Assembly: GCA_023205875.1 (NCBI GenBank)
Contig: CP060754.1
Location: forward strand, 620,001 to 684,000
DNA from: Chloropicon primus
Taxonomy: Eukaryota; Chlorophyta; Chloropicophyceae; Chloropicales; Chloropicaceae
Direction of reading: 5' to 3'
Length of the DNA stretch: 64,000 bases
How positions within the stretch are numbered: the first letter of the stretch is position 1; every line of letters starts with the position of its first letter. The notes under the pieces are model-generated. The model worked only from the letters and a program-made list of their open reading frames with translations, searched no databases and was not told the DNA's origin. The position numbers and the translations under genes are program-made. Positions 1 to 64,000 of this stretch are shown here, in pieces.

Positions 1-2211
1 AAAAGGGACGCTCTCTATACGTGTATACAGGCGGTCGCCAGCGGAATAAATGACGTGCTGAATGAACATGAAGGGGAAGACGAAAGAATGGAAGAAGCAT
101 GTGTGGTGCCTAAACGGGTTACTTTGCCGGAGAAAGAAGTCGATGGCAAGTCGACCACTGGGGCTGAGGAGCAAGATCTCCTGAGTCTTCTCTTGGAGAA
201 AGATGAAAAGCAGATCATCTCGTCAAGCAATGCCGGAACCGCTGACGATGGCAAAATGGATTTGAACTTTGTGATCGAAGCCATTCAGCCCCAGTTCAAC
301 ATGGAATCGGAGGGTGCAAATGGTCGATTCCTCTTGTCTGCAGAGAAAGCGATCGTGAAAGGCTACAAGGGTTTTGTCGACGGGGTCTGCTTCCAGCAGA
401 AGAGTGAGATTGCCTTGCAATCGATTCAGATGCACATCTGTCAATTGGATGTCGACCCCAATGCCAAGGTTCAATGGCTGGATGCAGGCCAAGTGAAGTC
501 CGGGACTCTAGTGTCAGCCAACGAGTCTTTGCTGCACTCTGTCTTTGATCCGTGCTCGATTTCTTTGAATTTGTTTCAGAGAGGTCAGTATTTCGAGATC
601 GACATTGATTTGGCCTCCCTAACCCTCGCGCTTGATTCCAGGGAGTTTCAAATTACTTCTGACGTGGTGAGCAGGATTGCCCTTTCCCCCTTCCCAAAGA
701 TGTCGGAAAAGGTAAGCTTGTCCCTGCTTGGCTCCGACATGCTACAGATCACGAAACTGGGCATGTTCGCCTCACCAGAGCAACTGGATAGTTTCCAATC
801 TTTGAATAGAGCAGCCTACGAGGATCTGCAGAACATCGTGTACGCCCAGCAAATCTCAAAACGAGCTGTGGAAGAAGTGATTGAAAAGCCGGGAATCCGG
901 TGCCCAGATGCCTCGTACTTGAAGGAGAGGTTGGGCGAAAACATGAGGTACACTTTGCAGGAGAAGAAGGACCTTGTGAAGACATTGCTGCAGGCCGAGA
1001 AAAAGGCTAAAGCCTTGTCCAGCACAAACCACAAGCACACGAAGGTTTCTTTGAAGGTCAACGAGGTGAAGTGGTCTCTCTGCAAAGACAGAAAGGTCTT
1101 TATGGAGGCGACCTTGAAGAAGGTCAACTTCTCGAGGGTCCGTTACGAGGACTTTTCTGGAATAACAAGATTTCAGATCGGGGATGTCACCTGCGTCGCA
1201 AGCATTTTGGACGAGAAAGAAAACGTGAACACGTACGAGGTCCTCAGAAATTGGCAGATCAAGGAGTACGACTCTGTCCCTTTCATCCACATCTACATGG
1301 TCGCCAACGGGGAGAGCAATGGGTTGTCCTCCTTTGAGCTTTGTGACATCACCATGCATCCGATTGAAATATCCATGGCGCAAAAGACGGCCTCGGAGAT
1401 TCAAAAGTACTTTTTCCACAAGACCCTTAGCCCTGAGGAGAGGCAAAAGTTGTGGTCCCACGTCAGCAGCAGCTCTCCAGCGCCCCCAAGGAAAAGTGCG
1501 AACTTGGCCGAGAAGCCAGGGAAAGATGAATCGGGAGAGCAAAGCCCGGGGAGCTCTAGTCGGAGCCACCACAAGTCAACCCGCTCTCTGGATCTCAGTG
1601 CCCGCTCCATGGAGTCCGCGCTGTCTTCCCAATCCCAGGAGGTGTCCCACGTCCGAGCAAAATCGTTCGCGATGAGCGCGACGGACTACCTGCTCGAGGA
1701 CGAGGACATGGACGAGAACTTGTCTATGCTTGATCTCCTGAATGGGGGCTTCCCCCTGTCCCCATCGGACAGGAAGCTCATCCGCCAGGACAGCATGAAG
1801 CAGGAAAGGGGAATCCTCCTGAACAAAGTCAGGTTCAACGAGTTGGGCATCAAAGTCAGTTTCGAGAGCATCGTCCTGAACGTTTCGGACATGAAGGTGT
1901 ATCTGGACACCTTCAACTATCTTTACTACAAGGGGACGTGGAAGGACTTGCTGGACAAGGTGAAGTGGAACATCGTCAAATCGGTGGTCAAGAATGTAGC
2001 AGGGTTCCAATTCGGCAAAATCAAGGCGTTCACCAGCAGCCTCACGCCGAGTAAACTGAAACCCATATCGGCGAAGAAAAAATCCATCTTCTCCTGGAAT
2101 CGCGGCGAGTCTCCTCCCGGAAGCTCCGAGAAGAAGGGCGAGAAAGACAAGTCTGAGGACGCCATGCAGAAGAGGAAGCTTCTCTTTGGCGACAAGTACG
2201 TGAAGAAATAG
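1..2211 (+). CDS. BLTP2: BLTP2/SABRE-family bridge-like lipid transfer protein, C-terminal part
   Basis: The reading frame is open from base 1 without a stop, so this is the 3' part of a gene that starts outside the window (about 736 codons are visible). The last third matches the C-terminal region of the SABRE/KIP/Hobbit/FMP27 (BLTP2) family: a segment reading LFELCDI-like then MHPIEISMAQ, the following R-Q-K-L-W, and near the end MKVYLDTFNYLYYKGTWKDL followed by a basic tail rich in K and S. Family members are very large rod-shaped proteins that move lipids between ER and plasma membrane. A Ser-rich low-complexity linker lies at about 1460-1690. The next gene (TMEM53-like) converges on it 66 bp downstream. 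Family recognition is from memory of the Arabidopsis C terminus. Confidence 0.85.
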   Translation, partial: KRDALYTCIQAVASGINDVLNEHEGEDERMEEACVVPKRVTLPEKEVDGKSTTGAEEQDLLSLLLEKDEKQIISSSNAGTADDGKMDLNFVIEAIQPQFNMESEGANGRFLLSAEKAIVKGYKGFVDGVCFQQKSEIALQSIQMHICQLDVDPNAKVQWLDAGQVKSGTLVSANESLLHSVFDPCSISLNLFQRGQYFEIDIDLASLTLALDSREFQITSDVVSRIALSPFPKMSEKVSLSLLGSDMLQITKLGMFASPEQLDSFQSLNRAAYEDLQNIVYAQQISKRAVEEVIEKPGIRCPDASYLKERLGENMRYTLQEKKDLVKTLLQAEKKAKALSSTNHKHTKVSLKVNEVKWSLCKDRKVFMEATLKKVNFSRVRYEDFSGITRFQIGDVTCVASILDEKENVNTYEVLRNWQIKEYDSVPFIHIYMVANGESNGLSSFELCDITMHPIEISMAQKTASEIQKYFFHKTLSPEERQKLWSHVSSSSPAPPRKSANLAEKPGKDESGEQSPGSSSRSHHKSTRSLDLSARSMESALSSQSQEVSHVRAKSFAMSATDYLLEDEDMDENLSMLDLLNGGFPLSPSDRKLIRQDSMKQERGILLNKVRFNELGIKVSFESIVLNVSDMKVYLDTFNYLYYKGTWKDLLDKVKWNIVKSVVKNVAGFQFGKIKAFTSSLTPSKLKPISAKKKSIFSWNRGESPPGSSEKKGEKDKSEDAMQKRKLLFGDKYVKK

Positions 2212-2277
2212 AAGAAAGCGAAAGAAAATGTATATATAAAAGAATTGATTGGTATACAAGATGTGTAAGATTAAGGG

Positions 2278-3135
2278 CTACTGTAAGAGTACATCATTGT
2301 AGATAGTTTGCAAGCAGCAAACGTATTCGTTTTCGTGTTCCCTGAGCAAGTTGACGTGTTTGCCCGTTTCCCACTTCTTGGCGAGAGCCACCTTTTTGCC
2401 GCCCTCCTCCTGCCTGCTGATAAACTCCTCGATCGCTCGATACCCGATGACCTTGTCCTCCGCGCTGTACAAGTAGAATTGCTTGGCCTTTTCGAGTGAC
2501 CCAAAGCTGCGAAGCACCGAGGCGTTCCAGTCGCCATATATCATCCGGTCGTAGACTGCCCAGCCATTGTCCCAGAAGGTCTTGAACCACTTCCTGTTGT
2601 AAACGGACAAGGCCGTCTCCTCGTCCTTCGCCTTCAGAACCCCTGTCAGCACACCGACGACCGCATCCTCCCGGGTCAGCCCCAAGCTTGGCCCGCAGTC
2701 GAACACCACCGCAGCCACGGAGTCTTTGATCTCACACTTGAGGTCTTCCTGCAGCACGCTGCCGAAGAAGGTGAACCCGCCTTGGGAGAACAGGTGCCAG
2801 ACCACTTTCCCTTCTGGTTTGGGCAAGTTCTGCAGGAACTTCCTGGCTTCCCGTTCGCAGAACCTCCGCAACAAGATCGCCTTGACGCTCGGGGAGTAGC
2901 AGATCACCCGCTTGACCCCGATCTTCCTCCACGTCTCGCAGTACTTGTCGAGGTGCCTCTGCTGACTCCCAAACCAGCCCACGCAGATGACGCTAACGTC
3001 CTTGGCCCTCGAAACGCTCGGCGCATTCGCACGCTTCCTGAACGACGCCGCCTCCGTGTTCAGCGGCCGACGCGACTGCCCCACCGACCACGCGAGCACC
3101 GGGCTCGCCACCCTCGCCACCCCCCTCCACCGCAT
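2278..3135 (-). CDS. TMEM53: TMEM53-like protein (DUF829 alpha/beta hydrolase fold)
   Basis: A single exon of 285 residues. The ATG at 3135 (MRWRGV) is preferred because longer in-frame starts would run into the divergent ATG1 gene. The N-terminal 40 residues are basic and could be an organelle or membrane targeting region. The body carries the DUF829/TMEM53 pattern: CVGWFGSQQRHLDKYCETW followed by WHLFSQGGFTFFGSVL and then VVFDCGPSLG, which correspond to the hydrolase-fold strands, the nucleophile-elbow-like region and the Asp-containing strand. TMEM53 proteins lie at the nuclear envelope or ER in animals; plant members are poorly characterised, so no substrate is assigned. It shares a 265 bp divergent promoter with ATG1. 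Confidence 0.85.
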   Translation of the reverse strand: MRWRGVARVASPVLAWSVGQSRRPLNTEAASFRKRANAPSVSRAKDVSVICVGWFGSQQRHLDKYCETWRKIGVKRVICYSPSVKAILLRRFCEREARKFLQNLPKPEGKVVWHLFSQGGFTFFGSVLQEDLKCEIKDSVAAVVFDCGPSLGLTREDAVVGVLTGVLKAKDEETALSVYNRKWFKTFWDNGWAVYDRMIYGDWNASVLRSFGSLEKAKQFYLYSAEDKVIGYRAIEEFISRQEEGGKKVALAKKWETGKHVNLLREHENEYVCCLQTIYNDVLLQ

Positions 3136-3400
3136 CGATAGACGCCTCCTCTTGTCCTCCTCGACCTCGACCTCGACCTCTCCGCTTCCCAGCCACAGCA
3201 ACAGCCCTGTGAGCAATAGCAGAGGGGGAGGAGGGAGGGAGAAGGAGGGAGTGGGAGAAGGAGGAGGGAGGAGGAGGAGTGCGAGGAGCGAGTCAAACCT
3301 AAAACCTAAAAGCAGCGAAGCCCAGGGAGCCCGAGCTGAGGGGTCGTGGTGTCGTCGTGGTGTCGTCGCTTGTCGTGCGGTCTTCCGTGTCGTCAGCACC
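3136..3400. promoter_or_regulatory. Divergent promoter between TMEM53-like and ATG1
   Basis: This 265 bp gap separates two divergent start codons. It contains a G/A-rich purine run at about 3226-3285 and a short tandem motif resembling CCTAAAA near 3298-3310. No TATA box is obvious by eye. Confidence 0.5.
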
Positions 3401-5317
3401 ATGGCGTCGTCGAGCGGGAAGAAGGAGGTGGACAAGTGGACGCTGACGGAGGTGATAGGGCACGGGTCTTTCGCCAAGGTGTGGAAGGCGGTGCACAAGG
3501 AGACGAACCACGTTGCAGCGGTGAAAGAAATAAACACGGAGAGACTCAACAAGAAGCTTTTGGAGAGCCTGGCCTCGGAGATAGCCGTGCTGCAGCGTGT
3601 GAACCACCCGCACATCGTGAACCTTTACGAGACCATAAAGAGGCCGGAGAAGAGCAGGATATACCTCGTCCTCGAGTACTGCCAGGGCGGTGACCTGTCG
3701 CACTTTGTGAAAAAGAACGGCCGTCTCGGGGAGGAGCGGGTGTTGTACTTCATGCGTCAGCTGTGCTCGGGGCTCAAGCACCTCAGGAGCCTGAACCTGA
3801 TGCACAGGGACCTGAAGCCCCAGAACTTGCTGCTGTCCACCTCCAAGGACGAGGAGGGGAAGGTCGTGCTCAAGATAGCGGACTTTGGGTTTGCCAGGGA
3901 CTTGAGCATCCACGGCCTGGCGGACACGCTCTGCGGCTCGCCGCTCTACATGGCGCCCGAGATACTGCAGTACAAGCAGTACGACGTGAAGGCCGACCTG
4001 TGGAGCGTCGGGGCGATCCTTTTCGAGCTAGTCAGCGGGGTCCCGCCGTACACCGGGAGCAACCACATCCAGCTCCTGAAGAGCATAGAGCAGAAGGAGG
4101 CGAGGCTCCCGCTGGACTTGGAGCTTTCTGTTCCCTGCAGGCACCTCATCAAGTGCCTGCTGGAAAAGAACCCGATCCAGAGGCTCTCCTTCGAGGGCCT
4201 GTTCTCGCACCCGTTTATCACGGGGGACACGAAGTCCCTCGAGGTGGACCAACTGTCGAGGCACTTTCAGGGGCACAGCATCAGCCGGAGCATCACGTAC
4301 AAGGCCCAGGCCGTGAGCAGGAGCCAGGGAAGGAGGCATTCCGGGGGGGCGAGCGGAAGGAAAGGCGTCGGCGAGGAGGCCGATCCCACCCAGCCTAAGA
4401 AAAAGGTGTCTCCCGGACTCGCCCCCCCTTCGGAGAGAAGCGCGCAGGGCAACTCTCAGTGCAGCTCGCTGGAGAAGGAGTACGTTCTCATCGAGAGCCC
4501 GGGGCCGAACCAGGCGAGCTCGGCCTCGTCCCAACAGTCGTCGTCGCAGCAGAGCAGACCGAATTCAAGCAGCCTGAGGACGAGGGGTATGAGTCTTGGA
4601 AGCACCGACATGTTCCGTCAGTACGCGGTGAAGTCCACTCTCAAGGGATCTGGTCCGGAATCGGCGCCCTCGACACCGAAAAAGTCGAACTTCAACTTGC
4701 CAATCCACAGGCCCGAGAGCAACCTGGAAAGAATTTTGCTTCTTGAGAAGTGTGCCACGATCATAGACTCCCAGGCAAGCAACCAGGAGGACAACAGCAA
4801 CGCCTTTGCCCTGTACCTTTTCAGCGCAAAGCTTCTGGAGACGTGCTGCAGGTTGATCCAGACGGAGCTGTCCTCGGCATCAGAGAAGGCTCCGGCTGAG
4901 GACGATGAAGGGAACGACATCAATTTTGACGAGTTCCAGAAGAGCACCCTGGTGAAGATGGAGGACCAGCTGGTGAAGGCTCAGACTCTGGCGGAGACCA
5001 GGCTTATCCCAACCGACTCGAGTCACAACAACACGATCCCAGATCCCTTGGATTTGATATACAAGGAGGCCTTGGCGATTGCCAGGAAGGGGGCAGTCGA
5101 AGAGATCATGGGGAACTACGCAAGCGGAGCGGAAAGCTACTTTTGCGCCCTCAACCTGCTTTTCTTCATCTGCACGGAGGCAAAGGAGATCGCCTTCGAC
5201 CCACCCCTGACGCTGGACCAGGCGGAGCAGGCCAGGGTTTACAACTACACCCTGAACATCCAGGAGAGATACACCGCCTGCGCTGCACAGAACTCAGCAC
5301 TATCGCCGCAGGAGTGA
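3401..5317 (+). CDS. ATG1: ATG1/ULK-type autophagy-initiating Ser/Thr kinase
   Basis: 638 residues from the ATG at 3401 (MASSSGKKEVD); the frame is open further upstream but that part overlaps the divergent promoter. The kinase domain covers about residues 13-275: glycine loop GHGSFAKVWKA, catalytic HRDLKPQN at about 133, DFG in IADFGFAR at about 160, and activation-segment end GSPLYMAPE. These loops match ATG1/ULK kinases, which start autophagosome formation with ATG13. A Ser/Gln-rich linker (about 300-440) is followed by a C-terminal helical region (about 445-635) with the size and leucine spacing of the tandem MIT domains that bind ATG13. Single exon. It converges with ESF2 85 bp downstream. 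Confidence 0.92.
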   Translation: MASSSGKKEVDKWTLTEVIGHGSFAKVWKAVHKETNHVAAVKEINTERLNKKLLESLASEIAVLQRVNHPHIVNLYETIKRPEKSRIYLVLEYCQGGDLSHFVKKNGRLGEERVLYFMRQLCSGLKHLRSLNLMHRDLKPQNLLLSTSKDEEGKVVLKIADFGFARDLSIHGLADTLCGSPLYMAPEILQYKQYDVKADLWSVGAILFELVSGVPPYTGSNHIQLLKSIEQKEARLPLDLELSVPCRHLIKCLLEKNPIQRLSFEGLFSHPFITGDTKSLEVDQLSRHFQGHSISRSITYKAQAVSRSQGRRHSGGASGRKGVGEEADPTQPKKKVSPGLAPPSERSAQGNSQCSSLEKEYVLIESPGPNQASSASSQQSSSQQSRPNSSSLRTRGMSLGSTDMFRQYAVKSTLKGSGPESAPSTPKKSNFNLPIHRPESNLERILLLEKCATIIDSQASNQEDNSNAFALYLFSAKLLETCCRLIQTELSSASEKAPAEDDEGNDINFDEFQKSTLVKMEDQLVKAQTLAETRLIPTDSSHNNTIPDPLDLIYKEALAIARKGAVEEIMGNYASGAESYFCALNLLFFICTEAKEIAFDPPLTLDQAEQARVYNYTLNIQERYTACAAQNSALSPQE

Positions 5318-5402
5318 GGCCCCGTCCGTTGAACGGCAGTTTTGTGTTCTGTACAACATCGATATGTAAAACAAAAAGATGATATTATTGTTACAACTAT
5401 AT

Positions 5403-6228
5403 TTACTTGGAGCCCCCAATGAGGGAGAGCACGCCCTTTGAGATTCTGGTCTGTTTCTTGTCCGTCACGGGGTCCGGGCGAGCCTTCTTCTGGGGGAAGA
5501 CCCTCGCGCTCCTCTTCTCCTCAATGCTCCTGAGCATATCCTCGCCGCCAATGTCCCGTTTCCTCTTCTCGATCTCTGAGATGACCTTGGCCTGGTCCAC
5601 CTTGGACAGGTAGAAGTCTCTCTCCTTCCTCGCGGCGGATACCTCGGCAGCAAGCTTCTGGTCCCTCACCCTCCGCCTGTACGCAATGTCCTCGGTGAGG
5701 TTCTCCCACTTGAAGCCGGGGAGGTACTTGAGGTTCCAAAGGTCGTAGTAGTACTTGGAGCGCTTCTTCCTCCCCCCCATGGGCTCCCCGTTCAGCAGCC
5801 TCGCCACATGCTTGGCCACCTTCTTGTCCACGAACTCGATCCAGCCCTCGCTGTAGCTCTTCCCCTGCTTCTTGCCGTTCTTCGCCTTGGAGCCCGAGCC
5901 GTGCTCCAGAGCAAGGTACACCCGGTCTATCTTCCCATGGACGGACAGCATCTGCTTCAGCCGCATGGGTTTCAGGTGAGGTGGTATGCGGCTTATGTAC
6001 ACTATACCTGGGAGAAGCAGCCGTACGAGAGCAAACGAGTCACTGTCAGAGGGCCAGCCCAACAAGACGCACAGGCAGGTCTGCAGACTTACCACTCTTT
6101 TTCTTCTTCCCGACCTTTCCCACGGTCCCTTTCAGTATCTCCTCCCTCGTGGGCACCTTGGCAATCCTCTTCTCTCCTACCCTTCCCTCATCCCTCCTCT
6201 CACTCGGTTCGCCCATCGCCTCCTCCAT
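5403..6228 (-). CDS. ESF2: ESF2/ABT1-like RRM protein for 18S rRNA processing, two exons
   Basis: The exons are 6228-6093 and 6007-5403, giving 246 residues. The intron 6092-6008 (85 nt) has GTAAGT and CCCAG borders; joining gives KKKKSGIVYISRIPPHLKP, which restores the family's continuous RRM start. The RRM carries an insertion rich in K/G between strands, then the ABT1/ESF2-typical block YYYDLWNLKYLPGFKWENLT and a basic helical tail. In yeast Esf2 acts in the SSU processome with the helicase Dbp8. The start at 6228 is the first ATG before the divergent TGD4 gene; a second ATG lies at 6216. The 5' exon is short, acidic-basic and low complexity, so the exact start is less certain than the rest. 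Confidence 0.9.
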
Positions 6229-6321
6229 CGCCTCCCTCCTCTCCTCTCTCTCGCCCCTCCTCCCCTCGTCTTGTTTTGAGGGACGGGTTTCAGCCGAAGC
6301 GGATAACGACGGGTAACGAGG

Positions 6322-7956
6322 ATGACGGTGATACCGGAGAAGCACCTGTTGAGCCAGATAGGGCACCTGCTGAACGCCCAGGCGGTGAGGGGACAGGAGG
6401 AGACGAGCCCGTCTTCTCTGGGAGCGGTTGTTCGACGCGTGCCGGGAGAGCCGAGCCCGTTGCCCCAGAAGCAACCGAGTGGGATATCACGATCCGAGCA
6501 GCTGTTGGGTCTCCAGAGGTACTTGAATTTCCCTTTCGTTCCGGCGTATGTGGGCAAGGACGGCGGTGTTGTGCTGGACAGGGTGGTTCACACCCTTGGC
6601 AGCCGGGGGAGCTCGTGGTGGGCGACGATAACCGCGCGGCTGAGGGCACAGAGGGCGTGGTTTCAGCACAAGGAAGGGAAGAGCAGGAAAAACTCCTTGG
6701 TGGACCCCAAAAACTACGCTTTGAGCGTGCAGACGAACAGCAGGGTGTCGAGGCTCCTGTCCGTGTGCGCGAATCTAGAGTTCGATGACTTCAACCAGGT
6801 GGTCTCCTTGGCGAATGGGAGGGAGAGCGAGGTCCCTCTGAGGATGCAGGCCGAGCTCAAGCAGAAGCTGCCCATGCACCAGCTCACGGCGGAGGCCGTC
6901 CTTCACGGGAGGTACAGGAGCTCGAACGAGGGTACCGTCGCCATCCCGAGGGTTCTGTCAGCCGACATTGCCTCTGACAGCAGGAGGAGCGGGCTCAGGT
7001 ACCAGGCTGGCGTCTTCCAGGTGGTCTCCAACAAGGACGCGAAAGATATTTTCGACCAAGACATCTCGGAGCTCCACACCTCCACCTTCCTGCAGTGCGC
7101 GGCCACGATGGAGAAGGACTTCGTGCTGTGGAAGGGGAGGAAATCAAACGACACTCGGAAGCAAAAGGCTCGGGCGCTCAGTCCTTTTGAGCTGGCTTAC
7201 AGCACCAGCAAATTCAGCTCGGAGATTTCCAAGCACCTCAAGCAGCCCAGGGACTCGTCCACGAAACCCAAGGAGAAGGCGGTGTCCTCGCCAAGGAGAA
7301 GGATGCCTTTCAGTGCGCTGCTCCACACCCCCTACCTCAGTTTCGGCGGGGTGGCCGGCGTCCTGGCCCAAGGCAGGCTGAGGACGGAGCCCGCGGGAGA
7401 AGAGAATGCCGGGTTCCTTTCGAGGGTCCCGGGGCTCCTTAGCGTGGGTGACAATTCCTTCTGGACCACAAGGAGGTTCTTCGCCTCCACGGGGCTGAAC
7501 ATGCAGCTGGGCAACTTTTCGAAGCACCTCTTGGATTTTACTTCCCTTTCGGTGAAGCTCGACACGGGAATACCCGTTGCCTCGGAGCACCCCTCCCCCC
7601 TGGATCCGCAGGGGGGAGGGGGCGGCATCACCAAGGTGCCTGGCCTGAAGCACGGCCTGCTGGACCACTACCAGCAGAGGAAGCACATGCTTAGCGCTTC
7701 CGTGGCGCAGCAAGTGTTTGGTCCCCTCAGAGTTCGGGCTGACGCAAGGTGCGAGATCGAGTTGCGGAAACCAAAGGAGAACGCCCCGGTCCTCGAGCAG
7801 CTGAGCTCGGTTGCGTGCTTCCCGGGGGGGGCGCCCAAGCCGGAGATTGTTTACGGTTTGGACTGCCAGCTTCCCTACCTCAACGGTGCCGCGAGGTTTT
7901 CGTTGTGGTACTCGCCCACGAGGAAGGAGGGTCTGGGCGAGATCAGGTTGCTGTGA
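6322..7956 (+). CDS. TGD4: TGD4-like outer-envelope lipid transfer protein
   Basis: A single exon of 544 residues. The N terminus holds the TGD4-like block VRRVPGEPSPLP followed by SRSEQLLGLQRYLNFPFVP, and the C terminus ends with FSLWYSPTRKEGLGEIRLL, matching the closing strand of plant TGD4 (W-Y-S-P-x-R-K-E-G). The middle alternates short hydrophobic strands, as expected for a beta-barrel. In Arabidopsis TGD4 sits in the chloroplast outer envelope and binds phosphatidic acid while lipids move from ER to plastid, feeding the TGD1-2-3 ABC transporter. This is a strong marker for the green lineage. A divergent 93 bp gap separates it from ESF2, and it converges with the poly-Asp gene. Confidence 0.88.
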   Translation: MTVIPEKHLLSQIGHLLNAQAVRGQEETSPSSLGAVVRRVPGEPSPLPQKQPSGISRSEQLLGLQRYLNFPFVPAYVGKDGGVVLDRVVHTLGSRGSSWWATITARLRAQRAWFQHKEGKSRKNSLVDPKNYALSVQTNSRVSRLLSVCANLEFDDFNQVVSLANGRESEVPLRMQAELKQKLPMHQLTAEAVLHGRYRSSNEGTVAIPRVLSADIASDSRRSGLRYQAGVFQVVSNKDAKDIFDQDISELHTSTFLQCAATMEKDFVLWKGRKSNDTRKQKARALSPFELAYSTSKFSSEISKHLKQPRDSSTKPKEKAVSSPRRRMPFSALLHTPYLSFGGVAGVLAQGRLRTEPAGEENAGFLSRVPGLLSVGDNSFWTTRRFFASTGLNMQLGNFSKHLLDFTSLSVKLDTGIPVASEHPSPLDPQGGGGGITKVPGLKHGLLDHYQQRKHMLSASVAQQVFGPLRVRADARCEIELRKPKENAPVLEQLSSVACFPGGAPKPEIVYGLDCQLPYLNGAARFSLWYSPTRKEGLGEIRLL

Positions 7957-8030
7957 CGCAATGCCAACTAATCGTCGTGTTTCACCATACTTGTGTGTTC
8001 TTCAAAGGGTTATTCTTTGTACCAGGCACG

Positions 8031-8283
8031 CTACTCGTCGTCGTCCTCGTCAGAGGAGTCTTCCGGATCACGCTTCCTCTTGCCGAGTTCCCCTTCGCTC
8101 TCCTCCTCTTCGCTAGACTCCTCCCCCTCTTCTTCGGCATCAAAGTCGTTCGTGTCCTTACCAACATCCCCACCCAGCAGGAACGCGGTTCCCGGCTCCT
8201 CATCGTCGTCGTCGTCGTCGTCGTCGTCAGACTCAACCTGAGGCAAGCCTTCCTCCTCCGCTTCGTCCGAATCCGAGTCATCA

Positions 8284-8323
<40 letters not shown>

Positions 8324-8905
8324 TGGGGGCGGGGGGTACAAACGCACGAGTGAAGGAGTCAGTGACAAAGAAAACTCGTCTGCAAGGGCGCACCTGTCGA
8401 ACTCACCTGTCGTCGTCGTCGTCGTCGTCGTCGTCGCTATCGTCGTCGCTATCGTCGTCGCTACCCGACACGTCCTCCTCGTCGTCGTCGTCGTCGTCAC
8501 TGCTCGATCCCTCTATGTCGACCTGCACACGAGAGCGAACGGGACCCGCGTCAGTCGTCGCCGCGCAGCCAAGCGCCCAGGGGCGTTCCCAAAACTACTT
8601 ACCTCCTCAATGTCCTCCTCCTCTACCTCCGACTCCTTCTCCGAGTCGTCCGACTCCTCGTCCTCGCCCGCCTCCGCGTCCTCCTGAACCTGGCCCTCTT
8701 GCTCGCTGTCCTCCTGCACGCCGAAATTGTTGCCCTGGCCCAGGGCCTCCGCCAAAACCGTGGTGGTCGCCTCGCCAGCCACCCCGAGACCTTGGCGCCA
8801 AACTAGGTCTTCACCCGTGGCAGGTGGAAGCCCTTCCTTGCTCACGCCAGCGGGAGCCGCCGCTCGCAAGTACCTCCTCTCCACAATGCTCGCCTTGTCC
8901 GGCAT
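8031..8905 (-). CDS. Acidic poly-Asp/Glu protein of unknown function, three exons
   Basis: I do not recognise this family. The proposed exons are 8905-8603, 8522-8407 and 8322-8031 (236 residues). Introns of 80 and 84 nt have GTAAGT/GTGCAG and GTGAGT/CCCCAG borders and keep the frame. The N-terminal 60 residues are ordinary sequence (MPDKASIVERRYLRAAAPAG and a following GEDLVWRQGLG) and are the only part likely to be diagnostic. The rest is a very acidic tail made by GAC/GAT repeats, ending KRKRDPEDSSDEDDDE, which looks like a small nuclear-type basic patch. An acidic histone-chaperone or nucleolar role is only a guess. A repeat containing telo-box motifs lies upstream at 9031-9090. Confidence 0.7.
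8180..8510. repeat. GAC/TCG trinucleotide microsatellite within coding exons
   Basis: Three blocks of (TCG)n on the plus strand, at about 8205-8229, 8281-8321 and 8407-8500, encode Asp runs on the minus strand. They are interrupted by single variants and by the second intron. The triplet period keeps the frame, so length changes would lengthen or shorten acidic runs without frameshift. Confidence 0.9.
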
Positions 8906-9324
8906 CTCTCGCCTCTCTCGTCCTCACAACAACAGCAACAACAACCTCTGTCTCTAGTAGGCTCTCCTCCTGTGCTACCGAACCATCCCCATGGCCATTT
9001 CAACTCAACAACTCAACCCTCCTTTGAAAAGGCGGGAGCGCGGAAAAACCCTACAGGCGGGGAGCGCGGAAAAACCCTACAAACCCTAATGATCCTTTCA
9101 GGGGCGGGGAAAGAGGGGAAAAGAAAGGATCTCCCCCTCGGACCCAAGGCCATGGCCATGGCTTGGCTTGTCCTCGCGGGGATGGGAAGGAAGGAGGGGT
9201 GGTGTGAGGGCGGTGGTGGCGGTTGCAATTTGTTGCTGGGATCTAAAAAATGTTTGAACCACAAGCAGGGCAGGCCCAGCCTTGCCCGAGTGTTGTTTGC
9301 TTATTCGCCGGTCGTCGCCAGCCC
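8906..9324. promoter_or_regulatory. Intergenic region with telo-box direct repeats
   Basis: This is 419 bp between the start of the poly-Asp gene and the 3' end of the CBM20 gene. A unit of about 26 bp (GGCGGGAGCGCGGAAAAACC then CTACA) is repeated at 9031-9055 and 9056-9081, followed by a third AAACCCTAAT at 9081-9090. AAACCCTA is the plant telo-box, common in promoters of ribosome-biogenesis and translation genes. The site is 125-185 bp upstream of the poly-Asp gene's ATG. Confidence 0.6.
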
Positions 9325-10110
9325 TCAAGTGGTGTCGTAGAAATCCAGCTTCTCCGTGATCGGGATCACGGTGACCTTATCCTCGTCGACGAATGTCTCC
9401 CCCGTCGCCCCCGGGCTCTCTCCAGCGGCTTCCCCCTGCGAGGGCACCGTGTAGACCAGGTTGGGTCCGGGCTGCCAGGCCACGATGGCCATCTTCCTGA
9501 CGATGGCCTCGGTCACCGGCTCCGTCACGTCCCCGGACGGCCTGTAGAGCGGGACCAGGCCCTCCGCCGCCTCGTCGTCCTGCTTGGTCCAGTTCTGGTC
9601 CTCCAGGACGACGTACTTGTACTCTATCCTCGCGCCCTCGGGGAAGTTGAGCTCGATGGTCCACCAGTCCCCCTCGGTCCAGTTCAGCGGGTTGCGCGCG
9701 ATGCTCAGGAAGGACCAGCCGAGCGGGGCCATGGAGCCCGCCACGGCGAGCATTTGCCTGCTGTGGCAGCGGTACTGGAGCCTGAACCTGACTCGCACCT
9801 GCTTGGCTTGATTACTGGCGTTCGCGCCGCTCGCGCTGGATTTCCTCTGGTCCCGACCGCTGACGTACTTGCTCACCCCAGCGGAGTCTACAATCGAGTC
9901 TTCTTTCGAGCACCGCGCCGCCAGGTTGTTCGCCCCCCTCCACCCCCTTGCCCTCCTCCGCCTCGCTCCCTCCGCGTGAGCCCACTCGGACGGCGAGGAA
10001 GACATCATCATCCTGCTCGTGCTCGCGCAACCCCCCCCCCTCACCGTCGTCCCCGCGGCGTGGGTCTGCTCCCGCACCGGCATCCCGCGCAGCGCCCCAC
10101 AAACCTTCAT
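9325..10110 (-). CDS. CBM20 starch-binding domain protein, probably plastid-targeted
   Basis: 261 residues from the ATG at 10110 (MKVCGALRGMPV); in-frame starts further upstream are not ATG. The first 100 residues are rich in R, S, A and G with few acids, as in a transit peptide. Residues about 103-190 form a CBM20 domain: VRVRFRLQYRCHSRQMLAV, then GSMAPLGWSFLSIARNPLNW with the starch-contacting Trp, and WWTIELNFPEGARIEYKYV. CBM20 binds alpha-glucan chains. No catalytic domain is attached, so it is more like a scaffold or starch-granule protein than an enzyme. The transit peptide part could include an unseen intron. Confidence 0.8.
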   Translation of the reverse strand: MKVCGALRGMPVREQTHAAGTTVRGGGCASTSRMMMSSSPSEWAHAEGARRRRARGWRGANNLAARCSKEDSIVDSAGVSKYVSGRDQRKSSASGANASNQAKQVRVRFRLQYRCHSRQMLAVAGSMAPLGWSFLSIARNPLNWTEGDWWTIELNFPEGARIEYKYVVLEDQNWTKQDDEAAEGLVPLYRPSGDVTEPVTEAIVRKMAIVAWQPGPNLVYTVPSQGEAAGESPGATGETFVDEDKVTVIPITEKLDFYDTT

Positions 10111-10689
10111 CCTCGCCCAAGACTCGCCCTCCCAGGACCCAACTCCAAGCACAAGAAACTTCCAACTCCCCCCTCAACTCCAACTCCCCTCCTTCCCCCT
10201 CTCCTCCGTCCGTTCCTTTCCCACACGACACGAGTTTCGTCTCTCGCCGACAGAGACCGACCGACCTCCTCCTTCATTTTCGCGCCCTAAAGCTGAAGGT
10301 CCGAAAAGAAAGGAGGAAGAGTCTTCGTCTCTCGAGGCGGGCGCAAGGCAAGAGGTCCTGACCCGACCGTGGCGCTGTACGGGTAGTTGAGGTTTTGAGG
10401 ACGAGGGAGGGAGGTCTGGAGGGGTTGGCCGAAGGGATATTTTATCTCGCGACGGAACCCTCGCTCGCTCGCTCACTGTGCGTCGTCCGGCCGGAGGGTG
10501 GTTCTTTGTTTTGTGTTTGCGCGCGAAGGGGACAAGGGGTGGGGGAGGGTAAAGGTTTAGGCTTCCCCAAGGGGTGGGGGAGAAGGTCGCACGGGGTCCT
10601 CTTTTCGCGCGAAAGCGGACGCGAAAAGCGAACCGGAGACGGAGACAACGTGGATAGAGAGGCAGAGAGACAGTGATAGAGAGTGGCAT
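10111..10689. promoter_or_regulatory. Divergent promoter region between CBM20 and PPKL genes
   Basis: This is 579 bp without a supported gene. It is C/T-rich on the left (10150-10240) and G-rich on the right (10500-10600). Long open frames crossing it on the minus strand are antisense to the PPKL gene. I see no repeat, RNA gene or clear TATA box. Confidence 0.4.
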
Positions 10690-13467
10690 ATGCCGAGCGG
10701 GAGCGGGAAAGTTTCGCAGAGCCCTGCGGGGGCGGACAAGGCGGGGGAGGACCGGTCGAGCGGCGCGGCTCCGAGGCCTCGCTCGTTCCTTGTGCAGGCG
10801 AAGAACGCCTCGAGGCCGCAGAACACGCCGGGGCCGAGGTGCGGGCACACGCTGACCGCGCTGTCCTCGGCGCCGGAGCGATCCCCGGACATCCTGATCC
10901 TGATAGGTGGCGCGACCGCGCTGGAGGGGGGGAGCGATGGGGCGAGCAAGGGAGAAGACTTGACGGCCTCGCCGAGCGGCGGCGGAGGGGGGGGAGGGGG
11001 AGGCATTCGCCTCGCCGGTGCGACCTCGGACGTCCACATCATGCAGGTGGCGACGGGGCTTTGGGAGCGGATAGAGCCGGGCGGCGAGGCGCCCTCCCCG
11101 AGGGCCGCGCACGCCGCCGCGGCGGTGGGCCACATGGTCGTCGTGCAGGGCGGCATAGGCCCCGCGGGCCTGGCGTCAGAGGACCTCCACGTCCTAGACT
11201 TTAGCAACCCGACCGCACCGAGGTGGCACAGGGTGGTCGTCCAGGGGCCCGGGCCGGGAGCCCGTTATGCGCACACGCTCGCCCTCGTTGCCAATAGGTT
11301 CCTGGTCGCGATCGGCGGAAACGACGGGAAGCAGACCCTGTCGGACGCCTGGGCCCTGGACACGTCGGAGAAGCCGTACCAGTGGCGAAAGATAGAGATA
11401 TCGCCCGGAGCTTCGGCGTCGCCCTCGCCCTCCGCGAGGATGTACGCCACCACCTGCACGAGGCAGGACGGCCTTTTGCTGCTCATGGGGGGGAGGGACG
11501 AGACCAACACCCCGATGGCGGACGCCCACGGCCTGGTGAGGCACAGGGACGGGAGGTGGGAGTGGACGCCAGCGCCTGGCATAGCCTCCTCGCCGAGGTA
11601 CCAGCACGGAGCTGTCTTTGTGGGAGGGAGGATGCATGTGATCGGGGGCGCCCTCGGAGGAAACAAGCTCGTCGGATACAACGACTCGGTGTCGCTCCTG
11701 GACACCACGAATGGTGTCTGGTCTTCCATGAGCGAGGATGACATCCTCGCGGCTGGGGACAGCCTGAGGAGGTGCAGACACGCCGTCACCGCGGTGGGTT
11801 CGGTAGTCTTCATTTACGGGGGGCTCAGAGGCGGGCTCCTCCTCGACGACATGCTTGTGTCCTACGACAGCGACAACAGCAAGCCCAGCTTTGCGGACGA
11901 GAACTCCAAGCCGTGGAAGCTGTGGCTTTCGGGTCTCAGCTGCAACAACGCCATTGGGGCGACCGCCCTCATCGAGGCGGCGGAGGCAGAGGCCGCGGCG
12001 GCGATGGAAATTCACAAGAGCAACCAATCGCCCAACCTCCAGTGCCTGGACGAGAGCGAGTCTGACTTGGCCAACGCCGTTACCCCGGACGGGCGGAGAG
12101 GAAGTGGCGTGCCACCGAAATACCCCGGAGCCAAGCGCAGCACGCCAGCAACGGACGTCCGCCTTCACCACCGCGCCGTGGTTGTTGCTGCGGACTCCGA
12201 GTCGGAGGGAGCCTTGGGGGGGCTGGTCAGGCAGCTCAGCATCGACCAGTTTGAGAACGAGTCAAGGAGGGTGAGCGCGGGGAGCATCGAGCAATTCGGT
12301 AATCTGACCCCAGTGCTTCAGAGGAGCGTGTCTTTCCAGGGAGTCCACAAGAGGGTGCTGCAGGAGTTGTTGAGGCCCAACACGTGGAAGGCCCCTGCGG
12401 ACAGGTCTTTCATCTTGAGACCGAGCGAGATCGTTGATCTTTGCGATGCTGCGGAGGCAGTCTTCAGTGAGGAGCCCACGGTCCTCAAAATCCAGGCCCC
12501 GGTGAAGATATTCGGAGACCTTCATGGCCAGTTTGGAGACCTGATGAGGCTGTTCCTGGAGTTTGGTACCCCGATGACAGGAGGCGATATCACTTACATC
12601 GACTACCTATTCCTTGGGGACTATGTCGACAGAGGGTCTCACAGTCTGGAGATCATGTGCTTGCTCCTTGCGCTGAAGATCGAGTACAAGCGCAACATTC
12701 ACCTGATTCGCGGCAATCACGAGGCCGCTGATATCAACGCCCTCTTTGGGTTCCGTCTGGAATGCACGGAGAGGCTCGGGGAGTCCGGGGGAATCTGGAT
12801 CTGGCAAAGAATGAACGAGCTGTTCAATTGGATGCCTCTTGCGGCGACCATTGAAGACAAGATAGTTTGCATGCACGGAGGAATCGGAAAGTCCATCAAC
12901 TCCATCGCGGATATTGAGAGCATCCAACGACCCGTGTCCATGGAGACTGGGGGGCCGTTGCTCATGGATTTGTTGTGGTCCGACCCGACGATGAACGACT
13001 CTGTTGAGGGTGTGCTGCCCAGCCCCAGGGGCCCTGGCCTTGTGACTTTCGGACCCGATAGGGTGAAAGCCTTCTGCCAATCAAACAACTTTCAGATGAT
13101 AATCCGAGCCCACGAGTGCGTCATGGATGGCTTTGAAAGGTTTGCTGGCGGCCAGCTCATAACATTGTTCTCTGCGACCAACTACTGCGGAACCGCGAAC
13201 AACGCAGGAGCTATTCTGGTTGTGGGGAGGGACCTTGTCCTTGTGCCCAAATTGATCCACCCGCTACCTCCTCAGATGATCGATTTGAAGAGCAGGGAGA
13301 GGATCTCCCTAGAAGAGTTCCTGGACGATGGTTCGGCGGGGGCAAGGGTTTACGTCAAGGCGGACCCAGACACCTGGATGCAGTCCATCAATGACGACAG
13401 GCCACCCACTCCACCGAGGGGAAGACCCAACGCCAACATGAACAAGAACAACTTGGCCTACTTTTGA
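10690..13467 (+). CDS. BSL: PPKL: Kelch-repeat plus PP1-like protein phosphatase (BSU1/BSL family)
   Basis: A single exon of 925 residues. The N-terminal half has Kelch repeats (about 40-390), visible as recurring double-Gly strands such as ILIGGA, VVVQGG, LVAIGGND and LLLMGGRDETN. A disordered linker follows (about 430-560). The C-terminal phosphatase domain holds the metal-site motifs FGDLHGQFGD at about 607, LGDYVDRG at about 642 and RGNHEAADIN at about 674, plus the later HGGIGKSI and RAHECVMDGFERF. This order defines PPKL phosphatases, which in plants include BSU1 and BSL1-3 (brassinosteroid signalling and stomatal polarity) and also occur in apicomplexans. In an alga a hormone role cannot be assumed. 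IMPACT follows in tandem 103 bp later. Confidence 0.95.
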   Translation: MPSGSGKVSQSPAGADKAGEDRSSGAAPRPRSFLVQAKNASRPQNTPGPRCGHTLTALSSAPERSPDILILIGGATALEGGSDGASKGEDLTASPSGGGGGGGGGIRLAGATSDVHIMQVATGLWERIEPGGEAPSPRAAHAAAAVGHMVVVQGGIGPAGLASEDLHVLDFSNPTAPRWHRVVVQGPGPGARYAHTLALVANRFLVAIGGNDGKQTLSDAWALDTSEKPYQWRKIEISPGASASPSPSARMYATTCTRQDGLLLLMGGRDETNTPMADAHGLVRHRDGRWEWTPAPGIASSPRYQHGAVFVGGRMHVIGGALGGNKLVGYNDSVSLLDTTNGVWSSMSEDDILAAGDSLRRCRHAVTAVGSVVFIYGGLRGGLLLDDMLVSYDSDNSKPSFADENSKPWKLWLSGLSCNNAIGATALIEAAEAEAAAAMEIHKSNQSPNLQCLDESESDLANAVTPDGRRGSGVPPKYPGAKRSTPATDVRLHHRAVVVAADSESEGALGGLVRQLSIDQFENESRRVSAGSIEQFGNLTPVLQRSVSFQGVHKRVLQELLRPNTWKAPADRSFILRPSEIVDLCDAAEAVFSEEPTVLKIQAPVKIFGDLHGQFGDLMRLFLEFGTPMTGGDITYIDYLFLGDYVDRGSHSLEIMCLLLALKIEYKRNIHLIRGNHEAADINALFGFRLECTERLGESGGIWIWQRMNELFNWMPLAATIEDKIVCMHGGIGKSINSIADIESIQRPVSMETGGPLLMDLLWSDPTMNDSVEGVLPSPRGPGLVTFGPDRVKAFCQSNNFQMIIRAHECVMDGFERFAGGQLITLFSATNYCGTANNAGAILVVGRDLVLVPKLIHPLPPQMIDLKSRERISLEEFLDDGSAGARVYVKADPDTWMQSINDDRPPTPPRGRPNANMNKNNLAYF

Positions 13468-13570
13468 CTTTAATATGCCGTCTGTAATATATATATTTTC
13501 CCTTCCGCCTTCGTGGGCACTACCCTACCTTCCCTCCTCTCATTCATTCGGGCTGGAAGGAAGCGCCAAA

Positions 13571-14658
13571 ATGGAGCTGGACTGCCTGGACTGCCTGGAA
13601 CGACAGCTACTCGAGGCCGAGTCGCTCGAAGCGATCTTCGAGGGCGATGAGAGGCTAGCCATCGAGATCACGGGTCTGGCTGAGGCCCGCAACTCAGTCG
13701 AGAAGGGCTCTCTGAAAGAAGAGGGGCGTCGGATGTATGTCGTTGTGATGGTGACCTTCAGCGATGCAGAGGCCCTCCAACTCTCGAGCGTGAGGCTGAC
13801 CTTGCCCGCGATGTACCCGATGCTCGAGGGACCTGACGTAGAACTGGGCTCGCGGTTCTTGCAATCGGCTTGCAAGACAGGGGTGAACGAGATCTTGTCC
13901 TCGGAGCAGGGCAACGAGTGCCTATTCCAGATCATCCAACTGCTTGCAGAGGCTGTTGAAGAAGGCAAGCTGAGAGCTGAGAGGGCTGCTGGCGACGTGA
14001 GCGGCGAAGGGACACCAGGATCGGAGGCGGAGGAAGAAGAGGTGCCTGAACGGCCCCAGAAGGTGGTGCAAATCATTCACTCCGAGCCATACACCGAGCG
14101 GAAATCCACGTTCCAAGCCTTCTGCGCAAGGATAAATTCTGTCGATGAGGTGGACCAAGTGATGGAGCAGCTGCTTTCGATTAAGAAAGTTGCCGCCGCG
14201 ACTCACAACATGGTTGCCTACCGGATAGAAAACTCCAGCGGACATACGACTCAGGACTACGACGATGACGGGGAAACCGCAGCAGGGTCGAGGATGCTAC
14301 ATATGATGATTGCCGCTCGTGCCATGAATTGCATGGTGGTCGTGTCTCGTTGGTAAGTGACCTTCCAGCACCCAATGCGTGCGCCTCGCCCACTCTGTGC
14401 ACTGTCCTGAAACAATATTGACGAGATCGCGCCACTCCACTCGTTTGTTCCCCTGATCAAAGGTACGGAGGCGTCAAACTTGGTCCAAGGTAAGTGGCCG
14501 CGAGAGTGAGCTTGTTTGTGCACGCGCAGTGGAGACTGACACGGGTGCTCGTTCGTGCCCCAAGCCGGTTTGCGATCATCAACAACGTGGCCAGAGACCA
14601 TCTGAAGAGCTGCGGTTTCTTGCCAGAGAAGGAGGAGGGGAAGCAAGCAAAAAAGTAA
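13571..14658 (+). CDS. IMPACT: IMPACT/YIH1-like GCN1-binding protein (RWD + UPF0029), three exons
   Basis: The exons are 13571-14352, 14463-14489 and 14565-14658, giving 300 residues. The N-terminal RWD domain (about 5-130) contains LPAMYPMLEGPDVEL. The C-terminal UPF0029 domain (about 165-290) includes SEPYTERKSTFQAFCARI, then THNMVAYRI, MIAARAMNCMVVVSRWYGG, VKLGPSRF and INNVARDHL. IMPACT/YIH1 proteins compete with GCN2 for GCN1 and dampen the amino-acid starvation response. The family motif WYGGVKLGPSRF is rebuilt only by joining all three exons, including a 27 nt micro-exon, which supports the splicing model. The gene ends 24 bp before the convergent BRCT gene. Confidence 0.93.
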
Positions 14659-14682
14659 TCGGGTTTGTATTTACATCTATCT

Positions 14683-16707
14683 TTATGCTAGTCTGCTCAT
14701 AATCCTTTGTCTCAAGGTCTCTGAACGGAGTTGAGAAGTGAGGTCCTTACCAGGTAAAGCGAGCCACTCGATGAGGAACAGATCTGATACCATTCCTACG
14801 TTCTTGGCTCTGCACTCTCTAACGAAAGGGTCGTCCCCGTGCTCTGGGTGGGGTACCACTGCAAAGTCAGCTCCACCCGCCGAGTCCACTACTTGGCCAT
14901 CGCCTGCCTTGAAGATGCGGATCAAGGTTTCCCTGCTCGGGGCGTTCTGGGCACAGTTCCCGTGGAAATAAGCTTTCATTCCATGAAAAGCCCTCCTCTT
15001 CGTCTCCTGGTACCGCTGAGCCCAAAGTTCCGCAGCATTTGTGGTGACCAAATTGTCTTGCGCGCTTTTCGCGAAGTAGTCTTTCTCCTGCATGAGCCCT
15101 TTTCGTGATTTGGCGCAGTCTCTGAGCCAGCTCTCTTTCAGAATCCAGGCTCCGGAGGCCATGCCCGCGAGGGTCTTCTCGGAACGCCCAAGCTTTGGAG
15201 TCAAAAGGTGTGTGGTTCCTTCTCTCCACTCCTTCGACTTCACTTCTGCGATCTCGATCCCGCACTTGCCGGCATACTTGAGACACCGTAACCGAACTTT
15301 TGATCGCATGCCACTCAGGGATACGGTCACCTTCGAAGTAGCAAGCTGCACTTGGGCTGAGGACTTGACTTTAGACGCCTTCGCGGCGGTCTTCTTGGTA
15401 ACCTTCTTGCTCTGGAGGTGGAGCTTTGTCACCTCTTTAGCTTTCTGGCCCTGGATTGACTTCTTCTTCCTCGTGCTGTCAGTGAATGGGCTTGCCACCA
15501 AGCGGTCAGGTTGCACCCTCTTCCTCGCCAAGTTCTGAACTTCGCTTGAAAGCTTCTGACCAGGCGGGTACTTTCGGCTCTGGGCATCCCACCCAAAGAG
15601 CTGGAGGCCCTTGAGCTCTCTCGACGCTCTGCTGTTCGCTTTCGGGGGCGTCGCGTCGGCCACAACCGGCGCGTCATTTTCAACGCGGGCCTCCTCCTCC
15701 TGTTGCATTTCTTCCTCCAAGACCTCCTTCTGCCCGCAGGAGAAGCTGTCGTCGTCCTCGAGGTCCTCTTCCGGGTGGTCTATGTGGGCGTCATCAAGAT
15801 CCATGTCCTCGGGCTCCCTGGCGGCATCGTTCGCCCCGCTGCTTTGGACAACGTTTGATGCGGGGGGCGTGGAGTTTGGCTCCTCCTGCCGCTCGGATTT
15901 CACCGTGCCCTTGGGTTCGAACCTTTTGCTGCCTCTGTTGGACGCGTACCTGCTCCTGCACAGCTCAGCCTCCTCTTCCGAGTCGTCTTCCTGGCTCACG
16001 CTGTTCTCGACCTCGAGCTTGACGAGCTCCCTCAACGGTATCTGTGGCTCCTTGTCCGCTTCTTCTCCGCATTTGTCCTCGTAGATCGGCTCAGAAAGGT
16101 AGGTCCACGTTCGGAGGCAGTCCTCCACCCACCGATGGTTGACGATGGAGGGTGATCCGCCCGCTTCTTGCCACTTCCGCGCCGTCTTGTACTTCTCCCC
16201 CTCGTAACGATAGCAGATCAGGTGCGTGCAGTTCCTGTTCAGAGTTCCGCTGTAAAGCGCCCCGGTCCTGCTCACAAGCTCCCTTATCGACAGGCGCCGC
16301 AAGCCCGAGTACCCCGTCACGCAGACCACGCAGTCTTTCATCTCGTCCGAGATTCCGCCCAAGTTCCTCGGAGGCGTGAAAGCGACCTCCGAGTCCAAGG
16401 GCACGAGCTCGTTCTTCTCGATGCAGCGGTCCACCCACCACTCCGTGACAACCTTAGACCTCGACCCGCTCCTCTTCGCCTTCCTGGCCAGGTCCTGCTC
16501 GAGGTGGCACACGATAACGTGCGTCACCTTCTCCGAAGCGAGGTCGGCGACCTCCTTGAGCTTGCCCGCGTCCACTATCCTCCCCCCTCGCTCCGCCACG
16601 TCCCTCTTGATGTCCTCCTCCACCTCCTTGAATGTCTCCCTCTCCTCCTCCTTCCTGTTCTCCACCCCGAGGTCCACCGCAAGCACCACTCCCTCGAACA
16701 CGCCCAT
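14683..16707 (-). CDS. Multi-BRCT DNA-damage protein, At4g02110-like
   Basis: A single exon of 674 residues. BRCT-like units are visible at the N terminus (residues about 3-105, with VTHVIVCHLEQDL and TEWWVDRCIEKNELV; then about 110-220, with CTHLICYRYEGEKY and VNHRWVEDCLRTW) and at the C terminus (about 455-670, with TTHLLTPKLGRSEKTLAGM, SGAWILKESWLRDC and then FKAGDGQVVDSAGGADFAVV). The last block closely follows Arabidopsis At4g02110. A charged linker rich in K and E separates the two groups. Tandem BRCT repeats usually bind phosphorylated repair or checkpoint proteins in the nucleus. The upstream region carries two E2F-like sites, fitting an S-phase role. Confidence 0.85.
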   Translation of the reverse strand: MGVFEGVVLAVDLGVENRKEEERETFKEVEEDIKRDVAERGGRIVDAGKLKEVADLASEKVTHVIVCHLEQDLARKAKRSGSRSKVVTEWWVDRCIEKNELVPLDSEVAFTPPRNLGGISDEMKDCVVCVTGYSGLRRLSIRELVSRTGALYSGTLNRNCTHLICYRYEGEKYKTARKWQEAGGSPSIVNHRWVEDCLRTWTYLSEPIYEDKCGEEADKEPQIPLRELVKLEVENSVSQEDDSEEEAELCRSRYASNRGSKRFEPKGTVKSERQEEPNSTPPASNVVQSSGANDAAREPEDMDLDDAHIDHPEEDLEDDDSFSCGQKEVLEEEMQQEEEARVENDAPVVADATPPKANSRASRELKGLQLFGWDAQSRKYPPGQKLSSEVQNLARKRVQPDRLVASPFTDSTRKKKSIQGQKAKEVTKLHLQSKKVTKKTAAKASKVKSSAQVQLATSKVTVSLSGMRSKVRLRCLKYAGKCGIEIAEVKSKEWREGTTHLLTPKLGRSEKTLAGMASGAWILKESWLRDCAKSRKGLMQEKDYFAKSAQDNLVTTNAAELWAQRYQETKRRAFHGMKAYFHGNCAQNAPSRETLIRIFKAGDGQVVDSAGGADFAVVPHPEHGDDPFVRECRAKNVGMVSDLFLIEWLALPGKDLTSQLRSETLRQRIMSRLA

Positions 16708-17108
16708 CCCCCCACTAACGCCCTTCGCCCTTCCCTCCTCCTCCGGCGAAAAGGCAAGCCGGGGTCAAAACCTCTCTCCCGTACCTTGTCCTCCCCCCTG
16801 TGTCCGTGTCGTCTCCGTCGTCGTCTCCCTTCCCCTTCTCTGTCATTTGGTTTGGTTTCGCGCTCTTTGGCGGGAATCGGTGTGTGTGTGTGGGGGGGAA
16901 GGTGTAGGGAAAGGTGGGGTCTTGGGTGCACTTGGCGGGAATCGGTGTGTGTGTGGGGGGGGAGGGTGTAGGAAAGGTGGGGTCTTGGGTGCACCAGGCG
17001 GCTGCCAGGACCTCGTTTGGACCTCAGGTCCCTGAGGGTCCCTGGGGGACAGACTTATGAAGCAGCGGGTGGCAACAAAGGTTCTGCTGGGCTAGCGTTT
17101 GGAAGAGG
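16708..17108. promoter_or_regulatory. Divergent promoter with duplicated E2F-like site
   Basis: This 401 bp region lies between the BRCT gene (minus) and the membrane-protein gene (plus). A segment of 62-64 bp is tandemly repeated at 16867-16930 and 16932-16993. Each copy begins with a site matching the E2F consensus: TTTGGCGGGAA at 16866-16876 and CTTGGCGGGAA at 16931-16941, followed by a (TG)n and a G run. Confidence 0.6.
16867..16993. repeat. Tandem repeat, two copies of about 63 bp
   Basis: Copy 1 is 16867-16930 and copy 2 is 16932-16993. They differ mainly in the length of the internal TG and G runs, so replication slippage is a likely origin. Confidence 0.85.
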
Positions 17109-18059
17109 ATGAGTGGCAGGGTTGCGCACAGGGACAGGCTGCGCAGGAAGCCCACCGTGGAGCTTGATGAGGTGAGAGAGGAGCCGGATCGTTCACGAAG
17201 GAGAAGGAGGGAGCTGACTTTGCAAATTTGTGCGTTGCTTTTTCGAACCAACTGTCCGGGCTCTTGCTCACGAGCTTTCCAGGCCTTGAGCTCTCCGTCG
17301 GAGGTGCGCAGGGTTCGGAGCACCTCGTACTCGCCGGTGAGGATGGCCTCCTCGCCCCTTCAGGTAAGCGCGACCAGCGAGGCGACACGAAGAAAAGCGC
17401 TGACTCCTTTTGTGGCCCCAACACAAAAAACATCTGCTTTGCTTGCACGCCATCGATGTAGGAGGAGACAAAAATTGCGAGAGACTTCTCGATAGTCACG
17501 CTGGAGGTGGATCCACTCGAGGACACGAGGGCGGGGAATGGGAACGGATCGGATGCCCATTCCGGGTGAGTATTCTTCCGATTCTGTGTGGTTGCGCTGC
17601 ATCCTCCTTGGGTTCCAAGTCACTGAACCTCTCTCTCTCTCTCGCAGGAGCGACCCCAAGTTGTCCGACGAGCTCTTCTCTTGGAGGAATCGGAACGGTG
17701 CTGCCAATGGACCGGGGAACGGGAAGGAAATCGCCCAGAGCTCTGCTGCTTCGGAAGACCTTGTGTCCATGTCCTCCGACATGAGCGACGTCTCTTCCGT
17801 TGTCAGCTCGGAGGGGGGCTCCAGACCTTCGCTCAGCAGGCGCCCCGTGAGCCAGAGGTTAAAGTCTGCCGGTATCAGCAATGGCGTGGCGAGGGATAAA
17901 GAGAGGGATAGCCTGCGGAACGAGTCCATTGCCGTGGGAATCGGGCTCTTGCTGCTGTTCGTTTTCACGTACGTTGTCCAGTACTGCGCCAGGCACGGAT
18001 ACATCAAGATACCGGATCACGAGGACATCGTCGCGAAGACAAGCCACGAGGAGCTGTGA
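17109..18059 (+). CDS. Small tail-anchored membrane protein of unknown family, four exons
   Basis: I do not recognise this protein. The proposed exons are 17109-17171, 17283-17363, 17462-17565 and 17648-18059 (219 residues). Introns of 111, 98 and 82 nt start GTGAGA, GTAAGC and GTGAGT and end CCAG, TAG and GCAG; the frame is kept at each junction. Residues 1-170 are polar, Ser/Arg-rich and probably cytosolic. One hydrophobic span, VGIGLLLLFVFTYVV, is near the C terminus, followed by a tail of about 28 residues (QYCARHGYIKIPDHEDI). This suggests a single-pass membrane protein with most mass on one side. A SNARE-like or adaptor role is possible but no SNARE heptads are clear. Confidence 0.65.
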
Positions 18060-18110
18060 GGGGATCCGAAGGCTTGGCGCCGAAGTAAAAGAACAGAAGA
18101 TAAGCTAACT

Positions 18111-18147
18111 TTACTTTTTGGTACTTTTTGGTACTTTTTGGTACAAG
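18111..18147. repeat. Short tandem repeat, unit of 10 bp (GTACTTTTTG)
   Basis: Three to four copies of GTACTTTTTG lie between the stop codons of two convergent genes; a further CTTTTTGG is at 18171-18180. It is probably 3' UTR sequence. Confidence 0.8.
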
Positions 18148-18180
18148 AGTCGCCAGTCAACGAGACAAGGGACTTTTTGG

Positions 18181-19058
18181 TTACGCGGACGCCGTAACCG
18201 CAGTATTCCCGCCGAGGCGAAAGGCCTTCTTTAAGAATTGAGCTGACAGCTTCAATATGCACTTGCCACCCAAGAGGCTGCCCATGCATCCTCCCATGAT
18301 CCACCCCTTCAGCAGCACGAACCCAGAGGCCTGCAAGGCTAACCTCGTGTACGCCGGCAGAAGCTTTCTGCTCACGCAAGCGAGGGCCAAAGTCTGGGCG
18401 GCCTGGGGCTTGACCTCAAGCACCTGGATCACCGCCTGGAGCGGGAGCCCGGGGAAGAGGCAGAGCGGCGACGCCGCGACCTGCAGAGCGGAGCTCGCTG
18501 TCGTCTGGACCCCCCGAAGGCCGCCCAGAAGGAAGCAGCTCGAAAAGTACAGTTTCAGCAGGTGGACGCCATTCGGCACGACAACGCCGTTGTCGTGGAA
18601 GTGGCGAGGGAGCACGTACTTTAGTGGAGAAGACGAGAAAGGGAGAGGGAAAAAATAATCAGCACCGACGAAAGCTTTGACGACCCAGCGCTTCGTGGCT
18701 CGTTCACCGTTACCTTCTCCAAACAGATGGGGCACACCTCGCTCTTTTGAGACACCGCGCACCAGTACAGCAAGCACTTCTCGTGGACGTGCTCATTCGT
18801 GCCCTTGCAGGCGCAGGGCGATATGAAAACGCTCTTGGACTCTCTGTCGACCGCCGCGCGTTTCCTTCTCGAGGGCCGGAGCTTCCTCCTCGCCACGTCC
18901 ATCGCCCTCGTCCACGCCGAATCCATAAGCGTCCAGTCGGGGCTTCGACAGCTACAGCTCGCGAGGCCATCCTCAACGACCTGAGGCACCGAGGTGCCGA
19001 GGCAGAACCTGCAAACCCTCTTTCCGGAACCCTTCGCCTCCTCGACCTTCCCCTCCAT
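18181..19058 (-). CDS. RING-CH (MARCH-type) zinc-finger protein, two exons
   Basis: The exons are 19058-18714 and 18618-18181, giving 260 residues. The intron of 95 nt has GTAACG and TAAAG borders and joins ICLEK to YVLPRHF in frame. The N-terminal half holds a RING-CH-type cysteine pattern: CRFCLG, then FISPCACKGTNEHVHEKC, a W four residues into LLYWCAV, and VCPICLEK. A 45-residue insertion separates the first Cys pair from the rest, longer than usual. MARCH-type proteins are membrane E3 ubiquitin ligases. The C-terminal half has moderately hydrophobic stretches (LLKLYFSSCFLLGGL and LCLFPGLPLQAVIQVL) that could be membrane-associated. It is divergent to the Fanzor gene with 193 bp between the ATGs. 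Confidence 0.75.
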
Positions 19059-19251
19059 CGCCGTCGTCAATGACTCCTCCTCGCCCGATATCGATATCCA
19101 TCGGTGGGATTCCAGTGTATACCAGTTTGGTCACACCCAAAGGACAACCCACAAAACGTTTTCTCGTTCTCACTTGCTGGACAAGGCACTGGTAAAAAAA
19201 CTAGCCTCGCGAGAGGAAGGGAGGAGGACGCCGAGTGAAACCCTAGCAGTC

Positions 19252-21420
19252 ATGGCGCGATCAGGGAAGCGCCGTAAGAAAAAGGAGAAGCAGGGGAGTG
19301 GCTCGACGAGTTCCACAAGGAGGTCGCACTCTGGCGAGAGTCATGCTCAGGGCGCTTCGAAGTCGGGGCAGGAGTCTCCGACGACGGAGCCGTTACGTCG
19401 GTTCTGGAATCAGGGCTTGCAGTTGCTCTACTCGTTGTGCCTGCTTCCTATCGCGGACGACCCCGCCTCTGCGGGTGAGGGTTCGAGCACGCCTCGCAAG
19501 AAGCGGGGGCGGAAGCGGAAGGAGAAGCCGCTGGACGACCCCGCCTCTGCTTTCGAGGAGGGTTCGAGCACGCCTCGCAAGAAGCGGGGGGGGAAGCGGA
19601 AGGGGAAGCCGCCGGAGGCGGCTTCCTCTGCGGGTGAGAGTTCGAGCTCGTCAGGCAAGCCTCGCAAGAAGCCTCGCAAGAAGGGCAAGAAGAAGAACAA
19701 GAAGAAGGGTAAGAAGAAGAAGAACAAGAGGGGGAAGAAAGCAGGGAAGCAGCCGGGTGGCTTGGCGGACGACAGCGTGAAGAAGACCTGGTTCTCATCG
19801 ATCAAGAGAGAACTTGAAGAGGTAAAGTGTCCGAAGACGGGATGGAGGTCGTGCTTGAACCTTCCAGAAGATTCTGTGGTATCCGTCGAGACATTGCAGT
19901 CGCCCGCCAAAAGGAAGAGGGGGCAGAAACTGAAGACCTCCAAGCTATTGTCGGAGCGAACGGTGATACGGACGAGGAAGCTGAGGATGCGCTTGAACCC
20001 TGAGCAGGCGAAGTGCCTTTGCAACTGGATGGGAGCTGCGCGTTTCACATACAACAAGTGTTTGGAGGCGGTCAAGAAGGAGGGTTTTCCGCTGGTTTGG
20101 ACCGTCCTGCTGGACAGATTTGTGACGGCCAAACCGCGACGCCCTGAGGTCTTTGAGGGGCTGGAGAAAGAGCTGAAAGAAATCCAATGCTCTCCACGGC
20201 CATGGACAAAACAGGAGGCAGAGCTTTTCGCGGCCAGAGAGAAGAGACTCGAGAGCCAAATTGGAGGCAGACGATTTCGCGCCGAAGTGGCCAAGGACCG
20301 GGACTACGTTAGCGGGGCCTTTGTAAATCAGAAGCATCCTTGGCTGAAGGATACCCCCTGTGCCATCAGACAAGCTGCCGTGCGAAGTCTCATCAAGGCA
20401 TGGGATTCGAACATCGCGAAGCAGGAAGCGATGAAGGAGCGCGGCGAGGAGAAGGGGCACCGCTTCGTTCTCAAGTATCGTCAACGTCAGCAACCGAGCT
20501 CTTGGACCATTGAAATTGATGCAAGAGAGTTAAAGAACGTGGAGACGATCGAAAGGCCAAACACGAGGCACAAGGATGACACCAAGCACAACAAACGACG
20601 CAAGTGGACCAAGCTGGAGGTGTTCAAGAAGAAGATGGCCGGCGGGCCCCTGTACTTGACGGAGGAGATCCCCGGGGGCAAGATCGAGGGTGCCGTGAAG
20701 ATCACAAGAAATCGCCTTGGGCAGTTCCACATGCACATTCCCATCGCGACGCCATGGGATCGCCTGCCACCCCTGAAGCCTGAGAACAAGCGGAAGGTTG
20801 TCGCCCTGGATCCGGGAGTCAGGACCTTTCAGACGTCGTACTCGCCGCAAGAAGGCGTCGGGGAGTATGCCAAGGGCGAGCGAGGCTTCGCGAGGCTGTT
20901 CAACCTCTGCTGGAGGATTGATGAGATCATTTCCGAGCGCAAAGACCCAAAGGTGAAGCTCCCTTACCTCGACCGCCGCGACTTGAAGAGACAGCAATAC
21001 GCCTGCATGGAGAAAATTCGAGGTCTGACGAACGAGCTTCACAAAAAGGTAGCCAACGATCTATGCAGGAGGTTCGACACAATCCTCCTCCCGGAGTTCA
21101 AGTCCCAAGACATGGTGAAGAAGAACAACAACGGGAGACGCCGAGTGATCAGGAAGAAGACGGCTCGCACGCTCTTGACGTTGAGGCACTATGCGTTCAG
21201 AACGTTCTTGGCTTCCAAGGTGCTCTTGCACGGCAGTGAGCTGGCGATCGTGACGGAGGAGTACACCTCCAAGACCTGTGGCAGGTGCGGACACATCAAG
21301 GACAACCTGGGTGGAGCAGAGGTGTACAAGTGCCAGAAGTGTGGCTTCAAGTGCGGTCGGGATGTGAACGGGGCACGCAACGTCCTCCTGAAGCACTTGC
21401 GTCAACCAAAAAGTGTGTAA
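19252..21420 (+). CDS. Fanzor: Fanzor: eukaryotic TnpB-like RNA-guided nuclease, apparently intact
   Basis: 722 residues from the ATG at 19252 (MARSGKRRKK); the frame is open upstream to 18994 but overlaps the divergent gene. Residues about 1-225 form a Lys/Arg/Ser-rich extension with imperfect tandem repeats, likely nuclear-targeting. The TnpB core follows: TRKLRMRLNPEQAKCLCNWM (N-terminal OrfB-type block), ALDPGVRTFQTSYSP with catalytic D520 (RuvC-I), ILLPEFKSQD with E615 (RuvC-II), the zinc finger C676-x2-C679 and C694-x2-C697 in TSKTCGRCG and YKCQKCG, and GRDVNGARN with D704 (RuvC-III). All three acidic residues and four cysteines are present, and no stop or frameshift is seen. TnpB in bacteria is about 400 residues, so the extra length is the N-terminal arm plus an insertion. 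No recombinase or transposase gene lies next to it. Confidence 0.93.
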   Translation: MARSGKRRKKKEKQGSGSTSSTRRSHSGESHAQGASKSGQESPTTEPLRRFWNQGLQLLYSLCLLPIADDPASAGEGSSTPRKKRGRKRKEKPLDDPASAFEEGSSTPRKKRGGKRKGKPPEAASSAGESSSSSGKPRKKPRKKGKKKNKKKGKKKKNKRGKKAGKQPGGLADDSVKKTWFSSIKRELEEVKCPKTGWRSCLNLPEDSVVSVETLQSPAKRKRGQKLKTSKLLSERTVIRTRKLRMRLNPEQAKCLCNWMGAARFTYNKCLEAVKKEGFPLVWTVLLDRFVTAKPRRPEVFEGLEKELKEIQCSPRPWTKQEAELFAAREKRLESQIGGRRFRAEVAKDRDYVSGAFVNQKHPWLKDTPCAIRQAAVRSLIKAWDSNIAKQEAMKERGEEKGHRFVLKYRQRQQPSSWTIEIDARELKNVETIERPNTRHKDDTKHNKRRKWTKLEVFKKKMAGGPLYLTEEIPGGKIEGAVKITRNRLGQFHMHIPIATPWDRLPPLKPENKRKVVALDPGVRTFQTSYSPQEGVGEYAKGERGFARLFNLCWRIDEIISERKDPKVKLPYLDRRDLKRQQYACMEKIRGLTNELHKKVANDLCRRFDTILLPEFKSQDMVKKNNNGRRRVIRKKTARTLLTLRHYAFRTFLASKVLLHGSELAIVTEEYTSKTCGRCGHIKDNLGGAEVYKCQKCGFKCGRDVNGARNVLLKHLRQPKSV
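19456..19640 (+). repeat. Tandem repeat inside the Fanzor N-terminal coding region
   Basis: A unit of about 78-81 bp starting GACCCCGCCTCTGC begins at about 19460 and 19538, with a degenerate third start near 19620. It encodes repeats like GSSTPRKKRGRKRKEKP. The copies differ at scattered bases and by one in-frame codon change. Confidence 0.8.
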
Positions 21421-21824
21421 CTCCTCAGGGTTGCACATACGTTTGTTAGTACGGGCTGCCGTGCGTGGGCGGAAGTGTTCGTTCATGTACGGTGGAATGG
21501 TCGTGGTAGGGCTGAATTACCCTGCCGAGAAACTTACAAACTCGGTGAAACGACCTTTGCAGAAAACTAACAGGTAAGTTGTGGCCGGTCTCCTTCTCTC
21601 CGTGTTTCTCTCTTTCAGTGGAAAGGAGAACTTGCCTTTGTGCTTCCAGTATTGACTGTGATTTCCCTACCGTCCTTTCGTGACTTTTCTGTGTGCTTTG
21701 CCAGCAAGGACAAAAAAACTTAAGCTCCTCTGTGTGGTGGTAGAAAACCGGCATGAATTACACAAATGAATGGCTTCACAAAAATGACGTGCGTGCACCA
21801 GGAGCGCGACTTGGGTCTTTTCCT
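21421..21824 (+). ncRNA. Candidate Fanzor guide (omega) RNA region downstream of the stop
   Basis: This is 404 bp with no supported ORF. By eye it contains hairpins: 21449-21464 (6 bp stem with one G-U pair, GCTG loop), 21505-21526 (7 bp stem with one G-U pair, 8 nt loop) and an overlapping 5 bp stem 21525-21529 with 21541-21545. TnpB and Fanzor guide RNAs typically overlap or follow the 3' end of the nuclease ORF. Pairing alone is weak evidence, so this is only a candidate. Some of the region may simply be 3' UTR, with splice-like GTAAGT and TTTCAG at 21572-21619. Confidence 0.35.
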
Positions 21825-23232
21825 TCACCAGTCGTCAGGCACCTCGCAACCCTCGTCGTCGTCGTCGGTGCACTGCCAGTCCAAGTCCCCCTCGGGGTTC
21901 GTGGCGCTCCTCAGCCTCCTCGCGGCGAGAATCGCGTCCATGGACTCCCCCTGCATGGGCAGCCGAAGGGCAGAGACTATCTTGTAGGCGATACCCACGA
22001 GGAAGTTCAGCACGGGGAACTCCATGATTTTTTGTATCCACCCCAGGTTTGCGGCGCTGTAGAGCAACTCAAGCGCCTCTGGCCCCCTGAGGATCTCGCT
22101 GCTCTCCTTAATGACGTGAATTGTGTCCATCCCCTCCTCGAAAGTGATCCCCTCGTTCAGCACGGGGTCGTAGTCCGGGTCCCTCAGGTTGACAAAGCAG
22201 ATCTTTCCCTTGTCGTCCCGCCTCTTGAGCATGTTGACCAGAGACATGCAGAGGTTGCAGTCGCCGTCGTAGAGGTACTTGACCTCCCAGTTCTGCGACG
22301 CGAGCGAGGTCGACGGGTCCCCCTCGAAAGGACCAAAGTCCTCCACGCTCGCCAGCGAGTCAAACCCGTCCAGGTCCACAAAAGTGTTGTCCGGGAAGCT
22401 CCCGTTTATCCAAAGACGCCTCTCCGACCCCATGATGGACTCCTTCTTCCTCAGGAGGGGCTGAGCACCGTGGTCGCGCCACGCAAACGAGGAAAAAAAA
22501 GCGTTCGCGCTCGTCAGTCGCCGGTCTTGCACGCCTCTCGCGCGCGGGGAGGGGAGGGGAAGAGTTCGGAGGGAAAATATCGCTCACCTGAAAAATGTCT
22601 GTCCTCGAAACGATCCCCAGCAAGTACCCCGCTTCGTCCACGACGGGCAGGCGGTGGACCTTGTACGCCAGCATGACCCCCGCAGCCTCGCCGATCCTCG
22701 CGTGCGGCCTCACGCAGACGGGAGGAGTGCTCATGTGCTTGCTCGCGACCGTGGTCTGGAGGTACGTCTTGTAGTCCGCCCGCGCCAGAAGGGGCCTGAG
22801 GTCGTGGCGCGATATCACGCCAACCACCTTGTCCCCGTCGTCCACGACGGGAACGCCCTCGACCCTCTTGTCCTGCAGCACCTTCCTCACCTCCTGGAGC
22901 GAGTTGTTGCCCCGTACCTTGGCCAGGGCGGTCGCGGGCGTCATGATGTCCTCCACGACGTCGTCCGGCTCTATCAGCTCTAAGCGGTCGAGGTTCTCGT
23001 TCGAGTAAGCGTCGGAACGCATCTGGGGCCCCTTGTCGTCGCTGCCCCTGCTCTTCTGCGAGTCGCTCTCCAGCTGAGCCCTCGCGAGCACCGGGCCCCT
23101 CTCGCCCCGGATTTTCAAACCGCGCTTCTTCCCATCCAAGGGGCACCGCTGCCTGCGGAGGAGGCTCGCCCGTATCTCCTTCTCATGCCTGCAGCTGGGC
23201 ACCTTGCACCTCGGACCCACCACCGCACGCAT
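21825..23232 (-). CDS. CBS-pair plus DCC (DUF393) fusion protein, two exons
   Basis: The exons are 23232-22588 and 22460-21825, giving 426 residues. The intron of 127 nt has GTGAGC and CTCAG borders and joins RTDIFQ to PLLRKK in phase 0. The first part has a basic, Cys-containing N terminus followed by two CBS motifs: VEDIMTPATALAKV with VGVISRHDL, and VASKHMSTPPVCVRP with LLGIVSRTDIF, a typical ligand-sensing pair. The second part is a DCC/DUF393 domain with the thioredoxin-like signature YLYDGDCNLCMSLVNML, then DVxILRGPEAL-like helices. DCC proteins are putative thiol-disulfide oxidoreductases. The N terminus may be an organelle-targeting sequence. An alternative is two separate genes, but the splice sites and frame favour a fusion. 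Confidence 0.72.
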
Positions 23233-23553
23233 GCTGCTGCTCCTAATGTATCCCTCGCCTCGCTTGGCTCACGACCAACCACAGAGAACAACCTCCGCTC
23301 TCGCTTTTGAGGAAGTCCTGTCGAGATCACAAAATATCTGAGGACGATGAGGGACATCTGATGGTGAGGGAGGGGGAGCTTCACTTGGGCCACCTTGCAC
23401 CTCGGCAAAGAGTCGTGTTTAAGAGGTAATACGTATGACAAAGAATTAGCGCTGGCCTTGATCGACTCGACTGTGTCGATCTTGCGACACGAGGGGACGC
23501 TCAAAGATTCAGCAACCCGCGTTATGGCCGTTCCTGTCCCTCTTTCCCCACAT
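23233..23553. other. Intergenic region upstream of CBS-DCC gene
   Basis: 321 bp, presumed promoter of the CBS-DCC gene and 3' flank of the PDE12-YRDC gene. A 17 bp segment (ACCTTGCACCTCGG with flanks) at 23386-23404 repeats one in the CBS-DCC coding start at about 23196-23214. Nothing else was recognised. Confidence 0.5.
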
Positions 23554-26229
23554 CTATTGTTGCTCGTTGATACCATACCGCTCGAGGATGGAGCGAGCCT
23601 CGGCCTCGCTGCAGCCCTTTCGGACAATCTTGTAGACTCCCTCCTGGGTCAGGTCGATTATGGTGGAGCCGGAAGTTCCCGCGTTCAGGCTGCCCCCGTC
23701 GTACACGTTGGCGCACTTGGACCAGATCTCTCGAAAGTGACCCACGGCCGTGCTGCTCTGGCCCCCGCTGATGTTCGCGCTGGTCAGCGCGATGGCGAAA
23801 CCGAGTTGGGACACCACGCCCCGGACGAAGGATGACTCTGGCACCCGGATTCCCACCGTCTTGGTGCCCGGGTTGAGGTTCTTGCTCAGCTCGGAGTCCT
23901 CCTTCCTGTTCAGCAGCAGGGTGTAAGGGCCAGGCAAGAACTCCTCGACCAGGCCCCCTGGGAGGTGGGACGCCTCCCCGTACCTCCCGATCTCCGAGGC
24001 GTGGGCGATGCAGAGAGCGAGAGGGAGGAACGCCGGACGTTGCTTGGCGTCGTAAATTCTGTCGATCCCCTCGTCGCTCGAAGCCGCCGCGGCCACCCCA
24101 TAGATCGTGTCCGTGGGGACTGCTATTATCTTTCCTTGCCTCAGCGCGTCCGCCGCCTTTCCCTCGTTCCACCGGCTCGCGGGGAGAGGCATGACCTCCC
24201 TGTCTTCCGGCGGTGGCCACGCCAAGGGCACGCCCCCCGTGGCCGTGGCGCCAGACGCGTCCAGAAAAGAAAAGTCGGCCACAAGCGACACGTGGTCCGA
24301 GGGGAAGGCCTGGGACGGCAAGTACCCCTGCTTCAGGACCCGGCCTTCGCTGTCCACGTCCTCTTCCCTGCACAAGTCCCTCTCCAGCGGCAACGGCGCA
24401 AAATCTTCCAGCTTCATTCCCTGGGGGTTGAAAAATATGTAGTCCAAAGCCCCGATGTACCCCTTGACGTAGTTTGTGAAGGACGAACGCAGCCCGTCCG
24501 CACTCGTCAGCGGGCCGAATGGATTCTTGAGATAGAACCCGGTGACCGCCTCGCCGCCAAGCGCGCTGCCCGCGTCGAGCTCGTACTTGAGCTCCTCGTC
24601 CTGCTCGAAGCCCGCCTCTTCGTCCCGGCCCTTCCAGGAGAACCTCAAGCAGTCCAGCCACTCGTAGTGCTCCCTAGACACGGAGCCTTTGGCCAAGAGC
24701 TCGATCGCGCCCGTGTCAGGCTCGCTGTTGAGGTCGCCGCAGATCAGGACAACACAGTCTCCCAGGAGCTTGTGGCGGGACAGCAGGTCTGACGCGTACG
24801 CCAGCATCACCGCAACAGACAGGGACCGCACGTGACTTGCACCCGGGTGAAAGTAGAGGTGCGTGTTCGTGACCAGTATCTTCCTCTTTGAGTCGTTCTC
24901 CTCGAGGAGCACGAACTGGGCGGCCGTGGAGATCTTCTTCAAGATCGCAGCGAGATTCGGGTCACTGGCAATGGCGCGCCCCACTCCCACCCCGAGGTGC
25001 TGCTCCAACCACTGCTCGTCCCCAAAGTAGTCGCGGATGTGGATGGATTCCTTGCCGATTGCGCTCAGCCTGCCGGATTTCCAGAACAAGGCGCAACCTT
25101 CCGCTTTGGACGTCTTGGGCCCGAAGAAGCCGGAGTAGCCCATGGATTCGAGACGCGGAGACCAAAACTTGTCGTACAAGTACGTGTCCATCTCCTGCAA
25201 GCAGACCACGTCGCTCGCAAAGCCTCCGATCTCAAAGAGGGAAAGCTGCTGCCTGTAACCGGTATCCAGGTGCTCCGGCGCAATCTCGGGGAACAGGACG
25301 TCCCTGGCATAGTCCGTCTTCGAGTACACGTCCGCGAGAATGTTGTATGTCATGATTCGCAGACTGGTGTCCGGCTTGGATCGTGCCATCCTCTCGTGCC
25401 TAGCTTTCATGAACTCCAGGCGAGGCGCCCCCATCACGGGCTCCACCGAGACGGCTTCCCTCGGCTCCCCCAGCCTGCCCCCGCAGGCCGGCTCGCACTT
25501 GATCTTGATCCTTTTCCCAACGTGCTGCTCGTCGACGGCGAGGTCTGGCTTGCCCTCCGCGACGAGCTCCCACCCCTTCTCGCTCTCCACGTACCAGAGC
25601 CACTTGCAGTCGCCCCGGGAGCAAAACTCCAGCCTCGCGTAAGGGGACGTCACGATGTCCCCCGCCACGACCCTTTTGGGCAGAGATATCTCGCTGCACG
25701 CGGGCAGGTTGGTCTCTATCCTGAGCTTCTTCTCCAGCAGACCGGCGTTCTCTTCCTTGAGGGTGTACTTGAGCTCGAGCGTGTATCCCGTCTGCCACGC
25801 TTCCGAGTTCGTCGTGGTCTCGGGCACGGGCTTCCCAATGCGGTCCAGGATCGTGCAGCTCACGCCGAGATCGGCTGCGACGTCCGACGCCGCGGCCGAG
25901 TGCTCCCCCCTTGACTTCTTCCTCTCTCGACCGCCCTGGTTCCCCAGGCAAGCCGACGAGACCGTCCGCCGAATTCTCTCCAGGGGCTTTGCTATCGCCT
26001 CGTCCTTCTTGCGGCACATGTTCCGCATACGACCCGCCGGCGGAAGCGCCACTTGGATCGTCATCTCGTCCTCTCCATCGGCCTTCCGCACAAGGACGCG
26101 GTCCTCGCAAGTAGCCTGGAGTCCCACAGCACTCGCGAGTGCCCCCCTGTTCACGCCCCCGTTCGGCACCTTTCCCACCATACCTTTCGCTCCTCTCCCG
26201 CTCAGCCGATTGCAGAGTCCAAATAACAT
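23554..26229 (-). CDS. Fusion of PDE12-like 2'-phosphodiesterase (EEP) with YRDC/TsaC threonylcarbamoyl-AMP synthase
   Basis: One uninterrupted ORF of 891 residues. Residues about 150-265 match the PDE12 N-terminal domain (CKWLWYVESEKGWELVAEGK, then VGKRIKIKCEP). Residues about 290-665 form a CCR4/nocturnin-type EEP domain: MTYNILADVY, VVCLQEMDTYLYDKFW, GYSGFFGPKTSKAEGCALF, CGDLNSEPDTGA and PSDHVSLVADFSF carry the expected metal and nucleophile-activating residues. Residues about 682-891 form a YrdC/Sua5 domain: GKIIAVPTDTIYGVAAAA, YDAKQRPAFLPLALCIA with the K-x-R motif, GPYTLLLNRK, VGIRVPESSFV and ALTSANISGGQSS. PDE12 trims 3' tails of mitochondrial RNAs and YRDC makes the t6A37 precursor, so both parts act on RNA or tRNA. 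A basic N terminus may target an organelle. Confidence 0.9.
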   Translation of the reverse strand: MLFGLCNRLSGRGAKGMVGKVPNGGVNRGALASAVGLQATCEDRVLVRKADGEDEMTIQVALPPAGRMRNMCRKKDEAIAKPLERIRRTVSSACLGNQGGRERKKSRGEHSAAASDVAADLGVSCTILDRIGKPVPETTTNSEAWQTGYTLELKYTLKEENAGLLEKKLRIETNLPACSEISLPKRVVAGDIVTSPYARLEFCSRGDCKWLWYVESEKGWELVAEGKPDLAVDEQHVGKRIKIKCEPACGGRLGEPREAVSVEPVMGAPRLEFMKARHERMARSKPDTSLRIMTYNILADVYSKTDYARDVLFPEIAPEHLDTGYRQQLSLFEIGGFASDVVCLQEMDTYLYDKFWSPRLESMGYSGFFGPKTSKAEGCALFWKSGRLSAIGKESIHIRDYFGDEQWLEQHLGVGVGRAIASDPNLAAILKKISTAAQFVLLEENDSKRKILVTNTHLYFHPGASHVRSLSVAVMLAYASDLLSRHKLLGDCVVLICGDLNSEPDTGAIELLAKGSVSREHYEWLDCLRFSWKGRDEEAGFEQDEELKYELDAGSALGGEAVTGFYLKNPFGPLTSADGLRSSFTNYVKGYIGALDYIFFNPQGMKLEDFAPLPLERDLCREEDVDSEGRVLKQGYLPSQAFPSDHVSLVADFSFLDASGATATGGVPLAWPPPEDREVMPLPASRWNEGKAADALRQGKIIAVPTDTIYGVAAAASSDEGIDRIYDAKQRPAFLPLALCIAHASEIGRYGEASHLPGGLVEEFLPGPYTLLLNRKEDSELSKNLNPGTKTVGIRVPESSFVRGVVSQLGFAIALTSANISGGQSSTAVGHFREIWSKCANVYDGGSLNAGTSGSTIIDLTQEGVYKIVRKGCSEAEARSILERYGINEQQ

Positions 26230-26593
26230 GTGCCGCGCACCCCACGCACGCCCCTTCCCCCCAACCCCCCCTCTCTGCCACCCCTACCCCCCGTCGCCAC
26301 GGCCGGTCGAAGAGAGGTCCTCCCTTCCTTCCCCCTAAGAGCAAGGGCCCTTGGTGAGGCCAAGGCCTGAATGAAATTGGGGAATTGGTTCTTGGTGGGC
26401 GGGTGTCGGCCCCGAAAGGATCGATCGTGATCGTGATCGGCGGGGAGAAGGGGAAGGAGATCTTCCGGACATCGGGCTCGGCAGTGTCCGGTCTCTGTCT
26501 TTGTCCGGAAGCCGCTGTATTGGCGCGTGAATGGCAGGGAATTGATCGAAAGAAGCGGACCAGGTTAGACGAGGCCAAGAGACCCACACGGGG
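26230..26593. promoter_or_regulatory. Divergent promoter between PDE12-YRDC and PHD/FHA genes
   Basis: 364 bp. C-rich on the left (26245-26335) and mixed on the right, with short palindromic runs such as GATCGATCGTGATCGTGATC near 26420. No RNA gene or TATA box is evident. Confidence 0.4.
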
Positions 26594-29500
26594 ATGGAGA
26601 GGTCAGTTACGAGGACGGAGTGGGTGAGTCTTACGGGGGCGAGTGATCCGGACTCCCCGTTCTGGACGCAGGATAAGGATGGCTGGGAGGATCCGGTGGG
26701 GCAGGAGGTGGTCTTGTTCCTCCAGGGTTTCGAGGAAGTCGCAAAGAGCTTGGACTTGGCACCTCCCTCGACTTTGAGGTGGACCAGCTTCAGGGCGCGC
26801 AGGGCATCGGAGTGCGGGCTCTCGGGCAGGGGAATAAGGGTGGAGAGCACGGCACAATGCGTCGTCAAGGAATGCTGGTACCTCGTGAGAGAAAGGGGCG
26901 AAGAGGAGGGTCGGGAAGTGCCGGTCGGTCCCGCCGAGCCAACTGAAGATGAGCAAGCCAGAGAGCAAGCCGTTGTGGCGGAAGCTGCTGCACTGCTCGA
27001 GGGTTTGGTGGGAGTTCCTAATCCAACTGCCCCGCCCGCCGCCGAAGGAGCCCACACCGCCGAACAAGCTGCCGCGGAGGCCACGGCACTGATCCAAGGG
27101 CTGGGGGCACCTGCTCCGCCAGATGAAGCCCCTGCCGAAGGAGCCCACACCGCCGAACAAGCTGCCGCGGAGGCCACGGCACTGATCCAAGGGCTGGGGG
27201 CGCCTGCTCCGCCAGATGAAGCCGCTGCCCAAGGAGCTGGGGAGCCCCCAAACCCTGCAGAGCAAGCGGAGGCGCCCGAAGCGGGTGCCGGGGTCCATGA
27301 TGATGAGGCCCAGGAGGCAAACGTTAAGGGGGAACCATTCCTGCGGCTCAAACTGAGGAGGCTGACCGTGGACGGCAAAGGAAGCGAATTTTTCCTGGAC
27401 TATCACGTCAACAGCAAGCACGTGGACTGCGGAGAGTATGTGGTCAAAAGATCGAGATACGACCGCGCGATGCGGAAAAGGCTAAAGATCGGTGACAGGG
27501 TAAAAATGTTTTGGAGGGATCCCGTTCAGATTGACATGGGAAACTGGTTCAAGGGCACGGTGCAGAGTACGCACAGATCGGCAAGCTCGTATTCTGACCA
27601 CCTGCTGAAAGACTCAAAGTGGGAGAGCTTGGAAGTCTTGTGGGAGCTTTCGTCCCATTCCCGCGAGCTCTCCCGCGTGAGCCCGTGGGAGATAGAGCTC
27701 CTGCCAAAGTACGACGAGGAAGGGAAGCTTGTGGGAGGGAACAAGGAGGTCGCGTTTAATCCCAGGGAGTATCTTGACCAGGAGTGGATGCCCAAGCACC
27801 GGAACAAGAGGATGAGATTCGCGGCCCCGAACATCCCGGACACCATGGCCAAGGGGCACAACACAAAAACCTTCAACTGGAGTTCCGCGCTGTGCCATGT
27901 CTGCAAGCAGCCAGATAACCTCGTCAAGTGCGGAGGTCAGTGCCTCCGCAGCTTCCACGCGCATTGCATTCCTGACGAGGATGTGGGATCTTCTTCCAGC
28001 AGCAGCACCTGGTTCTGCAGGGACTGCAGAGAAGGCAATGCTTTTTGTGCTATCTGCAACAAAAGCGGCAAGGCTGGTGTGGATGTCCACAAGTGCAGGA
28101 TGGGAGGTTGCGGAAGCTTTTACCATCTCGAGTGTCTGAAGGAGCTCCCCGCGTGGTCTGTCGGCTGGGGCCAGAAGAACGAGAGGAACGAGGGGTCAGC
28201 GGAGCGTCACATCGAACTCTTCCAGAAGGGAGCAGAGCAGAAAGCGGTGTTTGTCTGCCCAGGGCACTTCTGTCACGAGTGCCACCTGAGTGGCGATGCG
28301 CTCAGAATTCTCAGGTGCTCCAATTGCAACATGCACGCGTACCATGCGTCCCACGTCCGGTGGGATCACTGCGTCAAGGTGGCTTCGGAGAAGAACCTAA
28401 TATGCCCCTATTGCACCTACAATGCCTTTCACCCGGAGGGGGCGAGTGCAATGCCACCCTTGCTGACGTACACGCCGACGTTTGAGCCAGGAAGTGTGGT
28501 TGGGAGGGTGAAGAAGATCAGCGGCCAAGCAGCCGAGCTTTTTCTTGTTGGCAAGAAGAGGTTTCTGTTCGGGTCACACACCAAGGGCGGAGGTTGCGAC
28601 TTCGTCTTGAACCTCAAGGGAGTCAAGTTTCACTCGGAAATTGTCGCCGAGAGTCCTGGCAAGTATTACATCAGGTGCAACGCCGGGGGATCAAAGTGCA
28701 AAGCGCCTCTTGTCCTGAACCACGTCGTCATCACCGGCGGAGAGAGGGTCTACCTGAAGGACGGGGATGATTTCGACATCGGAAGCAACAAGTTCGTGTT
28801 TGAAATCTTGAAGCCAGGTGACGAGAGCATTCCGGGGGACAAGAATATGAGGCTGAAGTTTCCAGACGAGATCTCGCTCGAGAGGGCGAAAGCGACTCCG
28901 TCGCACGCGGAGGACCAGCATCACATGAACGCCCTACTCGAGAAGTTCGAGATCTCCAACTACAACTCTGCTTTTTCCAAGCTCAAGAAGGTTCAGCAGA
29001 AGCAAAAGGGAACTCCGAAGGGGCCTGGGCCGCTGCCAGAGTCCTCCACCAAGGCGAAGAGCAACAGATCCCAAAGGGAACGAAAAGCCACCAAGTACTC
29101 GGACATGTGGTATTCGGACGAGGAGGAAATCATCATGGAAGAACCTGACGAGGACGAGGACGAAGATGACACCCAGCTGGACAAGAAGCTCTTCGCCAGC
29201 AATCCCATACTCCCCCCCCCGCTGCCCGACTCGCCGGGGAAGGGGGAGGAGGGGGTGGAGATGGACGACTACCTGGGCCAGGTCAGCATCTTCCAGAGCG
29301 GGGTTTCCGAGACTGCCGAGATCCAGACGCAGACAGAGGCCCGGGCCATGGACACCAGGGGGACTCAGACGGAGGGCCTCTTCGTGGACCCGCCTGCTCC
29401 AAGGCTTGAGGGCACGGCGGTCGTCATCAAGAGGGAACCCTCGAGTGACGAAAACGGGGGCGACGTCGTCATGACAGAGGCACAGCAGCAGGACCAGGAG

Positions 29501-29806
29501 CCCAAGAGGCCTCCCGCGACGATTCCAACCGATGACGCCGTGCAAGAAGGCGTGGATGGCGGTGATATCCACTCCATGATCGAGAAGAAGCGGCTTCATA
29601 TCCTGGAGCTCGAACGCCAGAAAATTCTGGTGCAAGTGAACATGAAACCAGACTTGAGGAAACTGGAGGACTGGGTTGAGAAGAACGGCGGCGAGGAGGC
29701 GATGGCCTCGTCAAAGCTGGACGAGGCCATCTCAAAATTGGATGACGTCCACTGCGGTTTCTCCAAAGAGGCTCTCATCAGGTGGCTGATGCTAAAAAAC
29801 GCCTAA
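26594..29806 (+). CDS. Chromatin reader with BRWD-like tudor region, PHD/zinc fingers and FHA domain
   Basis: A single exon of 1070 residues. After an Ala/Glu-rich N terminus with a 31-residue tandem repeat, residues about 295-375 resemble the BRWD/PHIP cryptic tudor region (KIGDRVKMFWRDP, then WESLEVLWELSS and VSPWEIELLPKY). Residues about 430-625 hold several PHD-type or related zinc fingers: LCHVCKQPDNLVKCGGQCLR, FCAICNKSGKAGVDVHKC, CHECHLSGDALRILRCSNC and LICPYCTYNAF. Residues about 630-740 form an FHA-like domain (FLFGSHTKGGGCDFVLNL, then LNHVVITGGERVYLKDG), a phosphothreonine reader. The C-terminal third is acidic and disordered, ending in a short helical domain. Expected role: nuclear histone or phospho-protein reader; the exact complex is unknown. 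The domain calls are by eye. Confidence 0.75.
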   Translation: MERSVTRTEWVSLTGASDPDSPFWTQDKDGWEDPVGQEVVLFLQGFEEVAKSLDLAPPSTLRWTSFRARRASECGLSGRGIRVESTAQCVVKECWYLVRERGEEEGREVPVGPAEPTEDEQAREQAVVAEAAALLEGLVGVPNPTAPPAAEGAHTAEQAAAEATALIQGLGAPAPPDEAPAEGAHTAEQAAAEATALIQGLGAPAPPDEAAAQGAGEPPNPAEQAEAPEAGAGVHDDEAQEANVKGEPFLRLKLRRLTVDGKGSEFFLDYHVNSKHVDCGEYVVKRSRYDRAMRKRLKIGDRVKMFWRDPVQIDMGNWFKGTVQSTHRSASSYSDHLLKDSKWESLEVLWELSSHSRELSRVSPWEIELLPKYDEEGKLVGGNKEVAFNPREYLDQEWMPKHRNKRMRFAAPNIPDTMAKGHNTKTFNWSSALCHVCKQPDNLVKCGGQCLRSFHAHCIPDEDVGSSSSSSTWFCRDCREGNAFCAICNKSGKAGVDVHKCRMGGCGSFYHLECLKELPAWSVGWGQKNERNEGSAERHIELFQKGAEQKAVFVCPGHFCHECHLSGDALRILRCSNCNMHAYHASHVRWDHCVKVASEKNLICPYCTYNAFHPEGASAMPPLLTYTPTFEPGSVVGRVKKISGQAAELFLVGKKRFLFGSHTKGGGCDFVLNLKGVKFHSEIVAESPGKYYIRCNAGGSKCKAPLVLNHVVITGGERVYLKDGDDFDIGSNKFVFEILKPGDESIPGDKNMRLKFPDEISLERAKATPSHAEDQHHMNALLEKFEISNYNSAFSKLKKVQQKQKGTPKGPGPLPESSTKAKSNRSQRERKATKYSDMWYSDEEEIIMEEPDEDEDEDDTQLDKKLFASNPILPPPLPDSPGKGEEGVEMDDYLGQVSIFQSGVSETAEIQTQTEARAMDTRGTQTEGLFVDPPAPRLEGTAVVIKREPSSDENGGDVVMTEAQQQDQEPKRPPATIPTDDAVQEGVDGGDIHSMIEKKRLHILELERQKILVQVNMKPDLRKLEDWVEKNGGEEAMASSKLDEAISKLDDVHCGFSKEALIRWLMLKNA
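27041..27226 (+). repeat. In-frame tandem duplication, two copies of 93 bp
   Basis: The unit 27041-27133 is followed by 27134-27226; the copies appear to differ at only about two bases. They encode 31-residue repeats (AEGAHTAEQAAAEATALIQG and following). Confidence 0.9.
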
Positions 29807-29858
29807 TTTTTTTTTTAACTTTCTAGGAGATCTCCATCATCTCCTTATCCACAAAAAA

Positions 29859-30944
29859 ATGGTCGTGGCGCTGGGCACCACGACCAGAGCCCCAGCGGGG
29901 AAGGTCCCTAGCAAGAGGTTCCCCGGCGCAACCCGGCGGGTTCGCACTCGCTGCGGGGTGGCGCCTGGGAAGCAGGACGGCTGTACGGCGAGTCGACGGG
30001 ATGCGCTTCGCCTTGGAGCCCTCCTCGCTGCACTTTCCCAAATTGGGTCCCAAGCAGCTTGCGGGAAGGACGCGGCCACGGCCGTCGCGCAGGTTGAAGC
30101 TGAGGCGAACTCGGTGCTGCGGGCGGCAACAAGCAAGGAAGTCGCCGCAATCGCGGACGGGCTCAGCGTGGTCAACAAGGGCAAGGCGCCGGCGCTGCTG
30201 AGACTCGTGTTCCACGATGCGGGTACTTACGAAAGGAGCACCGGCCGGGGCGGGTCGAACGGGTCGGTGAGGTTCGAGCTCGATCGGCCGGAAAGCCGCG
30301 GACTGAAGCGCGGCTTGAACGTCGTCGAGGCCGTCAAGAAGAGGATTCGGGCCAAAAGCAAGGTGGACCTGTCCTACGCGGACCTGATTGTTGTTCTGGG
30401 GGCCTGGGCTGTCAAAGCGTGCGGGGGGCCTGAGATAGAGGTGCTGCTGGGAAGGAGGGACTCCAGCGTGGCGGACGCGGAGAACATGATTCCGGACGAG
30501 AACTTGCCCGTCGTAGGCATCAAGGATGCATTTTCGAGGATGGGCCTCGACACGAGAGACCTCGTTGCCCTCTCGGGCTCTCACGCCCTGGGAGGGAAAG
30601 GATTCGGTGACCCGCTGACTTTTGACAATGAGTATTACAAGACCATCCTCAAGAAACCGTGGCTGAACAAGAAGGATGAGATGGCACAGATGATCGGCAT
30701 CCCCTCCGACCGCGTGTTACCAGGTAAGCCGTGTCCTCGGACTTTGGAAACTGGTTCGCCCTTTGTCTGACTCCGTGGAAATCCTCTTCGTCCCCCACCA
30801 CCACCACCACGCGCACGCGCAGATGACCCGGAATGCAGGAAGATCGTAAAAGAGTTCGCAGACGACGAGCAAAAATTCTTTCAGCAGTTTACGGAGAGTT
30901 ACTCCAAAATGGCGACACTCGGATACAAGCTTGGGGGGGCTTGA
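29859..30944 (+). CDS. TL29: TL29/APX4-like thylakoid-lumen ascorbate-peroxidase homologue, two exons
   Basis: The exons are 29859-30723 and 30823-30944, giving 328 residues. The intron of 99 nt has GTAAGC and GCAG borders. The first 45 residues look like a plastid transit peptide, followed by a twin-arginine signal RRDALRLGALLAALSQIG (R46-R47), so import to the thylakoid lumen by Tat is likely. The class I peroxidase region holds LRLVFHDAGTY with R115 and H119; the APX distal Trp is Phe118. SGSHALGGKGFGDPLTFDN keeps a His (H242) but lacks the APX stretch between it and FDN that bears the proximal Trp. This matches TL29, reported as lacking ascorbate-peroxidase activity. The downstream gene converges 16 bp away. 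Confidence 0.9.
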
Positions 30945-30960
30945 AAAGGGCTTTCCTCTT

Positions 30961-32964
30961 TCACCCCTCGATGACAGAAATGCACAACGCCCCCTCATCG
31001 GCATTCGCCGTCGCTGTGGTCTCTCCAAGAAGTCTTTTGCGCGGGGCATTCTGGACGGACCTGTAAAATAGCACCCACAAGTCTTGACCTACGAGACTTG
31101 AGAGGTGTGCCGTTCTCCCAGAACGAGCAGACCTCTTGTAATGCACTGGTTCCATCTGAATGATCTTCCGCAGGGCAGGGGCATCTACGGAAGCCAGCAC
31201 AAGGCCATGGTCCGTCTCTACTTCCACGTGGCCCGAGTAGCCCAGAACCACGTCGTCAGCTGAGCAGTCCGTTCTGCAAAAGCTGCACTCGAAAAGCCCT
31301 CCAGATTTGTTTGGTGTCTCTGGCGTCTGGGTGACGGCCGCGGTGCTGGCGGTACAGCATTCCATGTCATTCTCGTCGTCAAAAAAGTCTATCACGACGT
31401 TTTGAACCCTCCTTAAGCACTGCTTGTGGAGTGTCCTCACGGCCACGTTCTTGAACCCGCGCAGGGTGACCTTGTTTGACTTCCGCAAGACCCCACTGCT
31501 GATGCTGCAAGGTGAGCTTTCCTCGGGGACCTCGAAGGTTGTGTGCAACCTAGAGTACATGCCGCTCAGGTTAAACAGCGTGTTCCCATTGGTATTCGCC
31601 CATGTGCACACCACGTGGGAAGAATCCTTCGCGTTCTTGGTGGTGACGCCAGTCAGAGCGATCATGTGCCCTTGCTCTACCAGGCCAGCGTTCCACCTTC
31701 CCCTGAACCCAACTTCGACGGCTGCAGAGCCGTGCTCGTCCTTCAACCCAATTTCGTAGCAAGTGTACTCGCTCGGAAAGTGCTGGCTCTTTTCTACTCC
31801 TCTGACCTGAGTTACAACCCCGATCACTGTTGCTGCGTCTCTGCAACCGCTTGCGATCTTCTCGAGTGTCACGAGTTCCGGACCACATTTGGTCGCGGAA
31901 ATCGACCCACCACTCTTTGTGCCCTTCACCTTGTAAAAAAGAGATCCCCTCGAGCACTTAACCTTGGCTCTGCCCCCTGAATCGCTCCCGTGCTGCACGA
32001 CGGAGCTCTTCCCCACCCCGGGAAGCTCCAAGACCACGTGGTCCCCGCTCTCAAACAGATCTGGAATGGCGCCGTGACACCCGTGCAGATCCAGCTCGGC
32101 CTCCCCCGCTGGAATTGTGGCCTCATTCGAAGTCGAAACCTCCACCGTGACGCTACTGGCCCCTACTTTCGACACCCTACCGCTCACTACAACGCGGCCT
32201 CCCAAGGACCCTGTCGCTGCTTGCTCGAAGTGGATTCCGCCTTCCCCTAGGCTCACCGCCACGCCCAAGCACTCGGCCAGGTACCTGGCATCCTCCTCCC
32301 TTCCAGCTTCGACGAACACGACGACGCTCTCTGTGGGCGACAGGAAGGACTCCTTGCCGACTGTCAGGGCCTTGCACCCCCCAAGGGTCAACAAGCGCCC
32401 CTCGTCCAGAAGTCTGTTGGGCCTCTGCAGTCTCTCCTTCAGGGCAAGAGGGAGGATGAGCCGCACACCCCGGCCCCCTCCGTCCCCTTCCCCCTCCTCC
32501 TCTGGCACGGACCCCTCATCCGATTCGCCGAGGCCCCGCTTCGCCCCCCGCAACTCGATGCACTCGGGCAGCACGCCGCCCTCGTTGCAGTCACCAGCTT
32601 TTGCGTCTTCCACCGTCACGTACCCATAAAACGTGGAGTCCGACGGGCAGCTCTTCTTCAGGGCCACTTCAACGGGGAGACTCCGCTTCCCACCGACTTC
32701 GGTGCCTCCCTCCTTCCCGCCTCCAAGCCACGACAGCTGGAGCTCCGTCAAGAGCACGGGCTGCGTCACGCCTCCCGTGTAGAGGGCGAGCCTCCGAAGG
32801 ACCTGCGTCGCCGTCCAACCGAGCGTCGGTTTCCGCCCCTTTCGGGACACTCCGCCCAAGTAATCCAATAGCTTGGAATGGAGGGCCTCGAACTTGCGGG
32901 CAAGCTCCCCGCACGCGAGCAAGTCATCCACCTCGAGGCCACCATCAGACGACCTGCCCCCCAT
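30961..32964 (-). CDS. OB-fold (RPA70-like) single-stranded nucleic-acid-binding protein, family unresolved
   Basis: A single exon of 667 residues. I recognise a putative OB fold at about 395-475: AATVIGVVTQVRGVE, then YEIGLKDEHGSAAVEVGFRG, GHMIALTGVTTKN, similar to RPA70 DNA-binding domains. Further N-terminal strands (FYGYVTVED) and a C-terminal block with FECSFCRTDCSADDVVLGY, a Cys-pair region before another OB-like stretch, suggest several OB folds. Candidates are SHLD2/FAM35A, MEIOB, RADX or CTC1; none is established. The first 110 residues contain a helical region. A role in genome maintenance is plausible but inferred from the fold only. Confidence 0.55.
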   Translation of the reverse strand: MGGRSSDGGLEVDDLLACGELARKFEALHSKLLDYLGGVSRKGRKPTLGWTATQVLRRLALYTGGVTQPVLLTELQLSWLGGGKEGGTEVGGKRSLPVEVALKKSCPSDSTFYGYVTVEDAKAGDCNEGGVLPECIELRGAKRGLGESDEGSVPEEEGEGDGGGRGVRLILPLALKERLQRPNRLLDEGRLLTLGGCKALTVGKESFLSPTESVVVFVEAGREEDARYLAECLGVAVSLGEGGIHFEQAATGSLGGRVVVSGRVSKVGASSVTVEVSTSNEATIPAGEAELDLHGCHGAIPDLFESGDHVVLELPGVGKSSVVQHGSDSGGRAKVKCSRGSLFYKVKGTKSGGSISATKCGPELVTLEKIASGCRDAATVIGVVTQVRGVEKSQHFPSEYTCYEIGLKDEHGSAAVEVGFRGRWNAGLVEQGHMIALTGVTTKNAKDSSHVVCTWANTNGNTLFNLSGMYSRLHTTFEVPEESSPCSISSGVLRKSNKVTLRGFKNVAVRTLHKQCLRRVQNVVIDFFDDENDMECCTASTAAVTQTPETPNKSGGLFECSFCRTDCSADDVVLGYSGHVEVETDHGLVLASVDAPALRKIIQMEPVHYKRSARSGRTAHLSSLVGQDLWVLFYRSVQNAPRKRLLGETTATANADEGALCISVIEG

Positions 32965-33054
32965 GATGGTCTGTTCTGTCCTTTCTGAGCTTTGGAAAAT
33001 GGCGCGAGGACAGAGGGAGAGAGAGAGATCCTTGTTACAATTGAGCTGGGTTTG

Positions 33055-33987
33055 TTATGGTGGGCTTGAAGTTTTCTTTACAGGATACAGAGGGGGCCGG
33101 TCGTTGAGCTTCCAGATCGAAAACACGAGAAAAGAAGCGGTCACGATCCAGACTGCCGAGGGTGCCAACACGAGACCTGCCTTCCGCGAGACCGTGAAGT
33201 AAGCGTAGTCCGCGAGGCACACTGTGGCGACAACGAAAACCATGGTGAGCGTCGCAACACCGTACAGCTTGTCGACGTTATTGATAGAGTTCCAGGTGTC
33301 ACCGACACAGAGGTGGCCGAGGAAGATCATGATGGGTCCGACCAAGAACTTCCCGCCCAGGGCGTTCCAAACGATGAGCGACGACGCGGCTCTCAGGATC
33401 CCGATGGTCGTCCAGATTATTGGGAAGGCGATAGGAGGCGGGCACCAGCTCGGCCTCTTCCTCTCCTGGATTTCCTTGGTTTCCGAACTCAGCGTCGGCC
33501 TGCTGTTGTCCAAGGGCGAGAATACTCTGCTCCTGAATGCCATGAAAAGGAAGAAGAGGAAAACTGTCGTGCTCTTCACCCGCCCCGGCAGCGCAGCCCC
33601 GCCCAGTCCAAGCAGGTTTATCTTCGCCAGAGCATCCCAATGTAGCCTACAGAAAACAAAATCCAACGCCTTCAGCGCGCAAGAGATCAACCCAAACTGC
33701 ACCAAAGTGGCGTAGATGTACCCCCACGCCTGCCCCCAATCGACGTCGTCCGGGAGACCTCGAGGTCTCACCGCGGAGGCTCTCCGAAGCCTGGAGAAGG
33801 CCAGTGGGCTGAGAATTGGCTTCCACGCCTTCATCCGCCTCACCGTCGCCACCCCTGCAACCGTGCCCACATCGCTTCCCCCTCGAACCGCGTAACCGGA
33901 ACCAGAGGTCCTTTGGACCGCCCCAAACCTTCGAGCCACAACGCCGACCGGCGCTGCCGTCGCCGCGACCGTCCACCCGCACCTCAT
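33055..33987 (-). CDS. TSPO: TspO/MBR-family membrane protein
   Basis: 310 residues from the ATG at 33987 (MRCGWTVAATAAP); the frame extends upstream to a TTG, not used. The first 80 residues are basic, as in an organelle transit peptide. Several hydrophobic segments follow, and the C-terminal part carries TspO features: CPPPIAFPIIWTTIGILRAA, GHLCVGDTWNSINNVDKLYG and LAPSAVWIVTASFLVFSIWK, giving five membrane spans in the domain. An additional hydrophobic region (about 80-135) precedes it. TspO proteins bind tetrapyrroles and affect porphyrin or stress responses; which membrane is used here (envelope or mitochondria) is unknown. Confidence 0.82.
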   Translation of the reverse strand: MRCGWTVAATAAPVGVVARRFGAVQRTSGSGYAVRGGSDVGTVAGVATVRRMKAWKPILSPLAFSRLRRASAVRPRGLPDDVDWGQAWGYIYATLVQFGLISCALKALDFVFCRLHWDALAKINLLGLGGAALPGRVKSTTVFLFFLFMAFRSRVFSPLDNSRPTLSSETKEIQERKRPSWCPPPIAFPIIWTTIGILRAASSLIVWNALGGKFLVGPIMIFLGHLCVGDTWNSINNVDKLYGVATLTMVFVVATVCLADYAYFTVSRKAGLVLAPSAVWIVTASFLVFSIWKLNDRPPLYPVKKTSSPP

Positions 33988-34320
33988 CAAGCCAGCCGTC
34001 TGCAGCTGCCGTCTCCTCACTCTGCGCTCACTCAACCTCCCTGCTGAGGCTTCTCCGCCAAGCGTGGGAATTCACGGACAGCTTATATTGGGGTCCTTTG
34101 GGGACTCTCGAGTTGGGTGGTGTGAGTGCGGGAAACGAAGCGCTGACGACAATAAAATGTTGGAAAGGAGGCGTTGACGGTTGGGTGGTGCGAGAGTGAG
34201 ACGGTTTCGGGGAATTTCCTCCCCTTTCTTGGATGTTCTCCCAGCCAAAGGAGTGATGTCGCAAACGTCGTTGAAGGACACGTAGAGCTCGGTCAAGTTT
34301 GGTGAAACTGAGGGGAGAAG
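33988..34320. other. Divergent promoter between TspO-like and membrane-protein genes
   Basis: 333 bp, mixed GC. GTTGGGTGGTG is repeated at about 34114 and 34178. No gene or RNA was recognised. Confidence 0.4.
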
Positions 34321-35579
34321 ATGGGTGAGGACTCGGGCAGGGAGGACCTCAACCCGCTCTTGCCGAACGCTTACTGGTCGTGGGACCATGGAACGAGGTG
34401 AGTCGAAAGCTAGGTCTTTTCGTCTTTTTTCCTTCCTCCCCTCTCGCGCGTCTGTGGGAAAGAAAGGTTTTGCTGACAGCATAATCCCTTTGCAGGGACT
34501 ACCTTCGAATCTCGTTGCACCTCGTCATAGTGACCTGGGTGATCCTGCTGTCCTACTGGTTCTGGAATGTCTTCCTGCGGAAGGGGCAGGTGTTCTTTTC
34601 CGACGAGGTGCCGACGGGAGGGAGAATATCTGCCCCTTCCAAGGTCCAAAGATGCATCACTTTGTTGCCTCTCGTCAAGCTCTTCAGTTGCATCTGCCTC
34701 GCTTCGGCGGTGGGGAGGTACGACTACTGGAAAAATTGCAACCCCACCCTCTCTGTCTTGGTGATGCTGGGCAGCGTGCTGGGGGAAATTGTTGTTCACG
34801 CCATCCTCCTTCGGGTCTCTTACGCTTGGTGCATTCTCGAGAACGAAATTACTGTGAAGCAAAGGCAGAGGTTCAACATGCTTCTAACCCTGCTTTTCGT
34901 GTCCACGGCGGGTTACCACTTCGGGGTCCCATTCCTCTTCACCACCCTCGTCATGGTCTACTGCACGATCCTCACCCTCGAGTTCCACAGCATAGTGTTG
35001 AACCATAGAAAGCTGAGGGAAGCGCTTGGGGAGCAGCTTTCCCTGGCAGCGAGGCGGGGAACAAACGACGTGGCCTCCGCCCTGATCGAGCAGATGAAGG
35101 TGCAGATGAATCTCCTGATTAGCATCCACCGGATGCTCGTGGTGTACTTGACCGCTCAGATCATGATCAATGGCCCGCTCTACCTGTTCATCGGCAGGCA
35201 GGTGGCCGTCTGCATCGCGAGACACGTGATGGATCTCGGCATCTTCACCTACTTCTTGACCTTTTTCAGCGAGTGCCACGTGAACGTGTTTCCCTACGTG
35301 GCGCTGCCCAGGAACCAGCTGGAGTCTGGACGAGACACGAGAAGACGGGAGAACTTGAGCCAGCCGGAGGTTTGGATCTACTATACGAAAGACGTCGTGA
35401 AATCCATCCAACAACTGACGAACGGGGACTTGAGTTTGGGGAGGGCAGTGGGGGGAGAGTCAGAGCGCGAGAGAGAGGAAGTCGACAAGTTTCCCTTGAG
35501 CCTGGTGTCCCATCCCTCCGCCTTCCAGTACCACTATGATGTAAACCACGAGACCAGCGAAGAAGACGAACCTGTGTAA
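34321..35579 (+). CDS. Polytopic membrane protein of unknown family, two exons
   Basis: The exons are 34321-34397 and 34496-35579, giving 386 residues. The intron of 98 nt has GTGAGT and TTGCAG borders and joins NAYWSWDHGTR to DYLRISLHLVIV. About six or seven hydrophobic spans are visible, for example LVIVTWVILLSYWFWNVF, TLLPLVKLFSCICLAS, LSVLVMLGSVLGEIVVH, FLFTTLVMVYCTILTL and GIFTYFLTFFSE. The C-terminal 120 residues are charged and probably cytosolic. I do not recognise the family; it is not an obvious GPCR or transporter. Confidence 0.7.
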
Positions 35580-35676
35580 CAGCCCTGTACTATAGAATTC
35601 CCTACCAGCCTTGAAAGAAATGGGCGGTACGTAGCCACTAAAGAGGGTAAAAAACGAATTAAAATACATAACAACC

Positions 35677-37274
35677 TCAACTTGACATCAAGAAGCTCAA
35701 GACGTCCATAAGGCTTACAATGCCCTCTACGCACTTGCTTTCCGGTTCGATGACCACGATGCGCCTCACCCCTGGAAGGGCCAGGGTCTCCAAGACAGTC
35801 CTCAAGGAATCTTGCCTCGTGCAAACGAAGACCCTTGGGGTCGTCTGCTTCACCCTGTAGCCCGGGCCAAGGGCATCGCTCACGGTGGCGTCCTCAAAGG
35901 AGATGGCGCTGTAGTCCGTGCTTGCCAGTTGGATGATGTCGCTGCGCGCATAAATATCGACGAGGGCCCCGCGGTCATTCACGATCGGAAGGGCGCTGAC
36001 GTTTGCCTCCAGCAGCAGGTTCAGAGCATCCGTGAGCTTGGTGGTAGGTCTGATCGTGTGGACCTTGCTAATTCTCTGCATCTTGTCCCCATTCTTGTTG
36101 TCTTTGGAGACCTGCCAGGTGCCGATCGGCAGGCTGTCGAGGGGCCTGGCCAGCAAAGGAAAGGCCACCATCGAGGACTTGAAGTGCCTCGACAAGAAGG
36201 ACAGGATCCCAGAAAGGGAGACGAGGTGCAAGAGCCTCATGTCGTTCTTGTCGTTCTTGTTCTCCTTGCCTCCCATGGCTATGATTGGGATCAAAGAGCA
36301 GTTGCTCTCCAGGCAGATAAGAGCCACGTTCTTCAGGTTCTCCTCGGGCGAGAGCCAAACGAGCTTCTTTAAGGGAGCCTGCGTGGCTTTCCGGGCACGC
36401 CACGTGGCAATGGTGTGGGCCTCGAGCTCCTGGAAGATCTGAGACTTTGTGCTGCTGACCCGTATTTTGTTGATCGCGTCGATGAAATCGCTCGCGCTAA
36501 TCATCCCGCATATCTGCCTCCTGACAGAGTCCCACAGAGGGGCGGCGGGTATTCCCTGCTCGTACAAGGCGTGGAAGGCCGTCTGAATTTTGAGCTGCGT
36601 GTCCAACACTATTACCTTCCCGCTATCTGGCACCAGCTCGTAGGCGGTGTGGGAGCTCAGAAATTCCGCCACCTTCTGCCTGGTGAAGGAGACCTCATCC
36701 CCGATGATAAGCATCGAGGTCTCCTGAGCGGAGCTCGAGGTCTCCATCTCCATGTCCCCGTCGGGCGCGCTCCTCTTGTGCTCCTCCCCCCTGACCTCGT
36801 TCACCTTCGAAGAGTTCGACATGGGGGTGAAGTTGATGGGAACCTGGACATTCTGGGACTCGACAGACTTCACGAAGATCCAATTGTTCACGTTTCCCAT
36901 TGGATCCGGCAGGCAGGCCTGCGCCTCGTCGTGGCGCCATTCCCCGTCCACAATGAATTTGTACTGGTGGTAACCCGGCGGCAAAGACACGACGCAGCTG
37001 TAAAGGCCCGGAGAGCCCTCCACCGTCTGCATGCGGACCGTGTCCACCCACCGCGTGAACGAGCCGCAAAGGAACACCTGGGGAAGGACACCAGAGCTCG
37101 AGGGTCAGAAGCGCCGAAGGAGAAACACGGCGGAGGTGCCAAAGAGAAGAGAGAGAAGAGAGAGAAGAGAGAGGTTTTTTTCTTTCTTCCTTTTCTTACC
37201 TGGTCGCCCCCGTAGCGCCATATGAACCGCGTCGGTATCAGCTGGGGCGCCGCTTGCTGCTGGTGAAGAAACAT
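35677..37274 (-). CDS. SNF4: Plant-type SNF4 (beta-gamma) subunit of SnRK1, CBM48 + four CBS, two exons
   Basis: The exons are 37274-37200 and 37077-35677, giving 491 residues. The intron of 122 nt has GTAAGA and CCCAG borders and joins FIWRYGGDQ to VFLCGSFTRW. The N-terminal CBM48 domain (about 15-110) reads FLCGSFTRWVDTVRM, LPPGYHQYKFIVDGEWRHDE; it is a glycogen or starch-binding-type fold. Four CBS motifs follow from about residue 145, for example KIQTAFHALYEQGIPAAPLW and LNLLLEANVSALPIVNDRG. This CBM-CBS order is the plant KINbetagamma/SNF4 hybrid, which activates SnRK1 kinase in low-energy conditions. Its fusion architecture supports a green-lineage host. No upstream regulatory motif was identified. 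Confidence 0.92.
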
Positions 37275-37897
37275 GGTCCCCGCCTCCCGCCTCCGTCACG
37301 ACCTCGCGCACTCCCGCGCCCGAGCGCCCCTCCCGAACACCACCTTTCGAGCTGTGCAGCCCGGGCCCCTTGTTCCTCTTCTCTCCCCCGTTGTTCTCTT
37401 TTTTTCGCCTGTCCCAAGGAGTGGAAGGAAGCCGCAATTCTCAGGGCGGACGCCTCCACACCCAAATGAGCACGCTCCCCCTCGCAAGGACCTCCCCGCG
37501 TCGCTACCGCCCGGCTTGCTTGAGAGTCAGAACGAACCCTCGCCTCTCTCTGTCTTATCTCATCTCCGGGGGAGAAGGTTGAGGAACATGAATCCGTGGT
37601 TGGGGAGAAGAGGAAGAGGAAGACATGAAAGCTAGTTACTCGGACGACGTGGGCGGACCAGGGGGGCGCTGGTTCACCTCGCGAGCGAGCAAAGTCCTTG
37701 CCCTCGAAAAGGTCCAGGTTTTATGGGAAAGCAGCAGTAGCCCAACAAAACTAACGGAATTAAAATATAATACACTTTTCGGCAGCCACAGCTCGAGCTG
37801 TGGACTCCAGAGCCTTCGATGATGATGATGTTGGTGTTTCGCAATGCACCGAGAGGAAAAAGGCTGAGAGGTCGCCCTTCGACCCACACCTACCCGA
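37275..37897. other. Intergenic region between SNF4 and DNL zinc-finger gene
   Basis: 623 bp with no supported gene. It should hold the SNF4 promoter and the DNL gene's 3' UTR. Short ORFs (for example 37579-37626) have no recognisable protein, and the longer open frames have low-complexity composition. Confidence 0.45.
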
Positions 37898-38474
37898 TCA
37901 CTCGTCTCTTTCCTCCTTGAAGTTGTATTCCTCAATGAGCTCCAGGTTGTCCACCAGGTGGTGGTACTTGTCGCAGTGCGAGCACTGGACGAAGATCGTC
38001 CCCTTGGCGAGGGCGTGAGGGTTGACCTCCCTAATCGTCCTTCCTCCTGCGGGGCGCGAAGGTGTTCGTTCAGAGAGACGAGCAGACAGAGACGCAGGCA
38101 GGCCAGAGTTTAGCTTCAGCACTTTGGGCAAACCGCCGCTCGACGATCCTTCGCGACGGGGTCGCTTTTCCAGACTTACCGCACCTGTCGCAGGTGAACG
38201 CTACCCTGGCGGTCCGCCTGGGGGAACCCGAGCCGGGCTCGAGCGTCTCGCGCTTGAGCTGCTCGTCCGAACTCCTCGTGGAAGTGAATTTTATCCTCCC
38301 CGAGAAGTCGTCGTCGTCGGCCTGCGTTGCTCGGAGGCCGGCGAGCCGGGAGGGTTGGTTCCGGACTTCGATCCTGGCCCTGACCTTCCCAGGGCTGGGC
38401 ACCAGGCGTCCTCTCGCCTCGCACCGCCCAATCCACCTTCGTCCAGCAGGGCCCCTGCACACCACAGTCCACAT
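37898..38474 (-). CDS. DNLZ: DNL-type zinc-finger protein (Tim15/Hep1/ZR-like HSP70 helper), two exons
   Basis: The exons are 38474-38180 and 38046-37898, giving 147 residues. The intron of 133 nt has GTAAGT and GCAG borders and joins CDRCG to GRTIREVN, which rebuilds the domain. The zinc finger is FTCDRCGGRTIREVNPHAL, then FVQCSHCDKYHHLVDNLELI, with two CxxC pairs and the D-N-L motif that names the family. DNL proteins keep organellar HSP70 soluble; the basic, Arg-rich first 60 residues from MWTVVCRGPAGRR fit a mitochondrial or plastid targeting sequence. The start at 38474 is the ATG I prefer; the frame is open upstream. Confidence 0.9.
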
Positions 38475-38906
38475 CGTCGTTTCCGCCCCCTGACCACACG
38501 CCGTTCCCCTCCACGAATACTTCAAACGAAAGACAAGAGAGAGGGAGTGCGCGTGCCCGTGCGCCGTGCGCGAGACAGGCAGAGACAGACAGAGACAGAG
38601 AGACAGAGACAGGAGAGACAGCGCGCACTCTCTCCTCTCTCCCTCTCCTCTCCGGGGGGAAATTTCGCGAGAAAGCGACGTCGAGTCGGACGGACCCTTT
38701 GCAAACCGGGACAAGGGCCCCGTGACAAAGGGCGGGGAAAACGGAGAGTTTTGGGGAGGAGCGAGAACGAGGGAGAGGCCGGGCATCGCCTTAGGCGACC
38801 CTTTCTTTTTCTTTTTTTTCTTTTTATGGAAACTTGCCCTCCTCGTTTTTCTTCTTCAGCCTGTGAAGGGGATGGGTGGTTTTGATTACCGGACCTTAGC
38901 GAACGT
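38475..38906. promoter_or_regulatory. Divergent promoter between DNL and TUL1-like genes
   Basis: 432 bp. A purine-rich run of imperfect GACAGAGA repeats lies at about 38571-38620, and pyrimidine runs CTTTTTTTT at 38811-38830. No gene or RNA was recognised. Confidence 0.4.
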
Positions 38907-40913
38907 ATGGAGGAGAGGAGAGAAGTGAGGGTGATGAGAGTGCAGAGGGGGGAGGCGTGGCAGGGTCGGCCGGAGATCGTGCGCTTCACCACGAGGGACC
39001 TGGACGCCATGGACTTCGAGACCCGTGCGCGGTCTCGCCGGGTCCCCGTGGCGCTCCTAACCCTTTTCATCATCTTTTTGACCATGGGCTTCGACCTGGA
39101 GTCGGACTGGTTCGCGGGGCAGAACGGGTCGGCGAGGTACCGTTACTCCCAGCGCCTGCTTTACGACGGGAGCTCCGCGGAGAAGCGCTTTAACGACAAG
39201 CTGGACGAGGTGGAGCGGGCTCACCTGGTGAGAGTGAACGAGAAGAAGGAGAACGCCACGGGCTCCACCGCGGACGGCGTGCCGCCCCCGTTCGAGACGG
39301 ACTTGCAAGTGAACCCGGGCACGTTTGGAGTCGTTGGGGATCCCCGGGAGGCCTCCGGCGGGGCCATTTACCCGCAGAGGGAGGGGGGCGAGCCAGCGAT
39401 CGGAGCGGGAGGGGGCTCGTTCGAGACGCTGGACATAGCCAAGTCGTACAGGGGGAAGTGGTGCTTGGAGACTATAAACAAGGGGACGGAGCTGTACCCG
39501 AACGTGTTCACGTCCGACTGCGGAGCGCTTGCCATGAAGCTCACCACAGGGTCGGGAAGGAGAGAGAACTCGACCTTGACGTACGCCACGGTGGTGCTGC
39601 AGAACAAGGACAGGAGCGGCGAGCTCTCCTTGAAAATGCACGGGGAGTTCAAGACCCACAGGAACTACGTGGTGCTCCTTGGCTCCATGAGAGACATGTT
39701 CATGAAGAACAAGCCCTCGCGGGATGGGAACTCGAAGGCGGGGAGGCAGCCGCCCTATTCTGCCTGCAAAATCAGTTCCTCCTACCAGTTCTCGGACACT
39801 TTGCCGAGGCAAGAGATGGACAGAAACAGCAGCACGCTTGCTTCGGTTGGGTTCTATGACTCCCTGGAGGACGGCCTAGAAGTGGACGAGGAAGACCTGA
39901 ACCTTCTGTTCTTGGACGGCGTCATGCATAGCGAGAACTGCGGTTGGAGGCTCCACATGAACGCGACCTCCATCAACATGGACAAGACCATATCCAAGGT
40001 CACGAATTACTGCTTCATGATGGTCTCCATCGCGATCCTGCAGCTGGTGTGCCTTGTTCACCAAGTGCGGCAAGTTGCAAATCCCGGCGTCTCGCTCTTG
40101 TCCCTCGGCCAGCAGGCAATAATCGATGCGTACTTGTGCCTCATCCACCTCACAGCGGGAATTGTGGCGGACGACATGTTCAGCGCTCTGGCGACCGCAG
40201 CGTTTTGTGAGTTCGTCGTGTTTTCCATGTTCGAAATGCGGTACCTCATTGCCTGCTCACACAGCAGGCTGGGCAACCAAAGCAACTGGTTCGAGGCGCA
40301 AGCGGACATAGGAACTATCTATGGCCGTTTTTACGGCGTTCTTTTGTCGGGCATCATTCTTGTCTACGAGTTCAAAGACCACTATTTGTTCCTGACATTC
40401 CTGGTCTACTCGTTTTGGATACCGCAAATACTGAGGAATGCGATTCACGCCTACCGCCGGCCGTTGAAGCCATTCTTCATCGTGGGAATGTCGGTATGTA
40501 GGCTGATCCTCCCGCTTTACTTTTTTGGGTACCCAAACAACTTCCTCAAGGTGCCGTACAGTCCAAAGATGTGCTTCTCTTTGACGTTTTACGTGGGCGC
40601 ACAGGTGGGTCTCCTGCTTCTGCAGTACTACAAGGGCTCCAGGTGCTTCATTCCAAAAATGTTTCTTCCGGAGCAGTACGACTATCATCGGAAGCTCAAC
40701 ACTTCTCAGAGCTCTGAGCTCTGCACAAAGATTCAGGAAGAAGGGGGGCTTGATTGCGTGATATGTATGTCGTCTGTGGACTTCAAGGACCCAAAGAACA
40801 GAATGGTTACGCCGTGCAACCATTTCTTCCATAAAGAGTGCTTGGAGCGGTGGTTGAAGGTCAAGATGGAGTGCCCGACTTGCCGACGGAAACTGCCACC
40901 CGCAGAGTACTGA
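38907..40913 (+). CDS. TUL1: TUL1/FLY-like transmembrane RING E3 ubiquitin ligase
   Basis: A single exon of 668 residues. An N-terminal hydrophobic span VALLTLFIIFLTMGFDLES (about 47-65) acts as a signal anchor. A luminal region follows with KWCLETINKGTELYPNVF and then several membrane spans (about 370-560, for example NYCFMMVSIAILQLVCL and GVLLGIIL-like stretches). The C-terminal RING-H2 is CVICMSSVDFK, then VTPCNHFFHKECLERWL and MECPTCRRKLPP, ending near the tail. This matches Golgi Tul1 of yeast's Dsc complex and plant FLYING1-type ligases. The zinc ligands C-x2-C, C-x-H-x2-H-x2-C and C-x2-C are all present. Confidence 0.88.
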   Translation: MEERREVRVMRVQRGEAWQGRPEIVRFTTRDLDAMDFETRARSRRVPVALLTLFIIFLTMGFDLESDWFAGQNGSARYRYSQRLLYDGSSAEKRFNDKLDEVERAHLVRVNEKKENATGSTADGVPPPFETDLQVNPGTFGVVGDPREASGGAIYPQREGGEPAIGAGGGSFETLDIAKSYRGKWCLETINKGTELYPNVFTSDCGALAMKLTTGSGRRENSTLTYATVVLQNKDRSGELSLKMHGEFKTHRNYVVLLGSMRDMFMKNKPSRDGNSKAGRQPPYSACKISSSYQFSDTLPRQEMDRNSSTLASVGFYDSLEDGLEVDEEDLNLLFLDGVMHSENCGWRLHMNATSINMDKTISKVTNYCFMMVSIAILQLVCLVHQVRQVANPGVSLLSLGQQAIIDAYLCLIHLTAGIVADDMFSALATAAFCEFVVFSMFEMRYLIACSHSRLGNQSNWFEAQADIGTIYGRFYGVLLSGIILVYEFKDHYLFLTFLVYSFWIPQILRNAIHAYRRPLKPFFIVGMSVCRLILPLYFFGYPNNFLKVPYSPKMCFSLTFYVGAQVGLLLLQYYKGSRCFIPKMFLPEQYDYHRKLNTSQSSELCTKIQEEGGLDCVICMSSVDFKDPKNRMVTPCNHFFHKECLERWLKVKMECPTCRRKLPPAEY

Positions 40914-40992
40914 GATGGGACAGCGCGCTGTGTGATTCAAAATGTTTTGTATGTCAGAGAGAATGTGTATTTTTATTATAGCTTGTTATACA

Positions 40993-42327
40993 TTATTGCC
41001 ACAAGGCGTTCCGTTTTCTCTTCAATTCATTTTTTCTTTGCTTCAGAAGCTCTATCTCCTTCTTGCTCAGTTTCTTGTTCCTTGCTCCTTTCATCTTCGC
41101 CATCTGTTCGTCGAATCTGCTCAGATCCATGTAATGCTCCAGTGCGCTTCCCTTGTACGCACTGCCACCACCATGTGGGTCAGCGCGTGCTCCTGCGCCT
41201 CCTGTGGCCTCCTGGTCTCCGCCATACCATGATGCAGAAGGTATGGCCTCATCGGGTTCGCTCTCACCGTTCAGAGCTCTCTGGTACACCGTGATCGTAG
41301 GGGCAACGCCGTAACCGACGCAGTTCTCAGGCCCACGCTCCTTCTTCCACTCCTCCAGCAGCGGCCCGTAACCGAACAAAACAGCGAACGTGACGGAGCT
41401 GGATTCCCCGACGGGAAGTTTCTGGAGGTCCCAAGACTTGCCCGAACCCTCCCAGAACGTCCTGAGCCCAACCTCCACCTCTTCCCTCTCCCCGTCCCCG
41501 CCGCCGAGTTGGCACCAAACGCGCACGTCCATCGGCATGTAAGAGACCCAGCTGTGAAGCATCGTGAGAGTGAACGGCCCTTGTGTGCAGCGGCTGATGT
41601 CCTCGTAGTACCAGACCTCCCTTTCAGAGGCGGAAGGCACTGGTGCAGCATGATGTGGACTTCCACCCTCTGGCTCAGCTGTTACTCCCTCCCTGGTTGT
41701 CTGCTCGCCAACATTCTGGTACACCGTGATCGTAGGGGCAACGCCGTAACCGACGCAGTTCTCAGGCCCACGCTCCTTCTTCCACTCCTCCAGCAGCGGC
41801 CCGTAACCGAACAAAACAGCGAACGTGACGGAGCTGGATTCCCCGACGGGAAGTTTCTGGAGGTCCCAAGACTTGCCCGAACCCTCCCAGAACGTCCTGA
41901 GCCCAACCTCCACCTCTTCCCTCTCCCCGTCCCCGCCGCCGAGTTGGCACCAAACGCGCACGTCCATCGGCATGTAAGAGACCCAGCTGTGAAGCATCGT
42001 GAGAGTGAACGGCCCTTGTGTGCAGCGGCTGATGTCCTCGTAGTACCAGACCTCCTCCTTCTTGGATGCGTCAGGAGCTCTCGACGCCCCGTGGTCCCCG
42101 GCGGGATCCTGCTCAGCAGGTGCTGAGGCCCCCTGATCAGCAGGTGCTGGCCTCCTCGGGGTCTCGTAGTAATCCAAGAAGGTTCCAAAGTCGAGATTTC
42201 GGGCCCTATCATCCTCTGTCACCTTGTCTTCCACTTTCCAGTGCTTGGCTGCACGGCCTTTCACGGATTCCGCCGCAAGAGCCACGGCTCGCTTTCTCGC
42301 CTCACGATCCTCTCCCCCCATCCCCAT
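40993..42327 (-). CDS. Duplicated GYF-like domain protein
   Basis: 444 residues from the ATG at 42327 (MGMGGEDREARKR); the frame continues upstream over the divergent gene. Two domains of 145-residue spacing each contain VWYYEDISRCTQGPFTLTML followed by HSWVSYMPMDVRVWCQLGG. The aromatic and Q-G-P-F pattern matches GYF-type domains that bind proline-rich peptides. Only linkers differ between the two copies. The N terminus is charged and the C terminus is basic with a coiled-coil-like helix (KLSKKEIELLKQRKNELKRK). The function is unknown. It is divergent to the NOL11-like gene with a 127 bp gap. Confidence 0.8.
   Translation of the reverse strand: MGMGGEDREARKRAVALAAESVKGRAAKHWKVEDKVTEDDRARNLDFGTFLDYYETPRRPAPADQGASAPAEQDPAGDHGASRAPDASKKEEVWYYEDISRCTQGPFTLTMLHSWVSYMPMDVRVWCQLGGGDGEREEVEVGLRTFWEGSGKSWDLQKLPVGESSSVTFAVLFGYGPLLEEWKKERGPENCVGYGVAPTITVYQNVGEQTTREGVTAEPEGGSPHHAAPVPSASEREVWYYEDISRCTQGPFTLTMLHSWVSYMPMDVRVWCQLGGGDGEREEVEVGLRTFWEGSGKSWDLQKLPVGESSSVTFAVLFGYGPLLEEWKKERGPENCVGYGVAPTITVYQRALNGESEPDEAIPSASWYGGDQEATGGAGARADPHGGGSAYKGSALEHYMDLSRFDEQMAKMKGARNKKLSKKEIELLKQRKNELKRKRNALWQ
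41281..42055. repeat. Identical 340 bp segments within one gene, offset 435 bp
   Basis: Copy 1 is 41281-41620 and copy 2 is 41716-42055. Read line by line, they appear identical over 340 bp. They encode most of the repeated GYF-like domain; only the segments between them differ. Confidence 0.92.
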
Positions 42328-42454
42328 CGCACCGAGGCTACGCTGGTCCGTGCAGTGACATCGCCAAGTCGCCGTCCCGTAGTGAAAATTGGGCGAGGCG
42401 CCGCCTGGAGTTTTGGAGGGGAGCAGGAACGAGGGAGGGGAGGGAGGGGAGAGA

Positions 42455-44464
42455 ATGTCGAGAGTAGAGGGAGACTTTGTTTTCGGGAGGCATGTGGATG
42501 TCGTCGGGGTGTCGTGCGGACCGAGCGAGACGGCCTTGGTGACGCTCCACAAGGGTGGGGTGATTCAGCATAGCCTGACGACGCAGGAGCAGGTCCAGAG
42601 TTGGACGCTTGGGGGCTCTGCCTCCCGGAAGATCGTCTCGAACGCGACTTACGTGCGCTCGAAACAGGACGTGGTTCACTTCGCCGCGATCGTGCAGGAA
42701 AGGAAGAGGAACTATTTATGGTTGTGGGACCAAACGAACTCGAGCGTGAACGAAGGAACCAAGCACAGCCTGAACTCCTCGGAGAAGGCGACCGTTTTCG
42801 CAGTCGACGGGGTGAAGAAGACCCCTGAGTTCTTCCTGATCGCGACTTACGACGGAAAGCTGGCCAAGCTCGAGCCGGGCTCGGACTTGTCCTGGTTTCA
42901 GCAAGGCTCGTCGGTCCCGGAAGGGGCCAAGGTGCTGGACATTCAGCTCTCTTATGTCGAGAACGTGCCGTGCCTGTGCTATCTGTACAAGCAGGGAGGG
43001 GACAGGAAGGTGAAGGTTTGCCGGGTCGTGACCTCTGGCAAATCATCGTCCGCTGAAGCGGCTTTCACGCACGGCGGTATCGGGGACGTCCCGGAGTTGG
43101 GAGCTTTCAAGGAGGGGAAAACGTGTGTAGTGAACGCAGATGGGGTTCTGACAATCTTGCAGGGTCAAGGCACCGGGAAGGAAGTCGCCGGGGAGGCTCT
43201 TTGCACGATAAAGGAGTTGGCGGGCACGGCATGTGTGTTCCTGACACCCACTCAGGTGGGAATCGTCGGTCTGTCTCGTGCCAAGGGAGAGTCCGATAGG
43301 ATCTCTCTCACTGTCGTGGACGCGGAGTACAAGTTGGTGTTGCACCAGTACTTCACGAGTGACGACAACTCTTTGGCCAAGGGGGAATATTTGATTGGGG
43401 TACAAGTCTTGAACGAGGACACAATATTGGTCGCAACGAACAAGAAGCAATTTTGCTTCAAAGTAACTCTGGGGGAGATGAACTTCAGCACAGTATTGGG
43501 GGCCCTCAAGAAGAAGGAGAGCCAAAAGAGCCGGTTCGTGGACTTTGGATCGGTGGAAGAGACCGCGCAGCCGCGCCTCACGACTGTTCCGGCTGATTCC
43601 ATGTTCATCAGTCCGCCCCAAAGAAACTCCTACGACATTTGCGAGCGCTTGGAACCCAAGAACTTTGATTTCGCGGATCACACTGACGAAGTGGCGAGCC
43701 TCAAAGACCGCTTTGGGACGAGAGACCTCAGCAACAGCAAGGCCTTCCTGCAGAAGCTCGGTCAGCTTCTAAAGACCGACGGTGGCCTGTTCTCGGAAGG
43801 GTTCATCGCATCGCTGTGGGAGGAGTGCCTGCGGCTCAGCTGCTGGGAAGGCGTGGAGCTTCTCCTGTCTCGTGGCATGGTCAATGGTGGGTCCCACGTG
43901 TGCCTCATCCTGAAGAAGCTGCTCCAGATGTCTCAGTACAAATACTTTGACGCTGTGCTGAGAGTCCCTTCGACTATCTCCGAAAAGGATCTTTACGACA
44001 TCCTCGTCGCTGTGCTGACTTGCGACATGGGCGACGCGGGGGTGCAGTCCTGCTTGATCTCCCTATGTGTATGTGGAAGCGGCAGGTTTAGCAAGGAGTC
44101 GGTGACAAGCGCCGTGAAGAGGCTGAGCATAAAGGAAGTGATCGCCCTGATCAAGACCTTCCACTCGAACTTGAAGGACGAAATCACAAAAGATGAGGAG
44201 AAGGACAACAAGTTAGTGGGCGGGATCGTTGTCTTCGTGTCCTCCATCATTGACGCTCATTTGACGTCCTTGCTGCTGTCGAAAGAGAGCCATGACGTCG
44301 TTGAGAAGCTCCACGAGCTCGTGGGGGTGCAAATCCAGTACGAGAAGACTATGGCAAAGCTTGCGACTTACATCAAGCACCTCCAGAGCGTGGAGCCCCT
44401 GCAGGAGCACACTGCCAGTCACTCCAAGGACTTTGCGGTGGAGATTTTGAACATTAATGTGTAA
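42455..44464 (+). CDS. NOL11-like nucleolar protein (tentative)
   Basis: 669 residues from the ATG at 42455 (MSRVEGDFVFG); the frame is open to a TTG at 42389, not preferred. The first 380 residues alternate short hydrophobic beta strands, as in a beta-propeller. The last 250 residues are helical, including SLWEECLRLSCWEGVELLL and VVEKLHELVGVQIQYEKTM. This propeller-plus-helix layout resembles NOL11/t-UTP proteins of the 90S pre-ribosome; I cannot confirm the family from motifs. It may instead be another propeller protein of the vesicle or nucleolar type. The gene is followed by a minisatellite. Confidence 0.55.
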   Translation: MSRVEGDFVFGRHVDVVGVSCGPSETALVTLHKGGVIQHSLTTQEQVQSWTLGGSASRKIVSNATYVRSKQDVVHFAAIVQERKRNYLWLWDQTNSSVNEGTKHSLNSSEKATVFAVDGVKKTPEFFLIATYDGKLAKLEPGSDLSWFQQGSSVPEGAKVLDIQLSYVENVPCLCYLYKQGGDRKVKVCRVVTSGKSSSAEAAFTHGGIGDVPELGAFKEGKTCVVNADGVLTILQGQGTGKEVAGEALCTIKELAGTACVFLTPTQVGIVGLSRAKGESDRISLTVVDAEYKLVLHQYFTSDDNSLAKGEYLIGVQVLNEDTILVATNKKQFCFKVTLGEMNFSTVLGALKKKESQKSRFVDFGSVEETAQPRLTTVPADSMFISPPQRNSYDICERLEPKNFDFADHTDEVASLKDRFGTRDLSNSKAFLQKLGQLLKTDGGLFSEGFIASLWEECLRLSCWEGVELLLSRGMVNGGSHVCLILKKLLQMSQYKYFDAVLRVPSTISEKDLYDILVAVLTCDMGDAGVQSCLISLCVCGSGRFSKESVTSAVKRLSIKEVIALIKTFHSNLKDEITKDEEKDNKLVGGIVVFVSSIIDAHLTSLLLSKESHDVVEKLHELVGVQIQYEKTMAKLATYIKHLQSVEPLQEHTASHSKDFAVEILNINV

Positions 44465-44517
44465 TTATTATACTTTACGACGAAGAAGACAAGACCTCTT
44501 TTTCGTTTGTAGTGTCG

Positions 44518-44611
44518 AAAGATGTGCAAAGATGTCTGCAAGATGACTAAAGATGTCTGCAAGATGACTAAAGATGTCTGCACGATGACCAAAGATGTCT
44601 GCACGATGTCT
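44518..44611. repeat. 21 bp minisatellite (AAAGATGTCTGCAAGATGAC-type), four full copies
   Basis: Full copies start at 44528, 44549, 44570 and 44591, with a partial copy at 44518-44527. Copies 1 and 2 are identical; copies 3 and 4 differ by a few bases. It sits 54 bp after the NOL11-like stop and about 170 bp before the next ATG. Confidence 0.95.
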
Positions 44612-44777
44612 AATCTGTAAAGAGATTGTCTGCACCTTTTTTCCACTGATAATCGAAATCCAAGAATCCAAAGGTCACGTGGTTTTGGTGGTAACGGAAC
44701 GGCGGTGTGCGCTCCCACACACAGAAAAGAAGAACGCCTTGGCGACCAAGACCGACCGAGACCGAGAGAGAAAACAC

Positions 44778-45614
44778 ATGACGAGATCGAGTTCGATAGT
44801 ATTGCTGCTCCTCCTTGCGGGGTCGGCATTCTGTTGTGCAACGATGGTTGCTGCTTCTGCGACTGACGATCACGACGAGGACCACCACAAGTGTGCCTGT
44901 GAGGCGAGGAAGTACGGTGTTTCGATCTCGTGCACCTCGCTGAATGTGATGCTGGTGGAAAAGGCTATCGAGCACCTGCAGCTGCCTTCGAACAATTGCA
45001 ACGCAACGAAGAACGCCTGCCCTGGACACTTCTTCCTGCTCCAAGCTCACCACGATTTCTGCCCTCACGATGTCTTACCAGCAGCGGCGGAGAAACTGAT
45101 TCACGATTACGAGGACAACTACGAGGAGTGCGAGATCGCGAGGCAGTACGACGTGAGCTTGCCAAACTGCGAACCTGTGAGCTGCGCAGACCCTTCCCTT
45201 TTCACGAATGCGGTGACGACGCTTGCCAACAACAACTGCAACACTACTTGCGGATCCCCTGTCTGCAAGGCTGCCATCCAGACCCTCCTCATGGGACACG
45301 ACAGCTGCGACCATGACGAGCTCACAGAAGAAGCTGAGAAGGGTCTCCACGATTACGAGGAAGCCTGCGAGGACTTTTTGTGCAACACGCGCACCAGCTT
45401 GTACGACCCGAGCAAAGAGGTCTGCCCCGGAGATGTGCACGATGATGATCACAGAATTCTCGCTGCAACGAAGAGCGACGACGACGTCAAGCTGGATGTT
45501 GTCATCGGTATTGTGTGTGGTATTGGATTGCTCTTGATCGGAGTCGCGGGCGCCATGGTGTTCTTGATCCAAAGAGAGAAGAAAGGCAAGCCCGTCTTCG
45601 CTGCTTTGGTCTAA
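44778..45614 (+). CDS. Cys/His-rich type I membrane protein with ZIP-associated-type ectodomain (tentative)
   Basis: 278 residues from the ATG at 44778. There is a signal peptide (SSSIVLLLLLAGSAFCC) and one membrane span near the C terminus (VVIGIVCGIGLLLIGVAGA) with a short basic tail. The ectodomain has two related modules: HHDFCPHDVLPAAAEKLIHD with the earlier CACEARKYG, and the second MGHDSCDHDELTEEAEKGLH ending in CEDFLCN. The His/Asp/Cys pattern resembles, from memory, N-terminal domains found on some ZIP zinc transporters of algae and oomycetes. Here no transporter domain follows. Zinc or other metal binding is inferred. Confidence 0.6.
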   Translation: MTRSSSIVLLLLLAGSAFCCATMVAASATDDHDEDHHKCACEARKYGVSISCTSLNVMLVEKAIEHLQLPSNNCNATKNACPGHFFLLQAHHDFCPHDVLPAAAEKLIHDYEDNYEECEIARQYDVSLPNCEPVSCADPSLFTNAVTTLANNNCNTTCGSPVCKAAIQTLLMGHDSCDHDELTEEAEKGLHDYEEACEDFLCNTRTSLYDPSKEVCPGDVHDDDHRILAATKSDDDVKLDVVIGIVCGIGLLLIGVAGAMVFLIQREKKGKPVFAALV

Positions 45615-45627
45615 AATCCAACGACGC

Positions 45628-45954
45628 CTAAATAATTTTCAGCACCCTGTCGCAAAGTTTCCTTTCTCGCTCCTTCATCGAGTTAAGTTCGTTCCTGCTG
45701 GAAAGGATGCCGAGCCCCAAATCAGTTCTCATCCCCCCCTTGTCCTCTCCATCTTCAAAAATACCCCTCTCCTCAGATCCGATCACCATCGCTCCCGCCA
45801 GTTCTGCGATGGAGGAGGGCGACGACGGGCCGCCCACTTCAACAAGTGCGTTCCTGCCGTACAGACCGCCGACAGCGCCTGATCCGAGCGACCTGTCCGG
45901 GGAATGGAACGGCGGGAGGCGAGGAGGGCGACGGTTCGCACCGCACAGACTCAT
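45628..45954 (-). CDS. Small ORF of unknown function, antisense overlap unresolved
   Basis: 108 residues, MSLCGANRRPP to DRVLKII. The last 70 residues look like normal protein (SSIAELAGAMVIGSEERGIF, then SMKERERKLCDRVLKII). It ends 13 bp after the convergent 45614 stop, as other genes here do. The 5' end is uncertain because plus-strand open frames overlap it and the adjacent kinase gene may need a 5' exon there. An upstream exon on the minus strand is also possible. Confidence 0.4.
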   Translation of the reverse strand: MSLCGANRRPPRLPPFHSPDRSLGSGAVGGLYGRNALVEVGGPSSPSSIAELAGAMVIGSEERGIFEDGEDKGGMRTDLGLGILSSRNELNSMKERERKLCDRVLKII

Positions 45955-46136
45955 CCTGCGCTGCACCGCAGGCCTACGGGCTCTGCAGGAGAGGAGGCTC
46001 GAGTCACGAACGCCAGGTGGGTGATTGTGGAGTGGATGATCATATTGCGCGGCCGATGCGAGGGGTCCTTGGCTCCTCTCAGCGCACCCCTTTCGCGCCC
46101 CTCTCTTTCTTCGCACCCCTTTGTTTCTGACCCCAG

Positions 46137-47803
46137 TGTCTTGCCTGTGCACGGGTCTGCTCTGTTGTGGATGACAACAACACAGACTCGAGGTCGAATT
46201 ACTCCACAGGCGACGGTTCGATCGACGCGAAGCAGCTTCTGCCTCTTCTGGCCTCGAGGTACCGGGTGAAGGGTGTGGTCGGGGAGGGGACCTCGGCAAA
46301 GGTAAGCTTGGCCTTGTCAGAGAGAGAGGGAGAGAGAGGGAAAGAGAGTTGGGAGCATCGTGAGGTTTCCAGTATTTGCCCACATTCGAGCTCCAAGCGA
46401 CGGCTGACTCGTCCTTGTTTCAGATCCTTCTTGCAGAGGACGTCTACAGCAAAAGCGGTAATAGGAAGGTTGCCATCAAAGTGTTCAGGAAGAGCTACTA
46501 CGCGGCGGGGCTCTATGAGGCGTCGGTCCTGCGTTATCTGAATTATCTGGATCCGGAGGATTGCTGCAGTTGTGTGAGAGTCTACGACTGCTTCACCTTC
46601 GCGGGCCATGCGTGCGTTGTGATGGAGAAGCTTCAGGGCACTTTGATCGACCTGATGGTCAAACTCTCCGGGATGCGAAAGAGGAAGAGGGCAGGCGTCG
46701 TGAGGAAGGTGGCTGCCCAGGTGCTCGCCCTTCTGGCACTGATGCACTCGCGGGGCCTCGTGCACTCCGACCTCAAGCCGGAGAACATTCTTGTGGAATC
46801 CTACTTCGACGCCGAGGAGGCCGAGGAGGCCGCGGTGAAAGTGAAGGTGGTAGACTTTGGGAATTGCTTCCCCGTGCCCGATGGCAAGGACAAGGGGGGT
46901 TGCAGCGGCACGATTCAGACCTTGCCTTACCGGGCGCCAGAAGTGTTCCAAGGGAGGGAGGCTCGCAGCAGCGTGGACATGTGGTCGCTGGGGTGCATTC
47001 TGGCAGAGGTGTCCCTCCTTTCTCCTCTCTTCCCTGGAGATTCGGAGGAAGCCGTCTACAGGAAGATCGAGAACTTGTTGAGTCTCCGCCCCGGGAGGCA
47101 GGCCGGGGCGGCGGGCATGATGCCAGAGCACCACATCGCGAAACGTTCGACCGCATTTTTTCAACTGTATGATAACCTCGCGAAGACGGACGTTCAGCTC
47201 GCGGACTTTGTGGATCGGCTGCTCAAGATGGACCCAGAGACGCGCCTTGGGGCCAAGTTTGCCTTCGGGCACTCGTTCCTCCAGCCCCTTTTCTCCTTTC
47301 GGACCACCTTTGATTCGGGCCTCGGACGTCCCGGCGCGAGATCGCCAAGAGAGCCAGCTACGGTGTTGCCGAGCGGCGCAGCTCCCACAGAGGGTTGCGA
47401 CGCCCCGGGGGGACGGGGGCACCAACCGCCATTCCCGGACCGCGCAGAAGACCACAATGCCTCTGGAGATGCCTTTTCTTGCAAGAAGAGCGCCAACCTC
47501 CTCGCGAAGGCAAGCGAGGACGACACGGGGATCAAGGTGTTTGACCTGCTGCGTGGGGGCGAGGGGGATGGCAATCTCGCGAGCCCGGTGGACGACTGGA
47601 GTGACGAGGACGAGGACGAAGACTTGGAGTTCGCGAACAGGGGGAACAGGAACCGCAACAGGGAGCAGGTCCTGGACTCCCCGAGGGCCAAGCGCCAGAG
47701 GAGGGGGGTGGAGGGGGGAGACGCCCCCCCCCAGGCAGCCTCGCGGAGGGCCAGAGGCAGGAGGACCAGGACGGGGAGCGGCAAGGAGTGGTGGAAGGCG
47801 TGA
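46137..47803 (+). CDS. CMGC-type protein kinase (DYRK/PRP4-like), 5' end unresolved
   Basis: Two supported exons, the first ending at 46301 and the second 46424-47803, separated by a 122 nt intron (GTAAGC/TTTCAG). They join GVVGEGTSAK to ILLAEDVYSKSG. The kinase holds HSDLKPENILVE, VVDFGNCFP in place of the DFG region and LPYRAPEVFQGREA as the P+1 segment, plus SVDMWSLGCILAEV. HSD at the catalytic loop (rather than HRD) and the YRAPE tyrosine area resemble DYRK/PRP4 kinases. The C-terminal 130 residues are acidic and basic low complexity. No in-frame ATG is in the first exon. A further upstream exon is likely; splicing from 46016 (CAG/GTGGGT) to 46137 is one option and to 46186 is another. 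Confidence 0.8.
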
Positions 47804-47983
47804 GGGGTGCTTTTCAGAAAGACAAAAACATGTGATATTTACGATTTATGTACATGTATAACGAGACAGAAAAGATAAAACACAGCATCCACGCAAAATC
47901 GCATACTGGAGGGGGAACCCCCCGAGTACTCTGAAATCTCGTCCCTGGTTGGTTGGTTGGTGCTCAGAGCCCCAGACCGCGTT

Positions 47984-48663
47984 TTAGATCTTGTTGATCT
48001 TCGAGGCCACGACCTTCGGGTTGGCCTTGGCAATACCTTCACGCCCCGCTAGCTTATAGTCGTAAGGACAGTCGTGCTTGTCCGAGTAACGGTGCTCCGA
48101 GCAAAAGATGTACCCGCACTTGCAGGTGAACCCGGTGAGCCCAATCTTTTTCCTGCAAGAGTAGCAGCGGTTTTTGTGCTTCTGGGGCGGTCTGCTGGGC
48201 GACGGGGCCACCGCGGCCTCCGCCTGGGGCTTGGCCTCCGGCTCCTCGGCCGGGACCACCTCGCACTGCGGCTCCGGCTCCAGGGGCTTTGGCACGGCCG
48301 AGGTCCCCGCAGGCACGCAGGTGGTCACCCCGGCGAACGTGTCTCTCTTGACCTGCTGGACCTGCTGGACCTGCTGCGAGGACGACTCCTGCTGCTTGGC
48401 GTTCGCCCTGAAGCAGGAGGAGCACATGTTCAGGTTCGCGGGGTTTCTGTGAGGTCGGGCGCGGGGAGGGGGAAGGCAGGGGGCGAGGTCAGTCAAACGG
48501 GCCGGGGCAAGCGGACAGGCGTTAAAACCGACGAAAGAAAAAACATTTCGGAGCAGCTCCTCCGCGAAAAAACAACTCACCCGAAAAACTCGTTGCACTT
48601 GACGCAAAGCTGCGGCTGCACGGGCTGCACGGCCTTCTCCTGGTTTCCCGAGTGGTCCGTCAT
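47984..48663 (-). CDS. SAP: A20/AN1 zinc-finger stress-associated protein, two exons
   Basis: The exons are 48663-48581 and 48446-47984, giving 181 residues. The intron of 134 nt has GTGAGT and TCACAG borders and rebuilds the A20 finger: [20 protein letters not shown]. The C-terminal AN1 finger reads [20 protein letters not shown], then [18 protein letters not shown], with all Cys/His ligands. A Pro/Ala/Glu-rich linker separates them. Plant SAPs are stress-response regulators with ubiquitin binding through A20. The linker carries QVQQVQQV repeats encoded by (CTGCTGGAC)n-like DNA. Confidence 0.95.
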
Positions 48664-49117
48664 CTCTCTCAAGTCTCTCCCTCTCCGCTCGCTCGGCTCA
48701 CAACCTTCCCTTCTTTTTGAATGAAAATGAAGAAGAAAAAAAACGAACCTGCCGCGCGCACCGCACCGCACCAAAAAATACTAGGGGCAGCGAACAAAAA
48801 AAAAATACAAGAACGACGACGACGCGCTCGCTCTCTCCTTCTCCGCCCGAAACCAACCGTGCGTGCTCGTGCGCTCTCTCTCCCTCGTGGTCTCACGCGT
48901 TCTGTCTCCGTCCTCGTCCTCGTCCTTTTGGGTCCCCTCCTGACCTGACCTTGTCTCACACGAAGGGTGGTGACCAAAAAATCCATGACGCGACAGAGAG
49001 GGGGTCAAGATAACGTTGGTTGGTTGGTAGGACAAGGAGTGTAATTGTTTGCACCTTCAGAGAGAGAGGAGGGAGAGAGCGCGACGTTCGCAGAGTTGTT
49101 GTGAAGAGGGGTTTATC
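48664..49117. promoter_or_regulatory. Divergent promoter between SAP and SmD2 genes
   Basis: 454 bp, with A-rich runs at 48731-48747 and 48797-48806 and GGTTGGTTGGT at 49017-49027. No tRNA or snRNA was recognised here. Confidence 0.4.
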
Positions 49118-49686
49118 ATGGCGACTTCGATGAGCGTGGACGACGTGGAGAGGAAAGAGGAGGAGGAGTTCAGGACGGGTCCACTTTCGGTGCTGACGAC
49201 TTCGGTCAAGACGAACACTCAGGTACGTGAGCGCGGCATTGTGTTTCGCGTGGTCTTTCGCTCTCTTCTTCTTCTTCTTCCACGAACCAAGTTCAAGTTT
49301 CGCGGCTGCTTGGATCCGCGCCCCTCCGAAGGGGCTGCCTGGCCCGGTCACGTCTGACGAGAAGAAAACACGTTGCGATTCTGCTCTCGAACCACCCAGG
49401 TCCTGATCAACTGCAGGAACAACCGCAAGCTCCTCGCGAGGGTGAAGGCCTTCGATCGGCACTTCAACATGGTCCTGGAGAGCGTCAAGGAAATGTGGAC
49501 GGAGGTAAGGGTAACTGGTCCCGCTGCTGACCGCTTCTACGTTCTGACTCCCCGTTTCTCTTCTCCAAGGTTCCGAAGACGGGCCGGGGAAAAGCGGCCT
49601 CCAAGCCCATCAACAAGGAGAGGTTCATCAGCAAGATGTTTCTGAGGGGGGACTCTGTGATTTTGGTCCTGCGGAACCCAAAGTGA
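49118..49686 (+). CDS. SMD2: Small nuclear ribonucleoprotein Sm D2, three exons
   Basis: The exons are 49118-49222, 49400-49504 and 49570-49686, giving 108 residues. Introns of 177 and 65 nt have GTACGT/CCCAG and GTAAGG/CCAAG borders and both are phase 0. The protein follows SmD2 closely: [53 protein letters not shown], then [13 protein letters not shown]. SmD2 is a core spliceosomal ring subunit. The 65 nt intron is the shortest I identify in this window. Confidence 0.97.
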
Positions 49687-49844
49687 TCCGGGCTGCGTTT
49701 TCTTTCGATACAATAACGCAAATAGTATATAAAAACACAAAGTCAACCAGAAACTCTCAAATCCTCGCCCTCGCGTCGTCCCCTCCACCAAGCCCACGAA
49801 AAAAAAACACACACACGGTCGCGCTCGCGTCGCTCGGCTTGCTC

Positions 49845-52151
49845 CTACTCCGGGGCGGCGGAGGCGGGGATCTCGCCCTTCTCGACGAACCGCCTCAGCT
49901 TGGTGCTTATCTTCACACGCCTCAGCTTGTCGGACAGGGGCTTCCCCTGGAGCTTCTCCTGCTCCTCCAGGGTGGAGGCCAGGTCCAGGAACATCTTCGA
50001 GTTCTCCCTCAGAGCGTCCTTGGCCACGAGGAGGGCCCCGTCCAGCAGCTCCTTCACCTCCCTGTCCACCTGCTCGGACAGGGCGCCGCCCTGCTCCCTC
50101 CAGGCGTACCCCCCGTCGTCCTGGCCCCCCGTCGCCAGGGTGGCCACGGAGAGGGGCCCAATGCTCCTCGAGAGGCCCCACTCCGCGACGATCTTGTAGG
50201 CGATGTCCGTGGCCCTCCTGATGTCGTCCATGGCCCCGGTCGTCACGACCCCGTGCTCCACGTCCTCCGCCGCCCTGCCCCCCATGAGCATGGCCAGCCG
50301 ACCCCGGAGCTCCGTCTCGAACATCAGAGCCCGGTCGTCCGTGGGGGGGATGTAGGTGAACCCCAGGGCCCCGCTGGACCTCGGGATGATGCTGAGCTTC
50401 TCCACCTTGGAGGCCAAGTTCGGCATGAGGTGGTTGAGCGCCGTCCCGACGACCGCGTGCCCCGCCTCGTGTACCGCCACGATGTACTTCTCCCTGCCCT
50501 TCAGGAAGGACCTCTTCTTCTCGATCCCAGCGATGTTACGCTCGATAGCCTCCGCGAAGTCGCTGTGCTCGACCCTGTCCTTGCACTTCCTCCCCGCGAG
50601 CAGGGCGGCCTCGTTCACGATGTTCGCGAGGTCCGCGCCGGTGAAGCCGATGGTCTCCGAGGCGATGCTGCCGAGGTCGATGTCCTCGGACATCTCCAGC
50701 TTCTGCCTGTTCACGTGCACCTTGAGGATCTGCTCCCGACCGATCCTGTCAGGCCTCTCCACCGTGATCCTCCTGTCGAACCTCCCCGGGCGAAGGAGGG
50801 CCGCGTCGAGGACGTCGGGCCTGTTGGTCGCCGCCATGCAGATGACCACCGCAGAGTCCTTGCTCGTGTCAAAGCCGTCCAGCTCCGTCAGCAGCTGGTT
50901 CAGGGTCTGCTCCCTCTCGTCGTTGCCCATGGACCGGAGCCTCGAGTCCCTGCCCTTGGCCACCGCGTCGATCTCATCGATGAAGACGATCGCGGGGCTC
51001 TCCTTCCTGGCCTTGGTGAAGAGCTCCCTCACCCTGCTGGCCCCCATGCCGACGTACAGCTCCACAAACTCGCTCGCAGCGATGCTGAAGAAAGGCACGT
51101 TCGCCTCCCCGGCCACCGCCTTGGCGAGAAGAGTTTTGCCGGTCCCCGGGGAGCCGACCAAGAGCAGGCCGGCCGGGGGGCGGGCGCCGAGCTTGGTGAA
51201 CTTCCCCGGGTCCCTGAGGTACTCGACGACCTCCTGGAGCTCCTCCTTGGCCTCGTCCACCCCGGCGACGTCCTTGAACTTTATGTTCTGCCGAATGATC
51301 ATCTTCCTCGGCTTCCTCATGCCCCCCCCCTGCCCCATCCTCCCCGTGAACCGAGAGATGACCGCCAACACGATCCCTATCGCCAGGGCGTGGGACATGA
51401 CCGTCAGAACCTTGTTGAACCTCTTGTCCGGCGCGCCGAACCGCACGTCGTTCTTCAGGAGGGTCTCGTAGGGCGTCTGCATATTGGCCGGCCGCACCGT
51501 CTGATAATTTATCCGCTTGATCTTCTCGAGGCTAAGGACCTTTTGCTTTCCCCCATAGTTGGCAGCCATCCTCCTCAGCTCCGCTCCCTCGTCCTTGATC
51601 CTGTACGTGTGGAAGTTGCCGTCCACCTCCAGGCTCTTCACCTGGTCCCTCTCGACCCTCCGCATGAAGTCGCTGTACGGCACGTTGACCACGATCGTTT
51701 CCATATCCACCACCCCAGAGATGGGCACGACCTTGAACAGGAAGGACAGGATGGACACGTTTATCAACAGCCGGACAATCCTAGCCGGGCTCAGGAAAAT
51801 GTACGCCAAGTACCAGCGTATGCGGTCCCACAGGCCGTTCCCGTTCCCGTTGGGCTTCTGAGGGTCCACTTCGCTAGACTTGCCGTCCTCCTCGCCGCCC
51901 TCCGTTGGCGTGGGCGTGGAAGTCGAGGGGGAGGGCTCCGTCGACGCGCGCCGTGGCTTACAACGCAGGGCCCGTGGTCTCCTCGCGCTTCTTCCAGACT
52001 CCGTCCCCAACCTCCTCGCGCCAGGGCCTCGCGCCGCGGGCAGGGCGGGCCTCGCGGGAAAGGTGCGACGCCCGTGCGCGGTCGCCCGAACCCAAACCCC
52101 CGCCGAGCTCGCCGCAGTCATCCTCGTCCTCGTCCCCCTCCGCGGCGACAT
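49845..52151 (-). CDS. FTSH: FtsH-type AAA metalloprotease, plastid FtsH7/9-like
   Basis: A single exon of 768 residues. The first about 100 are an Arg/Pro/Ala-rich transit peptide. Hydrophobic spans lie at about 123-145 and 248-266. The AAA module holds Walker A GSPGTGKT (333-340), Walker B IVFIDEIDA (about 388-396) and RPGRFDRRI in the second region of homology. The zinc protease site is HEAGH at 561-565, in YIVAVHEAGHAVVG. All catalytic motifs are intact. The arrangement (two spans, AAA, M41 protease) is typical of thylakoid or envelope FtsH; the plastid subtype is inferred from the transit peptide and the overall sequence. Confidence 0.93.
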   Translation of the reverse strand: MSPRRGTRTRMTAASSAGVWVRATAHGRRTFPARPALPAARGPGARRLGTESGRSARRPRALRCKPRRASTEPSPSTSTPTPTEGGEEDGKSSEVDPQKPNGNGNGLWDRIRWYLAYIFLSPARIVRLLINVSILSFLFKVVPISGVVDMETIVVNVPYSDFMRRVERDQVKSLEVDGNFHTYRIKDEGAELRRMAANYGGKQKVLSLEKIKRINYQTVRPANMQTPYETLLKNDVRFGAPDKRFNKVLTVMSHALAIGIVLAVISRFTGRMGQGGGMRKPRKMIIRQNIKFKDVAGVDEAKEELQEVVEYLRDPGKFTKLGARPPAGLLLVGSPGTGKTLLAKAVAGEANVPFFSIAASEFVELYVGMGASRVRELFTKARKESPAIVFIDEIDAVAKGRDSRLRSMGNDEREQTLNQLLTELDGFDTSKDSAVVICMAATNRPDVLDAALLRPGRFDRRITVERPDRIGREQILKVHVNRQKLEMSEDIDLGSIASETIGFTGADLANIVNEAALLAGRKCKDRVEHSDFAEAIERNIAGIEKKRSFLKGREKYIVAVHEAGHAVVGTALNHLMPNLASKVEKLSIIPRSSGALGFTYIPPTDDRALMFETELRGRLAMLMGGRAAEDVEHGVVTTGAMDDIRRATDIAYKIVAEWGLSRSIGPLSVATLATGGQDDGGYAWREQGGALSEQVDREVKELLDGALLVAKDALRENSKMFLDLASTLEEQEKLQGKPLSDKLRRVKISTKLRRFVEKGEIPASAAPE

Positions 52152-52358
52152 CTCCCTCGTCTCCGTCTGTGCGTGGTGTTCTCTCTCTTGGCCAGGATCT
52201 CACAAGGGAGACAGACACAAGATCGAAACGAACAGAAGGGGGGTGGGGTGCTTGGGTGCTTGGGTGCTTGGTGGTGAGCGGTGATGGATTACAAAATGAG
52301 CACAAGAATGATGAGGGGTCGCTTGCCCTTGGTGGGGAAGGGCTGGTGGAAGGACTCC

Positions 52359-55355
52359 TCAGCGGATGCGCTTGAAAGAGCTTCCGGAGTTGGACCACCA
52401 GATGAAGTAGGAGCCGAAGACCATGCCCATCAGTGGAAACAGGATTCCCCCCGCGAAGTAGGCGGTCAGCGTGAGGAGCCTGTTCAATCGCTGCAGCTCG
52501 GACTTGATCTCTGTGATCTCATACTCGTGCCTCGAAGCCAAGGCAGCGGTGAAGCTCTCGGGGGACTGCTCCGCGACCCTTTGGATGAGCTCGTTGAACT
52601 CCGTCGCAGAGTTGCTTCTGGTGCCGTGCCCAAAGCTGGACATGCTGCTGCTGTTCTCCTCCCTGATCAGCTCCATGAAGGTCTTCGTCGTCGTCTTCGT
52701 TTGGCTGATTCCGAGCTCCTCCGCGGCGTGCTGGACCACCTGCTTGCTTCCGCCCCGGATGATCGTGTACGTTTTCCCTCTCAGCAGCGGGATGTCCTCC
52801 AGCGTCAAATGCAAGGTTTCGCTCTTGTAGTGGACCACGGAAGCCTCGACGAGGGCGACCATCTTGTACCCGAGGCAGATGAGCCCGGCCAGGGTCTTGA
52901 CCCCCACCTCAAAGTCCAAAGTCGGCTGAATGATGAAGCCGCCCTCCCTGAGGGAGTCTCGAAACAGCACGGTGTACCGCCCGCCGCATTGCCTGATCCG
53001 AATCCCGTCCTCTATCTCGTACTTGCCCTTGCCCTCGTCGTTCCGGCCGCCGAAGACGAGGTAGATGTCCGTGTGGTTGTCCTTCCTCGTGGCCTCGAAC
53101 TTCAGCTTCAGCTTCTCCTCGAGGCGCTTCATCTCGGACTCCGGCGGGGCGCTCTCTGACTTCAGGACGTACTTTGGTGTCTGCAGGGAAGTCAAGGGAT
53201 CGAAATGGTTCCTTATCCGAAGGTGGGAGTGCCTCAGGCCCGGCTCGATGTGCTCCCTGAACAGAGGGAAGATTGTGTCGAGAATCTCGTTCTGGGAATA
53301 GGACCTGCCTGCCCTGTCCGCCTCCCTGTGGACTCGCTTCACCAAGTTGAAATGTACGCCGCCAACAACACCAATCCTGAAGTCGAGGAAGGGCCTCACG
53401 TTCTTATGCAACGCGTAGACGCCCTCGACGATCACCACGCCAGACGTGGGGCAGAAACTCCTGTATCCCACCCTCTTCTTCTGAGTCAGGTCGAACTGGG
53501 GCATGGACACCGTTTCCCCCTGTCTCAGGGATTCGAGGTGGGAGCACAGGAGTTTCGTGTCGTGGGACTCGAACTCGTCAAAATTGTCCACGTAGATTTT
53601 GGAGGGGATGCAGTAGTCTTCCATATTCAAAGTCTCGCAGTTGAGGAGCTCCGCCATCTTCTGCGCGAGCCGGCTCTTTCCCGAGCCGCTGGGGCCTCCG
53701 ATCCCCACTATCACAAGCCTCCTGCTGTTGGTGTGCGCCCTGTGCTCTCTCAGCTTTTGCACACCCCTCACCGCCAGCAGCAGGCCTTGGTCGAACGGGA
53801 GCTCCTTGGTTATGGGGACGAGCTCCACGTGCGCCCCCGAGTTGTACAGCGGAGGGGAGATCGACCTGTCGATCTTCTCCAAGTCGGCGTTCACTTGAGT
53901 TGTCTTGGCCGTCACGGCGCAGGCTGCAGCTTGCATCAGCCTCATCGGCAGCGAGGCCTGGGACTTGGGAGGCGACTGCTGGGTCTTCTTCTCGGGGCTG
54001 TCCCTGTTCGCCAGGCAGAGCTCCAAGTTCGATTGCGTGACAAAACTCTTGCGGATTCCCATGGTCTGCGCAGTCGCGATGACGGCTTGGCGGTTTGTGC
54101 CTTTGATGGAGATGTAAGTCTCCTGGAGCTCCTCGACGCGATCGATGCACACGGCCACCCCCTCGTTGTTCTTGAAGATGTCGGACGACCGCTTTACGAT
54201 TATGCCCACGTCGTACCCGAGAGAAAGCAAGCTCTCGAGGGTTTTCCCGCCCGTGGCGAAGATGATTCGGGGGGAGATGATGAAGTCTCCCTCCACGAGC
54301 CGCTCGCAGAACGTGATGGAATAGAACCCCCCGCACTGCCTGATGCGCAGCCAGTCCTTGAGCCTGTTGTTTCCCGGCACCCTGATGTGCGTGTCGACCG
54401 AAGTCTCCGTGGTGTGCTTGAAGTCGTGCGAGCTCAGCAGCACCTGCACAGCGCCAACGTCCGGCTCCCCCCTGGCTTTGAGGATGTACTGGGGCTCCCT
54501 CAGCGAGGCCAGGTAATCAAAGTCGTTTTTGATCCTGATGTGAGCGTCCTTGAGGTGGGGCTCGACGTGCTCCTTGTACGAGGAGAAGATCGACTGCAGG
54601 ACGCTGTTCTCGTCGAAGGTCGTCCCCGGGTCCCGGCTCGGGGCGTTCTTCAGGTCCCTGTGAACTCGCTTCACGACGTTGTGATGAACGCCCCCGACGA
54701 CCGAGAGCCTCATGTCGAGGTACTGGGAGAACTCCTCGTGGAGCGCGAAGGTCCCCTCCACGATCACGACCGAGCAGTCCGAAGACTTCAGAGTCCGGAA
54801 CCCTATCCTCTCCCTTATCTGAAAGTCGAACAGGGGGGTCTCCGTGTCGCGGTCCTGGAGAATGTCCTCAAGGTTAGCCTTGAGCAGGGCCCCGTCGAGG
54901 GACTCGAAGGTCTCGAGGTTCTCGTCGTCCTCCGCCTTGGAGGCGTCCAGGTAGTTCTCCAGCGAGACGACCGCGCAGCCCACCACGCACGCGATCTTGT
55001 GCGCCAGGCTGCTCTTCCCCGACCCGCCCGGACCCCCGATGCCAACGATAACCTTCCTCTCCTTCCTCGCCCTCTTCAGCTTGGCCTGCCTCAGCTCCTG
55101 TATCGCCTTCACCGCCAGGACGAAGCCCTGCTCGAAGGAAAGCGACTTGGATATCGGCGCGAGCCCATCCCTGGTCGCCAACCCCCGCGGGAAGAGCTCC
55201 CGCAGCAGGGAGTCGTCCGCCACGCCAAAGTCGTCTTGAGAGTCCCGATACGCGAACGGCTCCACCACCTGGAAGTCGAGCTCCTGGTCCGACGACTCCT
55301 CCGTCTCCGGACCGAACTGCCACGACGCATTCATCATCGACGACGACGAGTCCAT
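52359..55355 (-). CDS. Double TTM-like protein: two uridine-kinase-like + CYTH units and C-terminal anchor
   Basis: A single exon of 998 residues. Two repeats of the same architecture are present. Unit 1 has a P-loop GIGGPGGSGKSSLAHK and later VIVEGTFALHEEFSQYLDMR, then a CYTH-like region with RIRQCGGFYSITFCERL. Unit 2 has GIGGPSGSGKSRLAQK, VIVEGVYALHKNVRPFLDFR and RIRQCGGRYTVLFRDSL. The C terminus has a coiled region and membrane anchor (LTAYFAGGILFPLMGMVFGS). Plant TTM1/TTM2 have one such unit (about 650-700 residues) and act at the outer mitochondrial membrane or in senescence and immunity. The enzyme activity of the two units is unknown. The frame starts at an ATG at 55355. Confidence 0.9.
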   Translation of the reverse strand: MDSSSSMMNASWQFGPETEESSDQELDFQVVEPFAYRDSQDDFGVADDSLLRELFPRGLATRDGLAPISKSLSFEQGFVLAVKAIQELRQAKLKRARKERKVIVGIGGPGGSGKSSLAHKIACVVGCAVVSLENYLDASKAEDDENLETFESLDGALLKANLEDILQDRDTETPLFDFQIRERIGFRTLKSSDCSVVIVEGTFALHEEFSQYLDMRLSVVGGVHHNVVKRVHRDLKNAPSRDPGTTFDENSVLQSIFSSYKEHVEPHLKDAHIRIKNDFDYLASLREPQYILKARGEPDVGAVQVLLSSHDFKHTTETSVDTHIRVPGNNRLKDWLRIRQCGGFYSITFCERLVEGDFIISPRIIFATGGKTLESLLSLGYDVGIIVKRSSDIFKNNEGVAVCIDRVEELQETYISIKGTNRQAVIATAQTMGIRKSFVTQSNLELCLANRDSPEKKTQQSPPKSQASLPMRLMQAAACAVTAKTTQVNADLEKIDRSISPPLYNSGAHVELVPITKELPFDQGLLLAVRGVQKLREHRAHTNSRRLVIVGIGGPSGSGKSRLAQKMAELLNCETLNMEDYCIPSKIYVDNFDEFESHDTKLLCSHLESLRQGETVSMPQFDLTQKKRVGYRSFCPTSGVVIVEGVYALHKNVRPFLDFRIGVVGGVHFNLVKRVHREADRAGRSYSQNEILDTIFPLFREHIEPGLRHSHLRIRNHFDPLTSLQTPKYVLKSESAPPESEMKRLEEKLKLKFEATRKDNHTDIYLVFGGRNDEGKGKYEIEDGIRIRQCGGRYTVLFRDSLREGGFIIQPTLDFEVGVKTLAGLICLGYKMVALVEASVVHYKSETLHLTLEDIPLLRGKTYTIIRGGSKQVVQHAAEELGISQTKTTTKTFMELIREENSSSMSSFGHGTRSNSATEFNELIQRVAEQSPESFTAALASRHEYEITEIKSELQRLNRLLTLTAYFAGGILFPLMGMVFGSYFIWWSNSGSSFKRIR

Positions 55356-55821
55356 TGCGGGGCCTCTCCCTCGGCACTACCGAGTCCCGAGTCCTCCCCG
55401 CGCTCCCTCCTCCCCCTCGTCGCTTGGTGCCTCGACCCCTCTGCGCCCGCTCGCGGACAAACTGACCCCGGAGAAGCCTGCGGCGAGTAAACCTCGATAA
55501 GACCCACTCGACCTCGACCTCGGCCTCGGCCTCGAACCTCCTTCTGGTGCGCTCGAGGCAAACAAACAATCGTTCAATCGTTCGCGCTTCGAAACGGTGC
55601 TTGGGAAAGGTGCCCACGTGGCCCCCGGGCTTCGAAATTTCCTTGGAAAAATATTTTAGGCTGATTAATTGGTTTTTTGTGTGGTCAAAGGTTTGAGGAC
55701 GAGTTGTTCTCGTTGTTGTTGTTGTTGTTGTTGTTGTTGTGTCTTTGCTCTTGTGAGAGAGCGAGGCGAGGAGGTTTTGTTGGCGTGGGGGGCGACTCCC
55801 TGCTCTGGTTAGACGACCAGC
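55356..55821. promoter_or_regulatory. Divergent promoter between double TTM and SPAG8-like genes
   Basis: 466 bp containing a (GTT)n microsatellite at about 55709-55740 and TTTGGCAAAG-free mixed sequence. No RNA gene was recognised. Confidence 0.4.
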
Positions 55822-56690
55822 ATGACGCACCCGTTCGCGGACTACAACAAGTACCAGAACCAGGGCGTCCTGGTGGGGAATTGGGTCGAGGAGACGGCAC
55901 TGAAGACTTCGACGGGGACACACAGGTACCAGGTGGGTCATCTTTTCCTTCGTCTTGGGAAGGGTCTTTGCGGTGGCCTTGAGACGGGGCGGGAGGACTG
56001 ACTCTTTCGGTTTTGTCTGGTTCTTTTTCTTCTTTGCGTCTCGTGCTGTGCAGGCATGGGTGGAAGCGGAGCAGAAGAGCGTGTACCCCAAGCACATTAA
56101 GGTCTCCGGCATGGAGACTTTTGGTCGGGTGTTCGAGCACAGCGACAACTTGGTAAGTCCCTGGCCGGGAGCGACGCCGCGCGCCGTGGAGCGAAGCCCT
56201 CGAAGCTGACGAGACCGGGTTCCTTTCTCTTCGCTCGTTTGCCTTTGTCTTCTCCTCTCGTGTTCTCCAATTTTTGTTTTCGTGGAAAAAAACATAGCAA
56301 TCGAAGGACTGGATTACGCACAACCACAGCACGCACAACCATAGCCAAGGAAACTACAGGGAGACCGCGATCCACGGGAAGCGCAGCACGATGATGATGC
56401 AGAAGGCGCTGGAGGAGGCGGTCCAGGAGCCGGAGCAGGAGCCGAAGAAGATGAGCTTCGAGACCAGCCAGAGGGAAGCCTACACGGAGAACGACCTCAC
56501 GGGACTGACCGTAGGAGCTCGGGTCATGAAGACGCAGGACGGCAAGCCGGTGAAGAGGGACCACGTTTTCCTCGCAGAGAGCAAAATAGTAGATAGGTAC
56601 CGCGCGGACTTGGTGCGGGGCAGGGAGTTCAACACCGGCCAACCACCGGAGGCGGCCGTGACAATCTATTCTACGACTAACATCAAGTAA
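55822..56690 (+). CDS. Possible axonemal SPAG8-like protein, three exons
   Basis: The exons are 55822-55932, 56054-56152 and 56298-56690, giving 200 residues. Introns of 121 and 145 nt have GTGGGT/GCAG and GTAAGT/ATAG borders and are phase 0. The N terminus reads NQGVLVGNWVEETAL, and the G-V-L-x-G-x-W-x-E-E pattern resembles SPAG8-type microtubule-inner proteins of cilia. The rest, including GARVMKTQDGKPVKRDHVFL, is not diagnostic. If correct it would mark a flagellate gene set, in line with the AK7 gene at 60965-62980. Confidence in the family is low. Confidence 0.5.
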
Positions 56691-57019
56691 AAGAGAGAGA
56701 GAAGAAGGAGAAGGCGGTGGCTCGATCAGGGGCTCGCCTCTCGTTTCTTTCATAGATTATTCATTTTCACTATGCCACTTGTTTTGGGCCTCCCTCTCTC
56801 AAAGATTTCCGGCTAAAAAATCGTACAATCAAAGAAAACGGCAGAGCCTCCTGAAAACGGCTAAACATCATGTCGATCTGGTGGGAGGAAATGAGAAGGA
56901 GCGTATGGGTTCCACGGAAGCGAAACGCTTCGCCAGTCCCGGAGCACCTTTGAACAGAGCCACAGGCACCGCGGCCACGAGCGCTGCGGCAGCTCCGGCG
57001 GAAAACAAGTATTGCGGCC
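56691..57019. other. Intergenic region before the RWP-RK-like gene
   Basis: 329 bp. An open frame from 56908 (MGSTEAKRFASPG) runs into the RWP-RK-like gene in a different frame and is not supported. Nothing else was recognised. Confidence 0.4.
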
Positions 57020-57844
57020 ATGGCGCCGGGCGAGATCACTTCTGTGGTGAAGATAGACTTCGTCCCTCCGCGCTTTCCGTACTCTTCCGTAGAAGCGGAC
57101 CTGTCGCGCTACAAGGAGGTGTCCAGGATTACTTTGGTCCGCACTCGAATCGTCCGCCATCACCACCACGTTGTAAGGCTTGGTCACGAGTGGCTGAAGA
57201 AGGAGCCCAAAAGTGAAAGCTCGGACACTACTCTGTCTCGGGAGTCCAAGCCCGGCGACAGCGAGGACGTGAGCGTTGAAAGTGAGACACAGGTTACCCC
57301 GTGCAACGACGTGCAACGCGCCGATTCGCTGGCTAGCGACGGCTGGGTCGTTCCCCTGGAATCACACTCGCAAACCAAAACCTGCACATGCAACCAGAAA
57401 AAGCTTGTCGTAAAAAGGGGCAAGTTCACAAAGGCCCTCCCTTGTGCCCGATGCTTGATGAGAATTTTCACCGTTTTCGACAGCAAGAAGGCGGCAAAGG
57501 AATGCGGGCTGTCCCTGTCAACCTTTAAGAAGCTGTTAAGGGAAAAGCACATTCCGGTATATCCCTCGAGGATCCTCAAGTCGATCACCAATTGCATCCA
57601 CCAGCTGGAAAAGCAAGACAAGCCAAGAACGCTTTCGGTCTCCAATGATCTCAGCGTGTGCAGGCTGGAGCTCCAGCGCCAAAAAGAGCGACTCGAAGCC
57701 GCCTGCAGGAGTACCAAGGACAATCCAATCATGGTGGAGGGGGTTTGCAAATTGAGCGGAACGTTCTGCAAGATCAGACACAAACTTTACAAGAGAACTC
57801 ACAGGATGAATTTGAGCAGAAGAAGTGGCTTTGGGTCCAAGTAA
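57020..57844 (+). CDS. Divergent RWP-RK-like transcription regulator
   Basis: A single exon of 274 residues. Residues about 150-205 read MRIFTVFDSKKAAKECGLSL, then STFKKLLREKHIPVYPSRIL. The A-A-x-x-L/C-x-x-S-x-x-x-F-K-K-x-x-R-x-x-x-I-P pattern fits RWP-RK domains (normally R-W-P-Y-R), but here the motif is V-Y-P-S-R. A leucine-rich helix follows. RWP-RK proteins control nitrogen responses and gamete functions in green algae. The degenerate motif makes DNA binding uncertain. The N-terminal 100 residues have a His-rich stretch (VRHHHHVVR) and no clear domain. Confidence 0.6.
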   Translation: MAPGEITSVVKIDFVPPRFPYSSVEADLSRYKEVSRITLVRTRIVRHHHHVVRLGHEWLKKEPKSESSDTTLSRESKPGDSEDVSVESETQVTPCNDVQRADSLASDGWVVPLESHSQTKTCTCNQKKLVVKRGKFTKALPCARCLMRIFTVFDSKKAAKECGLSLSTFKKLLREKHIPVYPSRILKSITNCIHQLEKQDKPRTLSVSNDLSVCRLELQRQKERLEAACRSTKDNPIMVEGVCKLSGTFCKIRHKLYKRTHRMNLSRRSGFGSK

Positions 57845-57889
57845 ATGGTGGCGCGTTAAAGTACAGCAGTTTAAAGTTACAAAACAAAA

Positions 57890-60313
57890 TCACAATAAGT
57901 CACAAACAGTTTTTCCCACGCTTTTTTCGAGCCACTCCGCTTTCCGATCCAAACCGACATCGCACTTCTCGCTTTCGTCGTTGCAAAATGCAAAATCACT
58001 GCGACCAAGCGCGGCGAGGTGCTCGTTCACTAGCTCTAGAAAGATCCCATCCGCGGAGGAGTTTGACAAAAAAAGTGTTTTCGCAATGTCCACGCTCGTT
58101 GCTTTGCTTGAATTGCAAAACATCTCCCAAAGCCGAAGTTCCCGTAAAACTGGTAAGACGACTCCAAAACAGAGCTCCGCATTCGAGCTGTTGCACTCTC
58201 GAAGAGATTCCAGCTCGCCTGAGAACCGCAGCAAGACCGAGCCATCCACCAAACCATCGTCGACCAAGTGTATCAAATCGTCGACCATCCGAGCCAGCGT
58301 CACGATCGTCTCAGGACCCCCATCCTTTGCCGCCGCGCGCAGCATCTCCCTGTAGTCGCTTAGATTGTGAACAACTCGAAAGTACCCTCGGCCCCCGTAA
58401 TTCAGAATAGTTCCCTCTAAATTGGAGGCAACATTCTCTGGCAAGGGAGTGAAGCTGGAAGAGACGAGGACCATGTCTGTGTTGACGATATTCTTCTCTT
58501 GATCCCAAGATCTCAACGGGAGCATAAAAGCTGTGGGAGGAACCCAGTCTCGGTCCAGGTACCTCGCAATAACCCCGCCTTCCGGCTTTGAGATCACAGG
58601 ATACGAGTCCTCGAAAACCCAGTAATCAGCCAACGCCAGGATCGCAGGGTCGTGCAACTGAAAGGCACACGCGAGCATGTCTCGATACGTAGTTGTCGAA
58701 TACGCTTTCTCGCGAAGACAAGACCTGATCCCTGACTGGAAGCTGCCAGGCGAGAGGGATTCGGCGATCGCTTCGATCATACTCACCACAGCAGCGCCTT
58801 TCGAATAGCTGATTTTGTCAAAGTGGTCCCCAACCAGCGGATGAGCCTTTTCGCCCACATCGTAGGCAAGAGCCTGGCTCCTTGCGCCCGGAAAGTGAAC
58901 GCCCAATTTCCCTGACAAGGGAGTCAGGGCCACCTCGAACAACAAAGAGGAACCAAAGGGTCCAATGCCCAAAGAGCTCAGGCATTTGTATTCCATGAAG
59001 GTCGCGAACCCCTCGTTGAAGGATATATCGTCCCACGAAGCGGCCGTGACCAGATTGCCCATCCATTGATGGGCAATCTCATGACACGTCACATCATAAC
59101 ACTCCAAACGTTCGTAGAAACCATCCGTGACGTTGACCAGGAATCTTCGCTCGTCGAACAGGAGCAGACCCCAATTCTCCATCGCTCCGCCCCGCCCGGG
59201 TACAGCAACCAAGTCGAATTTCTTGAAATCCCTCATCTTCTGGTCGGTCCAACTTGTATAAAACTCCAGGGCCTTCACAGAGGCGTCCAGAGCAACTTCC
59301 AAAGTTTCCAGGTCTTGCTCGGTGGTGCTCCATACTTTCACGAGAGTGCCGTCGTTCATCTCTGAATCCAACGAGTGAAACTCGCCGATCGCCAGAGCCA
59401 GGAGATATGGACTCATGACTGGCGTGGTTTCGAATGTCTTGCTTTGCCGACCGTCCGCCACTCGGGCTTCGGCCACGTCCATGTTCGACAGTGCAACTAA
59501 TTCACTCGGCACGTCTATGGTGATTCTGAAGGTAGCCTTGGATCCCGGCTCATCCACTGATGGGAAAACTTGCCTGGCCCCTTTTGTCTCCAACTGCGTA
59601 ACCGTCACTGCCTCCCGTGGCTTCGAGCTCAGCTGAGCCTTGTACAAGCCGGAACGTTCGCCGAACGAAGCCTGGTACGACGTTTCAAGCAGAATGACCT
59701 CGTCGCCCAAGCCATCGAAGACGCCACTGCCAGGAAGGAAGACCACGGCAGAGGAAGTGTATACCAGCGAAACACCACCCGAGCAGACACCTGCGGTGCA
59801 GGAAACGATCGTACCCCCGCTTTCCCTTCGGACCATCACGTCGTTGAGGGTCATGTTGACTGCATGCAATGCCAGGCACCTTGCAGACGCCTCCGAGGCG
59901 CGAGCCCTCAGCCTCATCTTGCCCCCAAATCCCCCAACAACTTCTGCCGAAGTCGGTTCGGCGATAGTGAGATTGATTTCGTAGTGCTCTGGCCGGACCA
60001 GCAAAGCAGGCAAGTCATCTGGATTCGATCCGCACAGAGAGGCCACGCGTTCGTCCACGGACGCTGACGCGCTCCTCACAGACAAGGATCCCAGGACACC
60101 GATTAGAACGAGCGCTCCAACCGCAACAGCAACAATCCCAAAGGTCCTTTTTCCTTTTCGAGAAGACGTCCTTCCCGTTTCCGGTTCCAGTTGGATCTCA
60201 AGATTCCCCACGTCGACATTGTTGTCGTCCGACTTGACCTCCTCCCCCCTCAGCAGCTTCTCTCCTTCCTCCTCCACACCTTCACCTCCCCTCCCACCAG
60301 TAGCCTCCTCCAT
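57890..60313 (-). CDS. M1-family zinc aminopeptidase, type II membrane protein
   Basis: 807 residues from the ATG at 60313 (MEEATGGRGGEG); the frame is open upstream over the divergent uL11 gene. A membrane span at about 57-76 (TFGIVAVAVGALVLIGVLGS) follows an acidic cytosolic stretch, giving a signal anchor. The catalytic region holds GGAMENWGLLLF (about 376) and HEIAHQWMGN (about 408), the GAMEN and HExxH zinc motifs, with the third ligand Glu in NEGFATFMEY. It resembles aminopeptidase N and mammalian ERAP/LNPEP-like enzymes in layout. The C-terminal ERAP1_C-like region is present but of divergent sequence. Confidence 0.93.
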   Translation of the reverse strand: MEEATGGRGGEGVEEEGEKLLRGEEVKSDDNNVDVGNLEIQLEPETGRTSSRKGKRTFGIVAVAVGALVLIGVLGSLSVRSASASVDERVASLCGSNPDDLPALLVRPEHYEINLTIAEPTSAEVVGGFGGKMRLRARASEASARCLALHAVNMTLNDVMVRRESGGTIVSCTAGVCSGGVSLVYTSSAVVFLPGSGVFDGLGDEVILLETSYQASFGERSGLYKAQLSSKPREAVTVTQLETKGARQVFPSVDEPGSKATFRITIDVPSELVALSNMDVAEARVADGRQSKTFETTPVMSPYLLALAIGEFHSLDSEMNDGTLVKVWSTTEQDLETLEVALDASVKALEFYTSWTDQKMRDFKKFDLVAVPGRGGAMENWGLLLFDERRFLVNVTDGFYERLECYDVTCHEIAHQWMGNLVTAASWDDISFNEGFATFMEYKCLSSLGIGPFGSSLLFEVALTPLSGKLGVHFPGARSQALAYDVGEKAHPLVGDHFDKISYSKGAAVVSMIEAIAESLSPGSFQSGIRSCLREKAYSTTTYRDMLACAFQLHDPAILALADYWVFEDSYPVISKPEGGVIARYLDRDWVPPTAFMLPLRSWDQEKNIVNTDMVLVSSSFTPLPENVASNLEGTILNYGGRGYFRVVHNLSDYREMLRAAAKDGGPETIVTLARMVDDLIHLVDDGLVDGSVLLRFSGELESLRECNSSNAELCFGVVLPVLRELRLWEMFCNSSKATSVDIAKTLFLSNSSADGIFLELVNEHLAALGRSDFAFCNDESEKCDVGLDRKAEWLEKSVGKTVCDLL

Positions 60314-60425
60314 CCTTCTCCCTGGAGTTCCTGGAGAACCAGAAGGGGTTCCGCGCGTCGGCGAGGGGGTGGTGAAAGAGAGGAGGAGTTGTTGTTTTGT
60401 TTGGAAGACGAGGAGGGGGGGAAAG

Positions 60426-60896
60426 ATGTCGAGGGAGGTGGTGAAGAAGATCATGTTGAGGATACCTGCGGGGCAAGCGAAGCCGGCGCCGCCCGTGGGA
60501 ACGGCGCTGGGAGGCGCGGGGGTGAATATCATGGGGTTCTGCAAGGACTTTAACGCGCAGACACAGAATTACTTGGACGGCGTTCCCGTCCCCGTGGAGA
60601 TAACTGCGTACAAGGACAGGTCTTTCACTTACACCATGCGGACGCCGCCCGTGTCTTACTTCTTGCTCAAAGCGGCGGGCTTGGACAAGGGCGCGAACAG
60701 CCCGGGGCACGAAGTGGCGGGGTACTTGTCCCTCAAGCACATATACGAGATCGCAAAGGTAAAGCAGTCCGACCCGAGCCTGAAGAGGCACCTCCCCCTC
60801 AAGTCGTGGGTCTCTCAGATCATCGCCTCGTGCAGAAGCATGGGGATCGAAGTCGTGCCGAGGCCGGAGGACATTCCGAAGAAGAAGAAGAAGTAG
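60426..60896 (+). CDS. MRPL11: Mitochondrial ribosomal protein uL11m
   Basis: A single exon of 156 residues. It reads LRIPAGQAKPAPPVGTALGG, then NIMGFCKDFNAQTQ and VSYFLLKAAGLDKGANSPGH, ending with a poly-Lys tail. The PPVG and KAAG motifs are universal uL11 features, and the spacing and EVAGYLSLKHIYEIAK match mitochondrial MRPL11 more than plastid RPL11. There is no obvious long targeting sequence; uL11m often has a short one. It is divergent to the aminopeptidase with a 112 bp gap. Confidence 0.92.
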   Translation: MSREVVKKIMLRIPAGQAKPAPPVGTALGGAGVNIMGFCKDFNAQTQNYLDGVPVPVEITAYKDRSFTYTMRTPPVSYFLLKAAGLDKGANSPGHEVAGYLSLKHIYEIAKVKQSDPSLKRHLPLKSWVSQIIASCRSMGIEVVPRPEDIPKKKKK

Positions 60897-60964
60897 ACTC
60901 CCAAGTAAGACGACCCTGTATACTTTTTGTTTGTGTTATATATGTCTTTATTTTTTTTAGAGTT

Positions 60965-62980
60965 TTATGACGAGCTTAGTTCTGCCGTCATCGACTCCGA
61001 CTGCTTCACGAGGAACTCGCCCAAGAATTGGACGGGGTCCTCTGGCTTCGCCTCCACCAACTTGATGAATCCCTCGCTGATTGCAGGCGCGAGCTCGCTC
61101 GCCAGGTAAGCCTTCACGGGTTTGATCAGGACCTCCAGCTCTTCGAGCTGGCTGACATCGGTGTCTACGGTTTCGGCCTCCTTGAGAGCCTCCTTCTGCT
61201 CTGGTTGGGCTGCTGCCTCCTCCTTCTCGGTGGCCTCACCTGGTTCTTCGGCCTCCTTGGGAGCCTCCTCCTCGGGGTCTCCCTGAGCTTCCTCAGACGA
61301 CTCGTCTGTCTTCCCCTCTATCTTCGCCAAAAGGCTCTCGATGGGCGAGAACTCGGGCTCGGGCTCCTCGGCCTCGGCCTTCTCTCCCTCGGCCTCCTCG
61401 GACTTTTCCCCCTCCTCCGTGGGATCCACAGGCGCGACTTCCTTTCTGTTGTTGTCGAAATCGAAGAACTTGGACCCCATGAAGGCAAAGTAAGCACCAA
61501 GACCGTTGCTTTGTGCGATCTCGTCCACGGCTGCCCTTGTGCTGACCTCCTCCCCGCTCTTCTCAACTCCATCCTGCTCCTTGGCATTCTCGTCAAGCTT
61601 CTTTAGGAGGTCTTGGAACTGCTTCTTGTCCTCGTCCGAGCTCTTCTTGAACGCAGTGTACCTCCCCGTGAAGTCTGCCGCTCCCGATGCCGCAGACCTC
61701 TCCTGCAACACGGGGTCGTCTGCCTTCACGTAAATCGACACGTTAGGATACAGGTGCTTTTTGGTCTCCTCGGCCTCGGCCTCGGGAGATGGCTCCTCTT
61801 CTCCCTCCGAAGACTGGGTTTCCTCCTCCTTTTCCTTTTCCTTTTCCTGGAAGTCGGCATTCGGGAAGAGCTCCAAGGCCTCCTGAATCGTAGCAGGATA
61901 CCCGTCGAGCACATATCCTTTGTTTTCGATGTTCGGTTTGTCCATGATCTCTCTGAACGACGTCAGGAGCTTGTTCTCGTCGTTGCTCTCACCCTCCTCC
62001 TCTTCGGTGCCCTCCTTCTCCTTGGCCATGGCCTCGACCACCTCTTTCGAGACGTACTCCAAGCCAAACTTCTCGCAGAGCGTCTTTGCGAAATACGTCT
62101 TGCCACTTCCCGGGGGGCCGGAGAGAAAGAAGGCGTGGGGCGAATAGCCGAGGGAGGCTGTGTACTCCGCGGAGATGGCCTTCATCTCGCTCGCCAGTCC
62201 TCCAGAAAACTGAAAGACGTAGTCGTCCACCTTTGTGCACTCGGGCTTGAGATTCAGGAAAAGATGGTCCACTTTCTTCTCCTCCAGGAATATTGCATCC
62301 TCTAGGCTTGCTGTTTCCACCTTGGCACCAAAGCTCGCCGCAATCGTTTCGGTCACTTCCTTAAGAGTGTTCTCGACCTCATCCACGACTAGGCAGTACT
62401 TTTTCGTGAGCTTAGAGGCAACAATCAAGTCCAAAAACTGGACAACATCCTTCACGTTCACCAGGGGGATGTTCGCACCTCCTTCGCCGTACAGAGTCAC
62501 GGTCCCTTCGCGGAAAGCCTGGTCGAAAAGGTGCTTCAAGCCCGCGTGGCACTCGCCAGAGCCGTACAGTATCCCGTGGCACAGCACCTGAGAGCACTCG
62601 CAACTCATCAGCAGGCGTTCCAGCTCGAGAAGCTTGAGGGCACCAGGGATCGGTGTGCGCCGGGTCTCGTCCGCATCGGACACTTTCTCTCCCAGGGTTT
62701 GACCCCAAGAGACGACTGAGGTGAGGCCGACAACGACCTTTCCCGCAAACAGTTCCGGTTTCGACCTTTCAAGTCGGACCAAGGCTCTGACGAAGCTTGG
62801 AGCAAGAGCTATGTCGACAACCAGATAGTCCGTGTTTTCGACGACGTTCTGCACCGAAGTCTCGCTCGCTCCCTCCAGCTCCTCCTGACGAATCTCAACC
62901 ACCTCGTACTCCCTGGCCTTGAAGTCCTCCCCTGCCACCTTGAGCACGTGGCTCTCAATTGGGGCCAGACTCACTTTCAT
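60965..62980 (-). CDS. AK7: Adenylate kinase 7-like axonemal protein with Dpy-30 tail
   Basis: A single exon of 671 residues. The N-terminal 260 residues resemble an SDR/NAD-binding-like domain (TVTLYGEGGANIPLVNVKDV), as in AK7. The P-loop AFFLSGPPGSGKTYFAK is at about 285, followed by KGYVLDGYPATIQEALELFP, a modified nucleotide-binding region, with a long acidic Glu-rich insertion. The C-terminal residues form a Dpy-30-like motif (YLASELAPAISEGFIKLVEA, then DPVQFLGEFLVK). AK7 acts in ciliary axonemes, and Dpy-30 motifs are found in cilia proteins. Its presence suggests that the organism has or had flagella. Confidence 0.88.
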   Translation of the reverse strand: MKVSLAPIESHVLKVAGEDFKAREYEVVEIRQEELEGASETSVQNVVENTDYLVVDIALAPSFVRALVRLERSKPELFAGKVVVGLTSVVSWGQTLGEKVSDADETRRTPIPGALKLLELERLLMSCECSQVLCHGILYGSGECHAGLKHLFDQAFREGTVTLYGEGGANIPLVNVKDVVQFLDLIVASKLTKKYCLVVDEVENTLKEVTETIAASFGAKVETASLEDAIFLEEKKVDHLFLNLKPECTKVDDYVFQFSGGLASEMKAISAEYTASLGYSPHAFFLSGPPGSGKTYFAKTLCEKFGLEYVSKEVVEAMAKEKEGTEEEEGESNDENKLLTSFREIMDKPNIENKGYVLDGYPATIQEALELFPNADFQEKEKEKEEETQSSEGEEEPSPEAEAEETKKHLYPNVSIYVKADDPVLQERSAASGAADFTGRYTAFKKSSDEDKKQFQDLLKKLDENAKEQDGVEKSGEEVSTRAAVDEIAQSNGLGAYFAFMGSKFFDFDNNRKEVAPVDPTEEGEKSEEAEGEKAEAEEPEPEFSPIESLLAKIEGKTDESSEEAQGDPEEEAPKEAEEPGEATEKEEAAAQPEQKEALKEAETVDTDVSQLEELEVLIKPVKAYLASELAPAISEGFIKLVEAKPEDPVQFLGEFLVKQSESMTAELSSS

Positions 62981-63508
62981 GCCTCTCGTTCACTCTCCGC
63001 CAACGGGCTTTTCCTTTCCTTCCAATATCCTTTTGCTCTCTGGTCCCGCGACGTTGCAGTCGACGAGCCCCTCCTTCCGCCTCCGCACCAAACCAAACCC
63101 CTCTCCTCCAGGTCTAGGTCTCCCTCAAACAGGCACCTCTTTCCCTCACTCCCCTCAAAGGTCACCTTGCCCCTCTCAAAGTCAAACTCCAACACCTTGG
63201 GATCTCGGCTCTGGTGGAGAGAGAGAGAGAGAGCGCGAACATAACGTGTCTGTGTCTGTCTGCGATCGATTCGATTGAGGGGGAGAGAGGGACGAGAACG
63301 AGGGAGGGGACAGGTTGGATGCCAAGCTCGCTTCAAGAGCTCTCGATCACCACCGCGCTTCCATCACCACTGCCTGGTTTGGACGCTTGATTGGGCGGAC
63401 GGAGGTGTTGGTGCACAGGGGAAAAGGTGAGGGGCGAGCGCGTTTTCGATTGTGTTTTTGGTGACGAGAGGGAGGACGCGACGAGGCGTTCGAGCCGCGA
63501 CGACGGAG
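62981..63508. promoter_or_regulatory. Divergent promoter between AK7 and DHODH genes
   Basis: 528 bp with a (GA)n run at about 63216-63234 and G/A-rich sequence near 63280-63310. No RNA gene was recognised. The DHODH frame has no upstream ATG I prefer in this stretch. Confidence 0.4.
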
Positions 63509-64000
63509 ATGCTTCGATGCTTGAAGATCGCATCGAGGCTGGCCACTTGGCCAAGCTCGGCGGGAGCCGCCCGAACCTTTGCGACGGCGACAACGAGTGG
63601 CGCGAGGGGAGGGTCCACCAAGGGGCTTCGCCTCGCTTTGAGCGTGGGTTTGGGCGGTGGTCTGGCGGTGACGGGGGTCTATCTGAGCGACGAACCGCCG
63701 TACAGCGTGGTTTCCAGGGTCTCTATTCCGCTTTTGCACCTCCTGGACCCCGAGACGTCGCACAACCTGGTGATTGCTGCGGCGAAGTCCGGCCTCGTCC
63801 CGAGGGACGGGAGCCCGTACAGCCCCTCCCTTGAGACGAAGGTGTGGGGCAAGGCCTTCACGAATCCGATTGGCTTGGCCGCAGGCTTCGACAAGAACGC
63901 GGAGACCATGGAATCCATGCTTGGAATCGGTTTTGGCTTCGTTGAAGTGGGTTCCATAACTCCAGAACCGCAGGACGGTAACCCCAGACCACGAGTCTTC
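63509..64000 (+). CDS. PYRD: Class 2 (mitochondrial) dihydroorotate dehydrogenase, 5' part
   Basis: The frame from the ATG at 63509 (MLRCLKIASRLATW) is open to the window end; 164 codons are visible and the gene continues beyond. The N-terminal basic stretch fits mitochondrial import, followed by a hydrophobic segment (LRLALSVGLGGGLAVTGVYL) as the inner-membrane anchor. The start of the catalytic domain reads LLDPETSHNLVIAAAKSGLV, then FTNPIGLAAGFDKNAETM and GFVEVGSITPEPQDGNPRPR, which are signature blocks of class 2 DHODH. It catalyses the fourth pyrimidine step with ubiquinone as acceptor. The catalytic Ser and orotate-binding residues are beyond the window. Confidence 0.92.
   Translation, partial: MLRCLKIASRLATWPSSAGAARTFATATTSGARGGSTKGLRLALSVGLGGGLAVTGVYLSDEPPYSVVSRVSIPLLHLLDPETSHNLVIAAAKSGLVPRDGSPYSPSLETKVWGKAFTNPIGLAAGFDKNAETMESMLGIGFGFVEVGSITPEPQDGNPRPRVF

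Follow-up and report, generated by a model that had tools for sequence, protein, structure and literature searches.

A Fanzor2 gene of Chloropicon primus as the probable cargo of a recently active cut-and-paste transposon, with a conserved structured RNA at its stop codon

Overview of the locus

The window, a stretch of 64,000 nucleotides from the green alga Chloropicon primus, harbors an uninterrupted open reading frame of 722 codons, from an ATG at 19252 to a stop codon ending at 21420, which is embedded in a truncated copy of a transposon and is directly followed by a structured RNA (Table 1). Homology to other copies of this transposon starts at 19103 and stops at or near 21697, with unrelated DNA beyond. 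Complete copies extend 21 bp further to the left and 31 bp further to the right, and the window copy occurs in neither of the genome-wide lists of left and right ends compiled at ≤3 mismatches. Because both transposon ends are missing, the window copy is probably immobile.

Table 1. Features of the Fanzor-bearing element in the window (positions are those of the window)
Feature	Position	Strand	Basis
Fanzor2* transposon copy, truncated	19103..21697	+	homology limits against fetched copies; absence from end lists
Remnant of the left end region of the carrier, common to short Fanzor-less elements	19103..19187	+	matches 23-109 of the left-end query
Fanzor2 ORF, 722 aa	19252..21420	+	ORF reading, genome protein search, Pfam, alignment
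Basic arm (codons 1-225), rich in Lys/Arg, with its repeat at about 19455-19672	19252..19926	+	copy comparison, alignment
D520-P521-G522, RuvC-I motif DPG	20809..20817	+	invariant in 29/29
E615, catalytic residue of the sequence-only reading, not conserved	21094..21096	+	E in 12/29
E669, RuvC-II glutamate at the Fanzor position (E_alt)	21256..21258	+	invariant in 29/29; position rule in the available text of PMC10711439
Zinc finger C676/C679/C694/C697	21277..21342	+	Pfam, alignment
D704, RuvC-III aspartate	21361..21363	+	alignment
Structured RNA that starts with the stop-codon hairpin and reaches AACTAACAGG; probable guide-RNA (reRNA/omegaRNA) scaffold	21411..21574	+	folds, alignment
Intron-like stretch GTAAGT...TTTCAG (putative), beginning where a guide would lie	21574..21618	+	copy comparison
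Right region of the carrier, common to short Fanzor-less elements, terminal 31 bp missing	21600..21697	+	right-end search

Two features of the surroundings may be recorded. The junction at 19103 lies 33 bp upstream of the start of an ORF with a RINGv domain (18621-19070, minus strand). Further along, a single ORF of 891 aa on the minus strand (23554-26229) joins a PDE12-like N-terminal region to Exo_endo_phos and Sua5/YrdC domains in an unusual-looking fusion.

The Fanzor protein, its catalytic residues and its type

Pfam searches with the 722-aa protein recovered the TnpB-type domains Cas12f1-like_TNB (E 8.6e-18) and HTH_OrfB_IS605 (E 2.1e-6), with OrfB_IS605 matched only at E 0.05, short of its cut-off; the NCBIfam model guided_TnpB was matched at E 1.9e-26 with 93.3 bits, slightly short of its cut-off of 100. 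Together with the uninterrupted frame, these matches bear out the intact Fanzor nuclease that had been read from the sequence alone. In the PDB, the top chain by sequence is the TnpB-like protein L79 (9b0l, E 8.6e-20), presumably a mimivirus protein belonging to an IS607-type element. It was also the top chain (E 1e-54, 189 bits) with a profile of 29 sequences, namely the window Fanzor and 28 relatives picked from the best 120 of 843 proteins at E ≤ 0.001; none of the 26 PDB chains reached by this profile at E ≤ 0.001 is named Fanzor. Outside the motifs, L79 and the window protein are, by eye, about 30% alike or less, and L79 has no long basic arm of the kind seen in the window Fanzor.

Inspection of the alignment of these 29 sequences shows that D520, D704 and the cysteines C676, C679, C694 and C697 are invariant throughout, as is R703, which with D704 forms the RD that follows the C4 zinc finger. 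D520, D704 and the four cysteines are also kept in all 19 long-ORF copies among the 20 fetched from the genome. The two CxxC pairs and two of the three RuvC residues named in the sequence-only reading thus stand, but the third, E615, does not: its column has E in just 12 of the 29 sequences and V, A, I, S, K, T or Q otherwise. Instead, all 29 sequences have the glutamate E669 (in TEEYTSKTC), which precedes the zinc finger by six residues. According to the available text of PMC10711439, the Fanzor fingerprint combines a RuvC-I DPG with a glutamate, termed E_alt, at this same distance before the finger. Given this invariance and its E_alt placement, the alignment identifies E669, not E615, as the catalytic glutamate. 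In the earlier reading, the glutamate was misplaced and the two aspartates were correct, and the call of a competent-looking Fanzor in a green alga was right. The correction from E615 to E669 matters when a catalytically dead control is made.

As to the choice between Fanzor1 and Fanzor2, previously left open, Fanzor2 is the assignment of PMC10711439, which in its available text places the Fanzors of C. primus in this type; the PDB search itself names no Fanzor chain. The same text gives a TDG motif in the WED domain as a mark of Fanzor1, and on reading the 722 residues no TDG motif was seen.

The N-terminal 225 residues contain 42 lysines and 21 arginines and bear a repeat unit, present in two copies in the window Fanzor and, by reading, in three in the copy at locus L026. 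Across 19 genomic copies, the pooled pairwise dN/dS of this arm is 0.96 versus 0.54 for the core, and in the 28 relatives the arm is replaced by 1-224 residues. Hence, the arm is basic and repeat-bearing as first described, with the qualification that it appears to vary about neutrally among copies and to be close to free of constraint.

A young, multicopy transposon family

A protein search of the genome (17,584,162 bases in 20 contigs) gave at least 62 matches; visual grouping of those listed yielded about 30 copies and additional fragments, and among them 16 stop-free copies, the window included, span residues 1-722 at 96-100% identity. Twenty copies were fetched with their flanks for comparison. 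The complete element is about 2.64 kb long (2641 bp at L012) and runs from TGTT to AACA, with terminal inverted repeats that are short and degenerate (TGTTGGAGG versus TGTTATGGTG, by eye). A genome search for the end patterns at ≤3 mismatches gave 28 left and 26 right matches, and none for the reversed controls; three matches in each list fall in elements lacking a Fanzor. An exact 5-bp target duplication was found at 17 of 22 two-ended places; one of the 17 is a short element, and the other 16 are among the 21 two-ended Fanzor copies. Among the five two-ended Fanzor copies without it, L010 has an altered right end, L051 has a target match longer than 5 bp inside a local repeat, and L026, L028 and L049 give no exact 5-bp match. 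In 14 of the 17 sites the duplication overlaps, by reading and with a sliding offset, a CAG, usually as ACAG (background 0.108 per 8-mer; P about 2e-11, for an observation made post hoc and with that sliding offset).

The ORF extends for at least 695 aa from the same ATG in 19 of the 20 fetched copies, the exception being L025, which stops at 174. These long ORFs, together with the ends, the 5-bp duplications and a core dN/dS indicative of mild constraint only, mark the family, on the evidence of its sequences, as young, mobile and under mild protein constraint. A decayed fragment elsewhere (G000 C14:513915-514514; 58% identity over residues 299-503, two stops) may derive from an older Fanzor lineage.

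These observations alter the earlier picture in several respects. What had looked like a lone gene is one of about 30 copies, a multicopy transposon whose ends had escaped notice. The reported absence of a neighboring transposase holds, in that none lies inside the element. The alternative of a solo mobile element is apt for the family, which is mobile and has no transposase of its own, but not for the window copy, which lacks both ends. The check then proposed, by copy number and dN/dS, was made within this one genome, with the results given above. Domestication is not supported: a host-kept gene would be expected alone or fixed, apart from any mobile family; instead, about 30 near-identical copies were found, recent, most of the two-ended ones with exact 5-bp duplications, and intact beside broken ones. 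A narrower version, in which only the window copy lost its ends and was retained by the host as a nuclease, could draw on the fact that its ORF and scaffold are intact though both ends are gone. Yet it is 98-99% identical to the mobile copies and thus too young to show any constraint of its own, and we consider its domestication very improbable.

The end searches additionally recovered four short Fanzor-less elements (L029, L030, L031 and one inside L026) and a lone right end (L032). In the short elements, shared sequence reaches at most about 117 bases on the left and 130 on the right, and neither Fanzor nor scaffold lies between; their interior was found by genome search in those four only. 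The terminal right end is absent from two of them, and L029 has a 5-bp duplication. The short element at L026 (G000 C5:341400-349700) has no terminal right end and sits about 1.2 kb from a Fanzor copy, itself without a left end, in which the three-unit arm repeat occurs.

No transposase sharing the element ends was found through the end searches, the short elements or domain searches with rve, RVT_2 and Resolvase. An origin of the TGTT...AACA ends from a retroviral-type integrase is not supported, as no rve domain was detected in the genome (controls matched in 6 of 14); the RVT_2 (Copia-like) search matched neither the genome nor the controls. The Resolvase search led to a repeat of about 3.2 kb at L064-L067 (G000 C2:316320, C3:1404945, C16:68745, C9:638220), 97.8-98.5% identical to L064, whose protein, at most about 1000 aa long, contains two stretches resembling Resolvase (serine recombinase). 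As far as seen, this long two-Resolvase protein, which has no NCBIfam match, is not an IS607 TnpA. One of its loci lies about 3 kb from the solo scaffold locus L062 described below, with no solo locus seen near the remaining three.

A conserved structured RNA at the stop codon

Directly 3' of the stop codon lies a conserved structured RNA that the sequence-only reading had missed, probably a guide-RNA scaffold, which ends about 150 bp inside the transposon. A scaffold model, which includes the window sequence, matches the window at 21411-21573 with 140.5 bits. Among 20 copies, nucleotide diversity is 0.0044 in the scaffold versus 0.0158 in the core, with variable sites in 2 of 162 columns as against 83 of 1494. 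The scaffold folds better than its shuffles (L012, z -4.8; a 139-nt portion of L009, z -6.6).

In an alignment of 11 scaffolds (three Fanzor copies and eight solo loci), the four-helix structure named from it has 92.4% of 317 cells paired, compared with 34-42% for slid versions of the structure. Changes on both sides of a pair occur in 13 cells versus 5.5 in shuffles; neither the number of double-change pairs (5 versus 4.2) nor that of pair types (16 versus 18.3) is above the shuffles, so that few positions carry the covariation. The scaffold has no match in Rfam. Of 71 loci of viral relatives, 31 were searched with the scaffold model and gave no match, and the scaffold core word is absent from the viral contigs. 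A scaffold placed after the stop codon and more conserved than the protein core was not found in the running text of the open-licence PMC papers searched.

Solo scaffold loci

Genome searches recovered nine distinct loci, L033 to L040 and L061, that carry the scaffold without transposon ends; two further places are a duplicate of L040 (L062) and a wreck (L063). L033 consists of the scaffold alone, and the other eight start at about codon 630 to 678, thereby retaining the last 45-95 codons of the ORF. All run to a common AACTAAC(A)GG (AACTAGCGG in L037), beyond which the DNA is locus-specific. The scaffolds fall into class F (the Fanzor copies and L033), class A (L034-L037, L040 and L061) and class B (L038 and L039). 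Comparison between classes gives differences of 18-47% in the scaffold and 6-16% in the adjoining ORF end, and neither class A nor class B was seen attached to a complete ORF in the genome. No target duplications were detected at the solo loci (match at the own locus 3.3 versus 3.7 across loci), and none of the genome-wide transposon end matches falls inside the solo stretches. The left flank of L038 holds, on the minus strand and by eye, the end of an SMC-like ATPase gene that is broken where the Fanzor remnant starts. Solo loci of this kind were not found in the open-licence PMC literature, and the main text of the genome paper PMC12301720 has no match to Fanzor or TnpB.

One way to see these loci is as functional genes for guide RNAs, which would be taken up in trans by the Fanzor protein. 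Among 10 divergent fragments, eight retain nothing but the final 45-95 codons and the scaffold, a pattern with a chance of about 3e-6 if breakpoints were random and independent; this figure is too small, since L036, L039 and L035 share boundaries, as do L040 and L061, and are therefore not independent. The folds of the five solo scaffolds tested beat their shuffles (z -2.1 to -4.0). Further, L036 and L039, whose scaffolds fall into different classes, are preceded by leaders of about 80 bp that are 98% identical and have the same junction; found at these two places only, this leader is possibly a promoter or a left end. A precedent is provided by Spizellomyces, where, in the available text of PMC10432273, RNAs from ghost loci worked with the Fanzor protein. 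Against this, the closing helix of L061 has lost 8 bases, L063 is a wreck, and classes A and B, at their distance from the Fanzor scaffold, may not bind the protein. With regard to targets (14 bases, ≤2 mismatches, 303 kb), six of the nine putative solo guides matched nothing beyond their own locus or its duplicate, and those of L035, L039 and L061 had 6, 2 and 32 other matches, respectively. On balance, working guide genes seem unlikely.

We consider it more likely, and indeed fairly probable, that the solo loci are relics, left by 3'-anchored (one-ended) insertion or by the decay of IS607-type Fanzors. Broken copies do exist in this genome, and, relative to the Fanzor copies, the ORF remnants have more non-synonymous (7-12) than synonymous (2-5) codon changes. 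Moreover, the Fanzor1-bearing Helitrons of Chlamydomonas include, according to the available text of PMC3627910, 5'-truncated copies intact at the 3' end. Two observations fit such relics less well: unlike most of those truncated Chlamydomonas copies, the solo loci have no target duplications, and between most class A loci the scaffold differs less than the ORF remnant.

Position of the guide

Where the guide lies bears on what the nuclease could cut. As the solo loci share their end point, the ancestral IS607-type scaffold is suggested to have ended at AACTAAC(A)GG, with the flanking DNA as the guide. In the transposon-borne copies this point is placed about 150 bp inside the complete element, and the same-family 14 bases follow the scaffold in 28 of about 30 copies. 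The stretch that begins here, 45 nt long in the window and about 24 to 54 nt among copies by eye, looks like a short intron, although short for a spliceosomal one.

It is conceivable that the scaffold still ends at AACTAACAGG and that the guide is the fixed TAAGTWGKGGCCGG inside the transposon, in which case the element's own empty sites would go untargeted. All nine distinct solo loci lose homology at this very point, and the 14-mer has 28 exact copies in the genome, every one in a Fanzor copy; its one-mismatch matches (3) are not above the reversed control (7), and no target beyond chance was found for it by genome search. However, a nuclease guided in this manner would be useless for spreading the transposon, yet protein and scaffold are kept. 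Such an internal guide is also contradicted by the scaffold extension proposed for the Fanzor2*s in the available text of PMC10711439. We regard it as possible but tend to doubt it.

The extension proposed there (Yoon et al.) makes the TIR and the TSD part of the RNA scaffold. Accordingly, transcription would continue to the transposon end and the flanking DNA would serve as guide, whereby guides would stay matched to their insertion sites. The right end TAACA resembles, by eye, the ancestral terminus CTAACAGG. However, when five copies were folded through to 20 nt past the transposon end, TGTTAGT was in no case paired with the terminal TAACA, and the right-end region is also present in Fanzor-less elements and so needs no RNA role. 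In these five folds TGTTAGT is unpaired with AACTAACAG as well; pairing with neither partner, it leaves the long folds favoring neither placement of the guide. The extended scaffold has, in our estimate, not quite an even chance of being correct.

Relationship to known systems and general interpretation

The element itself is already known; new are the residue correction, the anatomy of the element and the solo loci. The capture of a Fanzor2 by a non-IS607 transposon is published for C. primus in PMC10711439 (Yoon et al. 2023), whose available text places the Fanzor2s of this species in a cut-and-paste transposon and calls them 'Fanzor2*'. By all signs, the family in the window is this published family, with the same species, nuclease class and cut-and-paste transposon, and likewise with TIRs and target duplications. 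An earlier study of strain CCMP1205 noted 25 members that resemble the transposases of IS605 (Lemieux et al. 2019, PMC6731263). Solo loci, scaffold classes and an internal scaffold end were not found in the available text of either paper.

Among more distant systems, Spu-1 of Spizellomyces (Saito et al. 2023, PMC10432273) likewise combines, in the text available, intact nuclease copies with guide-RNA loci lacking a gene. Spu-1 is, however, a Fanzor1 whose ghosts are flanked by similar inverted repeats; the nine solo loci of C. primus have a scaffold without a nuclease gene, as ghosts do, but neither flanking inverted repeats nor transposon ends. The CRe-1/2/3 Helitrons of Chlamydomonas (Bao and Jurka 2013, PMC3627910) share with the present family a green algal host and resemble the solo loci in their many 5'-truncated, 3'-intact copies. 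They differ, as far as the available text goes, in carrying a Fanzor1 of several exons in a Helitron and in the variable-length target duplications at the truncated copies.

The number of copies, their ends and 5-bp duplications, the long ORFs, the DPG motif with E669, the match to L79, the scaffold and the available account in PMC10711439 lead us to conclude that the gene in the window is very probably cargo of a recently active C. primus cut-and-paste transposon with a captured IS607-type Fanzor2 ('Fanzor2*'). The 3' transcript would be the guide-RNA scaffold and, loaded into the Fanzor protein, would direct cleavage of DNA matching the sequence past the scaffold. A transposase encoded elsewhere would move the element in trans, and breaks at insertion-free alleles would favor its copying in a mostly diploid alga. 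The window copy, keeping protein and scaffold and missing both ends, could supply the nuclease yet probably not be moved itself. Certain observations count against this explanation: the searches found no transposase with these ends, the double-change pairs and pair types of the scaffold do not exceed the shuffles, five of 21 two-ended copies are without an exact 5-bp duplication as measured, the core dN/dS of 0.54 amounts to mild constraint only, and the constant 14 bases after the scaffold are a misfit with a guide taken from each insertion site.

A further reading would split the guide RNA from the mobile nuclease, with the internal slot of the Fanzor2 copies frozen and matching these copies alone, and a few orphan loci of three classes doing the targeting; for two of these three classes no nuclease gene was found in the genome. 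We hold this to be quite unlikely, but if true, it would represent a eukaryotic trans-acting, multi-guide RNA-guided nuclease system built from transposon parts. According to the available text of PMC12301720, the C. primus genome is small, mostly diploid and assembled nearly telomere to telomere. Hence, this alga brings together, in a small genome, one young and intact Fanzor2 family, a scaffold with conservation and some covariation, and a set of solo loci.
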